From contig JAJDNW010000033.1 in NCBI GenBank assembly GCA_022340465.1, positions 1 through 44,212 on the forward strand: 44,212 bases of DNA. Direction: 5' to 3'. This DNA is from Deltaproteobacteria bacterium (GTDB lineage: Bacteria; Desulfobacterota; Desulfobacteria; Desulfobacterales; B30-G6). Below, piece after piece: positions 1 through 44,212 of this stretch. The first letter of the stretch is position 1. Each line of letters opens with the position of its first letter. Under the pieces are notes generated by a model. That model was not told the DNA's origin, made no database searches, and saw only the letters and a program-made list of their open reading frames with translations. The translations under genes and the position numbers were made by a program.

Positions 1-376
1 CGCAGAATCGGCAGGCGATGCACTCTTTTCTGCGGGCAAGAACGGGAACGGCCTTTTTATTGTCGGTTTCCAAGGTATACCTCAACTGCAGGCATGCCGT
101 GGGACAGGCATCCATGCACATGTTGCAGGACATGCAGCGAAATTCGTCAATGAGGGGTTTGGGCCAATTTTTCCTGATGCGGATGCGCTCGATGACCGAC
201 CCGTTTTCATCCAGCACCGCCGACTGCGGGCAAATTCTTCCGCAGGCGCCGCAGGCAATGCAGCGTTCCGCATCGATCTTGTGATCCTTTCCCTTTTCAC
301 CCAGAATGGCATCCACCGGGCATATTTTCTTGCAGACACTGCAACCGATGCACTTTTCGGTTATCTTGAACGGCAT
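1..376 (-). CDS. Multi-cluster 4Fe-4S ferredoxin, 3' end outside the window
   Basis: This is a polyferredoxin that probably carries electrons to or from the oxidoreductase encoded just upstream. About 125 residues are visible. They contain four Cys clusters in order: CIGCSVCKKICP near residue 9, CIACGACGRICP near 39, CMSCNMCMDACP near 78, and CIACRFC near 118, where the window cuts the gene. The start ATG at 376 lies 32 nt after the stop of the AOR-family gene on the same strand, so the two are probably one transcript. No clear Shine-Dalgarno precedes it. The family reading is secure from the CxxCxxCxxxCP spacing. The exact partner is inferred. BamC-like or AOR-partner ferredoxins would both fit. 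Confidence 0.85.
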   Translation of the reverse strand, partial: MPFKITEKCIGCSVCKKICPVDAILGEKGKDHKIDAERCIACGACGRICPQSAVLDENGSVIERIRIRKNWPKPLIDEFRCMSCNMCMDACPTACLQLRYTLETDNKKAVPVLARRKECIACRFC

Positions 377-408
377 GTTGGTATTTGGCAAAATATCGTC
401 CCGCGATG

Positions 409-2379
409 CTACAGTTCCAGGCGCTTTATAAGGGCTTCGGTGGGATGGCCGGTTTCCGGGTCCCACTCCAAAGCGTCCCAATAGTCACGGATCATCCGCT
501 CCACCGGCACGGCTCTACCCTTGTTGGCGCCGGCCGAAAGGGGGGGGCGTCCCAACGCCCGATCCGTCATTTTTATTTTCCCCGGCTCGATCCCCTGTTT
601 GAGATTGAACATCTGCTTCAGCGTCTGAATACGTGCACCGGTCACCATGTAATCATCCGGTGAATACCCCCAGCCGGTGGCGGCCTCCAGCCATTTGAAC
701 AGGGGGAAGGTTTCGAGCCCGAAAAGGGCGCCATACATGCAGGCGCCCGAACCGTTGATGATATTCATGTATTTGCTGCACGCTGCCGCCGCCACCGCTT
801 TTTCCCTGTCCGGAACGTATTTGCTCCGCTTGAGGTAGATCAGGTCCGGTTCGGGAAGGCGGGATACCTGCTCCCACAACCTGAAAAGCTCGTAGTAGAG
901 CTGCGATCCGATGGTGTGCCTTCCCGGGGTTGCCTCCACGCTGTTGTGCAGTGCAAACCCGGGATCGAAACGGCCGTCATGCATGGCCAACTCCTGGCCG
1001 CCCGCGTGAATGGCGAACGTCCCGGACCCCCTGCCGATCTTTTGCGAAGCCATTTTGACGCCATCGGCCAAAAGATCACCGATGCCGTCCCGGGCAATCA
1101 TCTTGTCGACCAGCGCTTCGATGGCCGCACGGTTGCCCCAGGTAAGAGCAAGCCCGTCGGTATCCCCGGTGGTCAGGATCCCCTTTTCAAAACACTCGAT
1201 GGCAAAGGCCACGGTCCCACCGGCGGAAATGGTGTCCATGCCCGCCCGGTTGAGCTTCTCGTTCAGGCGGAAAATGCTTTCCGAATCGTCGTTCATACAC
1301 AATCCGCCCAGGGCCATAACGGTTTCATATTCGGGCTTGTGGGTCTCTCCCTGAATCCCCGACCGCAGGCAGAGGCCGCCGCACCCCAGTGGGCATGAGT
1401 AGCAATGATACCTCACGACGACGCAGTCGGAAAACACATCGGGGTTCAGCTTTGCCGAGTGTTCCCGGGGAAAATCCTCGTTGCTGCCCTTCCAGTTCTT
1501 TATGGGCGTATCGCCGAGTTCAATCAGAATCTGGTTGAGGCTGGCCGTGCCCCACTTCTGGAGCATGCGTTTGTAAACCGTGTTGAAATAAAGGGCTTCC
1601 GCGGAGGGTTGAGCGGGCAGTGCCCGTAAAAAAGCACCCAGGTAGGAAAGCACATTTGCCGGAGGAAAGGGCGGCATGAATTGAATGCTGTCATTGCACG
1701 CCTTGCTCAGGCGTTTGATTTCGGCCTTGTTGTTGGATGAAATCCGCTGAACGCCATCCAGGACGACGGCTTTCAGACGCTTGGACCCCATGACGGCACC
1801 CAGCCCGGAACGGGCGGCCATTCTGCCGCCGTCGTTGGCAATGCCGGAAATCAGGGACAGGTTCTCCCCGGCCGGACCGATGCAGGCAATGCGCGGGTTG
1901 TTGCACCCGGCTTTCGCTTTCAGGAACCGTTCGGTTTCCTTGGTGTCCTTTCCCCACAACGCTTTTGCATCGCGGAGTTCGGCTTTTTCACCGTGGATGC
2001 AAAGGTAAACCGGATGACGGCTTATTCCCGAAAAGAAAATGCCGTCGTACCCGCACCGTTTGATGGCCGGTGAAAAGTTGCCGCCGCAGTTGGCATCTCC
2101 CCATGTCCCGGTCAGGGGAGATTTCCCCGCCGCCATCCACCGCCCGGTGAACAGGCTGCCCGTGCCCGTCAGGAGTCCGGAAACGAAACAGAGTACGTTT
2201 TCCGGCCCTAACGGATCGGCAGCCTTCGGGATCGCATCGTACAGGATGCGAACAGCCATACCCGAACCGGAAAGATACTTTCGGTAAAGCGATACGGCAA
2301 TTTCTCTCTCCTCGAGAAGGCCCCTGTCCAGGTCCACCCAGAGAATTTTACCCATACACCCGTTGTTGGCTGTCTTCAT
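409..2379 (-). CDS. Aldehyde:ferredoxin oxidoreductase family protein (tungsten-bis-pterin type)
   Basis: The 656-residue protein belongs to the AOR family, whose members bind a tungsten-bis-pyranopterin cofactor and one 4Fe-4S cluster and typically oxidise aldehydes to acids with ferredoxin as acceptor. It begins with the usual GKILWVDL strand. The N-terminal domain has the GKSPLTGT and GGNFSPAIKRCGYDGI signatures. Cluster cysteines follow the C-x2-C-x3-C pattern at residues 326, 329 and 333, with a probable fourth at 547 in GSGACMYG. Length is in the usual range of about 600-660. The ATG at 2379 is preceded by GAGG. An internal ATG (residue 9) matches the family start equally well. It shares a likely operon with the ferredoxin and is divergent from marR. 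The substrate is unknown; BamB, the benzoyl-CoA reductase subunit, is a relative of similar size and cannot be excluded. Confidence 0.88.
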   Translation of the reverse strand: MKTANNGCMGKILWVDLDRGLLEEREIAVSLYRKYLSGSGMAVRILYDAIPKAADPLGPENVLCFVSGLLTGTGSLFTGRWMAAGKSPLTGTWGDANCGGNFSPAIKRCGYDGIFFSGISRHPVYLCIHGEKAELRDAKALWGKDTKETERFLKAKAGCNNPRIACIGPAGENLSLISGIANDGGRMAARSGLGAVMGSKRLKAVVLDGVQRISSNNKAEIKRLSKACNDSIQFMPPFPPANVLSYLGAFLRALPAQPSAEALYFNTVYKRMLQKWGTASLNQILIELGDTPIKNWKGSNEDFPREHSAKLNPDVFSDCVVVRYHCYSCPLGCGGLCLRSGIQGETHKPEYETVMALGGLCMNDDSESIFRLNEKLNRAGMDTISAGGTVAFAIECFEKGILTTGDTDGLALTWGNRAAIEALVDKMIARDGIGDLLADGVKMASQKIGRGSGTFAIHAGGQELAMHDGRFDPGFALHNSVEATPGRHTIGSQLYYELFRLWEQVSRLPEPDLIYLKRSKYVPDREKAVAAAACSKYMNIINGSGACMYGALFGLETFPLFKWLEAATGWGYSPDDYMVTGARIQTLKQMFNLKQGIEPGKIKMTDRALGRPPLSAGANKGRAVPVERMIRDYWDALEWDPETGHPTEALIKRLEL

Positions 2380-2396
2380 TTGGCCTCAACCTAATC

Positions 2397-2410
2397 TGAA
2401 CCTGGGTTCA
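2397..2410. promoter_or_regulatory. 14-bp palindrome, candidate MarR operator
   Basis: TGAACC-TG-GGTTCA is a perfect inverted repeat in the divergent region between the AOR-family gene and marR. It lies just downstream of a possible minus-strand -35 (TTGACA, 2434-2439), about where that transcript would start. Binding by the neighbouring MarR protein is inferred from position and symmetry only. Confidence 0.45.
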
Positions 2411-2473
2411 AGCTACAATATGGCCAATCCCGTTGTCAAACCCAAGACCGTCCCCTGCAGAAGAAAAAAAAAC

Positions 2474-2501
2474 TTGACAACCGCCGTATTTCAATTATTG
2501 T
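2474..2501 (+). promoter_or_regulatory. Candidate marR promoter
   Basis: TTGACA (2474-2479) and TATTGT (2496-2501) are separated by 16 bp. The predicted transcription start falls at about 2508, essentially on the ATG at 2509. No Shine-Dalgarno is present, so the mRNA may be leaderless. Confidence 0.5.
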
Positions 2502-2508
2502 TCGTACC

Positions 2509-2976
2509 ATGAACCTTCTAGGCGGAAACATACCGGAACGCCAGCTTGACCAGTTTCAGAATTTGATTACCAAACTGTATCAATGCTGCCAGGACCGCAT
2601 GCGCTACCAGAGTGAGCGATTCAGCCTGCCGGAGGCCGAAATGCGCTGCCTGCTTCTGTTCGGGGACGAAAAGTATTTAACGCCCAAAGGCCTGGCCGGC
2701 AAACTGAATCTGGTCAAGAGCCGCATTTCGAAATTGATTTCCGGTCTGAACAAAAAAGGGCTGATCCAACGCGTCACCGATCCGGTGGACTCCAGAACCA
2801 CGCTGTTGTGCCTGACCGCCGCAGGTCATAAAAAACTAAATGAAATCAAAAAGTTCTTAAATGACACGCACGAAGAAGTTCTCAGACAGATGGAACCGGA
2901 GCAACGCAATACCATGATGACCAACCTCGAGCTGCTGAAGGCATCCATGGAATCGATCAAGGAATTGATGGTATAG
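2509..2976 (+). CDS. MarR-family transcriptional regulator
   Basis: The 155-residue protein has a MarR winged helix-turn-helix. A helical N-terminus with LYQCCQDRMRYQ is followed by the DNA-binding region (LTPKGLAGKLNLVKSRISKL, about residues 59-80) and the wing with the DSRTTLLCLTAAG motif (about 93-107). A C-terminal dimerisation helix rich in Glu, Lys and Met ends the protein. MarR proteins bind as dimers to palindromes and often control the divergent neighbour, here the AOR-family gene and its ferredoxin. The ATG has no ribosome binding site, but the promoter immediately upstream would place the transcript start at or next to it. The ligand is unknown. Confidence 0.88.
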   Translation: MNLLGGNIPERQLDQFQNLITKLYQCCQDRMRYQSERFSLPEAEMRCLLLFGDEKYLTPKGLAGKLNLVKSRISKLISGLNKKGLIQRVTDPVDSRTTLLCLTAAGHKKLNEIKKFLNDTHEEVLRQMEPEQRNTMMTNLELLKASMESIKELMV

Positions 2977-3115
2977 AACAAAATCAACAGGTTACCATCG
3001 CGACAATCTCGCGCAAATGGTTCACATAGAGCTCATATCATCATATTAATTTGCACAACCACTTAATTTTATATCCATATTATAGTTCATAGTAGCGGTT
3101 ATCTAAGGAGGCATT

Positions 3116-3661
3116 ATGTCAACAGTCGAAGAACAAGTCGCAAATCTTAAAGCACAGCTGGATGCTATGAGCGCCAAAGCCACTGCCAACAAACTGTCCA
3201 TGATCGTTTTCAGCGGCGATCTGGACAAGGCCCTGGCTGCATTCATTATCGCCACCGGCGCCACCGCCATGGGCATGGATGCGGTCATGTTTTTCACCTT
3301 CTGGGGAACGCCGATACTGCGTGCCGGCAACAAAAACGTGGGCGGAAAAGACATGATGGGAACCATGTTCGGAAATATGCTGCCCAAAGGCGCCGAAAAA
3401 GTCAAACTGTCCAAAATGAACATGGGCGGCATGGGTACTGCCATGATGAAATCCCTGATGAAGAAAAAAAACGTGGCCTCCTTACCGGAAATGATCGCGC
3501 TTGCCCAGGAACTGGGCGTTAAAATTTACGTGTGCGAAATGTCCATGGACCTCATGGGGTTCAAACGTGAGGAGATGATCGACTATGAGGGCCTTGAATT
3601 CGCCGGAGTGGCCACCTTCCTTGCGGAGGCACAGGACAGTAAAGTGCAGCTGTTCATCTAG
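3116..3661 (+). CDS. DsrE/DsrF/DsrH-like sulfur-transfer protein
   Basis: The 181-residue protein matches the DsrE-like fold of persulfide-carrying proteins. After a short helical N-terminus comes the core strand KLSMIVFSGDLDKALAAFII (about 26-45), a Gly/Met-rich middle (AGNKNVGGKDMMGTMFGNML) and the strand KIYVCEMSMDLMG. The latter holds the only cysteine, Cys140, at the position used for persulfide binding in the family. AAGGAGG lies 6-7 nt before the ATG. TusA follows 128 nt downstream, and DsrE-type proteins are known partners of TusA in sulfur relays. It is not one of the dsrEFH trio, because no DsrF or DsrH is present. It is closer to the larger Met-rich DsrE2-type proteins. The carrier role is inferred from family and context. 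Confidence 0.85.
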   Translation: MSTVEEQVANLKAQLDAMSAKATANKLSMIVFSGDLDKALAAFIIATGATAMGMDAVMFFTFWGTPILRAGNKNVGGKDMMGTMFGNMLPKGAEKVKLSKMNMGGMGTAMMKSLMKKKNVASLPEMIALAQELGVKIYVCEMSMDLMGFKREEMIDYEGLEFAGVATFLAEAQDSKVQLFI

Positions 3662-3789
3662 CCGGGGGGGGCTGACCGTCGTTAACACGACCGCCGGCCT
3701 GAAATTCGCAGCCAACACACCGGGGCCGATTTAATCGGTTCAGGGTTTGAAAAAAAGTTTTGCAACCGCATCAAAAAGGAGGAATTATC

Positions 3790-4032
3790 ATGAGCGACGA
3801 CATCAGTGTAGAAAAGCAAATGGACCTGAGCGGCCTGGCATGCCCCATGCCGGTGGTCAAGGTCAGCAAAGGCATTAAGGAAATCGAGGTGGGCCAGGTG
3901 CTCGAGGCTGTCACGACCGATCCCGGTTCTCTCACCGATTTTCCAGCCTGGGCGCGCACCAGCGGAAACGAAATCCTTAAAACCGATCAAGACGGTGACA
4001 CCATTAAATTCTATATCCAGAGAAAATCCTAA
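3790..4032 (+). CDS. TusA-family sulfur carrier protein
   Basis: The 80-residue protein is a TusA/SirA-type sulfur carrier. Its signature GLACPMPVVKV has Cys18 in the CPxP motif, which takes up sulfane sulfur as a persulfide. The rest (VLEAVTTDPGSLTDFPAWARTSGNEI) matches the two-layer fold with the family's DPxxxxDxxxW pattern. The ATG at 3790 is chosen over an in-frame upstream start because AAGGAGG sits 7 nt before it. The gene lies between the DsrE-like gene and the cytochrome b/HdrD-like pair, all on the same strand. This suggests that it passes sulfur between the DsrE protein and an unidentified acceptor. A role in tRNA thiolation is less likely in this setting. Confidence 0.92.
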   Translation: MSDDISVEKQMDLSGLACPMPVVKVSKGIKEIEVGQVLEAVTTDPGSLTDFPAWARTSGNEILKTDQDGDTIKFYIQRKS

Positions 4033-4047
4033 ACGGCACCATCAACA

Positions 4048-4140
4048 TTTGAATTCACCCGGAACCCATGCGTTACGGTAGGCGTCGCATCCCTGGGAGG
4101 GGTGCACACCGCCCCGTCACGAAGCCCGGGTGAATTCAAA
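4048..4140 (+). ncRNA. Structured intergenic element, possible cis-regulatory RNA
   Basis: TTTGAATTCACCCGG (4048-4062) pairs perfectly with CCGGGTGAATTCAAA (4126-4140). This 15-bp closing stem encloses 63 nt. Inside, ATGCG (4068-4072) can pair with CGCAT (4086-4090), and GGGG (4099-4102) with CCCC (4112-4115), giving a three-way-junction layout. The closing stem ends 7 nt before the Shine-Dalgarno GGAGG (4148-4152) of the cytochrome b gene. No T-run follows, so it is not a simple terminator. A riboswitch, protein-binding leader or mobile palindromic repeat are all possible. I do not recognise a known class. Confidence 0.45.
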
Positions 4141-4157
4141 AGTAAACGGAGGTTGTT

Positions 4158-4868
4158 TTGCAATCCCTGTATTATTTCATTCTGGTCCCCATGGTATATG
4201 TTGCCGCTGCCGTATTCGTTGTCGGTACAGCAGCCAGATTAATTAAAATTTTCACCGCGCCCGCGCATCCCACGACGCTGCAGATCTATCCGACTCCGAA
4301 AGGAAAGTTTCTGACGCTGCTCAGCGATATTTTTCTTTTCCCCACCGTGCGCAGGCACAAACCCCTATTATGGGTATTTCTGATCGTCTTTCACATCGGT
4401 CTGATCCTGCTGTTCATCGGCCACCTGGAACTGATCTGGGACGTGAGCGTTTTCCAGATCATACCCCATGAACCGTTTCTGGGAAAGGGATACCTGGGGC
4501 TCATTTTGGCCGTCTGCCTGCTCTATTTTCTCTTTCGAAGATTTATTTCGCCGGTCAAAGAGCTCTCGGTGCCCGAAGACTACTATCTGCTCATCCTGCT
4601 GTTTCTTATTGTCATCTTCGGCAGTGAAATGGATTGGGCCCGGCGGATCTATTTCTACGAGGAGATGACCGTCGACGATTACCGCGTTTATTTGTCAAGC
4701 CTGCTGGCCCTCAGGCCGGAACTTCCCGATGGGATCATTTTTTCAGGCCACTCTTTCATGCTGGTGCTGCACGTTTTCATAGCCAACCTGTTCCTTATTT
4801 TCTTTCCCTTCAGCCAAAGCATGCATTCGTTCCTTTCGATTCCCATCAACAAATTGAGAAGAGGTTAG
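4158..4868 (+). CDS. NarI/DsrM/TmcC-like membrane cytochrome b subunit
   Basis: The 236-residue protein has about five hydrophobic membrane segments (roughly 7-27, 70-92, 112-130, 141-155 and 198-220), like the NarI and DsrM quinone-reacting subunits. Histidines suited to bind two hemes b lie in or next to these segments: His67, His79 and His89 in the FHIGLILLFIGH region, and His198, His205 and His223 near the end (FSGHSFMLVLHVF). It probably exchanges electrons between menaquinone and the Fe-S subunit encoded 2 nt downstream. The start is TTG at 4158, chosen because GGAGG lies 5 nt before it and no ATG fits. It resembles DsrM and TmcC; other subunits of those complexes are absent here. Confidence 0.82.
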   Translation: MQSLYYFILVPMVYVAAAVFVVGTAARLIKIFTAPAHPTTLQIYPTPKGKFLTLLSDIFLFPTVRRHKPLLWVFLIVFHIGLILLFIGHLELIWDVSVFQIIPHEPFLGKGYLGLILAVCLLYFLFRRFISPVKELSVPEDYYLLILLFLIVIFGSEMDWARRIYFYEEMTVDDYRVYLSSLLALRPELPDGIIFSGHSFMLVLHVFIANLFLIFFPFSQSMHSFLSIPINKLRRG

Positions 4869-4870
4869 CC

Positions 4871-6130
4871 ATGGACCAGGATACCCGAAATGAACTTCTA
4901 AAACTTTTCAAAAGTAAACTCAACCAAGCCATGCGGCTTTACCTGGAAACCTGCACCCGCTGCGGTGTCTGCGTCGAAGCCTGTCATGTTTACGCGTCGA
5001 CGGGCCAGGTCAAGCATATCGCCGCCTATCGCGGTGAAATCATCAGAAGGCTCTATAAAAAATACTTCAAAACACGGGGCAAGATCTGGCCTTCGGTGGG
5101 TGAAGCCAGCGAGCTGAGCGACAGGGCCATAGAACCCCTCTTCGAAGCGGCTTACTCCTGCACCGGTTGCCGGCGCTGCATGGTCTACTGTCCCTTCGGC
5201 ATCGATACCCAAATGCTGATGTCCATCGCCAAGCTGCTGCTCATCGGTGCCAGCGCAGAGCCCGAAATTCTGACGATGCTGGCCGACACGTCCGTGGAAA
5301 AAGGCAAATCCCTCGAATTTTTCAAGGAGGGCTTTTTAAAGGGCGTTAAAAACCTGGAAAATGAAGTCGTCAAAAAATGGAAAATCGAGGCGGGCGAAAC
5401 CGCCATTCCCGTGGATGTGGAAGGCGCCGACCTGCTCTATGTGGCCCTGGCAGGGGCTCACTCCATCATACCGGCGGCGGCCGTTTTCAATGCCGCCGGC
5501 GAAAACTGGACCTTGAGCTTTTTTGAGGCTGTCAATTTCGGGGCCTTCGTGGGAGACCCCACCAAAACGAAACTGATTCTCGACCGCATCATCAATGAGG
5601 CGCTGCGCCTCAAGGTGAAAGAGGTCTGTATCTGCGAATGCGGCACCGCCTTCCGGGTAATGAAACAGCTCTCCGGGCCCCAGCCGTTCAAAGTCACATC
5701 CATTACGGAGGTGCATGCCCGCTACCTTCGTGAAAACAGGATCAAGCTTGACAAATCGCGGTTCAAAGAAGCGGTTACCTATCACGATCCCTGTCAGATC
5801 GCCCGCAACGGCGGCGTGATCGACGAACCCCGCTTCATTCTGCAACACCTCACGGATGATTTCCGTGAAATGTCACCCGAACCGAAATATAACTGGTGCT
5901 GCGGCGGGGGCGGCGGGCTTGTGGCCCTGGGGGATGAAACCATCGACTTCAGGATGAAATCGTCGAAGGTCAAAGCCGAACAGGTGCAGAAAACCGGAGC
6001 CGGCATCCTGACCACCGCCTGTGAAAACTGCCATACCCAACTGGACAATCTCAACGATCACTACAAGCTGGGCGTGGAGGTCAGATTTCTATCGTCCATG
6101 GTCGCCGATGCCCTCGTTCAAGAACAATAA
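4871..6130 (+). CDS. HdrD/DsrK/TmcB-like Fe-S oxidoreductase
   Basis: The 419-residue soluble subunit has two ferredoxin-type 4Fe-4S sites (Cys28/31/34/38 and Cys97/100/103/107). They are followed by a C-terminal CCG domain of the heterodisulfide-reductase catalytic type: Cys308 in YHDPCQ, Cys343-Cys344 in NWCCGGGG, and Cys384/Cys387 in CENC. A partial first CCG repeat is visible at CICECGTAF (about residue 255). Such domains hold a non-cubane cluster that acts on disulfides or a trisulfide. The ATG at 4871 is 2 nt after the cytochrome b stop, with GAGG upstream. An open frame extends further upstream but only overlaps the preceding gene. The pair resembles DsrMK or TmcBC. Adjacent TusA and DsrE make a sulfur-linked thiol/disulfide substrate attractive, but this is inference. 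Confidence 0.85.
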   Translation: MDQDTRNELLKLFKSKLNQAMRLYLETCTRCGVCVEACHVYASTGQVKHIAAYRGEIIRRLYKKYFKTRGKIWPSVGEASELSDRAIEPLFEAAYSCTGCRRCMVYCPFGIDTQMLMSIAKLLLIGASAEPEILTMLADTSVEKGKSLEFFKEGFLKGVKNLENEVVKKWKIEAGETAIPVDVEGADLLYVALAGAHSIIPAAAVFNAAGENWTLSFFEAVNFGAFVGDPTKTKLILDRIINEALRLKVKEVCICECGTAFRVMKQLSGPQPFKVTSITEVHARYLRENRIKLDKSRFKEAVTYHDPCQIARNGGVIDEPRFILQHLTDDFREMSPEPKYNWCCGGGGGLVALGDETIDFRMKSSKVKAEQVQKTGAGILTTACENCHTQLDNLNDHYKLGVEVRFLSSMVADALVQEQ

Positions 6131-6148
6131 TAATTTAGGAGGAATTTG

Positions 6149-7405
6149 ATGCAAAAACGTTTTATTTTAACCATTATCTTAGCCCTGTGTCTGGTGCCGC
6201 CGGCAATGGCCACCAACGGCAGCAACCTCATTGGGGTCGGCCCCATGTCCAGGTCCATGGGAGGGGTCGGTGTCGCCGCTCCCCAGGACGCCATCGGCGC
6301 TATTTTTGCCAACCCTGCAGCCATCTGCTTCGGGCCGTTCTGCCCGGGTGCGGAAGCCGACTTTGCCGGCACCTATTTCAGCCCCAGCGTCGACGGAAAA
6401 GCCAAGGTTACGGTTCCGACGGGGAATCCGAGCCAACCCTATACGCAGGTGAAAGGCAGCGATACCAGCGAGATGGATCCTTCGGTCGTTCCCGCCATCG
6501 GCATCTCCACGCCCCTCTCACCGAAGTGGCGCTTCGGTGTCGGCGCTTACGGTGTCTCGGGCATGGGGGTAAGCTACAAGGAATCCGATCTGCCTCTGCC
6601 CGGCAACATCTACACCAAACTGGAAGTGATGAACTTCGCACCCAACCTGGCCTACCTGATCAACCCGAATTTCAGCGTGGGTGCCAACGCGATTGTCAGC
6701 TATCAGAACCTGGACCTCGGTTACGGTGCCGATCACGGCTACAGTATGGGCTTTCAGCTGGGCGGGTTGTACAAGCTGGGAATCATCAACCTGGGTGCGT
6801 CATACACCTACCACCAAGGCGTCACCCACAACAAGGTCGCCTATCTTGACGATTACGACGCCTCCGGCAATCTGACCGCTGATGCCACCCTAGACGATCT
6901 CGAACTGCAATCCCCCCAGGTCGTCGCCCTGGGCGTCGCCCTGGAGCCCGGATCCTCCTGGCTGGTCGAAGTGAACACGCGCTGGATCAACTGGTCGAAC
7001 GCCAACGGCTACAAAGATTTCGATTGGGAAGACCAGTGGGTCTTCGCCCTGGGCGCCCAGTACAAACTCACGGACGCCTTCTCTTTACGGGCGGGCTACA
7101 ACTACGCCAAAAACCCCGTCAAAGAGCACGACGGTTTCAATCCCATGGGCAGCACCGACGTACAAGGTCACGACGTCGGCAACGTCAACTACGAAGCCCT
7201 GCGCATTCTCGGATTCCCGGCCGTGGTCGAACATCACATCACCCTGGGGGCGGGATACAAGTTCAGCACCACTATAGCGCTCAATCTGGCCTACGTGCAT
7301 GCCCTCGAGAATACCACCAAGGAATCCTCCGCGGGTGACGCCTTCAGCTTCGAGTCTTCACTCAAGGAGGATACCGTTACCCTGGGCCTGACATGGTTCT
7401 TTTAA
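6149..7405 (+). CDS. OmpP1/FadL/TodX-family outer membrane channel
   Basis: The 418-residue protein starts with a signal peptide (MQKRFILTIILALCLVPPAMA) that would be cut before TNGSNLIG, the conserved FadL N-terminus. The rest alternates short hydrophobic and aromatic strands typical of a 14-strand beta barrel, and ends in GLTWFF with a terminal Phe as used for Bam recognition. FadL-type channels take up hydrophobic compounds such as fatty acids or aromatics. AGGAGG lies 6 nt before the ATG at 6149, and a TTG three bases earlier is not needed. It follows the HdrD-like gene by 18 nt and is closed by a terminator, so it appears to be the last gene of the transcript. Its cargo is unknown. Confidence 0.88.
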   Translation: MQKRFILTIILALCLVPPAMATNGSNLIGVGPMSRSMGGVGVAAPQDAIGAIFANPAAICFGPFCPGAEADFAGTYFSPSVDGKAKVTVPTGNPSQPYTQVKGSDTSEMDPSVVPAIGISTPLSPKWRFGVGAYGVSGMGVSYKESDLPLPGNIYTKLEVMNFAPNLAYLINPNFSVGANAIVSYQNLDLGYGADHGYSMGFQLGGLYKLGIINLGASYTYHQGVTHNKVAYLDDYDASGNLTADATLDDLELQSPQVVALGVALEPGSSWLVEVNTRWINWSNANGYKDFDWEDQWVFALGAQYKLTDAFSLRAGYNYAKNPVKEHDGFNPMGSTDVQGHDVGNVNYEALRILGFPAVVEHHITLGAGYKFSTTIALNLAYVHALENTTKESSAGDAFSFESSLKEDTVTLGLTWFF

Positions 7406-7495
7406 CGCTGGGCTCAATCGTATTGAGTCATTTCAACCTGGATTGAGGTTTAATTTACCAACCGATTATTGATTCGAAAGCAAGCAAGGAATGAA

Positions 7496-7534
7496 CCGGG
7501 GAATGTGCTGGCCGCATTCCCCGGCCGTCTTTTT
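7496..7534 (+). terminator. Rho-independent terminator after the FadL-type gene
   Basis: CCGGGGAATG (7496-7505) pairs with CATTCCCCGG (7515-7524), followed by CCGTCTTTTT. Confidence 0.85.
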
Positions 7535-7704
7535 AATTGACTAACTCCTGCAGTTTCATTAAGTTTTGAACCTGTGAACAGTTGAGTTTGGTATTTGTTT
7601 AGAATTTGGGATTTTTTTATCCGGTCCAGATGTACCTGAAACCAACTGCTTTCACAAACATGATGGGATTTGGTCAAATTGGTACTAAAAAGGAGGCTTC
7701 ACCC

Positions 7705-8853
7705 ATGGAAGTGCAATCGTTTACAGCGCAGGAGTTATTTTCATGGCTTATCGCCAAGGAAGACTTTCTGCTCGTGGATGTTCGTAATGACGAAGAGTTC
7801 GGCCGGTTCAAGGTGGAGGGTCCCTATCCCTTCGACATGGTGAACGTACCGTACATGGAGTTCATCGAACACGAAGAGGAAAGCGTTGCCAAAGTGCCCC
7901 GCGGTAAAAAGGTGCGGATTGTCTGCGCCAAGGAAGGCTCATCCAAATACGTTGCCGAAATCCTGGTCAATCACGGTTTCGACGATGTGGCCCACATGCT
8001 GGTCGGCATCAAAGCCTGGGGAAACCTGCTCGCTCCCGTACGCGTCGCCGGCGGCGCCGATTATGAGCTGCATCAGTTCCGGCGACCGGGCAAGGCCTCC
8101 TGCAGCTACGGCCTCGTCTGCGGCGAGGAGATGATGGTGTTTGACCCGGCCAAAAATATTGCGGCCTACACCGAATTTGCCGCCGAAAAGGGCTGTAACA
8201 TCACAAAAACCTTCGAAACCCACCGCCAGGCCGATTACATTTCCGGCAGCATGGGGCTGAACAAATCCCTGGGCGTCGAGATCGTCGCGCCCGACGAGGA
8301 TTTTCACCCGGCCACGTTCGCTTACACGCCCGCCGGAGACGGAACCGTTTTCAGGTTCGGCAACGGGGGGCCGGAAGTCAAGTCGATCCACACACCCGGC
8401 CACACCCCGGGCAGCACCTGCTATCTGATCGATGACCGCTACATGATAACCGGCGACACGGTCTTCATCTACTCCATCGGGCGCCCGGACCTGGGGGGCA
8501 TGGCCAAGGAGTGGTCCCAGATGCTGTTCGACACCCTGCAGCAGAAAATCCTTCAGTGGGACCGTGCGACACTGATGCTTCCAGGCCACTACATGGACTG
8601 GAAGGAAGCCAATCAGGACCTTGTTTTCACGAGGTCGCTCGAACAAATCAAAGAAATCAACGCTGACATCTACAACATTGCCGACGCAGACACCTTTTAC
8701 GGCTTTATCGAGGCCAACATGCGCAAGCAGCCCGACGAATATGCCAAAATTCGTGAAATCAACGCGGGTCTGGTAACGGTAGATGATGAAAATGCCGATA
8801 TCATGGACCTGGGAAAAAACGAGTGCGCCGCCAGCAAGATGGCCAACAAATAA
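7705..8853 (+). CDS. Rhodanese-metallo-beta-lactamase fusion, persulfide-dioxygenase-like
   Basis: The 382-residue protein joins an N-terminal rhodanese domain to a C-terminal MBL domain. The rhodanese part has LLVDVRNDEEF and the active loop CAKEGSS with Cys74. In the MBL part, the usual HxHxDH is changed to H173-R-Q175-A-D177-Y178. The mononuclear-iron ligands of ETHE1-type persulfide dioxygenases are kept: His173, His233 in HTPGHTPGS, and Asp251 in TGDTVF. His295 (LPGHYMDW) and the GRPDLGG loop also fit that family. The ATG at 7705 has AAGGAGG upstream, while an in-frame extension to 7606 lacks this. Terminators flank it, so it is probably transcribed alone. It likely handles sulfane sulfur; an oxygen-dependent dioxygenase in an anaerobe would be odd. 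Confidence 0.85.
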   Translation: MEVQSFTAQELFSWLIAKEDFLLVDVRNDEEFGRFKVEGPYPFDMVNVPYMEFIEHEEESVAKVPRGKKVRIVCAKEGSSKYVAEILVNHGFDDVAHMLVGIKAWGNLLAPVRVAGGADYELHQFRRPGKASCSYGLVCGEEMMVFDPAKNIAAYTEFAAEKGCNITKTFETHRQADYISGSMGLNKSLGVEIVAPDEDFHPATFAYTPAGDGTVFRFGNGGPEVKSIHTPGHTPGSTCYLIDDRYMITGDTVFIYSIGRPDLGGMAKEWSQMLFDTLQQKILQWDRATLMLPGHYMDWKEANQDLVFTRSLEQIKEINADIYNIADADTFYGFIEANMRKQPDEYAKIREINAGLVTVDDENADIMDLGKNECAASKMANK

Positions 8854-8873
8854 CATTTTCAAAACCAGCGTGA

Positions 8874-8920
8874 GGCGTAATGAAACCGGGGCGCTGCCCC
8901 GGCTCCATTGCGCCTTTGTT
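8874..8920 (+). terminator. Terminator after the rhodanese-MBL gene
   Basis: CCGGGGC (8886-8892) pairs with GCCCCGG (8896-8902). The stem is extended imperfectly by GGCG-AATG on the left and CATT-CGCC on the right, and TTTGTT follows. The sat promoter begins 2 nt later. Confidence 0.6.
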
Positions 8921-8921
8921 G

Positions 8922-8950
8922 TTGACAAATACTTTTTTACTTTATATGTA
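8922..8950 (+). promoter_or_regulatory. Promoter of sat
   Basis: TTGACA (8922-8927) is followed after 17 bp by TATGTA (8945-8950), with an overlapping TATATG at 15 bp. The leader to the sat ATG would be about 75 nt. Confidence 0.65.
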
Positions 8951-9031
8951 TCGTCTTTTATATCTGGGTCGATCGAAAGTCTGCAGAGCAGACAAATTCA
9001 ATAAAACCACTTGGAAAGGAGAAAAAAGCAA

Positions 9032-10306
9032 ATGGCAAATTTGATTCCACCTCATGGCGGAAAGGGTTTAACCTGCTGCCTTCTCGAAGGCGCGGAACTA
9101 GATGCGGAAAAGAAGAAGGCTGAGGGCCTGAAAAAGGTCGAGATTTCAGCGCGGGCCAAAGGCGACCTCATCATGATGGGTATCGGCGGATTCAGCCCGC
9201 TGACCGGATTCATGACCAAGGCAGACTGGAAGGGTGTCTGCGAAAATTTTCTGATGGCCGACGGTACCTTCTGGCCGATCCCGGTTACCCTCGACGCGAG
9301 CAAGGAAGATGCCGACGCTATCAGTGAAGGCGATGAAATCGCCCTGTACGATCCCGAAGGCGACGAGATCATGGCCACCATGCAGGTCACCGAAAAGTTC
9401 GAGATGACCGAGGCCGACAAAACCTTTGAGTGCGAAAAAGTCTATATGGGCGAAGGTACCCCGACCCCCGAGGAATTCTGGAAAATCGCCAAAGACGATC
9501 ACCCCGGCGTCCAGATGGTCATGAACCAGAAAGCGTTCAATCTGGCCGGCCCCGTCAAGGTGCTCAGCGAAGCCGAATACCCCACCAAATACGCCGGTGT
9601 CTATGCCCGCCCGGCAGAATCCCGCAAGATGTTCGAAGAAAGGGGCTGGAGCGAAGTTGCCGCCCTGCAGCTGAGAAACCCCATGCACCGCTCCCACGAA
9701 TACCTGTGCAAAATTGCCGTCGAGGTGTGTGACGGCGTCTACATCCACTCTCTGGTGGGTAACTTGAAACCAGGCGACATCCCCGCCGAGGTCCGCGTAA
9801 AATGCATCGATACACTGGTGAAGAACTACTTTGTGGAGCAAAACGTGATCCAGGGCGGATATCCCCTGGATATGCGCTACGCCGGTCCGCGTGAAGGCCT
9901 GCTGCACGCCACCTTCCGTCAAAACTACGGATGCTCCAAGATGATCATCGGCCGTGACCACGCCGGCGTGGGTGACTTCTACGGCATGTTCGAAGCCCAG
10001 ACCATCTTCGACAAGATTCCGACCCCCGAGGGCGAGGGCAAGGCGCTGCTCTGCCAGCCGCTGAAGATCGACTGGACGTTCTACTGCTACAAATGCGACG
10101 GCATGGCCTCCCTGAGAACCTGCCCGCATGCAAAGGAAGACCGCGTTCTGCTTTCCGGCACCATGCTGAGGAAGATGCTTTCCGAAGGTGGAGATCTGCC
10201 GGATCACTTCGGCCGCGACGAAGTTGTCGCCATCCTGCGTGACTACTATGAAGGCCTCACCGAAAAGGTCGAAATCAAGACCCACAAGGCCGCTACCGGC
10301 GACTAA
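9032..10306 (+). CDS. sat: Dissimilatory sulfate adenylyltransferase (ATP sulfurylase)
   Basis: The 424-residue enzyme makes adenosine 5'-phosphosulfate from sulfate and ATP, the first cytoplasmic step of sulfate reduction. It has the N-terminal [10 protein letters not shown] of dissimilatory Sat, the catalytic motif [13 protein letters not shown] (about residues 213-225, QxRN then HRxH) and [12 protein letters not shown] (about 306). Length matches the homo-oligomeric bacterial and archaeal type without an APS-kinase domain. AAGGAG lies 10 nt before the chosen ATG at 9032. An upstream in-frame start at 9011 would place the Shine-Dalgarno inside the gene. It has its own promoter and terminator and converges with the apr-qmo locus, whose products use its APS. 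Confidence 0.97.
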
Positions 10307-10361
10307 AAATAATTTCGCCACGGGGCGGAATTATGGAACGCGGCTTCGCCGCTTAAAAAAC

Positions 10362-10394
10362 AAAAAGGGTGTGACGAAACGTCACACCCTTTTT
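10362..10394. terminator. Bidirectional terminator after sat
   Basis: A perfect 15-bp stem, AAAAAGGGTGTGACG (10362-10376) and CGTCACACCCTTTTT (10380-10394), has a 3-nt apical loop. Both strands end the stem in a T-run, so it can stop sat from the left and minus-strand transcripts from the right. The minus-strand relic ORF ends only 3 nt away. Confidence 0.88.
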
Positions 10395-10397
10395 CTG

Positions 10398-10643
10398 TTA
10401 TTGCTCCAACGTTGCCTGTGCAATTTCCTGATCCATCGCCACAACCATGCTGGGCAACGTATCATGCGACTCCGGTTTGTACGTCATCATCAGGTCTTCA
10501 GGATTGCCGGCCTCAACGCCCTCAGTCTCAGTGAAATATGCGATAACCCTCTTGACGCGGGATAACGCTCGGCGACTCTCGGGTTGCGGATAGCGCCATA
10601 CGCTTTTGCTACCGCTAAAAAAATCTCTATGAAAATTGTTTTT
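10398..10643 (-). pseudogene. Start-less open frame, possible DUF427-like C-terminal remnant
   Basis: An 81-codon open frame on the minus strand has no usable start codon in its first 51 codons and is closed upstream by TGA at 10644-10646. The translation looks protein-like: near the N-terminus it reads SVWRYPQPESRRALSRVKRV, then IAYFTETEGVEAGNPEDLMM, ending EIAQATLEQ. The segment W-Y-P-x-P then VIAYF with an acidic tail is weakly similar to the C-terminus of DUF427 proteins. The stop lies 3 nt before the bidirectional terminator, as expected of a former gene. Upstream sequence is a different terminator hairpin, so the 5' part is missing. The relation to DUF427 is from memory of the motif and is tentative. 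Confidence 0.4.
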
Positions 10644-10674
10644 TCAAAACCGCATTTTAACCACAAGTAATTTT

Positions 10675-10722
10675 AAACCACAAACAGGGGTCGGCAAGGT
10701 TGCCGAACCCTGTTTGTGGTTT
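10675..10722. terminator. Large terminator hairpin downstream of qmoC
   Basis: AAACCACAAACAGGG (10675-10689) pairs with CCCTGTTTGTGGTTT (10708-10722), and an inner CGGCAA/TTGCCG extends the stem. It begins 58 nt beyond the qmoC stop on the minus strand. T-runs are short, so efficiency is uncertain. Confidence 0.65.
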
Positions 10723-10779
10723 TACCATCACTACTTCGGCGAAGCCGCTACCGCCGGAAATGACATTGCCCGTGCAATT

Positions 10780-11913
10780 TTATTTCCTGCCGATGTACTC
10801 GTTATACGCCATGGCTGCCGTCCGGTAGACCAGGTGGGCCAGTTTTGAATAGGCAATGAAGAAAAACAAGCTCCACACGAACATCAGGTGGACATAGTAC
10901 AAGAAGTAGGTGACGCCGGCCATGCCCGCCAGGCGGGTCATTTCGGAAAGAAGCCCGGTGACCCCCAGCGACAGGGCCCATATAACCAGCCACCAGTCTT
11001 TGTAGGCTGAAACCTGATCTTTTTTGGCCAGCCGCTGCTTGATCATCAGCACACTGCCGATGACCAACGAAACGCCGGCAATGTTCCCCAGCCACTTAAC
11101 CGGGTTGAGCTGTGAATAGGGGCCGTGGATCTGAAACACATACAGGACCACGAAGAAGATGCTGGTGACGATGAAAAGGCCGATGAAGCCGAACAGCACC
11201 ATCATGTGGGCCGTGGCCCGATCCTTGTTCTCCCCGCATTCGTTGAATTTGTCATGCTTCAGGATCGGCAGGATAATGCGTATCAGCCCCTGGATCATGC
11301 CCATGGGATCGATTTTCTTGATGTCGGTCTTGCCGTCCGCCAGGGCGTTCTGGTGCATATCGTTCAAGAACCGTTTCAGGCCGATGGCAAAAGTGGCCAC
11401 CGTCCAGATCGCCGCCGGAATCATCATGATGTCCACCAGCCAGGTGGAGAAGAAATGGGCATGCGCGATTTTGTCACCTTCGGGCGTAAAGTCCAGCAGA
11501 CCCGTGATGAGGCCCACCACCAGAAAAAGAACCGCCGGAATGCCCAGAACGATGGGCAGCTTCTTGGGGTCGTTGATCAGCTTGCCGATGGCCTTGACCG
11601 GTCCGTACTCGGTAACCGCGTAGGCCCTGATAGCCGCCAGCACGTCGCCGGGTTTGGCGCCACGGGGGCACAGGGTGGAGCAGTCGCCGCAATTATGGCA
11701 CAGCCAGACATCGCCGTTGCCCACCAGTTTGTCCTTCAAGCCCCATGAGGCGGCAATCATCTCTTTTCTCGGGAAAGGCTTGTTGTCGGGGGCGATCGGG
11801 CAGGCCACCGAACAGGTGGCACACTGAAAACACTTTTTCAGATCTCCCCCGCCAAGCCCTTTCACTTCGTTAATAAAGCCAATATCCGGCTCCACAACAT
11901 ATGCATCCGCCAT
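10780..11913 (-). CDS. qmoC: Quinone-interacting membrane-bound oxidoreductase subunit QmoC
   Basis: The 377-residue membrane subunit of the Qmo complex links AprBA to menaquinone. The N-terminal HdrC-like part has two 4Fe-4S sites (CFQCATCSVACP and CHNCGDCSTLCPRGAKP). A HdrE-like cytochrome b region follows, with several membrane helices beginning at LPIVLGIPAVLFLVVGLITG. This HdrC-HdrE fusion is diagnostic of QmoC. The ATG at 11913 has AGGAGG 7 nt upstream; an in-frame start nine codons earlier would swallow that site. It is 89 nt downstream of qmoB and ends the apr-qmo locus. No qmoD-like gene follows. Confidence 0.96.
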   Translation of the reverse strand: MADAYVVEPDIGFINEVKGLGGGDLKKCFQCATCSVACPIAPDNKPFPRKEMIAASWGLKDKLVGNGDVWLCHNCGDCSTLCPRGAKPGDVLAAIRAYAVTEYGPVKAIGKLINDPKKLPIVLGIPAVLFLVVGLITGLLDFTPEGDKIAHAHFFSTWLVDIMMIPAAIWTVATFAIGLKRFLNDMHQNALADGKTDIKKIDPMGMIQGLIRIILPILKHDKFNECGENKDRATAHMMVLFGFIGLFIVTSIFFVVLYVFQIHGPYSQLNPVKWLGNIAGVSLVIGSVLMIKQRLAKKDQVSAYKDWWLVIWALSLGVTGLLSEMTRLAGMAGVTYFLYYVHLMFVWSLFFFIAYSKLAHLVYRTAAMAYNEYIGRK

Positions 11914-12002
11914 CTGAATACCTCCTATATAAATTGACACAAAAACCGTTTTCCGATTTTTTCTTTAAAGTTGCCTTACCGTTGCATGTGTCCAAAACGG
12001 GC

Positions 12003-14336
12003 TTAGAATCCCTTGAAGGGGTTCGGTCCGAGATCTTCGACCATCTCCACGAATTCGTTCACCATCTGCGGAATCTTGTCATAATCGTCAATGGCCACCT
12101 GGAACTGGGTCACCCGTTCGTTTTCCAGAGCCAGGCTCTGCAGGGCGTCGCCGATTTTCTTCATGCGTATGTCGGCCAGCTCGCTACCCTTGACAAAATG
12201 GCACTGGTAGTCGTCGCCATGCTTGCAGCCCATGAGGAAAACACCGTCCATCCCCTGCGACAGGGCATCCTTGATCCAGATGACGTTGACCGATCCCAGG
12301 CAGCGCACCGGGATGAAACGCACGTCGGCCGAATAGGTCATACGGTTCAGGCCGGCGATGTCCAGGGCCGGGTAGGCGTCGTTTTCACACACCAGACCGA
12401 GGATGCGCAGGGGGGGATCGTCGTAATCGTCTTCCGAGGGAACGCCGATGGCCTTCACCATGGAACCGATGCTGTCGATGCTGTAGTCCGCGAACCCGAT
12501 AATGCGTTCGGGACAGGCGCCCATGCAGGTGCCGCAGCGACGGCAACGCGTGGGATTGGGTTTGGGAGTCCCCTTTGCGTCGTCGTCCAGGGCGCCGAAA
12601 GGACACTCTTCCGTGCAGCGTTTGCACTGGGTGCAGCGTTGAAAGAAAAAGTCCGGAAAAGTCATGTCGCCGGAGCGCGGGTGTACGGACACGCCGCGGT
12701 TGACCGACTCGATGCACTGGATCGCTTTGAGGGCCGCACCGGAGGCGTCCTCGATGGACTCCTCCACGGACAGGGCCCTGCGAATCCCGCCGGCCGCATA
12801 GACGCCGGTGCGCTGGGTTTCATAGGGAAAGCAAATGAAGTTGGAATCCGCGTAATCATTGAAAAGCGCGTTGTCGCGGAAACCGGGGCCCTGCCGGTAG
12901 GCCAGGTTGATGACCGGGTCGTCCTTGGTTACCGGGACCATGCCGGTACCCAAAACCACCATGTCGGCCTTGACCCTGATCTTGTCGCCCAAGAGGGTGT
13001 TGTCCGCCTCCACGATCAGGCCGTTGCCGTTCTTCGTTACCGATACCACCTCGCCCTTGGTCAGAAAGATTCCCGGATCCTGCTGGATGCTTTTGTAGAA
13101 GTTTTCATTGAGTCCCGGCGTACGCATGTGCTGGTAGAAGACGTAAGCCTTGCCGTCCGCAAAATCCTCCCGTACGTACTTGGCCTGTTTCAGGGCGACC
13201 AGACTGGTTACCGAACCAGCGTAGTCGAAATCGCTGTCGCTGCCGTTGCCCGGACTTTGAATGAACACCACGGACTGGGCTTCCTTGCCGTCCGAAGGTC
13301 TTTGAATGGCGCCTTTTTGGGCTATCGCCTCGAACTGCGCATTGGTCACGACGTCCGGCAATTCCCCGTATCCCAGGTGGGAATACTCGCCGGCTTTGGG
13401 CTCGTAAGGTCGCCACCCGGCAGCCAGCACAACGGCGCCGAACAACTCGCCGTCCGGGTCGAGGGACAGGATGTCGTTTCTGCCCTTGTTGTACTCGAGG
13501 TAGGCTTCATGCTGTTTTTCCACATCCAGTTCTTTGCCGTCCGCGTCCAGCTTCATCTCTTCCGGCAGCGGATAGGGCACGTCGAAGGGGATCTTTTCAC
13601 CGGGCTTTTTGAAGGTGACCACGAATTCACCCGGTTCGCCGGCAATCCTCGCAACAACCGTTTCGGTTTTGACCGTGATTTTATCCTCTGCATCCACCTT
13701 CTTGATCAGGGAATCGACCACAGGCGGTATCAGATCTTCGTAGGGAACTTCCGTGGGCAGCTGCTTGCGCCAGTTGATAGCGTTGCCGCCCAGGCCCGCC
13801 TCTTTCTCGACAATGGTCACATCATAGCCGGTTTGGGCGGCATCCAGAGCTGCCGACATACCGGTAACCCCGCCACCGATGACCAGGATTTTTTTGCTGA
13901 GGGACTCCACGATGTGCGGTTCGGGCAGAGCGATCTTCCCCACCCTGGCCATGCCCATCTTGATATAGTCTTCGGCCAGCATCAGGAGACGGTCGTAATG
14001 CTCGCCATCCCCTTTCTGCTCCTCGGTCAGGGCTGGATATTCAGAACGCGGGTGCGACCACACCACCTGTTCGCGCAGGTTCACACGGTCGACGATGCAT
14101 CCGTCAAACTTGAAGACGTCGTAATTGACCCGCCGCGAACATGCCGCAATCACCAGCGTGTTGGTCCCGTCGGCAACGTCTTTTTTGATCAGTTCCACAC
14201 CTTCCTTGCCGCAGAGAAAGGGATGTGTTTTGACAGGCAGGCCTTCTTCTTCAGGAGCGGCGCACAGATCCTTCATGTCGAGCGCATCCCCGATGCCACA
14301 GCCTTCGCAAATATATACACCATATTTTTTATCCAT
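12003..14336 (-). CDS. qmoB: QmoB: HdrA-like flavoprotein with MvhD-type C-terminus
   Basis: The 777-residue cytoplasmic subunit carries FAD and Fe-S clusters. The N-terminus has CEGCGIGDAL, then the FAD-binding ILVIGGGVTGMSAALDAAQ near residue 140. Two ferredoxin motifs follow (CTQCKRCTEECP and CRRCGTCMGACP). The last 140 residues form an MvhD/FrhD-like domain with CENDAYP, PVRCLGS and GCKHGDDYQC. This domain order is that of QmoB, which with QmoA passes electrons between QmoC and AprBA. AGGAGG lies just before the ATG and overlaps the qmoA stop region (10-nt gap), so the genes are translationally close. A long plus-strand frame over this gene is only an antisense shadow. Confidence 0.96.
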   Translation of the reverse strand: MDKKYGVYICEGCGIGDALDMKDLCAAPEEEGLPVKTHPFLCGKEGVELIKKDVADGTNTLVIAACSRRVNYDVFKFDGCIVDRVNLREQVVWSHPRSEYPALTEEQKGDGEHYDRLLMLAEDYIKMGMARVGKIALPEPHIVESLSKKILVIGGGVTGMSAALDAAQTGYDVTIVEKEAGLGGNAINWRKQLPTEVPYEDLIPPVVDSLIKKVDAEDKITVKTETVVARIAGEPGEFVVTFKKPGEKIPFDVPYPLPEEMKLDADGKELDVEKQHEAYLEYNKGRNDILSLDPDGELFGAVVLAAGWRPYEPKAGEYSHLGYGELPDVVTNAQFEAIAQKGAIQRPSDGKEAQSVVFIQSPGNGSDSDFDYAGSVTSLVALKQAKYVREDFADGKAYVFYQHMRTPGLNENFYKSIQQDPGIFLTKGEVVSVTKNGNGLIVEADNTLLGDKIRVKADMVVLGTGMVPVTKDDPVINLAYRQGPGFRDNALFNDYADSNFICFPYETQRTGVYAAGGIRRALSVEESIEDASGAALKAIQCIESVNRGVSVHPRSGDMTFPDFFFQRCTQCKRCTEECPFGALDDDAKGTPKPNPTRCRRCGTCMGACPERIIGFADYSIDSIGSMVKAIGVPSEDDYDDPPLRILGLVCENDAYPALDIAGLNRMTYSADVRFIPVRCLGSVNVIWIKDALSQGMDGVFLMGCKHGDDYQCHFVKGSELADIRMKKIGDALQSLALENERVTQFQVAIDDYDKIPQMVNEFVEMVEDLGPNPFKGF

Positions 14337-14346
14337 GGATTACCTC

Positions 14347-15624
14347 CTACCTCCTCACCAGAGTTTGAATCGCTTTCAGGGCCATACCGGTTGCATTCTG
14401 ATTGGACGACACGACGTCAGCCGGCTTGTTGGCGCATCCTGCTGCAAACATACCGCCTTTGGCGAAATCATTGATGATAAAGCCGTCCTCGTTGTACGTA
14501 AGATCGGCCGGCAGTTTCGTGTTGGCCGCCGTGGGCTGCATACCGGTCGCCAGGACCGCCATATCGACGGTCTGATGTATCTTTTCACCGGTAACGGCGT
14601 TTTCAGCTACGACCGTGATATTTTTCGATTCGGGGTCTTCGCTCACCTCGGCAACCTTGCCTTTGACAAAAAAGATGTTTTCGTCTTTTTTGAGGTTGTC
14701 GTAAAACTTTTCGTAGCGGTAGCCCGGCGCCCTCAGGTCGATGTAGAAGATGTAGATTTTGGCCTCGGGATATCTTTCACGGACGTACGTGGCCTGTTTC
14801 ATGGATGCCATGCAGCAGATGTAGGAGCAGTAGGGCAGATGGTTCTCGTCACGCGAACCGGCACACTGTACAAAAGCGACGCTTTCCGGCTCCTTGTCGT
14901 CCGACGGGCGCAGGATTTTCCCCCTGGTGGGGCCATTGGGCGCAGCCAGCCGCTCCATCATCATATTGGTGATGATATTGGGATACTGGCCGAATCCCAG
15001 GGTGTCGATTTTAGTGGCGTCGTAGGGTTCCCATCCCGTCGCCCACACCACCGCACCGACCTGCAGATCGATGGTCTTCGTTTCCATGGCCAGATCGACG
15101 GCGTCATACTTACAGGCTTCTTTGCATTTCTGGGCATCGTCGGTACCGATGATCTGGGGAGAAATGACATAGCGTGACGGAAAAGCCATTTCAAAGGGCA
15201 GGTACGCGCCTTTGACCTTTTTCATGCCGAAATCGAAATCGCTCTCGATCTCGGTTTCACAGGCAGCCGCGCACTCGCCGCAGCAGGTACAGTTCTCGTT
15301 GACATACCTGGGTGACAGTTCGATGGAAACGTCGTAGCTGCCGGGGGTGCCGCTCACCTTGGTCACCTGCGCCAAGGTAAACACCTTGATCCGCGGATTG
15401 TCCTTGATTCTCCTGAAGTTGATTTCCAGACCACAGGTCGGGGGGCAGAGTTTCGGAAAATACTGATTCAACTGCGACACTCTTCCACCGAGGTAAGGAT
15501 TTTTTTCGACCAGGAACACTTCGTGCCCCACTTCGGCAGCTTCCAGGGCTGTGGTCAAGCCGCTGATCCCGCCGCCTACCACCAAAATGCCTCCACTAGC
15601 AGGGGCTGCTTTGTCTTCTGTCAT
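14347..15624 (-). CDS. qmoA: QmoA: HdrA-like flavoprotein subunit
   Basis: The 425-residue flavoprotein begins with an FAD-binding fold (ILVVGGGISGLTTALEAAE) and the HdrA-type stretch LGGRVSQLNQYFPKLCPPTC. Cysteines for one Fe-S cluster are visible in CTCCGECAAAC, with further cysteines in KCKEACKYDA. The C-terminus has the FAD contact region MFAAGCANKPADVVSS. The length matches QmoA, which is much shorter than HdrA of methanogens. GGAGGG precedes the ATG. It is separated from aprA by a strong terminator (15793-15827), so some expression must come from read-through or from a promoter in 15625-15790. Confidence 0.96.
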   Translation of the reverse strand: MTEDKAAPASGGILVVGGGISGLTTALEAAEVGHEVFLVEKNPYLGGRVSQLNQYFPKLCPPTCGLEINFRRIKDNPRIKVFTLAQVTKVSGTPGSYDVSIELSPRYVNENCTCCGECAAACETEIESDFDFGMKKVKGAYLPFEMAFPSRYVISPQIIGTDDAQKCKEACKYDAVDLAMETKTIDLQVGAVVWATGWEPYDATKIDTLGFGQYPNIITNMMMERLAAPNGPTRGKILRPSDDKEPESVAFVQCAGSRDENHLPYCSYICCMASMKQATYVRERYPEAKIYIFYIDLRAPGYRYEKFYDNLKKDENIFFVKGKVAEVSEDPESKNITVVAENAVTGEKIHQTVDMAVLATGMQPTAANTKLPADLTYNEDGFIINDFAKGGMFAAGCANKPADVVSSNQNATGMALKAIQTLVRR

Positions 15625-15673
15625 ACTATCCCTCCGTGTTTAAAAGCTTAGTTTATTTAATAACAACAATATA

Positions 15674-15787
15674 TTAAGCGGTACCCTTCTGAAACGTGCA
15701 GCACTTGCCTGGAATATGCGGCATACTCCAACCGAGAGCTTCACGCTCCAGACCTGTTGGATATAGCCCGGAAAGTATGGATGCCAT
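15674..15787 (-). CDS. Possible 37-residue peptide between aprA and qmoA
   Basis: A small frame begins MASILSGLYPTGLEREALGW and ends with KCCTFQKGTA. GGAGG lies 11 nt before its ATG, but this is the 3' arm of the aprA terminator hairpin. Two adjacent Cys are the only notable residues. No family is recognised and the frame may be fortuitous. Confidence 0.2.
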   Translation of the reverse strand: MASILSGLYPTGLEREALGWSMPHIPGKCCTFQKGTA

Positions 15788-15792
15788 GTTAA

Positions 15793-15827
15793 TAAAAACC
15801 TCCAGGCGTCTTGCGACACCTGGAGGT
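15793..15827 (-). terminator. Strong terminator between aprA and qmoA
   Basis: On the minus strand, ACCTCCAGG pairs with CCTGGAGGT (+ coordinates 15819-15827 and 15798-15806). An inner GTC/GAC closes a GCAA tetraloop, and TTTTTATT follows. It lies 34 nt after the aprA stop. Confidence 0.88.
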
Positions 15828-15861
15828 ATATTGCATCGACTAGAACATCGTCGACTGTTGA

Positions 15862-17841
15862 TTAATCCGGAATGATCTGAATGTAGTCTCTCTTGAAGAC
15901 ATCCCATTCCCCTGCTTTCGGATCATATTTGGAGTTGACGAAGGCGAACCAGTTCTCGTCATCCTGGCCGGGATAGTCGGCCTGATAGTAGAAACCGGGG
16001 TAGCGGGTTTCTTTACGGAACTGGATGTGGCGCAGGTGAGCCTCGACCGTCCAGATGCGGTGCTCGATCTCCCAGCATCGCATAAGCTCATGCAGGTCGC
16101 CGGCCGCCAGCTTTTCGCAGTCTTCGCGCATGACCTGCAGCAGCTCCATGACGATCTCCAGGTTCTTGCTGGTGGTCATGTAGTAGGTGGCCGTTCCACC
16201 GCCGTACTCGTTGGTTGCCTTCATGAGGCGCAGCGCCATGCCGGCCGGTTTCACGTAGGCCGGGTTGACGTCTTCCATGGTGGTGTAAGCGCAGTTGTCC
16301 AGGTAGGTCCTGACCGGTTTGTAAACCAGATCGACCAGTTCCTCGTTGGACCTGGCCAGAGCGGGAGTGAAATCAGCATGGTCCTTGGCAAAACGGACAG
16401 CCTGCTTGATGGCCATGCGGCCCTCGGCATGTGATCCGGAGGAGAACTTGTGGCCGGAGCAGCCCACGCCGTCACCGGCGGTGAAGAGGCCGTTGACCGT
16501 GGTCATGCGGTTGTAAACCTTGCCGTTGTCGGCCTTGATCTTGTAAGCATCCGGTATCCAGTCAAGGTCCGGACCGGAGGTCCAGAGGCCGCAGCATCCG
16601 GAGTGAGACCCGAGCAGATACGGTTCGGTGGGCATGACTTCGGAGTTTTTCTTTTCAGGCTCGGTGTCGGTCGCACACCACAGGTTGGCCTGGCCGCAAG
16701 TCATGTCAAGGAAGTCTTCCCAGGCTTCCGACTCGAGATGCTTGAGCTCTTTCTTGTCCATGGTTTCACCAAGCGCTGCCAGAGCGCTAACCGTGTCCAT
16801 GAGGATCGGACCGCGGCCCTCTTTCATCTCGAACAGCATCAGGTGGTTACGCAGACAGGTCGGGGTGATGGCGGCCGTCCCGTAGGGAGCGTATTTTTCC
16901 AGCTCGGCTTTGGCGGCGTCGCTGCCGGCAAAGGCTTCGCCCAGACCGTTGAGGGTTTTGGCCTTGAAGAGCAGGAACCATGCGCCCACAGGACCGTAAC
17001 CGTCTTTAAAACGGGCCGGGGTGAAGCGGTTTTCCATCATGGAGAGTTCGGCACCGACCTTCATGCACATGGTGTAGGTTGAACCGGCATTCCATACGGG
17101 ATACCAGGCACGGCCCTTGCCTTCGCCGACGGAACGGGGCTGGTAAATGTTTACCGCACCGCCGCAGGCAACCATCATGGACTTACACTTGATGATGTAG
17201 ACCTTGTTTTCACGAACGGAGAAACCGACGGCGCCGGCAATCGTGTTTTCTTTGTTGGCGTCCAGCAGCAGCTCGACGATGAAGCAACGCTCGATGACGT
17301 TGTCTTCGCCGATGGCTTTCTTGGCAGCTTCAGCCACGATTCTTTTATAGGATTCGCCGTTGATCATGATCTGCCATTTACCGGTGCGTACCGGGGTGGC
17401 GCCTGATTTCAGCGTACCCATCTTCTGGCCTTTCTTGCCGTCCAGGTTTTTCCCCTCGTCGTCTTTCTTCCAAACCGGAAGTCCCCACTCCTCGAACAGG
17501 TGAACGGAATCGTCCACGTGGCAACCCAGATCGAAAATCAGGTCTTCGCGGACGATGCCCATCAGGTCGTTGCGGACCATACGGACATAGTCATCGGGGG
17601 TGTTGTCGCCGATATAGGTGTTGATGGCGGACAGACCCTGAGCCACGGCGCCACTTCTTTCCATGGCGGCCTTGTCGCACAGCAGAACAGTCTGGTCGTC
17701 GCCGAGCCATTTCTTTACCTCAAATGCAGATCCGCAGGCAGCCATGCCGCCGCCGACGATCAAAACGTCAACTTCACGTTCTTCGACTTCAGGATCCCTA
17801 ACGGCCTTGAGTTCGCCTTTGGGTTTATTCGGTAATGCCAT
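15862..17841 (-). CDS. aprA: Adenylylsulfate reductase alpha subunit
   Basis: The 659-residue FAD protein reduces APS to sulfite and AMP, the second step of dissimilatory sulfate reduction. The N-terminus holds the FAD-binding VDVLIVGGGMAACGSAFEVK (about 23-42). The body has the fumarate-reductase-type regions such as VACGGAVNIYQPRS and LFTAGDGVGCSGHKFSSGSH, which in this family contact FAD and substrate. Length agrees with known AprA (about 660). AAGGAGG lies 7 nt before the ATG at 17841. It follows aprB by 72 nt on the same strand and is followed by a terminator. The product works as a heterodimer with AprB. Confidence 0.98.
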   Translation of the reverse strand: MALPNKPKGELKAVRDPEVEEREVDVLIVGGGMAACGSAFEVKKWLGDDQTVLLCDKAAMERSGAVAQGLSAINTYIGDNTPDDYVRMVRNDLMGIVREDLIFDLGCHVDDSVHLFEEWGLPVWKKDDEGKNLDGKKGQKMGTLKSGATPVRTGKWQIMINGESYKRIVAEAAKKAIGEDNVIERCFIVELLLDANKENTIAGAVGFSVRENKVYIIKCKSMMVACGGAVNIYQPRSVGEGKGRAWYPVWNAGSTYTMCMKVGAELSMMENRFTPARFKDGYGPVGAWFLLFKAKTLNGLGEAFAGSDAAKAELEKYAPYGTAAITPTCLRNHLMLFEMKEGRGPILMDTVSALAALGETMDKKELKHLESEAWEDFLDMTCGQANLWCATDTEPEKKNSEVMPTEPYLLGSHSGCCGLWTSGPDLDWIPDAYKIKADNGKVYNRMTTVNGLFTAGDGVGCSGHKFSSGSHAEGRMAIKQAVRFAKDHADFTPALARSNEELVDLVYKPVRTYLDNCAYTTMEDVNPAYVKPAGMALRLMKATNEYGGGTATYYMTTSKNLEIVMELLQVMREDCEKLAAGDLHELMRCWEIEHRIWTVEAHLRHIQFRKETRYPGFYYQADYPGQDDENWFAFVNSKYDPKAGEWDVFKRDYIQIIPD

Positions 17842-17913
17842 ATTCTATCCTCCTTAAACGGTTATCTATCTGTGTTGATTCTGATTTACTGAATGTTCCG
17901 AAAAAAACCCCGA

Positions 17914-18351
17914 CTAGACGGTCGCCTGAGGTGTCGGGATGGTGTAACCGTCCGCCTCTTCCGTTGACAGCAGGCCGCTCTCGATGTCCTGACCTTTGAG
18001 GTCGGCATATTCGTTGGCAGCACCTTCAGCAGTTGTCCGGATGGGGAACTTGAAGCGTTTGATGGTCCCGTTTCTGAACTTGCAGGTCCACATAACGTCT
18101 TCGGTACCGAGCATTGGCATTACGCTGCTTCCCAGCGGTACGAAATCCGAGTACCCGCGAACTTCGATAGCCTGGGTGGGGCAAATTTTCACACATGAAA
18201 AACATTCCCAGCACTGATCCGGCTCCTGGTTGTAAGCTTTCATTTCGTTGGGCTCGAGAACCATCAGGTCGTTGGGACAAATGTACATACAAGCCGTTTT
18301 GTCCCCGCCCTTGCAGCCGTCACATTTTTCCTGAATTACAAAACTTGGCAT
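17914..18351 (-). CDS. aprB: Adenylylsulfate reductase beta subunit
   Basis: The 145-residue ferredoxin-like subunit carries two 4Fe-4S clusters that feed electrons to the FAD of AprA. The sites are CDGC(x7)CxxICP at residues about 10-25 and CWECFSCVKICP at about 47-58. The C-terminal tail (KFRNGTIKRFKFPIRTTAEG onwards) wraps AprA in known structures. AGGAGG lies 8 nt before the ATG. It is the first gene of the aprBA-qmoABC locus and has a long AT-rich leader with a candidate promoter at 18512-18540. Confidence 0.98.
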   Translation of the reverse strand: MPSFVIQEKCDGCKGGDKTACMYICPNDLMVLEPNEMKAYNQEPDQCWECFSCVKICPTQAIEVRGYSDFVPLGSSVMPMLGTEDVMWTCKFRNGTIKRFKFPIRTTAEGAANEYADLKGQDIESGLLSTEEADGYTIPTPQATV

Positions 18352-18878
18352 TTACAATACCTCCTGAGTTTTTTTTTGTAAAAAATCTCACTATTCAATT
18401 TACGTTAACTTTTTCCTCAAATATGGAAACAACTCTTAGCCGTCACACCTCCCTTCTAGTCCAAAATCGTGATATTTTGGCCAATTTTTTATCTTCCCTC
18501 CTAGTTTGGCTATAATATTTTCCGATCTGTTTGCACTGAAATATTATAGATTTGAACGCCGTTTTCAACGGTGACGAAAATCATTCGCCGATTTTTGAAA
18601 AAAACTAGTTTTTCTTTAAAAATCAGCAGGATATAAGCAATCCAAGATAGAATCAATATCATTCAGCATTGGGCTTGTCAAGAACTTTTGGGCCTTGAAA
18701 TTTCAAATATCCCGTTTTGAGGCCTCCCGGTCCTGACAGGCTCAATATGTTGATTTTTTTTTGTATTTTTCACCATATATTGTAGTCGCCGGTCGAAATG
18801 TTCCCTTCGCAGGATCGTTTCTCTCAACCGCCCATCTTTCTGTTGACTTTCGCCGGCAATCCGGCTTCAACAGGGGTC
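18352..18878. other. AT-rich regulatory region upstream of aprB, no gene seen
   Basis: This 527-bp stretch separates aprB from the plus-strand small ORF and SDR. It contains the aprB leader of about 155 nt, a candidate promoter, and a palindrome CCAAAAT-N6-ATTTTGG (18461-18480). Two direct repeats of the type TCCCTYCTAGT start at 18450 and 18495, and a perfect 14-bp palindrome AAAAACTAGTTTTT lies near 18600. No convincing coding frame is present before 18879. Confidence 0.6.
18512..18540 (-). promoter_or_regulatory. Candidate aprB promoter
   Basis: On the minus strand TTCAGT (-35, 18535-18540) and TATTAT (-10, 18512-18517) are 17 bp apart. A second TATAAT lies about 30 bp upstream on that strand. 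Which one is used cannot be decided here. Confidence 0.45.
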
Positions 18879-19001
18879 ATGGAAAACGAATTCACACCCT
18901 TGGATCTCGACCAAGCCTTCCGGTTTGACCGCCATCAAAACGTCTCCCTGCTGCGCCTCGGGCACGGATATGTCGAACGGTTGTTAGGTGGAACCCTGTG
19001 A
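18879..19001 (+). CDS. Small hypothetical ORF overlapping the SDR start
   Basis: A 40-residue frame starts MENEFTPLDLDQAFRFDRHQ and ends GYVERLLGGTL. Its stop TGA overlaps the GTG start of the SDR gene in the sequence GTGA, a pattern seen in translationally coupled pairs. AGGGG lies just before the ATG. An in-frame upstream start at 18798 gives 67 residues but lacks a ribosome binding site. No family is recognised. Confidence 0.35.
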   Translation: MENEFTPLDLDQAFRFDRHQNVSLLRLGHGYVERLLGGTL

Positions 19002-19807
19002 GCCGTAAAGTCGCGCTGGTGCTCGGAGCCGTCAAGGGCATTGGAATGGGCGTCGGGCTTGCCCTCGCCCGCCAGGGCATGGACGTCGCTCTGACCTATT
19101 ACGATTGGGAAGAAAGCCTTGCAAAGATGCAGGCGGCCTTTCGGGAAACCAACGCCGATCACCTGATCATCCGGGCCGACCTGCGGGAGACCGATGGCAT
19201 ACCCAGCGTCATCGAGCGGGTCCTCGAGCGTTTTGGGCGCATAGACATTCTCATCAACAACATCGAACGCGGCGGGTGGCCCATCGTGCACGGAGCGTAC
19301 ACCGAGGACCAGTGGGATCTCGAACAGGCGACCACCCTGCGCGCCAAGCAGTGGCTGTTTTCAGCCGCCCTCCCGCACCTCAGGGCATCCGGCGAAGGCG
19401 CCGTGATCAACATCTCATCCATCGCGGGCATCGTGGGAAGAAGCGGACCGGCCAGCCTGGTGTTCAACGACGGCTACGCGGCCGCCAACCGCGGCATCTC
19501 GATGCTGACGGAAACCTGGGCGCGACTGGGCGCCCCCGATGTCCGCGTCAATGAAATCATGCTGGGCCTTTTCGAGACCAGGCATGCGGAAGGCACCCGC
19601 GGCTGGGGGCTGCTGTCTGAAAAGCAGAAGGCCGCGTTGGTGGAGCACACCCTGCTTGGCCGCACCGGTAGGATTTCCGATATCGTCAAAGCGGTCGATT
19701 TTCTAATCAACGGCGCCCCGTACATGACCGGAACCGTATTGCGTCTCGACGGCGGATACGTTCTTGGAGGGGAGAAGATTCTGCCCATGCCGGAGGGCAT
19801 CCTCTGA
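18998..19807 (+). CDS. Short-chain dehydrogenase/reductase family protein with altered active site
   Basis: The 269-residue protein has a Rossmann fold of the classical SDR type. The nucleotide loop is GAVKGIG (residues 10-16), the NNAG motif is changed to NNIE (about 87-90), and the Ser strand reads VINISSIAG (about 137-144). The catalytic YxxxK appears as Y160-A-A-A-N164, so the lysine is replaced. The Ser-Tyr distance is also about six residues longer than usual. The C-terminus (MTGTVLRLDGGYVLGGE) matches the family, whose consensus is xxTGxxxxVDGG. The start is GTG overlapping the small upstream ORF. It may be a reductase with changed chemistry or a non-catalytic SDR. The substrate is unknown. 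Confidence 0.82.
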   Translation: MSRKVALVLGAVKGIGMGVGLALARQGMDVALTYYDWEESLAKMQAAFRETNADHLIIRADLRETDGIPSVIERVLERFGRIDILINNIERGGWPIVHGAYTEDQWDLEQATTLRAKQWLFSAALPHLRASGEGAVINISSIAGIVGRSGPASLVFNDGYAAANRGISMLTETWARLGAPDVRVNEIMLGLFETRHAEGTRGWGLLSEKQKAALVEHTLLGRTGRISDIVKAVDFLINGAPYMTGTVLRLDGGYVLGGEKILPMPEGIL

Positions 19808-19895
19808 TGCCGGCTTATGGCTTGTGGCTGGTAGCGGGTGGCAGATGGTTACCCTGCGACACGCCGTGGAAAAGCAGACAACCACCGAACGATCG

Positions 19896-20678
19896 TCACC
19901 GCGGTCGGATCTTCTTCGACGTAATCCCCCACACAAACAGTTTGACCCAGTCAAAACCGAATTTCAGCAACTCCAGGTCATCGGATTTTATCCTTTTCAA
20001 AAGGGCGGTCTTGACCCTGTAGCGTTTGAGGAAGCTGCTTCCCCACACGAACTCGCGGAAACGGTCGATGTTGTACGTCGCCATGAAAGCCATTTTGGCC
20101 CTGGCCCCTTCGGGGCCTTCGCGCCCCCAGGGGTCCCGCTGAAAAAGGGCCTTGATCCGTGACCACTCGAGGGTCATCTTGTTGTACCGTTCGGCTTCCT
20201 GGTCGGCAGCCCATGTCGCGGCGGTCCAGGACCGATCCTCGTGCTGCCCCATGCAGAAATCGGGCGGACGGAAAAAGCAGACCAGCCGGCTCTCTCCAGG
20301 ATCCGCCCCCCGATACAACCCCTGTTCCACCGGAAACGTGCGGCATGAGTCCGGACGATCCGCGTAGACCCGACACCCCGCTTCCGACAGCCAGGGGCAG
20401 GTTTTTTCCGCATTGTCCGCCATCCTCAACAAGATGTCCGGAAAAAAACTCCCCTCCCGCAGCACCACATCCACGTAGCGGTCGATAAACGCGTCCGAGG
20501 TCACTCCCAGGGCGGTTTTCAACCGCAGCACATCGTAGGGATAGAGAAACAGATTGAGGTTTCGGCAGCATCGATTGAAACAGGAGATATCAGGATGGCA
20601 GCGGAATTTAAATGTGTCTCCCGCTTTGATGAATCGCCCGGGCAGACTTTCGAGATCGTCGGTGGTAATTGATTTCAT
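19896..20678 (-). CDS. YkgJ-family cysteine-cluster protein (second of two)
   Basis: This protein of about 260 residues shows the YkgJ/UPF0153 pattern, thought to bind a zinc or iron-sulfur centre. CHPDISCFNRCC lies near residue 27, followed by CPWLSEAGCRVYADRPDSCR and FCMGQHED. The ATG at 20678 (MKSITTDDLE) is preferred over a TTG four codons upstream, but neither has a Shine-Dalgarno. It lies 44 nt after another YkgJ-type gene and follows a dGTPase-like gene on the same strand. The function of the family is not established. The tail after residue 150 is basic and has no recognised domain. Confidence 0.78.
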   Translation of the reverse strand: MKSITTDDLESLPGRFIKAGDTFKFRCHPDISCFNRCCRNLNLFLYPYDVLRLKTALGVTSDAFIDRYVDVVLREGSFFPDILLRMADNAEKTCPWLSEAGCRVYADRPDSCRTFPVEQGLYRGADPGESRLVCFFRPPDFCMGQHEDRSWTAATWAADQEAERYNKMTLEWSRIKALFQRDPWGREGPEGARAKMAFMATYNIDRFREFVWGSSFLKRYRVKTALLKRIKSDDLELLKFGFDWVKLFVWGITSKKIRPR

Positions 20679-20722
20679 AATAATTGTCAAACTGACGTTT
20701 CACCCCTTCCCAGCATGGGTCA

Positions 20723-21322
20723 TTAGAACGTCCCGATCATTTCGGCAATCGTCAGCTTCAAACCGCCATTTACGCCGGCGGTCACCCGAAACGCCTTCTC
20801 CAGATGGGCCATCGCCTTGTAAAATGGCGTGCGGTCCAGGGAAAATTCGACACCGCATTGCCTCTGCACCTCAAAGGAAGCACAGCCGGCCCCCCGCACG
20901 ATTTTTCCCCCGGGATGGTGCAGTTCGTGCGGTATACCATGCAGGCGGCAAATCATGGGACGGTACGCATAAACAACGCAACGCCCATCCCCATTCAGGG
21001 GGCACCACACCGTCACCGGGCTGCCCGCGGCGTCCGCCGCCGCATATTTCCTGCGGTTTTCGCCGGCCTTTTTTTTCACGACTTCCTTTTCCCGGGCCGT
21101 CAGTTCCATAACCCCCCTGTAGATCGACAGGTACTCGAGAAAGGTGTGATGGTGAAAACGCGTCCTGCAGCAGTTTTCTTCACACCCCCGGCACACGAAA
21201 CCGCAGCGTTCGGCTGCCTCCGCATAGCCTGCATCCATGGCCTTGAAAACCAAAAACAGCCGGTCTAACCAGGTCGACAGTCTGTCGGGGTCCTCTCTTA
21301 TTCTGTCGATGGCGGCACGCAT
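20723..21322 (-). CDS. YkgJ-family cysteine-cluster protein (first of two)
   Basis: The 199-residue protein has the cysteine-cluster signature in FVCRGCEENCCRTRFHHHT (about 42-60) and CPLNGDGRCVVYAYRPMICR (about 107-126), with one more Cys pair downstream (GCASFEVQRQC). The ATG at 21322 directly abuts the stop of the dGTPase-like gene (TGAATG), so translation is probably coupled. The YkgJ family is proposed to bind zinc or an Fe-S cluster; its role is unknown. Two different YkgJ-type genes in a row suggest that they act together. Confidence 0.8.
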   Translation of the reverse strand: MRAAIDRIREDPDRLSTWLDRLFLVFKAMDAGYAEAAERCGFVCRGCEENCCRTRFHHHTFLEYLSIYRGVMELTAREKEVVKKKAGENRRKYAAADAAGSPVTVWCPLNGDGRCVVYAYRPMICRLHGIPHELHHPGGKIVRGAGCASFEVQRQCGVEFSLDRTPFYKAMAHLEKAFRVTAGVNGGLKLTIAEMIGTF

Positions 21323-22390
21323 TCAAACCTGCGGCATGGGAAAAAACAGACGTTCGTAAAGTGCCATGGCATAGCGGTCGGTCATGCTGGCAATGAAATC
21401 GCAAACGACTCTTTCGCGGGTGCCCCCATTGCGGTAGATGCCGCCCATTTCCATCGCGGCGAGCTCGCTTTCCAGCATGTCGTCATGGTCGAGAAAGTAG
21501 GCGTACAGTTCCGAAAGAATTTTCTTGGCCTTGATAAATTCATTGTGCACGAGCGGCGATCGGTACACGTTCTCGTACAGAAACTGCCGCAGAATCGTCA
21601 TGGCGCCGAACACTTCGTCGCTCATGCCGAGCACCAGTTCGTTGCCCTCGACCCTGCTCGAAAAAACAAGATCGTTGATCATGGTGGCGGCCCGCTCCCA
21701 GTGCGTGCCTCCCAGAATTCGCACACACGCCTCGGGTACCTGCGCAGCGGCCACCACCCCGCTGCGGATGGCATCGTCCAGATCATGGTTGAGATAAGCC
21801 ATAATGTCGGCAACCCGGACCACCCGGCCTTCGATGGTGCCGGGCAGCTCCTCCGGGTCGTCGGGGATAATTTTTCCATACCCTTTGGAGTGTTTTAAAA
21901 TCCCGTCGCGAACCTCCCAGGTGAGGTTGAGGCCGTTGCCGTCGTTTTCCAACACCTCGACTACCCTCAGGCTCTGGGAGTGGTGAGAATAGCCGGGTGA
22001 AAATATTTCCTTCAGCACCGTTTCGCCGCCGTGCCCGAAAGGCGTGTGCCCGATGTCATGCCCCAGGGCAATCGCCTCGGCCAGGTCTTCGTTCAAAAAC
22101 ATGGCGCGGGCGATGGTCCTGGCTATCTGCGCAACCTCCAGCGTATGGGTCAACCGGGTCCGGTACTCGTCCCCCAAAGGCCGCAGAAAGACCTGGGTTT
22201 TGTGTTTCAGCCGCCTGAACGCATTGGAATAGACGATGCGGTCCCGGTCCACCTGGAAGGCGGTCCTGATGGGGCAGGCGGCCTCGGTCGATTCCCGCCC
22301 CCTTGAATTGGCGCTCTGGCACCCGAAAGGGGACATAAAATTTTTTTCCCGCTTTTCAAAATTTTCCCGAATGGACATTCCGTCTGGCAT
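21323..22390 (-). CDS. dGTPase-like HD-domain triphosphohydrolase
   Basis: The protein of about 355 residues matches deoxyguanosinetriphosphate triphosphohydrolase-like proteins, which cleave dNTPs to nucleoside and triphosphate. The N-terminus shows the family's MSIRENFEKRE and DRDRIVYSNAFRRLKHKTQV. The HD metal site is seen in THTLEVAQIAR and ALGHDIGHTPFGHGGE. The annotated start at 22390 is one of three close Met codons (22399, 22390, 22378); a GGAG lies 9 nt before it. A longer in-frame start at 22435 adds residues unlike the family. It is the first gene of a three-gene minus-strand unit with two YkgJ-type genes. It probably limits dNTP pools. Confidence 0.9.
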   Translation of the reverse strand: MPDGMSIRENFEKREKNFMSPFGCQSANSRGRESTEAACPIRTAFQVDRDRIVYSNAFRRLKHKTQVFLRPLGDEYRTRLTHTLEVAQIARTIARAMFLNEDLAEAIALGHDIGHTPFGHGGETVLKEIFSPGYSHHSQSLRVVEVLENDGNGLNLTWEVRDGILKHSKGYGKIIPDDPEELPGTIEGRVVRVADIMAYLNHDLDDAIRSGVVAAAQVPEACVRILGGTHWERAATMINDLVFSSRVEGNELVLGMSDEVFGAMTILRQFLYENVYRSPLVHNEFIKAKKILSELYAYFLDHDDMLESELAAMEMGGIYRNGGTRERVVCDFIASMTDRYAMALYERLFFPMPQV

Positions 22391-22772
22391 GGCATGCATC
22401 TCCGGCAAAAGCCCCACACCGTTTTTCGAAGGCAAGCGAAAATCCCGTCATTCCGGCGGGTCGACGTGGTGCTTCACCATACTGAAATTAAAAACAAACC
22501 ATCAATTAATAATTACCATGTTGTTTGTGTCCCCTTGAGGTTTACAACGGCACCTGGAAACATTAACATAAATACATCAGCTTAGGTCAAGCGTTTCAAA
22601 CGCTACGCATGATCAAAATCAAAAACAGCCGCGAAAAGGCATTTTTCCATGCGTCTGATGAAGAGTCATAAAGCCTTGAGCGGCAAAAAGCAAAAAGAAA
22701 CGCACCCAATACCGCAGCCGGGTATCCCTAACCGGAGCGTGACCGCGTTTTAAACCGACAGGAGCGCCGAAG
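22391..22772. other. Intergenic region, no gene supported
   Basis: This 382-bp region separates two divergent units. It holds a perfect 15-bp inverted repeat AGCGTTT-C-AAACGCT (22590-22604), which could be an operator, and AT-rich stretches near 22490-22520 that could hold the dGTPase promoter. A 34-codon plus-strand frame begins near 22650 but has no ribosome binding site and no recognisable content. Confidence 0.4.
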
Positions 22773-23330
22773 ATGAAGGGACACCATTTGATACTGGGTG
22801 AACTCAGCGACACCATCACCGGTGAAACCCTTCAGGACACCCACGATGAACGGTATCGGCAGAAAATCGCCGCCCTGCTGGTGAATGAGAAGGGGTTCTC
22901 CCGGAGAGAGATCAAGCCGCGGCTGCCGTTGAAAATAAAGGCCGGGGAAAAATGCGCCGTTATTCCGGTCGATTTCGGCATATATCTCGACGAAACATGC
23001 TGCATGCTGATCAAATACGGACCGGGGTCGCTGGTGACGCGCCACCGTCCGGCCCTGGCGGCTTCCCGCCTGCTGGTTGCCTATCAGATCCCCGTTGTGG
23101 TCGTGACCAATGGTGTGGAGACCGATGTGCTCGACGGCCACACCGGTAAAATAACGGCCCGGGGGTTCGATGGCATCCCCGACAGAGCCGCGCTGCTGCA
23201 ACGCGTGGAAGGGGTGCATTTCACCCCGGTCCACCCTGCAAGGGCCGAAAAGGAATCCCGAATCGCTTACGCCTTCGAGGTGGACGGCAGTTGCCCCTGT
23301 GACGACACGATCTGCAAAATAACCGGTTGA
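22773..23330 (+). CDS. Orphan HsdR-N-terminal-domain-like protein
   Basis: The 185-residue protein resembles the stand-alone type I restriction enzyme R-protein N-terminal domain family. DERYRQKIAALLVNEKGFSRREI (about 27-49) matches its opening, and LLVAYQIPVVVVTNGVETDV (about 105-125) matches the end of the nuclease core. The expected PD-(D/E)xK site is damaged. VDFGIYLDE supplies the Asp, but the strand that should read ExK is MLIKYG. No hsdM, hsdS or helicase part is nearby, so restriction is unlikely. AGGAG lies about 9 nt before the ATG. The C-terminus has CPCDDTIC, a possible metal site. The stop codon is inside the terminator stem. Confidence 0.7.
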   Translation: MKGHHLILGELSDTITGETLQDTHDERYRQKIAALLVNEKGFSRREIKPRLPLKIKAGEKCAVIPVDFGIYLDETCCMLIKYGPGSLVTRHRPALAASRLLVAYQIPVVVVTNGVETDVLDGHTGKITARGFDGIPDRAALLQRVEGVHFTPVHPARAEKESRIAYAFEVDGSCPCDDTICKITG

Positions 23331-23372
23331 CGGGCAATCGAAAAAGATGGTTGGCCGTCAACCGGTTATTTT
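23316..23372 (+). terminator. Terminator overlapping the end of the HsdR-N-like gene
   Basis: AAAATAACCGGTTGACGG (23316-23333) pairs perfectly over 18 bp with CCGTCAACCGGTTATTTT (23355-23372). The TGA stop (23328-23330) lies in the left arm. Confidence 0.8.
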
Positions 23373-23495
23373 GTATATACGCCATTAATTGGCGTGCCGG
23401 CGGAAATGATCTTTCTAAATTTGCCATATAGGTTTTCATTCTAAACAGTTCCTTTGCATCCAATGCCGGTAGCGCCGGCCGGGAATGAAGGGCGT

Positions 23496-23996
23496 ATGCA
23501 GCACGAATTTTTCATGCAAGCGGCCTTGAAAGAGGCTGAAAAAGCATTATTATCCGGTGAATTTCCTGTCGGCTGCGTGGTGGTCAGCGACGGCCGCATC
23601 ATTGCCAAAGGCTCCCGCAGCGGAACCGCCGGCCCATCGGCCAATGAACTGGACCACGCGGAAATCGTGGCTCTGCGGCAGGTCGATGGCCTGAAGGGTG
23701 CGCCGGATCCATGCACAATGACCATTTACAGCACCATGGAGCCGTGCCTCATGTGTTTCGGCGCTATTCTGATCAACGGCATCGAACGGATTGTCTATGC
23801 CTATGAAGATGTGATGGGAGGCGGTACCCGCTGTCCGCTGGACGCCATGCCCCGGATTTACAGCAACAAAAATATTTCTATTGTTTCCAATATATTGAGA
23901 AATGAAAGCCTCGACCTTTTCAAAACGTTTTTCTCGAATACAGATAACACCTATTGGCGGGGCAGCCTGCTGGCCGAATACACCCTGGCCCAGTAG
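23496..23996 (+). CDS. Nucleoside deaminase of the cytidine/deoxycytidylate deaminase superfamily
   Basis: The 166-residue zinc enzyme has the CDA-fold motifs DHAEIVAL (about 59-66, HAE) and TMEPCLMC (about 87-94, PCxxC), which bind zinc and supply the catalytic Glu. The arrangement and length are close to guanine deaminase and TadA-like proteins. The substrate cannot be fixed from motifs alone; a tRNA adenosine deaminase role is possible. The ATG at 23496 with GAAGGG upstream is preferred to an in-frame start 14 codons earlier. It sits alone between a terminator and the infC leader. Confidence 0.85.
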   Translation: MQHEFFMQAALKEAEKALLSGEFPVGCVVVSDGRIIAKGSRSGTAGPSANELDHAEIVALRQVDGLKGAPDPCTMTIYSTMEPCLMCFGAILINGIERIVYAYEDVMGGGTRCPLDAMPRIYSNKNISIVSNILRNESLDLFKTFFSNTDNTYWRGSLLAEYTLAQ

Positions 23997-24023
23997 AGAA
24001 ATTATTTTTATTGCATTTTTTTC

Positions 24024-24050
24024 TTGCATTTCCTAAGGTTGTTGTATAAG
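24024..24050 (+). promoter_or_regulatory. Candidate infC operon promoter
   Basis: TTGCAT (24024-24029) and TATAAG (24045-24050) are 15 bp apart. The leader to infC would be about 100 nt and includes a 20-codon frame that ends at the infC Shine-Dalgarno. Confidence 0.35.
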
Positions 24051-24157
24051 CGACTATCGAAAAATTGTTGGTTGTTTTTTCAATGAATGCAGAAACATCT
24101 GGAGTTGGATCATCAATACGCGCCATTTCCGGTCAGCCCGGTTAGGGAGGTGAAAGT

Positions 24158-24697
24158 ATAGTTTTCCCAAGACGAACAAACAGGCCGCAACGTTCTGACA
24201 GAACCAATATCAACAAGAACATCAGAGCGAAGGAAGTCAGGGTCATCGACCCCGACGGTGAACAGATCGGCGTTATTCCAACGTATAAAGCGCTTGCCAT
24301 CGCCGGCGATCACGGTTTGGATCTCGTGGAGGTTTCGCCCAACGCGAATCCCCCCGTCTGTAAAATCATGGACTACGGACGGTACAAGTACGAGCAGACA
24401 AAAAAACAGCAGGAGGCGAAGAAGAAGCAAAGCACTTTTCAGGTGAAAGAGATCAAAATACGCCCGAAAACCGGAGAACACGACCTGAACACCAAGTTGA
24501 ACCATATCAAGCGGTTCATCGACAAAAAGGACAAGGTCAAGGTCACCGTAATTTTCAGGGGACGGGAAATAACCTTGTCCAACAGGGGACGGGAACTGCT
24601 TCAGCTTATTGCCGAAAGTGCCGAAGAATTTGCCAGCGTGGAACAGGCTCCCAAGTTCGAGGGCAGAATCATGACCATGGTGCTGGCTCCCAAATAA
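24158..24697 (+). CDS. infC: Translation initiation factor IF-3, apparent AUA start
   Basis: IF-3 prevents premature joining of ribosomal subunits and checks the start codon. The reading frame gives about 179 residues. The N-domain has NINKNIRAKEVRVIDPDGEQ and GLDLVEVSPNANPPVCKIMDYG, followed by the basic linker YKYEQTKKQQEAKKKQ. The C-domain has VKEIKIRPKTGEHDLNTKL and ends GRIMTMVLAPK. The frame is closed by TAG at 24143 and contains no ATG before residue 70. The codon at the right place is ATA (24158), 7 nt after GGGAGG. Non-canonical starts (AUU, AUC, AUA) are known for infC and allow IF-3 autoregulation. Later in-frame GTG/TTG starts would cut the N-domain. It heads infC-rpmI-rplT-pheST. 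Confidence 0.9.
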   Translation: MVFPRRTNRPQRSDRTNINKNIRAKEVRVIDPDGEQIGVIPTYKALAIAGDHGLDLVEVSPNANPPVCKIMDYGRYKYEQTKKQQEAKKKQSTFQVKEIKIRPKTGEHDLNTKLNHIKRFIDKKDKVKVTVIFRGREITLSNRGRELLQLIAESAEEFASVEQAPKFEGRIMTMVLAPK

Positions 24698-24807
24698 AAC
24701 CTGTTTACATTATCTATTATACGAACCACCCCACTGAAGCGATAGGCACCTGGTAGGCGCTGCGGCGCTCAACGAGCGGTCTGCAACCTCATTGATGACA
24801 ATAATTC

Positions 24808-24855
24808 TGGCGTGGGCTGACACACGGTAGCGATGCTCACGCCATCTATTTTTTT
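24808..24855 (+). terminator. Terminator-like attenuator between infC and rpmI
   Basis: TGGCGTG (24808-24814) pairs with CACGCCA (24838-24844), and an inner GC/GC extends the stem. A run of seven T follows at 24849-24855. The rpmI Shine-Dalgarno starts 5 nt later. Upstream sequence from 24740 has GC-rich segments that could form a competing structure, as in L20-regulated leaders. Regulation by L20 is inferred from gene order. Confidence 0.65.
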
Positions 24856-24874
24856 AAAAAGGAGTGAACTGAAC

Positions 24875-25069
24875 ATGCCGAAAATTAAAACCAATCGGGC
24901 TGCAGCCAAGCGGTTCCGCAAAACTGGATCGGGCAAATACGCCTTCTCGAAATCACATGCCAACCACATCCTGACCAAAAAGACCACCAAACGCAAACGC
25001 GCCCTGAGGCAGGGGCAGTTGGTCAAGAAGTCCGACATGAAGGAAGTGCGGCTGCTGCTGCCCAACTAA
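24875..25069 (+). CDS. rpmI: 50S ribosomal protein L35
   Basis: This 64-residue basic protein of the large subunit has the family pattern [20 protein letters not shown] at the start and [20 protein letters not shown] near the end. The ATG at 24875 follows AAGGAG; an in-frame upstream start at 24833 would read through the attenuator and is rejected. It lies between infC and rplT in the conserved order and 43 nt before rplT. Confidence 0.96.
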
Positions 25070-25112
25070 CCAACCGTCGTATAACGAATAACGTTTTCAG
25101 GAGGAATATATC

Positions 25113-25463
25113 ATGCGGGTTAAAAGAGGATTCAAGGCGAGACATCGCCGTAAAAAAGTGCTGAAGCTGGCCAAGGGGTTTCGCGGCGGTCGCAGCAAGC
25201 TTTTCAGGACGGCGGCTGACGCCGTGGACAAGGCGCTCATGTATGCATACCGTGACCGCCGGGCCAGAAAGCGCGATTTCAGGCGGCTGTGGATCACGCG
25301 GATCAATGCTGCGGCGCGTATGAACGACATCTCTTACAGCAAATTCATTCATGGCCTGAAAAGGGCCGAAATTGAACTCGACCGCAAGGTTCTGGCCGAA
25401 CTGGCGGTTTCGGACCCGGCCGGCTTCGCGAAAATAGCCCAGCTTGCTGCTCAAAACGCCTGA
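25113..25463 (+). CDS. rplT: 50S ribosomal protein L20
   Basis: This 116-residue basic protein needed for early 50S assembly begins [20 protein letters not shown], has the [11 protein letters not shown] region and ends in the globular RNA-binding domain with [20 protein letters not shown]. In many bacteria L20 represses its own operon by binding the leader; the attenuator before rpmI would suit this. AGGAGG lies 8 nt before the ATG. Confidence 0.97.
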
Positions 25464-25476
25464 CAACGGATTCACC

Positions 25477-26481
25477 GTGGATAGCTTAGATCAAACCGAA
25501 AAAAGGGCCCTCGACGAATTGGGTGCGGCTGCAACCGTGGAAGCCGTCAATACCCTCGGTGTGCAGTACCTGGGCCGCAAAGGCGTGATTACCGGCTTTT
25601 TGAAAAACATCGCCAGCCTCCCCAAGGAAGAAAGGCCCGCCGCCGGAAAAAAGGCCAACCGGGTCAAAGGGGCCCTGGAGCAAGCCATCGAAAAAGCGCG
25701 CAAACGGATCGAAACGGCGATGGCGGACAGCGTCGACCGTTTGGACGTATCGCTCCCGGGAAGCCCTTCGCTTGCCGGTGCATTGCATCCGGTCACCCAG
25801 ATATCCCAGCAAATCTGCAGCATCTTCAACAGCCTGGGATTCGATATCGCAGAAGGTCCGGAAGTCGAGACGGACTACTACAACTTCGAAGCGCTCAACT
25901 TCCCCAAAGATCATCCGGCCAGAGATATGCAGGACACCTTTTTCGTGTCTGAGGATGTCGTTCTCAGGACGCACACGTCACCCATGCAGATCCGCATCAT
26001 GGAAAAAACACAGCCGCCCGTACGGGTGGTGGTTCCCGGCAAGGTGTTCCGCTGCGACTCCGACCTGACCCACACGCCCATGTTTCACCAGGTCGAAGGG
26101 CTTCTCGTGGATCGCGGCATCTCCTTCGGGGACCTCAAAGGCATTCTGACAGCCTTCGTCCATCAGATGTTCGATGACCAAACAAGCCTCCGATTCCGTC
26201 CCAGCTTCTTTCCTTTTACGGAGCCCAGTGCCGAAGTGGACATCCTCTGCGTCATGTGCCGGGGCAAAGGGTGCCGGGTCTGCTCCCACACCGGATGGAT
26301 TGAAATTCTCGGCTCGGGAATGGTCCATCCCGCTCTATATGAAAATGTGGGCTACGACCCCGACCTTTACAGCGGATTTGCCTTCGGCATGGGTGTGGAG
26401 CGCGTTGCCATGCTGAAATTCGGCATCGACGACATCAGAAAATTTTTCGAAAACGACATCCGCTTCTTAAATCAATTTTAA
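25477..26481 (+). CDS. pheS: Phenylalanyl-tRNA synthetase alpha subunit
   Basis: The 334-residue class II synthetase subunit forms an (alpha-beta)2 enzyme with PheT that charges tRNA-Phe. The N-terminal coiled coil has YLGRKGVITGFLKNI (about 28-42). The catalytic domain shows GPEVETDYYNFEALNFPKDH, LRTHTSPMQIR, the FRCDSDLTHTPMFHQVEG region and the C-terminal GMGVERVAMLKFGIDDIR. GTG at 25477 is the most plausible start, 13 nt after rplT; an upstream TTG would overlap rplT. Its ribosome binding site is weak, which suggests coupling to rplT translation. Confidence 0.95.
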   Translation: MDSLDQTEKRALDELGAAATVEAVNTLGVQYLGRKGVITGFLKNIASLPKEERPAAGKKANRVKGALEQAIEKARKRIETAMADSVDRLDVSLPGSPSLAGALHPVTQISQQICSIFNSLGFDIAEGPEVETDYYNFEALNFPKDHPARDMQDTFFVSEDVVLRTHTSPMQIRIMEKTQPPVRVVVPGKVFRCDSDLTHTPMFHQVEGLLVDRGISFGDLKGILTAFVHQMFDDQTSLRFRPSFFPFTEPSAEVDILCVMCRGKGCRVCSHTGWIEILGSGMVHPALYENVGYDPDLYSGFAFGMGVERVAMLKFGIDDIRKFFENDIRFLNQF

Positions 26482-26553
26482 CACCGGGTTAAACAGATAC
26501 CGCCGCACTGCAGGACGCGTGAGCCACTTAAGCCGGTAAGGGGTAATGTATAG

Positions 26554-28968
26554 ATGAAAGTGAGTCTCAGTTGGCTGAAGGCATTCGTGTCGGTTGACAT
26601 GACGCTGGAGGAGTTGACCCACGACCTGACCATGGTGGGGTTGGAGGTGGAGGGCGTGGCCGACCGGTACGCCTATCTCGACAACGTGTTTGTCGGCCGC
26701 ATCACCGCCGTCAAAGACCATCCCAATGCGGATCGGCTCAAGGTATGCGACGTTGCTCTGAAAAACGAAACCCGCAGGGTCGTCTGCGGAGCCCCCAATG
26801 TGGTCGACGGCATGCTGGCCCCTTTAGCCCTGCCCGGAACCCAGCTGCCCGACGGCACCGTCCTGAAACAGGGAATCATCCGGGGTGAGGCCTCGGAAGG
26901 CATGCTTTGCAGCGAAACCGAGCTCGCACTTGGCGAGGATGCGTCCGGCCTCATGGTGCTGAATGAAGACCTCCCCGTGGGAGAGAACCTGGCCGTGGCC
27001 CTCAACCTATCGGATCCGGTGCTGGAAATCGACCTCACACCCAACCGTCCCGATTGCCTCAGCATTATCGGCACGGCCAGGGAGGTCGCCGCCATTCAGG
27101 GCCGCAAAATCAGCGTCGAACCCGTAACGCTGGCCGATGCCGGGCACGAGATCGACCGCCACACCTCCGTTACGGTTGAAGCGCCGGACGACTGCCCCCG
27201 CTACACGGCTCGCCTGCTGGAAAATATCATTGTGGGCCCGTCACCCCAATGGCTGCAAAACAGACTGATTTCCGTCGGCCTCCGGCCGATTAACAATATC
27301 GTCGACATCACCAACTTCGTCCTGATGGAGTACGGACAACCGCTGCATGCCTTCGATTTCGACCGCCTGGCGGAAAACCGCATCGTCGTGCGCAAGGCGG
27401 AGGCCGGTGAAAAATTCACCACCCTCGATGGCAAGGAACGCGAATTGTCCGCAGGCATGCTGTTGATATGCGACGGTGAAAAACCGGTGGGACTGGCAGG
27501 CATCATGGGGGGCCTGAACTCTGAAATCGAAAGCACCACCACGAGGGTCCTCATCGAGAGTGCCTATTTCAACCCGACGAGCATCCGTAAAACAGCCAAG
27601 ACGCTGGGATTGAACACGGATGCATCCCACCGCTTCGAACGCGGCATCGACCCGGAAACGACGCCGGTGGCCCTGGACCGGGCGGCAAAGCTGATGATGG
27701 AGCTGGCCGGCGCCACCCTGGTCGACGGGGCTATCGACGCCAAAGCGGTTATCCCCCAACCGGCACCGATCGTACTGACCCTAGCGGAAACGAACCGTCT
27801 TTTGGGGACCGACCTCGATCGTGAAGCGATCAAACGCCAGTTGAAATCGATCGAATTCAAGGTTGAAAACGGACCCGGCAAGGACCTCACGGTGACCGCC
27901 CCGACCTTTCGCGTCGACATCACCCGTACCGTCGACCTCATCGAAGAGGTTGCCCGGCTAACCGGCTACAACAACATCCCCGCCACACATCCACTGGTGC
28001 CTGCGGAGACGCGCCGGCCGTCGAAAGCCCTGACGGAAAGGGACCGCATCAAGCGCATCATGACGGGTTTCGGCTTCTCCGAGGCCATCAATTACAGCTT
28101 CATGGACAGCCGGATGTGCGACAGCCTGAACCTGACGCGTGAAGACTCCCGACGAAATTTCGTAGAAATCCTGAACCCGCTGACCGAAGACCAGACGGTT
28201 ATGCGCACCTCCATCATACCCGGCATGATCAGGTCTATGCACCGCAATATCAGCCGTCAGATAAAGCGGATCAAGCTTTTCGAAGTGGGTAAAATCTTTA
28301 TCCGGAAAGCAACCGCCGCACTGCCTGATGAAACCGAGATGCTCGGCGCCATTCTGTCGGGGCCGGTGAGCCCGCCCCACTGGAATGCGACGGAAAAACC
28401 GTTTGATTTTTATGATATGAAGGGAATCGTCGAAGGATTGCTGAACGCCCTGAATGTCGACAACATCGCCTACACCGCCATGCCGGACGATCGGTGTCGC
28501 TACACGCGCCCCGGACACACCGCCCGGATTTTGCACGAAGACGCGGACGTTGGCCTGGTGGGGGAATTGCAGCCCGACGTAATGCAGGTCTTCGATTTGA
28601 AACAGAACGCATATATTTTCGAACTCGATCTGACCCGGCTTTATGAAGCCATTCCCGCATTCATCCAGGCACGTGACATCCCGCGATTCCCGGCAATATC
28701 CCGCGATGCCACCATTATCATCGATCGGGATATCGAGGCCGGCAACATCCTGGAATGCGTCCGCGAAATGGATGAAACCCTTGTTGAAAATGTGCTGGTT
28801 TTCGATGTGTTCACCGGGGACCCCATTGCCGAAGGGAAAAAAAGCATCTCTTTCAGGATCACCTACAGATCCCATGCAGAAACCCTGGAAGACGAGCGGG
28901 TCAACCGGCTCCACAAAGAGATCACCTTCAAGGTTATTCAAAAATTCGACGCCGGGCTTCCCGAATAA
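26554..28968 (+). CDS. pheT: Phenylalanyl-tRNA synthetase beta subunit
   Basis: The 804-residue subunit shows the full PheT layout. An N-terminal tRNA-binding EMAP/OB domain (FVGRITAVKDHPNADRLKVC, about 48-67) is followed by the B3/B4 editing domain with LMEYGQPLHAFD. The B5 region (NRLLGTDLDREAIKRQLKSI) and the class II core-like domain come next, and a C-terminal FDX-ACB domain ends the protein (PRFPAISRDATIIIDRDI onwards). AAGGGG precedes the ATG. It follows pheS by 72 nt. No ihfA follows, although that gene is often found between pheT and the MerR gene. Confidence 0.97.
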   Translation: MKVSLSWLKAFVSVDMTLEELTHDLTMVGLEVEGVADRYAYLDNVFVGRITAVKDHPNADRLKVCDVALKNETRRVVCGAPNVVDGMLAPLALPGTQLPDGTVLKQGIIRGEASEGMLCSETELALGEDASGLMVLNEDLPVGENLAVALNLSDPVLEIDLTPNRPDCLSIIGTAREVAAIQGRKISVEPVTLADAGHEIDRHTSVTVEAPDDCPRYTARLLENIIVGPSPQWLQNRLISVGLRPINNIVDITNFVLMEYGQPLHAFDFDRLAENRIVVRKAEAGEKFTTLDGKERELSAGMLLICDGEKPVGLAGIMGGLNSEIESTTTRVLIESAYFNPTSIRKTAKTLGLNTDASHRFERGIDPETTPVALDRAAKLMMELAGATLVDGAIDAKAVIPQPAPIVLTLAETNRLLGTDLDREAIKRQLKSIEFKVENGPGKDLTVTAPTFRVDITRTVDLIEEVARLTGYNNIPATHPLVPAETRRPSKALTERDRIKRIMTGFGFSEAINYSFMDSRMCDSLNLTREDSRRNFVEILNPLTEDQTVMRTSIIPGMIRSMHRNISRQIKRIKLFEVGKIFIRKATAALPDETEMLGAILSGPVSPPHWNATEKPFDFYDMKGIVEGLLNALNVDNIAYTAMPDDRCRYTRPGHTARILHEDADVGLVGELQPDVMQVFDLKQNAYIFELDLTRLYEAIPAFIQARDIPRFPAISRDATIIIDRDIEAGNILECVREMDETLVENVLVFDVFTGDPIAEGKKSISFRITYRSHAETLEDERVNRLHKEITFKVIQKFDAGLPE

Positions 28969-29012
28969 TAATGGTTACCCAATTATTATCATACGCCGTT
29001 GCGCGACTCTTG

Positions 29013-29042
29013 TTGACTTGGGGATTATTATACGTATATAAT
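29013..29042 (+). promoter_or_regulatory. Strong candidate promoter upstream of the MerR gene
   Basis: TTGACT (29013-29018) is followed after 18 bp by a perfect TATAAT (29037-29042). The predicted transcript has a leader of about 136 nt in which ATCAAC (29041-29046) could pair with GTTGAT (29143-29148), though the first of these bases may precede the transcript start. Small hairpins lie between. Confidence 0.6.
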
Positions 29043-29184
29043 CAACTGCTTGCAGTCCAGAGAATAGAAGGGCCTAACTTCTTCGAGCTTCGGGGCTGGT
29101 AAGGATTGCCCTTTGTCGGGGGGTGTGCCATACCTTTTTGGGGTTGATAGATCCAAAGATCTTTCTGTGTGAAGGCGCGGTAAA

Positions 29185-29517
29185 ATGAAAAACGCACCCA
29201 TCGTCATTCCAGACAAATTTTATTTCAAAATTGGAGAGGTCGCGGCACTCTTAGAGCTGCCGACGCACGTGCTCAGGTTCTGGGAATCCGAGTTTCATCG
29301 CATCAAACCCAAGCGAACCTCTGCGGGGCAACGCCTTTACAGGAAAAAAGACGTCGAGCTCATCCTTGAAATCAAACACCTTCTGTACGAAAAAAAATAC
29401 ACCATTCCCGGGGCAAAAAACTATTTGAAAAACCGGCGCGCACGGCAACACCCCCAGGCCCCGACCTTTGACGACATTCTGCGGGAACTCTCCTCCATCC
29501 GCCGGCTTCTCGACTGA
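29185..29517 (+). CDS. MerR-family transcriptional regulator
   Basis: The 110-residue protein has a winged helix-turn-helix of the MerR type: [20 protein letters not shown] (about 12-31), then [20 protein letters not shown]. It lacks a long effector domain and has only a short helix with [12 protein letters not shown] at the end. Such short MerR proteins commonly follow pheST-ihfA in proteobacteria. A strong promoter lies about 140 nt upstream. Only AAGG, 10 nt before the ATG, serves as a ribosome binding site. Target genes are unknown. Confidence 0.85.
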
Positions 29518-29562
29518 TGCGAACCCGTTTTCATCATTTATCGCGAGAATAGTGAAAACCTG

Positions 29563-29590
29563 TTGACAGTTCGCCATTTATGTTTTAAAT
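29563..29590 (+). promoter_or_regulatory. Promoter of tRNA-Gly
   Basis: TTGACA (29563-29568) and TTAAAT (29585-29590) are 16 bp apart, ending 15 bp before the tRNA. Confidence 0.6.
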
Positions 29591-29605
29591 ATCTCTTTCT
29601 GGCAA

Positions 29606-29681
29606 GCGGGCATAGCTCAGTTGGTAGAGTACAAGCTTCCCAAGCTTGGTGTCGCGAGTTCGAATCTCGTTGCCCGCTCCA
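29606..29681 (+). tRNA. tRNA-Gly (anticodon CCC)
   Basis: The 76-nt cloverleaf has acceptor GCGGGCA/TGCCCGC, a D arm from GCTCAGTTGGTAGAG, anticodon stem CAAGC/GCTTG with loop TTCCCAA, and a T arm with GTTCGAATC. The discriminator base is T and CCA is encoded. The anticodon CCC reads GGG codons. Its own promoter lies just upstream. Confidence 0.95.
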
Positions 29682-29730
29682 CCAAAGCCCGTCTTTCAGG
29701 GAATCGAAAGGCAGGTGGGAAAGCGCTTTT

Positions 29731-29848
29731 ATCTATGGGCGCCGTTGAATTTTTTATCGTATGGTTGTTTGCATGAACTGACGAAGATCTGCTGTCTACA
29801 TTAAAGAGTTGCCATAGATGAGAGAAACGGGCTTTCGCCCGTTTTTTT
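29731..29848 (+). ncRNA. Possible small RNA or tRNA trailer between tRNA-Gly and rimP
   Basis: ATCTATGG (29731-29738) and CCATAGAT (29812-29819) form an inverted repeat around 73 nt. Directly downstream is a terminator: ACGGGC-TTTC-GCCCGT (29827-29842) with a T-run to 29848. The unit could be the processed trailer of the tRNA transcript or an independent small RNA. No promoter of its own is clear. Confidence 0.3.
29827..29848 (+). terminator. Terminator of the tRNA-Gly transcript
   Basis: A perfect 6-bp GC-rich stem with a TTTC loop is followed by seven T, then A and seven more T. Confidence 0.88.
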
Positions 29849-29891
29849 ATTTTTTTAAAAGAAATCTCTTGGCGATAGTTGCAGTAAACGA

Positions 29892-30413
29892 GTGAAAAAA
29901 AGAAGGAAAAAACAGGACCGCAAAACGGTCCCCTTCCCCGCGGCGAAAACGGAACGCTTTCTGGCAAAAGCCAGAGCCCTGGCGGAACCGTTGTGCCACG
30001 CGGAAGGGATGGAGCTTGTTTTCGCAGAATACCAGGCGGAACCGGCAGGAAGGATCCTGCGCCTGTATATTGACAAACCGGGTGGCGTAACCCTGGATGA
30101 CTGTGTCGATATAAGCCGCCAGCTCAGCGATATTCTGGATGTCAGCCTTGAAAGCGATGATCCTTACAATCTGGAAGTCTCTTCTCCGGGGAACGATCGC
30201 CCCGTTGGGAAACTGGAAGACTTTCAACGCTTCGAGGGCCAGGCCGCCAAAATTCAGACATTGCAGCCCATTGACGGCCGGAAAAATTTCAAAGGCACCC
30301 TTGCAGGCGTCGAAAACGACATGATCAAGATCATGACCAATGGTAAAACCGTCGCTATTCAATTCGATACGATTAGCAGAGCGCGGCTTATCAATTACAA
30401 TGGAGAAAGCTGA
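29892..30413 (+). CDS. rimP: Ribosome maturation factor RimP
   Basis: The 173-residue protein assists 30S assembly. A basic N-terminus precedes the two-domain RimP fold, with GMELVFAEYQAEPAGRILRL and YIDKPGGVTLDDCVDISRQL (about 38-77) and VSSPGNDRPVGKLEDFQRF (about 96-114). The start is GTG at 29892 with no clear Shine-Dalgarno; no better in-frame start exists before the conserved core. Its stop overlaps the nusA ATG by one base. It is the first gene after the tRNA terminator. Confidence 0.93.
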   Translation: MKKRRKKQDRKTVPFPAAKTERFLAKARALAEPLCHAEGMELVFAEYQAEPAGRILRLYIDKPGGVTLDDCVDISRQLSDILDVSLESDDPYNLEVSSPGNDRPVGKLEDFQRFEGQAAKIQTLQPIDGRKNFKGTLAGVENDMIKIMTNGKTVAIQFDTISRARLINYNGES

Positions 30414-31813
30414 TGTTGATTACAGACATAAAACGCGTTGTTGAACAGATCAGCCGTGACAAAGGCATTGATCGTGGCATTCTTATCAAAGCACTGGAAG
30501 AAGCATTACGATCCGCTGCCAGGAAAAAGTACGGCAGCAAGGTTGACATCGAGGCTCAATATGTTGAAGAAACCGGAGAGATCGAAGTCTTCCAGTTCAA
30601 GGAGGTCGTTGCCGAGGTTGTCGAGCCCGACCTTGAAATAAATCTGGAAGAGGGTCGCGAGCTGGATCCGGAATGTGAAATCGGCGACAGTTTGGGCACG
30701 AAAATGGATGCCATGACGTTTGGTCGGATAGCCGCGCAATCGGCGAAGCAGGTCATCATCCAGAAAATGAAGGATGCCGAAAGGGATGCCGTATATGCCA
30801 ATTTTATCGACCGCAAGGGTGAAATCATCAACGGCATCGTCCAGCGGATCGAACGGGGCGACATTATCGTCAACCTCGGCCATACCGAAGGCATCGTTCC
30901 CGTCAGAGAGCAGGTCCCCAGGGAGTCCTACCGTCGCGGCGACCGCATCCGGGCGCTGATCCTGGATGTCCTCCTCGAAACGAGGGGGCCGCAGATACTG
31001 CTTTCACGCACACATCCGGATTTCCTTGTGCACTTGTTCAAAACGGAGGTTCCGGAAATAAGTGAAGGCATTGTCGATATCATGGGGGCTGCCCGGGAAC
31101 CCGGTAGCAGGGCAAAATTTGCCGTATCGTCCAACGATTCCGACATCGACCCGGTAGGTGCCTGTGTGGGCATGAAAGGGAGCCGGGTTCAAAACGTCGT
31201 TCAGGAGCTGCGCGGTGAAAAAATCGATATCATACCATGGCACGCGGACGCGGCCAGGTTTGTGTGCAACGCGCTGGCACCCGCCGAGATTTCGAGAGTT
31301 ATCATCGACGAAGAAAACCGCTCCATGGAGGTTATCGTACCGGATGAATTTCTTTCCGTCGCCATTGGAAAGCGGGGGCAAAACGTCAGGCTGGCTTCTA
31401 AATTGACCGGCTGGCATCTCGACGTCAACAGTGAATCCCGCTACAGCGAAGCCATGAAAAGTGGTTATGACTCCCTGATCGAACTTCCCGGCGTCGGGAT
31501 CAGCATGGCGGACGCGCTATATGAAAAAGGCTTTTTCTCGGCGGAGGAACTCAGCCGCGCCAGTGTTGAAGATCTCGCCACCATTCGCGGCATCGGCAAC
31601 GAAAAGGCGCTGCAGCTGATCGAGGCCGCCACCCTACACCTGGAGAGTGCCGCGGCGGCGGATGAAGCCGAGCCGGTGGACGCGCAAGCGGATGGGCCGG
31701 ACTCGAATGAATCATCGGACCCCGATGACATGCGATCGGATGAACCGGTGACCGGAATCCATGAATCCGAAGATGAACTGGCGGAAGAGAATTCCGAAAC
31801 CAAGGATGACTAA
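30413..31813 (+). CDS. nusA: Transcription termination/antitermination factor NusA
   Basis: The 466-residue RNA polymerase-binding factor starts MLITDIKRVVEQISRDKGID. It has the N-terminal domain, an S1 domain (NGIVQRIERGDIIVNLGHTE, about 139-158) and two KH domains (VGACVGMKGSRVQNVVQELR and FLSVAIGKRGQNVRLASKLT). One helix-hairpin-helix C-terminal repeat (ELPGVGISMADALYEKGFFS, then TIRGIGNEKALQLIEAA) and a very acidic tail complete it. The ATG overlaps the rimP stop. It sits in the usual rimP-nusA-infB order, but the small ylxR gene often found before infB is missing. Confidence 0.97.
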   Translation: MLITDIKRVVEQISRDKGIDRGILIKALEEALRSAARKKYGSKVDIEAQYVEETGEIEVFQFKEVVAEVVEPDLEINLEEGRELDPECEIGDSLGTKMDAMTFGRIAAQSAKQVIIQKMKDAERDAVYANFIDRKGEIINGIVQRIERGDIIVNLGHTEGIVPVREQVPRESYRRGDRIRALILDVLLETRGPQILLSRTHPDFLVHLFKTEVPEISEGIVDIMGAAREPGSRAKFAVSSNDSDIDPVGACVGMKGSRVQNVVQELRGEKIDIIPWHADAARFVCNALAPAEISRVIIDEENRSMEVIVPDEFLSVAIGKRGQNVRLASKLTGWHLDVNSESRYSEAMKSGYDSLIELPGVGISMADALYEKGFFSAEELSRASVEDLATIRGIGNEKALQLIEAATLHLESAAAADEAEPVDAQADGPDSNESSDPDDMRSDEPVTGIHESEDELAEENSETKDD

Positions 31814-31850
31814 CTCAAAGCTACTTTCTATACCGTTTTAAGGGGGATGG

Positions 31851-34541
31851 ATGGGAAAGATCAGAATATATGAACTTGCCCGGGACCTGAACATGACCAA
31901 CAAACAGCTTCTCGAAAAACTGGAGGAGTTGGGCATTCCCGCCAAAAGCCACATGAGCTCTTTTGAGGAATCCGAAGTGGAGGGCATCAAGGCCAAAATC
32001 CACGGAAAAAAGCAGCCTGAACTTGTGGAAAAGCGTATTCGGCCCTCGGTGATCCGCAGGCGCAAAGTCAAGAAGGTGGTCGAGGAACCGTCTGCTGCCG
32101 AACCGGAGCCCCCAAAGGAAGCCGAGGCCGAATCTCCCGAAAAAGCGGAGCCTGTAGCCGAAGATACCGCCGCTGAAGGGGAAGTCCAGGAAGCGGCCAT
32201 GGAAACCGAAGCGACCGAAGCGGCCGCTGCGACAGACGAAACCGCCGCTGCGCCCGAAAAACCGGAAGAAGAGGCGGCCGCTCCCGAAGCTGAACAAGAA
32301 ACGAAAAAAGAGGTCCAGGCGGAAGCGCCCGAGGAACCATCGGAGGAAGCGCCCACGGCACCGGGGGACGAACCCGCCGTCGAAACGCCTTCCCAACCGA
32401 AGGAACCGAAGAAAAAGGCGGCCAAGCTGCGCAAAAAAGAAACGCCGGCAAAAATCATCAAGCTGCCCACAAAACCGGTACCGCCTCCCCCGGAAAAAGC
32501 CTCCGCAGTTCCGGACGGAACGCCCCCGCCCCCTCAAAGGCCGGATAACAGGGAAACCCCGACCAGGGCCAAGAAAAAGAAGGGCCGCAAGGCTGCCGTT
32601 GCGGCCGCGACCGCGGCCGACGGTGACAAGAAATTTTTCAAAAAGAAAATCTCTTTCATGAAGAAGGAGGTCGTCGAGGGCAAAGACCTTTACTCGAGCC
32701 GCGGCAAGCGGGGGCGCAAAGGCCGCAAGGGCGGCAAGACAAAACTGGAAAAGGGCCTCCAGACACAGATCACGACCCCCAAGGCCATTAAACGAAGAAT
32801 TAAAATCGACGATACCATCGTTCTGGCGGAACTGGCCAAACGCATGGGCATCAAGGCCAACGAAATGATCGCCAAGCTCATGTCCCTGGGCGTCATGGCC
32901 ACCGTTAACCAGACCATCGACTTCGACACGGCCGTGCTCGTATCCGCAGAATTCGGTTATGAACTGGAAAAAGCCTCGTTCGAAGAGGAGATTATTCTCA
33001 AGACCGAAACCGATGATCCTGAAAATCTCGCTGAACGGCCGCCAGTTGTCACCATCATGGGGCATGTCGACCACGGCAAAACGTCCCTTCTCGATGTCAT
33101 CCGCAAAACCCGGGTGACCGAACTGGAGGCCGGCGGAATTACCCAGCACATCGGCGCATACAACGTTTCAACATCGAAGGGGCACATCGTATTTCTCGAC
33201 ACCCCCGGCCATGAAGCCTTTTCAGCCATGCGTTCCAGGGGAGCACGGGTAACCGATATCGTTATTCTCGTTGTGGCCGCCGACGACGGCGTCATGCCAC
33301 AAACCGTGGAAGCGATCAACCACTCCAAGGCCGCCGGGGTGCCCATTATTGTCGCGGTGAACAAAATCGACAAAGCCAACGCGGAACCGGAGCGCGTGCA
33401 ACGTGAATTGGCTGAAAACGGGCTGGTCCCCGAAGACTGGGGGGGTGACACCATTTTCGTCACCGTTTCCGCCAAACAAAACACCGGTATTGACACCCTG
33501 CTTGAAATGGTTCTGCTGCAGGCGGAAATGCTCGAACTGAAGGCCAATCCCGACAAGCTGGCCCGGGGCCATGTGGTTGAAGCCAAGTTGGATGCCGGAC
33601 GCGGGCCGGTGGCGACGGTACTCGTTCAAGAGGGCACGCTGCATGCCGGCGACCCGGTTGTATGCGGCATCCACCACGGCAAAGTCCGTGCGTTGCTGAA
33701 TGACAGGGGCCTCCAGGTTAAATCGGCCGGGCCATCCATTCCGGTGGAAATTATCGGTCTTTCCGGGGTGCCCCAGGCGGGAGACGAAATGATCTCGCTT
33801 GCCGACGAGAAAGACGCCAAGCAGGTCAGCCTTCACCGCATGCAGAAGCAGCGCTCCCTGGACCTTGCCAAAACCGGCCGCCTGAGTCTGGAGGGACTCT
33901 TTGAAAAGCTGCAGGAAGGTGAGGTCAAGGACCTCAACATAATTCTAAAGGCCGACGTTCACGGTTCGATTGAAGCCCTGCGGGACTCCTTGTCCAAGCT
34001 GAGCAATGAAGAGGTCAAAATCAACATCGTGCACGCGGCCACTGGAGCCATCACCGAATCGGACATCTCCCTGGCAACCGTATCCGACTCGATCATCGTG
34101 GGCTTCAACATCAGACCCACGGCAAAGATTCAGGATCTGGCCGAAGAAGAGCATGTGGATATCCGTTACCACAATGTCATTTACGATGTCATCAAGGAGA
34201 TCCAGAACGCCATCCTGGGAATGATGTCGTCGATTTTCGAAGACCGGACACTGGGGTGGGCCGAGGTTCGCGACATTTTTCACATTCCGAAGGTGGGCGC
34301 CATTGCCGGTTGCTATGTCACCGACGGCAAATTTGAGCGCGGACAGAAAGTGCGCCTGGTTAGGGAAGGCGTGGTGATATATGACGGCAAGATCGGTTCC
34401 CTGAGACGCTTCAAGGACGACGTCAAGGAAGTCCAAAGCGGCTATGAGTGCGGCATCGGTATTGAAAACTTTAACGACATCAAGCTCGGCGACACCATCG
34501 AGTGCTACTTCACCGAGGAAATCAGGCCGGAACTCGACTGA
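31851..34541 (+). CDS. infB: Translation initiation factor IF-2
   Basis: The 896-residue GTPase brings fMet-tRNA to the 30S subunit. An IF2-N domain ([20 protein letters not shown]) is followed by a long Glu/Ala/Pro linker (about 70-200) and basic segments. A second IF2-N-like helix bundle ([20 protein letters not shown]) precedes the G domain, which has GHVDHGKT (about 403), DTPGHEAF and NKID. The C-terminal domains include [24 protein letters not shown] lies before the ATG. The linker's repetitive composition makes long antisense frames that are not genes. Confidence 0.97.
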
Positions 34542-34828
34542 TGGTGATCGGCATTGGCGTCATAAAATTTCGTATTCATGACTGCCGGTCCCTGAAAGTC
34601 AAACGCAGCGTTGTCAGGGCCATCATCGGCCGCATTCGCAACCGTTTCAATGCGTCGGTCGCCGAGGTGGGCGCCAATGACATCTACGACAGGGCGGAGG
34701 TCGGATTCGCTCTAGTGGGCACCGACCGGAGGCATATCAACGCCAAGGCCGACAAGCTGCTGAATATGATCGATGATCTTGGATTGGCCGAATTCGTTGA
34801 CAGCGAACTGGAGATTATTACCTTATGA
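34541..34828 (+). CDS. DUF503 (YlxP-like) protein
   Basis: The 95-residue protein of the DUF503 family shows IGVIKFRIHDCRSLKVKRSV, RNRFNASVAEVGANDIYDRA and LGLAEFVDSELEII. The family is found between infB and rbfA in many bacteria, but its role is not settled. The ATG overlaps the infB stop by one base, and its own stop overlaps the rbfA start by four bases. A longer in-frame start inside infB is not needed. Confidence 0.92.
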   Translation: MVIGIGVIKFRIHDCRSLKVKRSVVRAIIGRIRNRFNASVAEVGANDIYDRAEVGFALVGTDRRHINAKADKLLNMIDDLGLAEFVDSELEIITL

Positions 34829-35181
34829 AACCTTTTTCCCGTTCCGACAGGGTCGGCGGGCTGATACAACGAGAGTTGTCGAATCTCTTGCAAAAAAATG
34901 TCAGCGATCCGCGCCTCGAGGGCACGATCATCACGGGCGTGAAGATGTCGCGGGACTTGAGAATTGCCAAGATATATTTCACGTCTCACGGTGGTAAGAC
35001 GCAAAGCCAGGCCACGGCGGAGGGCTTTAAAAGCGCTCTCGGATACGTAAAGCGTCACCTTGCAGACAAGCTGGGTCTGAGGTACATGCCGGCGCTGCAA
35101 TTTTACTATGACGAATCGTTCGACTATGGAGCAAATATCGACAAGCTCCTGCAAACAGCCAAGAAGCAAGCCGTAAAATAG
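34825..35181 (+). CDS. rbfA: Ribosome-binding factor A
   Basis: The 118-residue KH-type protein matures the 30S subunit. It begins KPFSRSDRVGGLIQRELSNL, continues with DPRLEGTIITGVKMSRDLRI (about 31-50) and ends in the LGLRYMPALQFYYDES motif (about 86-101). The ATG overlaps the DUF503 gene stop by four bases (ATGA). Confidence 0.96.
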   Translation: MKPFSRSDRVGGLIQRELSNLLQKNVSDPRLEGTIITGVKMSRDLRIAKIYFTSHGGKTQSQATAEGFKSALGYVKRHLADKLGLRYMPALQFYYDESFDYGANIDKLLQTAKKQAVK

Positions 35182-35182
35182 C

Positions 35183-36154
35183 ATGGACAAAATCATCACG
35201 CAGCTGAAAGAAAGCCGTAACGTACTGGTCACCAGCCATATCAATCCGGATGGCGATGCCATCGGTTCACTCGTTGCCATGGGGTTGGCCTTGAAGTCCT
35301 ACGGGATCAAGGCTGTCCTTTTCAACGAAAGCGCCATTCCGGCGGTGTACCGGTTTCTGCCGGGGGTCGCATTGATTACCCGCCGTTATCCGCAGAAATG
35401 CCGCTTTGACACGGCGGTCGTTCTGGACTGCGGCAATCTGGACCGGGTCGGCAGGGCTGCCGCCACGGTGTCCGACATTCCGGCGGTCGTCAATATTGAC
35501 CACCATGTCACCAACGACGGGTTTGGAACCCGGCAGATAATCGACCCCAACGCGTGTGCCACGGCGGAGATTGTCTACCGCCTGGTGAAAGCCATGGGAA
35601 TCGAGATCGACCAATCGATGGCGACATCGATCTATACCGGTATTATAACGGATACCGGCTCATTTCGCTTTTCCAATACAAACCATGCCGCCTTTGCCAT
35701 TTGCGACGAAATGGTTAAATTGGGTGTGCAACCGTACAAAGTGGCGCAACATGTATACGGAACCTATTCGCTGGGCAGGATCAAGTTGTTGAACCTGGCC
35801 CTTGAATCCATCGAAATCACGCGCAACGGTAATGTGTCCATGATGATGCTCACGCAACAGATGCTGAACGAAACCGGAACCCATCCGGAGGATGCGGACG
35901 GCCTCATCAATTACGCCCGGCGGATCGAGGATGTCAAAATGGCTGCCCTGATCCAGGAACGGAGCAACGGCGGCAATGGTGCCGGGGGGGAGAAACAGTT
36001 TCACGTCAGCCTGCGTTCCGATGGCTCGGTGGATGTTGCCGCCATTGCTTCCGGGTTCGGCGGCGGCGGACATCCGAACGCTGCCGGTTTCGGTATCAAG
36101 GCAACGCTTACGGACGTGAAAAATAAGATTGTTCAATTGTCTGAAACCATTTGA
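35183..36154 (+). CDS. nrnA: DHH-family NrnA-like phosphoesterase
   Basis: The 323-residue manganese enzyme of the DHH/DHHA1 type degrades very short RNAs and dephosphorylates 3'-phosphoadenosine 5'-phosphate. Metal motifs are SHINPDGDAIGS (about 18-29), the Asp in VLDCGN and NIDHHVTND. The DHHA1 end shows GFGGGGHPNAAGF (about 293-305). Removal of the sulfur-assimilation by-product PAP is part of its known role. It follows rbfA by 1 nt. It lies in its common place between rbfA and truB. Confidence 0.93.
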   Translation: MDKIITQLKESRNVLVTSHINPDGDAIGSLVAMGLALKSYGIKAVLFNESAIPAVYRFLPGVALITRRYPQKCRFDTAVVLDCGNLDRVGRAAATVSDIPAVVNIDHHVTNDGFGTRQIIDPNACATAEIVYRLVKAMGIEIDQSMATSIYTGIITDTGSFRFSNTNHAAFAICDEMVKLGVQPYKVAQHVYGTYSLGRIKLLNLALESIEITRNGNVSMMMLTQQMLNETGTHPEDADGLINYARRIEDVKMAALIQERSNGGNGAGGEKQFHVSLRSDGSVDVAAIASGFGGGGHPNAAGFGIKATLTDVKNKIVQLSETI

Positions 36155-36248
36155 CCCCCCTGAATTTGTATCCCCACTGCCGGCTGCGGCGGTGCGGACC
36201 GGGACGCGGTTGAAACAGCACGACACTCACGATTCATTTCGGAAGCTT

Positions 36249-37172
36249 ATGCCGGGAGATGGCACATACCGCGGTGATGGCATTGTCGCCATCGACAAGC
36301 CCGAAAAGATGTCTTCCGCCAGGGTAGTGGCCCGCGTAAAAAAAGCTTTGGGAGCCAGGAAGGTGGGGCACACGGGTACGCTCGATCCTTTTGCTACGGG
36401 CGTGCTGATCTGCTGCATCAACCGCGCGACCAGGCTGGCGCGTTTTTTTCTGGAGGGCAACAAGGCATACGAGGCGACCCTGCGGCTGGGCATCGAAACG
36501 GATACGCAAGACGCCACCGGTGCCGTTATTTTCGAAAGGGAAGTTGCCGATATATCGGAGGATCTTTTGGCTGACACCATCCGGCGCTTCACCGGATGGA
36601 TCGACCAGATCCCGCCGGCTTATTCGGCCTTGAAGCACAAGGGGGTTCCCCTGTACAGGCTTGCCAGGAAAGGAACGCCCGTTCAGAAACCGGCACGCAG
36701 CGTTCATGTTTCGAGGATCCGTATCCTTGAAATCGATCTGCCGTACATCCGGTTGGCGGTGCACTGCTCGGCCGGTACGTACATTCGGACACTCTGCGCC
36801 GACATGGGCGGTATGATCGGGTGCGGGGGACACCTGGCGGCGCTGAGAAGAACCCTCAGTTCAGGGTTCGCCGTCGAAGACGCTCTTTCCCTGGACACGT
36901 TCGAGACGTTGGCCCGGCAGGGTGGCGTATCCTCGTACCTGACAGGTATGGCGGACGCCCTGCAGGGCATGCCCCAGGTGGTCGCCGACGATCGCTTGAC
37001 CGGAAAAGTTGCCCATGGCATTCGCCTGCGCGGCGAGGATGTCGCCGTAGAAGATCCACTGCCCGGCGGCGGGTATCTCAAGATCGTCGATAAAATGGGC
37101 CTGCTGATGGCTGTGGTGCAACAAAAAAATGAACGTAAAAGTTATGATTATTGTTGTGTTTTTCAATCATAA
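36249..37172 (+). CDS. truB: tRNA pseudouridine synthase TruB
   Basis: The 307-residue enzyme makes pseudouridine 55 in tRNA. The N-terminus DGIVAIDKPEKMSSARVVAR is followed by the catalytic loop HTGTLDPFATGVL with its Asp (about 44-48). Further motifs are PPAYSALKHKGVPLYRLARK and CSAGTYIRTLCADMGG. A C-terminal PUA-like part ends the protein. The ATG at 36249 is chosen because the family begins near here and GGAAG lies upstream; an in-frame start at 36129 would overlap nrnA and add residues unlike the family. Confidence 0.95.
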   Translation: MPGDGTYRGDGIVAIDKPEKMSSARVVARVKKALGARKVGHTGTLDPFATGVLICCINRATRLARFFLEGNKAYEATLRLGIETDTQDATGAVIFEREVADISEDLLADTIRRFTGWIDQIPPAYSALKHKGVPLYRLARKGTPVQKPARSVHVSRIRILEIDLPYIRLAVHCSAGTYIRTLCADMGGMIGCGGHLAALRRTLSSGFAVEDALSLDTFETLARQGGVSSYLTGMADALQGMPQVVADDRLTGKVAHGIRLRGEDVAVEDPLPGGGYLKIVDKMGLLMAVVQQKNERKSYDYCCVFQS

Positions 37173-37253
37173 CATGCAAATGATAAGCACAGAAACTTTC
37201 ATACGAAAAATAAGGGAATCAGCTCAAAACAAAAACACAGGAGGCAAAAGAAA

Positions 37254-37523
37254 GTGGTTTTTACAGCAGAAGACAAAAAAGCGCTCATTGAAAAATATAA
37301 AACCCATGAGAGCGACACGGGTTCACCGGAGGTTCAGATCGGGCTTCTCACCCACAGGATTACCTACCTGACCGAACATCTGAAAATCCACAAAAAGGAT
37401 CATCACTCCCGCAGAGGGCTTCTGATGATGGTCGGACGACGTCGCAGACTGCTGAACTACGTAAAAAACAACGACGTCCAGCGCTACCGCACCATCATCA
37501 AAACCTTAGGGCTCAGGCGATAG
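37254..37523 (+). CDS. rpsO: 30S ribosomal protein S15
   Basis: The 89-residue 16S rRNA-binding protein shows [20 protein letters not shown] (about 20-39), [19 protein letters not shown] and the C-terminal [12 protein letters not shown]. The start is GTG at 37254 with AGGAGG 8-9 nt upstream. It lies between truB and pnp as in most proteobacteria. A 216-nt spacer to pnp holds no clear terminator. Confidence 0.97.
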
Positions 37524-37739
37524 ACGCCTTGCACTATCATATGCGCTCGCACGGGCACCTGATCGGTGCCGCTTCGACGTATCGCTCACCATTATTGAAC
37601 CACTGATGAGCCGATCGATGACGTCACTTACCGTCGAGTGCGTTGTTAAAATAAATAATTCCGCACGATGTCCCCAAACCGGTGGGACTCGTTAGCCGAA
37701 ACGGCTGCGGAACAACCAGCGTACATTAGGAAAAATTTT

Positions 37740-39824
37740 ATGGAAATCACATTGAAAACAGATGTCGGTGGCAAGGAATTGAGCATACAGACCGGAAAGG
37801 TCGCCAAGCAGGCATCTGGTTCCGTTGTCGTAACCTACGGAGACACAACGGTATTGGTAAGTGCTGTTTCATCCCATGATGAACGGAATGTCGGTTTTCT
37901 GCCGCTATCGGTGGAATATCAGGAAAAAATTTATGCGGCCGGCCGCATTCCGGGAAACTATTTTCGCCGCGAAATCGGCAGGCCCAGCGAGAAGGAAACC
38001 CTGACCGCCCGCCTGATAGACCGGCCGATTCGCCCGCTGTTTCCCAAAAAATACAACTTCGAAACCCAGGTCATCGCAACGGTTCTCTCCATGGACCAGG
38101 AAAATGACCCGGATGTCATCTCGATGGTCGGGGCTTCGGCGGCCCTTGTCCTCTCGGACGTTCCCTTTGCCGGCCCCATTGCCAGCGTTCGCGTGGGCCG
38201 CATCGACGGTGAACTGAAAGTCAACCCGGTCATTGCCGAATGGGAAAAAGCGGACATCAACATCATCGTTTCCGGTTCCAAAACCGGGGTCGTCATGGTG
38301 GAGGGCGGCAGCGACGTCGTCAGTGAGCAAGAGATGCTCGACGCCATATTTTTCGGGCACGAGGCGCTGAAACCCATTGTCGAGATACAGGAAAAGCTGA
38401 GAGAGTCGGTCGGCAAACCCAAACGCGAATTCATGCCACCGGAAAAAGATGAAGCGCTGGTCGACAGGCTGACGGCAGACGCAGAAAGCCGTTTGCGGGA
38501 CGCCATCACCATTCCGGATAAAATGGAGCGTTACAGCGCCATCCGTCAAGTAAAGAACAGCATCTTCGAAAGCCTCGGGGAAGAATATGCCGATCGTGCA
38601 AGCGAAGTATTTGAAATCCTGGGTGATCTTCAAAAAACAATCAGCCGAAACCTCATCCTGAAGGAAGGCCGCAGAATAGACAACCGCAAGTTCGACGAAA
38701 TACGGCCGATCACCTGTGAAGTCGGCCTGCTGGCCCGCCCGCACGGCAGTGCCCTGTTCACCCGCGGCGAAACACAGGTGCTGAGTGTTCTCACCCTCGG
38801 GTCCGGTCCCGACGAACAGCGGGTCGAGACCCTCAGCGGAGAAGAGTTCCGGCCTTTCATGCTGCACTACAACTTCCCGCCGTTTTCCGTGGGCGAGGTA
38901 AAGCGCGTCGGCAGCCCCAGCCGCCGGGATATCGGGCATGGAGGCCTTTCCACACGGGCCCTGGAAAAGGTCCTGCCGGAAAAGGAAGACTTCGATTACA
39001 CCATCCGTCTGGTGTCCGAAGTGCTCGAATCCAACGGATCCTCATCCATGGGAACCGTTTGTGCCGGAACCCTGGCGCTGATGGACGGAGGGGTCCCCAT
39101 CAAGGCGCCGGTATCCGGAATCGCCATGGGGCTGGTGAAAGAGGGTGACCAGACGATCATCCTGTCGGACATCCTCGGGGATGAAGACCACACGGGCGAC
39201 ATGGATTTTAAAGTCACCGGCACCAGCGAGGGCATCACCGCCCTGCAGATGGACATCAAGATCCACGAACTTTCCAAGGAGATCATGGAGAAAGCCCTGG
39301 AACAGGCGCGCTTAGGCCGAATGCACATCCTGGGCAAAATGCTGGAAGCGCTGGACGAACCCAGAAATGCGATTTCGCCCTTTGCGCCCAAGATAATCAC
39401 CATCAAAATCAACCCCGATAAAATCAGGGAGGTGATCGGCCCGGGCGGAAAAATCATCCGTTCCATCCAGAGTGAAACCAATACCAGGATCGAGATCGAT
39501 GATGCCGGTATTGTCAAAATTGCCGCCACCTCCGCCGAAGACGGTGCGGCCGCCGAGCAGGCGGTTCTGGAAATCACACGAGAGCCCGAGGTGGGCGCAA
39601 CCTACGAGGGCAAGGTCGTAAAAACCACCGATTTCGGTGCGTTTGTCCAAATCATGCCGGGGACCGATGGTCTTGTACATATCTCCCAGCTGGCCAACCA
39701 TCGCGTCAATAAAGTCACTGATGTGGTCAAGGAAGGCGATATGCTAAAGGTGAAGGTCCTCGAGATCGGAAGAGACGGTAAAATCCGCCTCAGCCACAAA
39801 GCTGTTTCCGAAGATGAAAGCTGA
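37740..39824 (+). CDS. pnp: Polyribonucleotide nucleotidyltransferase (PNPase)
   Basis: The 694-residue phosphorolytic 3'-5' exoribonuclease has two RNase PH-like domains. The first includes [11 protein letters not shown] and [20 protein letters not shown]. The second has [20 protein letters not shown] and the active-site region [22 protein letters not shown] domain ([20 protein letters not shown]) and an S1 domain ([20 protein letters not shown]) follow. The ATG at 37740 has AGGAAAA upstream; an earlier in-frame start at 37668 adds residues unlike the family. The 3' end overlaps the peptidase gene by 11 nt. Confidence 0.97.
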
Positions 39825-41097
39825 TCCTGATTTCCGCAAAACCACATTGAGCAACGGGATCAACGTCCTGAGCAAAAACATGCCTCATATCCGCTCGGTC
39901 ACCATGGGTGTCTGGGTGGATGTGGGGGCTCGCGACGAGACGCCGGACGAAAACGGCCTGTCCCATCTCATCGAACACCTTATCTTCAAAGGGACCGACA
40001 AACGCTCGGCGTTTCAGATCGCCAAGGAGTTCGATGCCATCGGCGGTCAGACCAATGCCTTCACCACCATGGAAAACACGTGCTACCATGCCAAGGTCAT
40101 CAACACGCACCTGGACACCATGGCGGAAATCCTTTCGGATATTTTTTTAAACTCCCGGTTCGACCAGGAGGATATCCGGCGCGAGCAACCGGTAATTCTT
40201 CAAGAAGTGGGGATGGTCGAAGACAGCCCCGATGAATACATTCACATCCTTTCCGGAGAAAATTTCTGGGGCGAGCATCCCCTGGGCCGGTCCATTCTCG
40301 GGAACCGCCAAAACATCCTCGCCTTTAACGCCGAAAGGCTGAAAACCTTTTTTAAAAAACTCTATCAGCCCAATCGCATTCTCATATCTGCGGCCGGCAA
40401 CCTGGAACACGATCGTTTGCTCGACCTGATCGGCCCCGCCTTCGAAAATATCGCGCCCGGAAAGGGTTTTCCGGATCGCGTTCCGCCGGAGGTAAGAGCC
40501 GGCCTCGTTCTCAAGCAACGGGACCTCGAACAGGTTCACATCTGCCTCGGAACGCGCGGCCTGCCCACGGCCGACCCCGGCCGTTATGCCTTGTCGCTGA
40601 TGAACACCATTCTAGGCGGAAACATGAGCTCGCGGCTGTTCCAGGAAATCCGGGAGCAAAGAGGGCTGGCCTACACCGTCTACTCCTTTGTATCCTCCCA
40701 TGTCGACACCGGCATGTTCGGTGCGTATGCCGCCGTCGAACCGTCCAACGCCCTGGAGACATGCAGGCTGCTTCTGGAACAGCTCTACCGCCTGAAACGC
40801 GAAAAAGTTTCGGAAAATGAGCTTACCGGAGCCAAGGAGTTCATCAAGGGAAACCTTTATCTGGCTTCGGAAAACGGTGAAAACCAGATGGTGCGGCTGG
40901 CCCAGAACGAGCTTCACTTCCGGCGCAACGTTCCGTTGAAAACGGTCATCAAACAAATCGAGGCCGTAACCGCCGATCACATTCTGGAGCTGGCGAACAC
41001 ACTCCTCGAGGATAACACCCTTTCACTAACCATGCTGGGCCAGGTTACCGACCGCAGCGCCTGTGAAGACTTGCTGAAAGACTATATGCCTTCATGA
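39814..41097 (+). CDS. M16-family (pitrilysin-like) zinc peptidase
   Basis: The 427-residue metallopeptidase has the inverted zinc motif HxxEH in [13 protein letters not shown] (about 49-61), with a downstream Glu expected around 130. The second half, including [20 protein letters not shown], forms the non-catalytic M16 lobe. The closest type is the processing-peptidase-like group encoded next to pnp and dut in many bacteria (the PqqL/YmxG type). It overlaps pnp by 11 nt and dut by 4 nt, so the three are translated from one message. Natural substrates are unknown. Confidence 0.93.
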
Positions 41098-41552
41098 ACA
41101 CACCGCCCGTCATTCAAATACTCAGGTTGCGGCCGGAAAGCGATGCCGACATCCCGCTGCCCAGGTACATGACGCCCCAATCTGCAGGCATGGATGTATG
41201 TGCCGCCAATCCGGAGAATTGGGTGCTGGAGCCCGGTAACATCAAACTGGTACCCACGGGGTTCGCCATGGCCCTGGGAGACGGATTTGAAGCCCAGATG
41301 CGACCCAGAAGCGGACTGGCCATGAAGCACGGCATCACCCTTATCAATTCCCCGGGCACCATCGACGCCGACTACCGGGGAGAAGTCAAAATACCCCTGA
41401 TCAATCTCGGGGCTGCCCCCTATACGATCCGCCGCGGCGCCCGGATTGCCCAGATGGTTGTCCATCGGGTGCAGCAGATTCAGTTGCGGGTGGTCGAACA
41501 GCTGGAAGCCACCGAACGCAGCACCGGCGGATTCGGGTCAACAGGAAATTAG
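41094..41552 (+). CDS. dut: Deoxyuridine 5'-triphosphate nucleotidohydrolase
   Basis: The 152-residue trimeric dUTPase has all five motifs: SAGMDVCAA, MRPRSGLAMKHGI, the uracil pocket NSPGTIDADYRGEV, RIAQMVVHR, and the C-terminal STGGFGSTG arm. It hydrolyses dUTP to dUMP and keeps uracil out of DNA. It overlaps the peptidase gene by 4 nt (ATGA). It closes the pnp-M16-dut transcript. Confidence 0.96.
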   Translation: MNTPPVIQILRLRPESDADIPLPRYMTPQSAGMDVCAANPENWVLEPGNIKLVPTGFAMALGDGFEAQMRPRSGLAMKHGITLINSPGTIDADYRGEVKIPLINLGAAPYTIRRGARIAQMVVHRVQQIQLRVVEQLEATERSTGGFGSTGN

Positions 41553-41557
41553 GTCGC

Positions 41558-41600
41558 AGGTTACAGCTGACAGCGGGCCATGAACTATCAGCTATGACCT
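41558..41600. repeat. Imperfect inverted repeat downstream of dut
   Basis: AGGTTACAGCTGA (41558-41570) and TCAGCTATGACCT (41588-41600) match at 11 of 13 paired positions with a 17-nt loop. No T-run follows, so it is not an obvious terminator. Confidence 0.4.
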
Positions 41601-41656
41601 GTGTTTGAAACCCTTGTCTCCAACAACATGAGAGAGCCATCATCTTAAAATGTATC

Positions 41657-42454
41657 ATGAGGGAGATGCCCAAAATTAACAACAGATTATCCATCTGCAT
41701 GCTGGCCAGCGGCAGCAAGGGCAATGCCATATACATCTCCGACGGCGCCACCTCCCTCCTGGTGGATGCGGGCCTTTCCGGCGTCGAAATCGAGCGCAGG
41801 CTTCGATCCCACGGGCTGGACCCACGCGATATCGATGCCCTGATCATTTCACACGAGCACGCCGATCATACCCGGGGGGCCGGTATTCTTTCACGGCGTT
41901 TTCATCTGCCCGTTTATATATCGGAAAAAACAAAAAGGGGCGCCGCGGCAACGATTGGGAAAATAGACGATATCCGCCCCTTCCGGTGTGGGCAACCCTT
42001 CTGCGTCAACACCCTCGACGTATATCCCTTCTCCATTGCTCACGACGCCGAGGACCCGGCGGGATTCACCATTGAACGGAACGGACGCAAAATCGGCATT
42101 GCCACGGATCTCGGCATTGCCACCAACATGGTGAAACAACATCTCAAAGGTTGCGATCTGCTGATTCTGGAGGCCAACCACGACCCTGAAATGCTGATGA
42201 GCGGGCCTTACCCCTGGCCGCTGAAACAGCGCATCAAGAGCCGCACCGGCCACCTCTCCAACCAGGCGTCCGGAGAATTGCTTTATGAATTGAAACACGA
42301 TAGTCTGCAGCACGTGATCCTGGCGCACCTGAGTGAAACCAACAACACACCGGACAAAGTGCTGCGGGAAGTCGGCCCTGCGCTCAAAGGCTGCAACGCC
42401 CGCCTGCACGTGGCCGTACAGGACTTTTGCGGAGAGCTTCTGTCCCTGGAATAG
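41657..42454 (+). CDS. YycJ/VicX-like metallo-beta-lactamase-fold hydrolase
   Basis: The 265-residue MBL-fold protein begins with CMLASGSKGNAIYISDGATS and has the complete metal motif IISHEHADHTRGA (about 64-76). Further MBL residues lie in GIATDLGIATN, LEANHDPEML and ILAHLSETNN. This matches the YycJ group, proposed to be a 5'-acting nuclease; the function is not established. Start choice is between ATG 41657 and ATG 41666, and neither is well spaced from a Shine-Dalgarno. It is separate from dut by 104 nt and precedes the S1-repeat gene by 36 nt. Confidence 0.87.
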   Translation: MREMPKINNRLSICMLASGSKGNAIYISDGATSLLVDAGLSGVEIERRLRSHGLDPRDIDALIISHEHADHTRGAGILSRRFHLPVYISEKTKRGAAATIGKIDDIRPFRCGQPFCVNTLDVYPFSIAHDAEDPAGFTIERNGRKIGIATDLGIATNMVKQHLKGCDLLILEANHDPEMLMSGPYPWPLKQRIKSRTGHLSNQASGELLYELKHDSLQHVILAHLSETNNTPDKVLREVGPALKGCNARLHVAVQDFCGELLSLE

Positions 42455-42490
42455 GGGTCAACGACATCCATATGTGAAGGAGTACAATCA

Positions 42491-43930
42491 ATGAACGACG
42501 AACCGATAAACGATGAGCAGGAACCCAGTTTTGCCGACCTGCTGGAATCCTACAGCGAAGGCATGCAGGATGACCTTCAGGTGGGCGATAAAATCACCGG
42601 GAAGATTATCTCCATCGGCAAAGACACGATTTTTATCGACACCGGAACCAAAGTCGACGGTGCGGCGGAGAAAAAGGAGCTGCTGGATGAAAACGATGCT
42701 TTTCCCTATGAGGTGGGCGACCCCCTCGAACTCTACGTCGTTTCCATAAGTGAAGATGAAATACGCCTGTCGAGAGCGCTCTCGGGCATCGGCGGCTACC
42801 ACATGCTGAAAGACGCGCATGACGGGGCCGTTCCTGTGGAGGGCAAGGTCACTGCCCCGTGCAAGGGCGGCTTCCATGTGGAAATATTGAAACGCCGCGC
42901 CTTTTGCCCTATCAGCCAGATCGACGTTAAGTTCGTCGAAGACCCCGAGCCATATGTCGGCAACACCTACTCGTTTCTGATAACACGGCTGGAAGAGAAC
43001 GCCAAAAACATTGTCGTATCGCGTCGAGCGCTGCTGGCTGAAGCCCAGGAAAAAGAACGGCAGGCTTTTTATGAAACGCTCCACACAGGCGATATCTATG
43101 AAGGCACCGTCACGAAAATCATGCCCTACGGCGCCTTTGTGGAGCTGACGCCTGGCGTTGAGGGCATGGTGCATATTTCCGAAGTGCGTTGGTCCCGCGT
43201 CGAAAATCTGCAGGATGTTCTGGCGGTAAACGACGTCGTGCGTGTCCGGGTGATCGGTATCAAGGAAGGTAAAAAAGCCGGCATCAAAAAGCTTGAGCTA
43301 TCCATCAAACAAGTTCAGGGGGACCCCTGGGACGCCGTGGAGGACACCTATCATGAGGGCGATATCGTCCAGGGCACGGTCTCCCGCTGTATGAAGTTCG
43401 GTGCCTTCGTAGAACTCGAACCGGGGGTCGAAGGATTGGTTCACATCAGCGAAATGAGCTATACCCAAAGGGTTCATAAACCCGAAGATGTGGTGCGTGC
43501 CGGTGAAACCGTATCCGTGCTTATCAAAGGGATCGATCTTGAAAACCGCCGGATATCATTAAGTATCAAGGAGATCGAGGGAGATCCCTGGAGCAGTGTG
43601 GGCGACGATTTTCGAGTAGGGCAGAAAATCGAGGGCACATTGGAAAAGAAAGAGTCATTCGGCTGCTTCATTCGTCTGAAGCCCGGCATTACCGGTCTTT
43701 TGCCGAAATCGAAACTTGCCGCCTCCGGCATGGAAGGCGGCATCGAAAAACTGAAAGAAGGCCAACGCCTCTCCGTCGTCATTGCAAGCATCAACCCGAT
43801 GGAGCGCAAAATCAGCCTGACCCCGGGGGATGGGCCGGCGGAAGAAAACTGGCAGCAGTTTAACGACGACGAAGCCCCCGCCTTGGGCGATCTGGCTGAA
43901 AAACTGAAACAAGCCCTTAAAAACAAATGA
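42491..43930 (+). CDS. S1 RNA-binding-domain protein (ribosomal protein S1 homologue)
   Basis: The 479-residue protein has five S1 domains, starting at about residues 30, 115, 200, 288 and 375. Examples are DIYEGTVTKIMPYGAFVELT and DIVQGTVSRCMKFGAFVELE. An acidic N-terminus precedes them. Full-length proteobacterial S1 has six repeats and about 560 residues, so this may be a shorter S1 or a second S1-like factor. The third and fourth repeats are the best conserved. GAAGGAG precedes the ATG. It lies 16 nt before trxB and downstream of the MBL gene. I therefore leave the gene symbol blank. Confidence 0.85.
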   Translation: MNDEPINDEQEPSFADLLESYSEGMQDDLQVGDKITGKIISIGKDTIFIDTGTKVDGAAEKKELLDENDAFPYEVGDPLELYVVSISEDEIRLSRALSGIGGYHMLKDAHDGAVPVEGKVTAPCKGGFHVEILKRRAFCPISQIDVKFVEDPEPYVGNTYSFLITRLEENAKNIVVSRRALLAEAQEKERQAFYETLHTGDIYEGTVTKIMPYGAFVELTPGVEGMVHISEVRWSRVENLQDVLAVNDVVRVRVIGIKEGKKAGIKKLELSIKQVQGDPWDAVEDTYHEGDIVQGTVSRCMKFGAFVELEPGVEGLVHISEMSYTQRVHKPEDVVRAGETVSVLIKGIDLENRRISLSIKEIEGDPWSSVGDDFRVGQKIEGTLEKKESFGCFIRLKPGITGLLPKSKLAASGMEGGIEKLKEGQRLSVVIASINPMERKISLTPGDGPAEENWQQFNDDEAPALGDLAEKLKQALKNK

Positions 43931-43946
43931 ATAATGAGGTCTCAAC

Positions 43947-44212
43947 ATGTCTGAAAATAACCTTGATACCATTATCATCGGTGGCGGCCCCGGGGGCCTG
44001 TCAGCAGGAATATATGCCAAGCGGGCGGCACTCGACACGCTTTTGATTGAAAAGGGCGTTCCCGGCGGTCAGATCGTCAATTCCGACGAAGTCGAAAATT
44101 ACCTGGGATTCGAACACATCGGCGGCGCCGAACTTTCCGTGAAATTCAGCCAGCACGCCCAGTCGTACGACATTGACATCATGTCCCAGGAGGTGACGGA
44201 AATCATCCCGGG
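43947..44212 (+). CDS. trxB: Thioredoxin reductase, 5' part only
   Basis: The first 88 residues before the window ends show the FAD-binding loop TIIIGGGPGGLSAGIYAKRA (about 9-28) and the GGQIVNSDEVENYLGF stretch of thioredoxin reductases. The NADPH-binding and CxxC redox parts are outside. It would transfer electrons from NADPH to thioredoxin. GAGG lies about 9 nt before the ATG. The next gene to the left is the S1-repeat protein on the same strand. Related ferredoxin-NADP reductases share this start, so the assignment is probable rather than certain. Confidence 0.85.
   Translation, partial: MSENNLDTIIIGGGPGGLSAGIYAKRAALDTLLIEKGVPGGQIVNSDEVENYLGFEHIGGAELSVKFSQHAQSYDIDIMSQEVTEIIP

What the first reader, a model, noticed from the sequence alone, without database searches (positions are those of the whole stretch)
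3116..7405. DsrE-TusA sulfur carriers linked to a DsrMK/TmcBC-like membrane module and a FadL channel
Five plus-strand genes lie in a row: DsrE-like (single Cys140), TusA-like (CPxP), NarI/DsrM-type cytochrome b, HdrD/DsrK-type CCG protein and an outer membrane channel, ended by one terminator. DsrE and TusA together are known from the YTD-type cluster reported in sulfur disproportionators, but there the partner is a YedE-like transporter. Here the partner is a quinone/heterodisulfide module. This suggests persulfide or trisulfide reduction coupled to the quinone pool, next to sat and apr-qmo. Sequence shows the gene order; the coupling is inference.
Basis: partly seen in the sequence, partly recalled or inferred. 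Interest (0 to 1): 0.72.

Follow-up and report, generated by a model that had tools for sequence, protein, structure and literature searches.

The report
Quinone-linked sulfur-carrier gene cluster
Sulfate-reducing and some other anaerobic bacteria keep a set of neighbouring genes that joins two small sulfur-carrying proteins to a membrane electron-transfer pair, probably a dedicated enzyme for reducing (or oxidising) protein-bound sulfur with the cell's quinone pool.

Summary
Two corrections: a MarR-type regulator with three conserved cysteines (2509-2976) belongs to the unit, and FadL is optional. Searching with DsrE, the order DsrE-TusA-cytochrome b-HdrD is kept in 50 of 67 assessable relatives. 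Searching with HdrD, it is kept in 13 of 16 assessable genomes, with all four genes in 14. No other neighbour family occurs in more than 10 of 80 loci. The HdrD protein is not DsrK, TmcB or HmcF: this genome carries all three elsewhere, and the cluster proteins form a separate clade. It is not a YTD variant: no YedE match in the genome. Seven of 31 cluster-bearing genomes show no dsrA match; two of them also have no DsrC or canonical DsrK match. DsrC trisulfide is therefore unlikely to be its only substrate. Best reading: a MarR-controlled quinone:protein-persulfide oxidoreductase using TusA/DsrE as sulfur carriers, more likely reductive. Electron flow, direction and substrate are inferred. 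Ten paper searches listed nothing I recognised as this gene set. New variant of a known kind.

The parts
2509..2976 (+).
   Evidence: Pfam MarR 32.8 bits; same strand upstream of DsrE in 57 of 70 assessable loci; Cys26 in 61 of 62, Cys27 and Cys47 in 62 of 62 aligned sequences
3116..3661 (+). DsrE-type sulfur carrier, PF13686 (DrsE_2), single Cys140
   Evidence: 185.8 bits; Cys140 in 79 of 79; solved relative 3pnx; below the NCBIfam DsrE2 cut-off, 92.3 vs 210
3790..4032 (+). TusA-type sulfur carrier, CPMP with Cys18
   Evidence: Pfam TusA 78 bits; Cys18 in 65 of 65
4158..4868 (+). NarI-type membrane cytochrome b; likely two haems b and a quinone site (inferred)
   Evidence: Nitrate_red_gam 43.8 bits; five hydrophobic segments; His79, 89, 198, 205, 223 in 53 of 53; the model (pLDDT 73.6) matches NarI chains, TM about 0.6 at rmsd about 7
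4871..6130 (+). HdrD/DsrK-type iron-sulfur protein: two [4Fe-4S] motifs and a complete CX34CCX39CXXC CCG motif
   Evidence: these 13 Cys in 50 of 50; separate clade; 2-nt gap to the cytochrome b gene
6149..7405 (+). FadL-type outer-membrane channel (optional member), with a Cys60/Cys65 pair
   Evidence: Toluene_X 99.5 bits; follows HdrD in 17 of 42 assessable loci; Cys60, Cys65 and His363 in 19 of 19
7496..7524 (+). intrinsic-terminator-like stem, end of the unit
   Evidence: 12 pairs followed by a T run, first row of the scan

Best explanation
The cluster encodes a membrane-bound oxidoreductase that exchanges electrons between the quinone pool and sulfane sulfur carried as a persulfide on TusA and DsrE. 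Proposed working: sulfane sulfur (polysulfide or low-molecular persulfide) is loaded on TusA Cys18 and DsrE Cys140. The HdrD-like protein, through its CCG-type iron-sulfur centre, cleaves the persulfide to sulfide and free thiol. Electrons come from quinol through the NarI-type dihaem cytochrome b. The MarR protein represses the genes and lets go when its cysteines react with sulfane sulfur. FadL, where present, may let hydrophobic sulfur species cross the outer membrane. Shown by sequence: the parts, their conserved catalytic-type residues, and their inheritance as a unit. Inferred: transcription as one operon, electron path, direction (reductive favoured), substrate, and the roles of MarR and FadL.
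For: Order kept in 50 of 67 assessable loci found by DsrE and 13 of 16 found by HdrD; no other neighbour family in more than 10 of 80 loci. Divergence of the parts is correlated: cytochrome b/HdrD r = 0.91, TusA/HdrD 0.76, DsrE/HdrD 0.67, none of 999 permutations as high. Sulfur-carrier, Fe-S and haem-type residues are invariant in the aligned sets. HdrD is a distinct clade beside DsrK, TmcB and HmcF. The module persists in 7 of 31 genomes with no dsrA match, two of which also have no DsrC or canonical DsrK match, so TusA/DsrE rather than DsrC is the likely partner. Related DsrE proteins sit with other redox modules: fused to a CoA-disulfide-reductase-type flavoprotein, rhodanese and TusA, or beside FlpD and/or Qmo-like genes in six Bacteroidota loci. 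The fused form was proposed as a sulfur reductase in Pelobacter (PMC3543383, passages) and rises 50-fold in a mutant of the MarR regulator BmoR of Bacteroides fragilis (PMC6158253, passages). MarR proteins can sense sulfane sulfur (PMC11211675, abstract).
Against: No expression, biochemical or genetic data. Reducing a persulfide with menaquinol is uphill unless the membrane potential helps (recalled), so oxidation is possible. DsrE-TusA also sits beside a rhodanese/metallo-beta-lactamase gene in 4 of the 80 loci, which would fit an oxidative use. Most carriers tested hold DsrC (16 of 18) and a dsrA match (24 of 31). MenD and MqnC searches did not show which quinone is present; even this genome has neither over the cut-off. 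The best structural match of the HdrD model is EtfD (9ojn), whose partner is a flavoprotein (recalled). L229 and L230 hold cytochrome b-HdrD without DsrE or TusA at my thresholds, and 17 of 67 assessable DsrE loci lack the whole set. The correlation does not remove shared species history. Names such as Spirochaetota rest on the depositors' labels of metagenome bins.
Confidence: 0.5

Rival explanations
1. Same module, opposite direction: sulfide or persulfide bound to DsrE/TusA is oxidised, electrons enter the quinone pool, and sulfane sulfur is fed to the Dsr pathway or a persulfide dioxygenase (sulfur oxidation or disproportionation).
For: Thermodynamically easier with menaquinone (recalled). 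DsrE-TusA sits beside a rhodanese/metallo-beta-lactamase (persulfide-dioxygenase-like) gene in L079, L110, L126, L134, and such a gene follows the cluster in the window. TusA/DsrEFH type II relays were argued to be oxidative in cable bacteria (PMC13293266, passages).
Against: Carriers include genomes with no match to dsrA, DsrC or canonical DsrK. The known fused flavoprotein-rhodanese-TusA-DsrE protein is proposed to be NADH-driven and reductive.
Confidence: 0.25
2. It is a DsrMK paralogue that reduces DsrC trisulfide like DsrMKJOP, with TusA/DsrE merely trading sulfur with DsrC.
For: HdrD scores 267 bits with the DsrK model; 16 of 18 carriers tested have a DsrC match.
Against: The score is under the DsrK cut-off of 400, it is a separate clade, and true DsrMKJOP is present in the same genome. 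G149 and G161 keep the cluster with no match to DsrC, dsrA or canonical DsrK, although these genomes may be incomplete.
Confidence: 0.12
3. An EtfD-type electron entry module: HdrD-cytochrome b takes electrons from a soluble flavoprotein to quinone, and DsrE/TusA serve regulation or sulfur trafficking only.
For: EtfD of Mycobacterium is the best structural match of the HdrD model (TMq 0.64) and also appears for the cytochrome model.
Against: Neighbour families other than the cluster reach at most 10 of 80 loci, and the five whose representatives I named (F1, F3, F4, F5, F7) are not electron-transfer flavoproteins, whereas DsrE and TusA are conserved. The CCG cysteines are complete.
Confidence: 0.08
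4. A YTD-type disproportionation cluster that has lost or replaced its YedE transporter.
For: Both hold TusA and a DsrE-family gene.
Against: YTD's DsrE-like and CHP proteins are a DsrEFH type II trio (PMC13293266, PMC13047784, passages); here there is one PF13686 protein and no such trio in the unit. No YedE match in this genome, nor in 10 of the other 19 tested.
Confidence: 0.03

Closest known systems
DsrMK(JOP) complex
   Same: NarI-type cytochrome b plus HdrD-type CCG protein, presumed quinone-linked thiol/sulfur redox at the cytoplasmic face
   Different: Separate HdrD clade; scores under the DsrK and DsrM cut-offs; no J, O or P; linked to DsrE-TusA; canonical copy elsewhere in the genome; found in some genomes without a dsrA or DsrC match
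TmcBC and HmcEF
   Same: Same two-subunit architecture
   Different: Under the TmcB, TmcC, HmcF and HmcE cut-offs; TmcB and HmcF orthologues are elsewhere in the genome
YTD cluster / DsrEFH type II with YeeE/YedE and TusA
   Same: TusA and a DsrE-superfamily carrier in anaerobic sulfur bacteria
   Different: No YedE match in this genome, no three-part DsrEFH in the unit; quinone/Hdr-type partner instead
rhd-tusA-dsrE-hdr (sHdr) cluster of sulfur oxidisers
   Same: Sulfur carriers TusA/DsrE beside heterodisulfide-reductase-like proteins (PMC2754497, PMC4175335, passages)
   Different: sHdr is a multi-subunit HdrC1B1A-HdrC2B2 complex; here one HdrD-type protein with its own membrane cytochrome b, and no rhodanese inside the unit
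CoA-disulfide reductase-rhodanese-TusA-DsrE fusion proteins (Pelobacter Pcar_0429, B. fragilis BF638R_0572)
   Same: DsrE with TusA next to a redox centre; MarR-type control in B. fragilis
   Different: Electron partner there is NADH through FAD in one polypeptide; here separate carriers and a membrane quinone-type module
EtfD
   Same: NarI-like plus CCG domains; best structural match of HdrD
   Different: Single protein whose partner is an electron-transfer flavoprotein (recalled)

Membership tests
DsrMK(JOP) | DsrK/DsrM model scores over NCBIfam cut-offs | tested here: not met
   DsrK 267 vs 400, DsrM 36.7 vs 300 bits
DsrMK(JOP) | Groups with canonical DsrK in a tree | tested here: not met
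   50 cluster rows one side of a branch (100*), 12 canonical DsrK on another (quick tree)
DsrMK(JOP) | CCG cysteines and dihaem-type histidines | tested here: met
   unlike the genome's own DsrK, the final CXXC is complete
DsrMK(JOP) | Acts on DsrC trisulfide | not testable with these tools
   Two of 18 carriers tested have no DsrC match
TmcBC / HmcEF | Scores over TmcB, TmcC or HmcF cut-offs | tested here: not met
   TmcB 223.9 vs 735, TmcC 47.4 vs 240, HmcF 210.8 vs 750
YTD cluster | YedE-type transporter next to tusA and dsrE | tested here: not met
   No PF04143 match in the genome
YTD cluster | DsrE-like plus two CHP proteins (DsrEFH type II) | tested here: not met
   One PF13686 protein followed by TusA; no orthology tree against YTD proteins was made
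DsrE2 | NCBIfam SulfCarrDsrE2 equivalog cut-off | tested here: not met
   92.3 vs 210 bits
DsrE2 | Two transmembrane helices | tested here: inconclusive
   One borderline hydrophobic window (1.61) only
PF13686 DsrE superfamily | Domain over gathering score, conserved Cys | tested here: met
   185.8 vs 25 bits; Cys140 79 of 79
TusA | Domain and CPxP motif | tested here: met
   78 vs 28.6 bits; Cys18 65 of 65
FadL/OMPP1 | Toluene_X domain, signal-type N-terminus | tested here: met
   99.5 vs 29.7 bits; N-terminal hydrophobic stretch
Sulfane-sulfur-sensing MarR | MarR domain with conserved cysteines | tested here: met
   Pfam MarR; three conserved Cys
Sulfane-sulfur-sensing MarR | Responds to sulfane sulfur and binds the operon promoter | not testable with these tools
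   A palindrome search upstream of dsrE showed no shared operator in the 14 of 67 upstream stretches printed
EtfD | ETF partner nearby or fused membrane/CCG polypeptide | tested here: not met
   Separate genes; no neighbour family in more than 10 of 80 loci

The most novel reading that the evidence does not exclude
A fourth quinone-linked HdrD/cytochrome b complex of anaerobes, next to DsrMK, Tmc and Hmc, whose substrate is a protein persulfide (TusA/DsrE) rather than DsrC: a cytoplasmic, MarR-controlled sulfur respiration that works independently of dissimilatory sulfite reductase.
Probability: 0.35. Interest if true: 0.8.

Novelty: new variant of a known kind. Interest (0 to 1): 0.6.

Why it matters
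How sulfate reducers and other anaerobes use elemental sulfur, polysulfide and persulfide in the cytoplasm is unsettled, and the proposed markers (DsrE2 and others) are disputed (PMC12998232, passages). A conserved unit of sulfur carriers and a quinone-type electron module gives a concrete, testable enzyme for that step. It is present in a cultured isolate (Desulfacinum infernum DSM 9756, L094), and DsrK-family surveys should keep it apart from true DsrK.

Tried and rejected
YTD membership: rejected, no YedE match and no DsrEFH trio in the unit. True DsrMK, Tmc or Hmc: rejected by scores, tree and presence of the real ones in the genome. Sat/apr-qmo context as part of the system: rejected as general; sat was found in 2 of the loci L033-L141. 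FadL as an obligatory part: rejected (17 of 42; absent in G001).

The 18-nt inverted repeat between tusA and the cytochrome b gene (4045-4143) as an operon-specific RNA switch: not favoured. The same-genus genome G001 has it here too with a changed pair in the arm, but also 11 further matches (at most 1 mismatch) of one arm elsewhere, against 0 control matches, so it looks like a dispersed palindrome; in the window's own genome only this pair was found. A shared MarR operator upstream of dsrE was not seen (14 of 67 stretches printed). Quinone-biosynthesis searches (MqnC, MenD) had no power: the window's own genome shows neither over the cut-off although it holds DsrM. No solved relative of the cytochrome was found by sequence. 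The careful (bootstrap) tree did not finish; the HdrD tree is the quick one, and its warnings about long branches apply. The DsrE tree is weakly resolved and does not rule out a single origin for each partner set.

Literature limits: Neukirchen and Sousa's survey (PMC10504309; passages and section 7) reports a basal DsrMK-only clade with Deltaproteobacteria; I could not read its supplements, so overlap with this family is possible. The 2011 comparative-genomics review of sulfate reducers that I looked for is not held.

After the filing check I recounted.
Full report
What is there. The window is bases 1-44,212 of contig C33 of a 4.39-Mb genome of 162 contigs, 95% complete. On the plus strand lie MarR 2509-2976, DsrE 3116-3661, TusA 3790-4032, cytochrome b 4158-4868, HdrD-like 4871-6130 and FadL-like 6149-7405, then a terminator-like stem at 7496-7524. 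The cytochrome b and HdrD genes are 2 nt apart. AGGAGG sites precede dsrE, tusA and the fadL gene (read). Downstream follow a rhodanese/metallo-beta-lactamase protein, then sat, and qmoC, qmoB and further genes on the other strand. sat, qmo and apr are named from sequence by recall, not by a family search.

Conservation seen from DsrE. In 146 genomes (the window's own and its relatives), 39 hold a DsrE match. Of these, 23 are 68-91% identical to (or are) the window protein, and in 19 of the 23 the locus shows TusA, cytochrome b and HdrD in order behind it. The other four end at a contig edge (G145, G090), lack the module (G108) or carry a shortened DsrE (G056). In a collection of one genome for each of 84,980 species, 400 stretches matched the DsrE patterns, 365 encode a relative, and the best 80 were kept. 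Of 67 loci with at least 2.5 kb downstream, 50 keep DsrE-TusA-cytochrome b-HdrD on one strand. MarR lies upstream in 57 of 70 assessable, and FadL follows in 17 of 42 assessable. Some of these 80 loci are the same genomes as or near-copies of each other. BLAST clustering of the other open frames found no further family in more than 10 of the 80 loci. The representatives that I named are ABC-transporter ATPases (F1), an OmpA-type protein (F3), a sigma-54 activator (F4), a helicase (F5) and a small PF02635 DsrE-like protein (F7, four loci).

Conservation seen from HdrD. An evenly drawn sample of 395 genomes of the phylum holds this HdrD type in 19 (13 of 246 genera), a minority trait. Leaving out the window, 18 loci were read. 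Two end at a contig edge. Of the other 16, 13 have DsrE-TusA-cytochrome b-HdrD in order, one (L228) has all four with TusA behind a divergent cytochrome, and two (L229, L230) show only cytochrome b-HdrD. The gene order is thus not a by-product of searching with DsrE.

Reach. Carriers include Desulfobacteria, Syntrophobacteria (Desulfacinum infernum DSM 9756, a cultured strain), Desulfovibrionia, Desulfomonilia, two bins named Spirochaetota, one named Candidatus Aminicenantes, and three gutless-worm symbionts. These names are the depositors' labels, mostly of metagenome bins, and misbinning is possible; the L135 'Spirochaetes' genome, for one, also holds dsrA and canonical DsrK. Many records are named only 'Deltaproteobacteria'; the tool's lineage for that name (Myxococcota) should not be trusted.

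Residues. In alignments of named loci chosen by score and length, Cys140 of DsrE is kept in 79 of 79, and Cys18 of TusA in 65 of 65. His79, 89, 198, 205 and 223 of the cytochrome are kept in 53 of 53. Eight [4Fe-4S] cysteines and C308, C343, C344, C384, C387 of HdrD are kept in 50 of 50. MarR Cys26 is kept in 61 of 62, Cys27 and Cys47 in 62 of 62. FadL Cys60, Cys65 and His363 are kept in 19 of 19. The spacing of His79/89 and His205/223 recalls the haem ligands of NarI (recalled). The cytochrome model, of moderate confidence (pLDDT 73.6), matches NarI chains (TM about 0.6, rmsd about 7). The HdrD model (pLDDT 77.7) matches EtfD first, then LutA and HdrB.

Not DsrK, TmcB or HmcF. NCBIfam scores are under every one of these cut-offs. 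This genome has four DsrK-family matches at E up to 1e-40: canonical DsrK inside dsrMKJOP on C56, TmcB on C37 and HmcF on C110, and the cluster protein. In a tree of 80 rows the 50 cluster rows fall on one side of a fully supported branch, apart from 12 canonical DsrK (quick method, long-branch warnings).

Independence from sulfite reductase. dsrA was sought in 50 of the 80 genomes, chosen by me (L072 and L093-L141). 30 exceed the cut-off, 7 more have partial or weak matches and 13 have none. Of the 31 of these 50 whose locus shows both cytochrome b and HdrD, 7 have no dsrA match: L107, L111, L116, L122, L128, L136, L140. DsrC was found in 18 of 22 genomes tested, 16 of the 18 carriers among them, and canonical DsrK in 12 of 16 tested. 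L140 and L116 have no match to any of the three; L128 and L136 lack dsrA and canonical DsrK but have DsrC. The completeness of these genomes is not given, so single absences are weak; the agreement across three genes is better evidence.

Partner swapping. DsrE relatives appear in other settings. In two genomes of the window's order (G078, G042) they are the last domain of a flavoprotein-rhodanese-TusA-DsrE fusion. In six Bacteroidota loci they precede a FlpD-family gene (named in L137) and/or Qmo-like genes, and none of those six genomes has a dsrA match. In four of the 80 loci DsrE-TusA lies beside a rhodanese/metallo-beta-lactamase gene instead. Some loci hold MarR-DsrE alone (for example L078 and L104). 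The common theme is a sulfur carrier next to a redox module whose electron partner changes. The DsrE tree cannot tell how often each swap occurred.

How it probably works. Persulfide on TusA and DsrE meets the CCG centre of HdrD, which is linked through its [4Fe-4S] clusters to the dihaem cytochrome b and so to quinone. I favour the reductive direction for three reasons. The fused relative was proposed as an NADH-driven sulfur reductase (PMC3543383, passages). Genomes without a sulfite-reductase match carry the module. The regulator type suggests a response to sulfane sulfur (PMC11211675, abstract; PMC6158253, passages). The opposite direction stays open, since menaquinone is a better acceptor than menaquinol is a donor for this chemistry (recalled), and the dioxygenase-like neighbours point to oxidation in some genomes.

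Against what is in print. YTD papers (PMC12998232, PMC13293266, PMC13047784, passages; PMC8528874 and PMC8780430, passages) describe TusA/DsrE with YedE. The sHdr papers (PMC2754497, PMC4175335, passages) describe tusA-dsrE with Hdr-like genes. Ten full-text searches listed no paper that I recognised as describing DsrE-TusA with a NarI/HdrD pair; of the papers listed I saw passages of eleven and the abstract of one more, not the rest. A DsrMK-only clade in PMC10504309 (section 7) may overlap with it. Hence: a new variant of a known kind, with the biochemical step untested.

Noticed in passing
window 4045-4062 and 4126-4143: 18-nt inverted repeat between tusA and the cytochrome b gene; in the same-genus genome G001 the repeat is here too, and one arm recurs at 11 other places with at most one mismatch: a dispersed palindrome rather than an operon-specific switch.
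   Followed up: partly
window 7705-8853: Rhodanese plus metallo-beta-lactamase fusion (persulfide-dioxygenase-like) between the cluster and sat; in other loci (L079, L110, L126, L134) the same family sits directly beside DsrE-TusA.
   Followed up: partly
window 409-2379 (minus) and L191: An aldehyde:ferredoxin-oxidoreductase-type protein is divergent from the MarR gene; the genome's only other FadL-type gene (C149) also lies next to such a gene, and L102 has one near MarR-DsrE.
   Followed up: partly
L060:2033-4492, L061:4161-6680 (minus): Single proteins fusing a CoA-disulfide-reductase-type flavoprotein, rhodanese, TusA and DsrE_2 in two genomes of the same order.
   Followed up: yes
L130, L131, L133, L137, L139, L141: Bacteroidota loci with DsrE next to a FlpD-family gene (named in L137) and/or Qmo-like genes, all in genomes without a dsrA match.
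   Followed up: partly
L055, L056, L057, L058, L059: More distant DsrE relatives (54-58% identical) in the window's order lie about 1.3-2.3 kb behind Qmo-like genes, without TusA-cytochrome b-HdrD of the cluster type.
   Followed up: no
L065, L067, L070, L085: A second, small DsrE-like protein (PF02635, 24.1 bits) lies behind the cluster or its remnant in four loci.
   Followed up: no
L186:1303-2634 (minus): In the Aminicenantes-named genome G146 a second, different HdrD-type protein lies about 0.7 kb from the DsrC gene although no dsrA match was found.
   Followed up: no
L053/L138, L037, L042: Signs of decay or sequence error: DsrE matched only to about residue 149 with no module behind it in a single-contig genome; cytochrome b or HdrD split into two frames.
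   Followed up: no
L125: MarR-DsrE followed directly by FadL with no TusA, cytochrome b or HdrD found.
   Followed up: no
FadL, window 6149-7405: Invariant cysteine pair CFGPFC (Cys60, Cys65) in all 19 aligned cluster FadL proteins; the genome's other FadL-type protein lacks it.
   Followed up: partly
whole genome G000: Neither MqnC nor MenD reaches its cut-off although quinone-type complexes are encoded; the quinone pathway is unresolved.
   Followed up: no
L002 (C58:5812-6237): A second, distant DrsE_2 gene in the same genome, about 29% identical, with no cluster gene in the 3.4 kb read around it.
   Followed up: no
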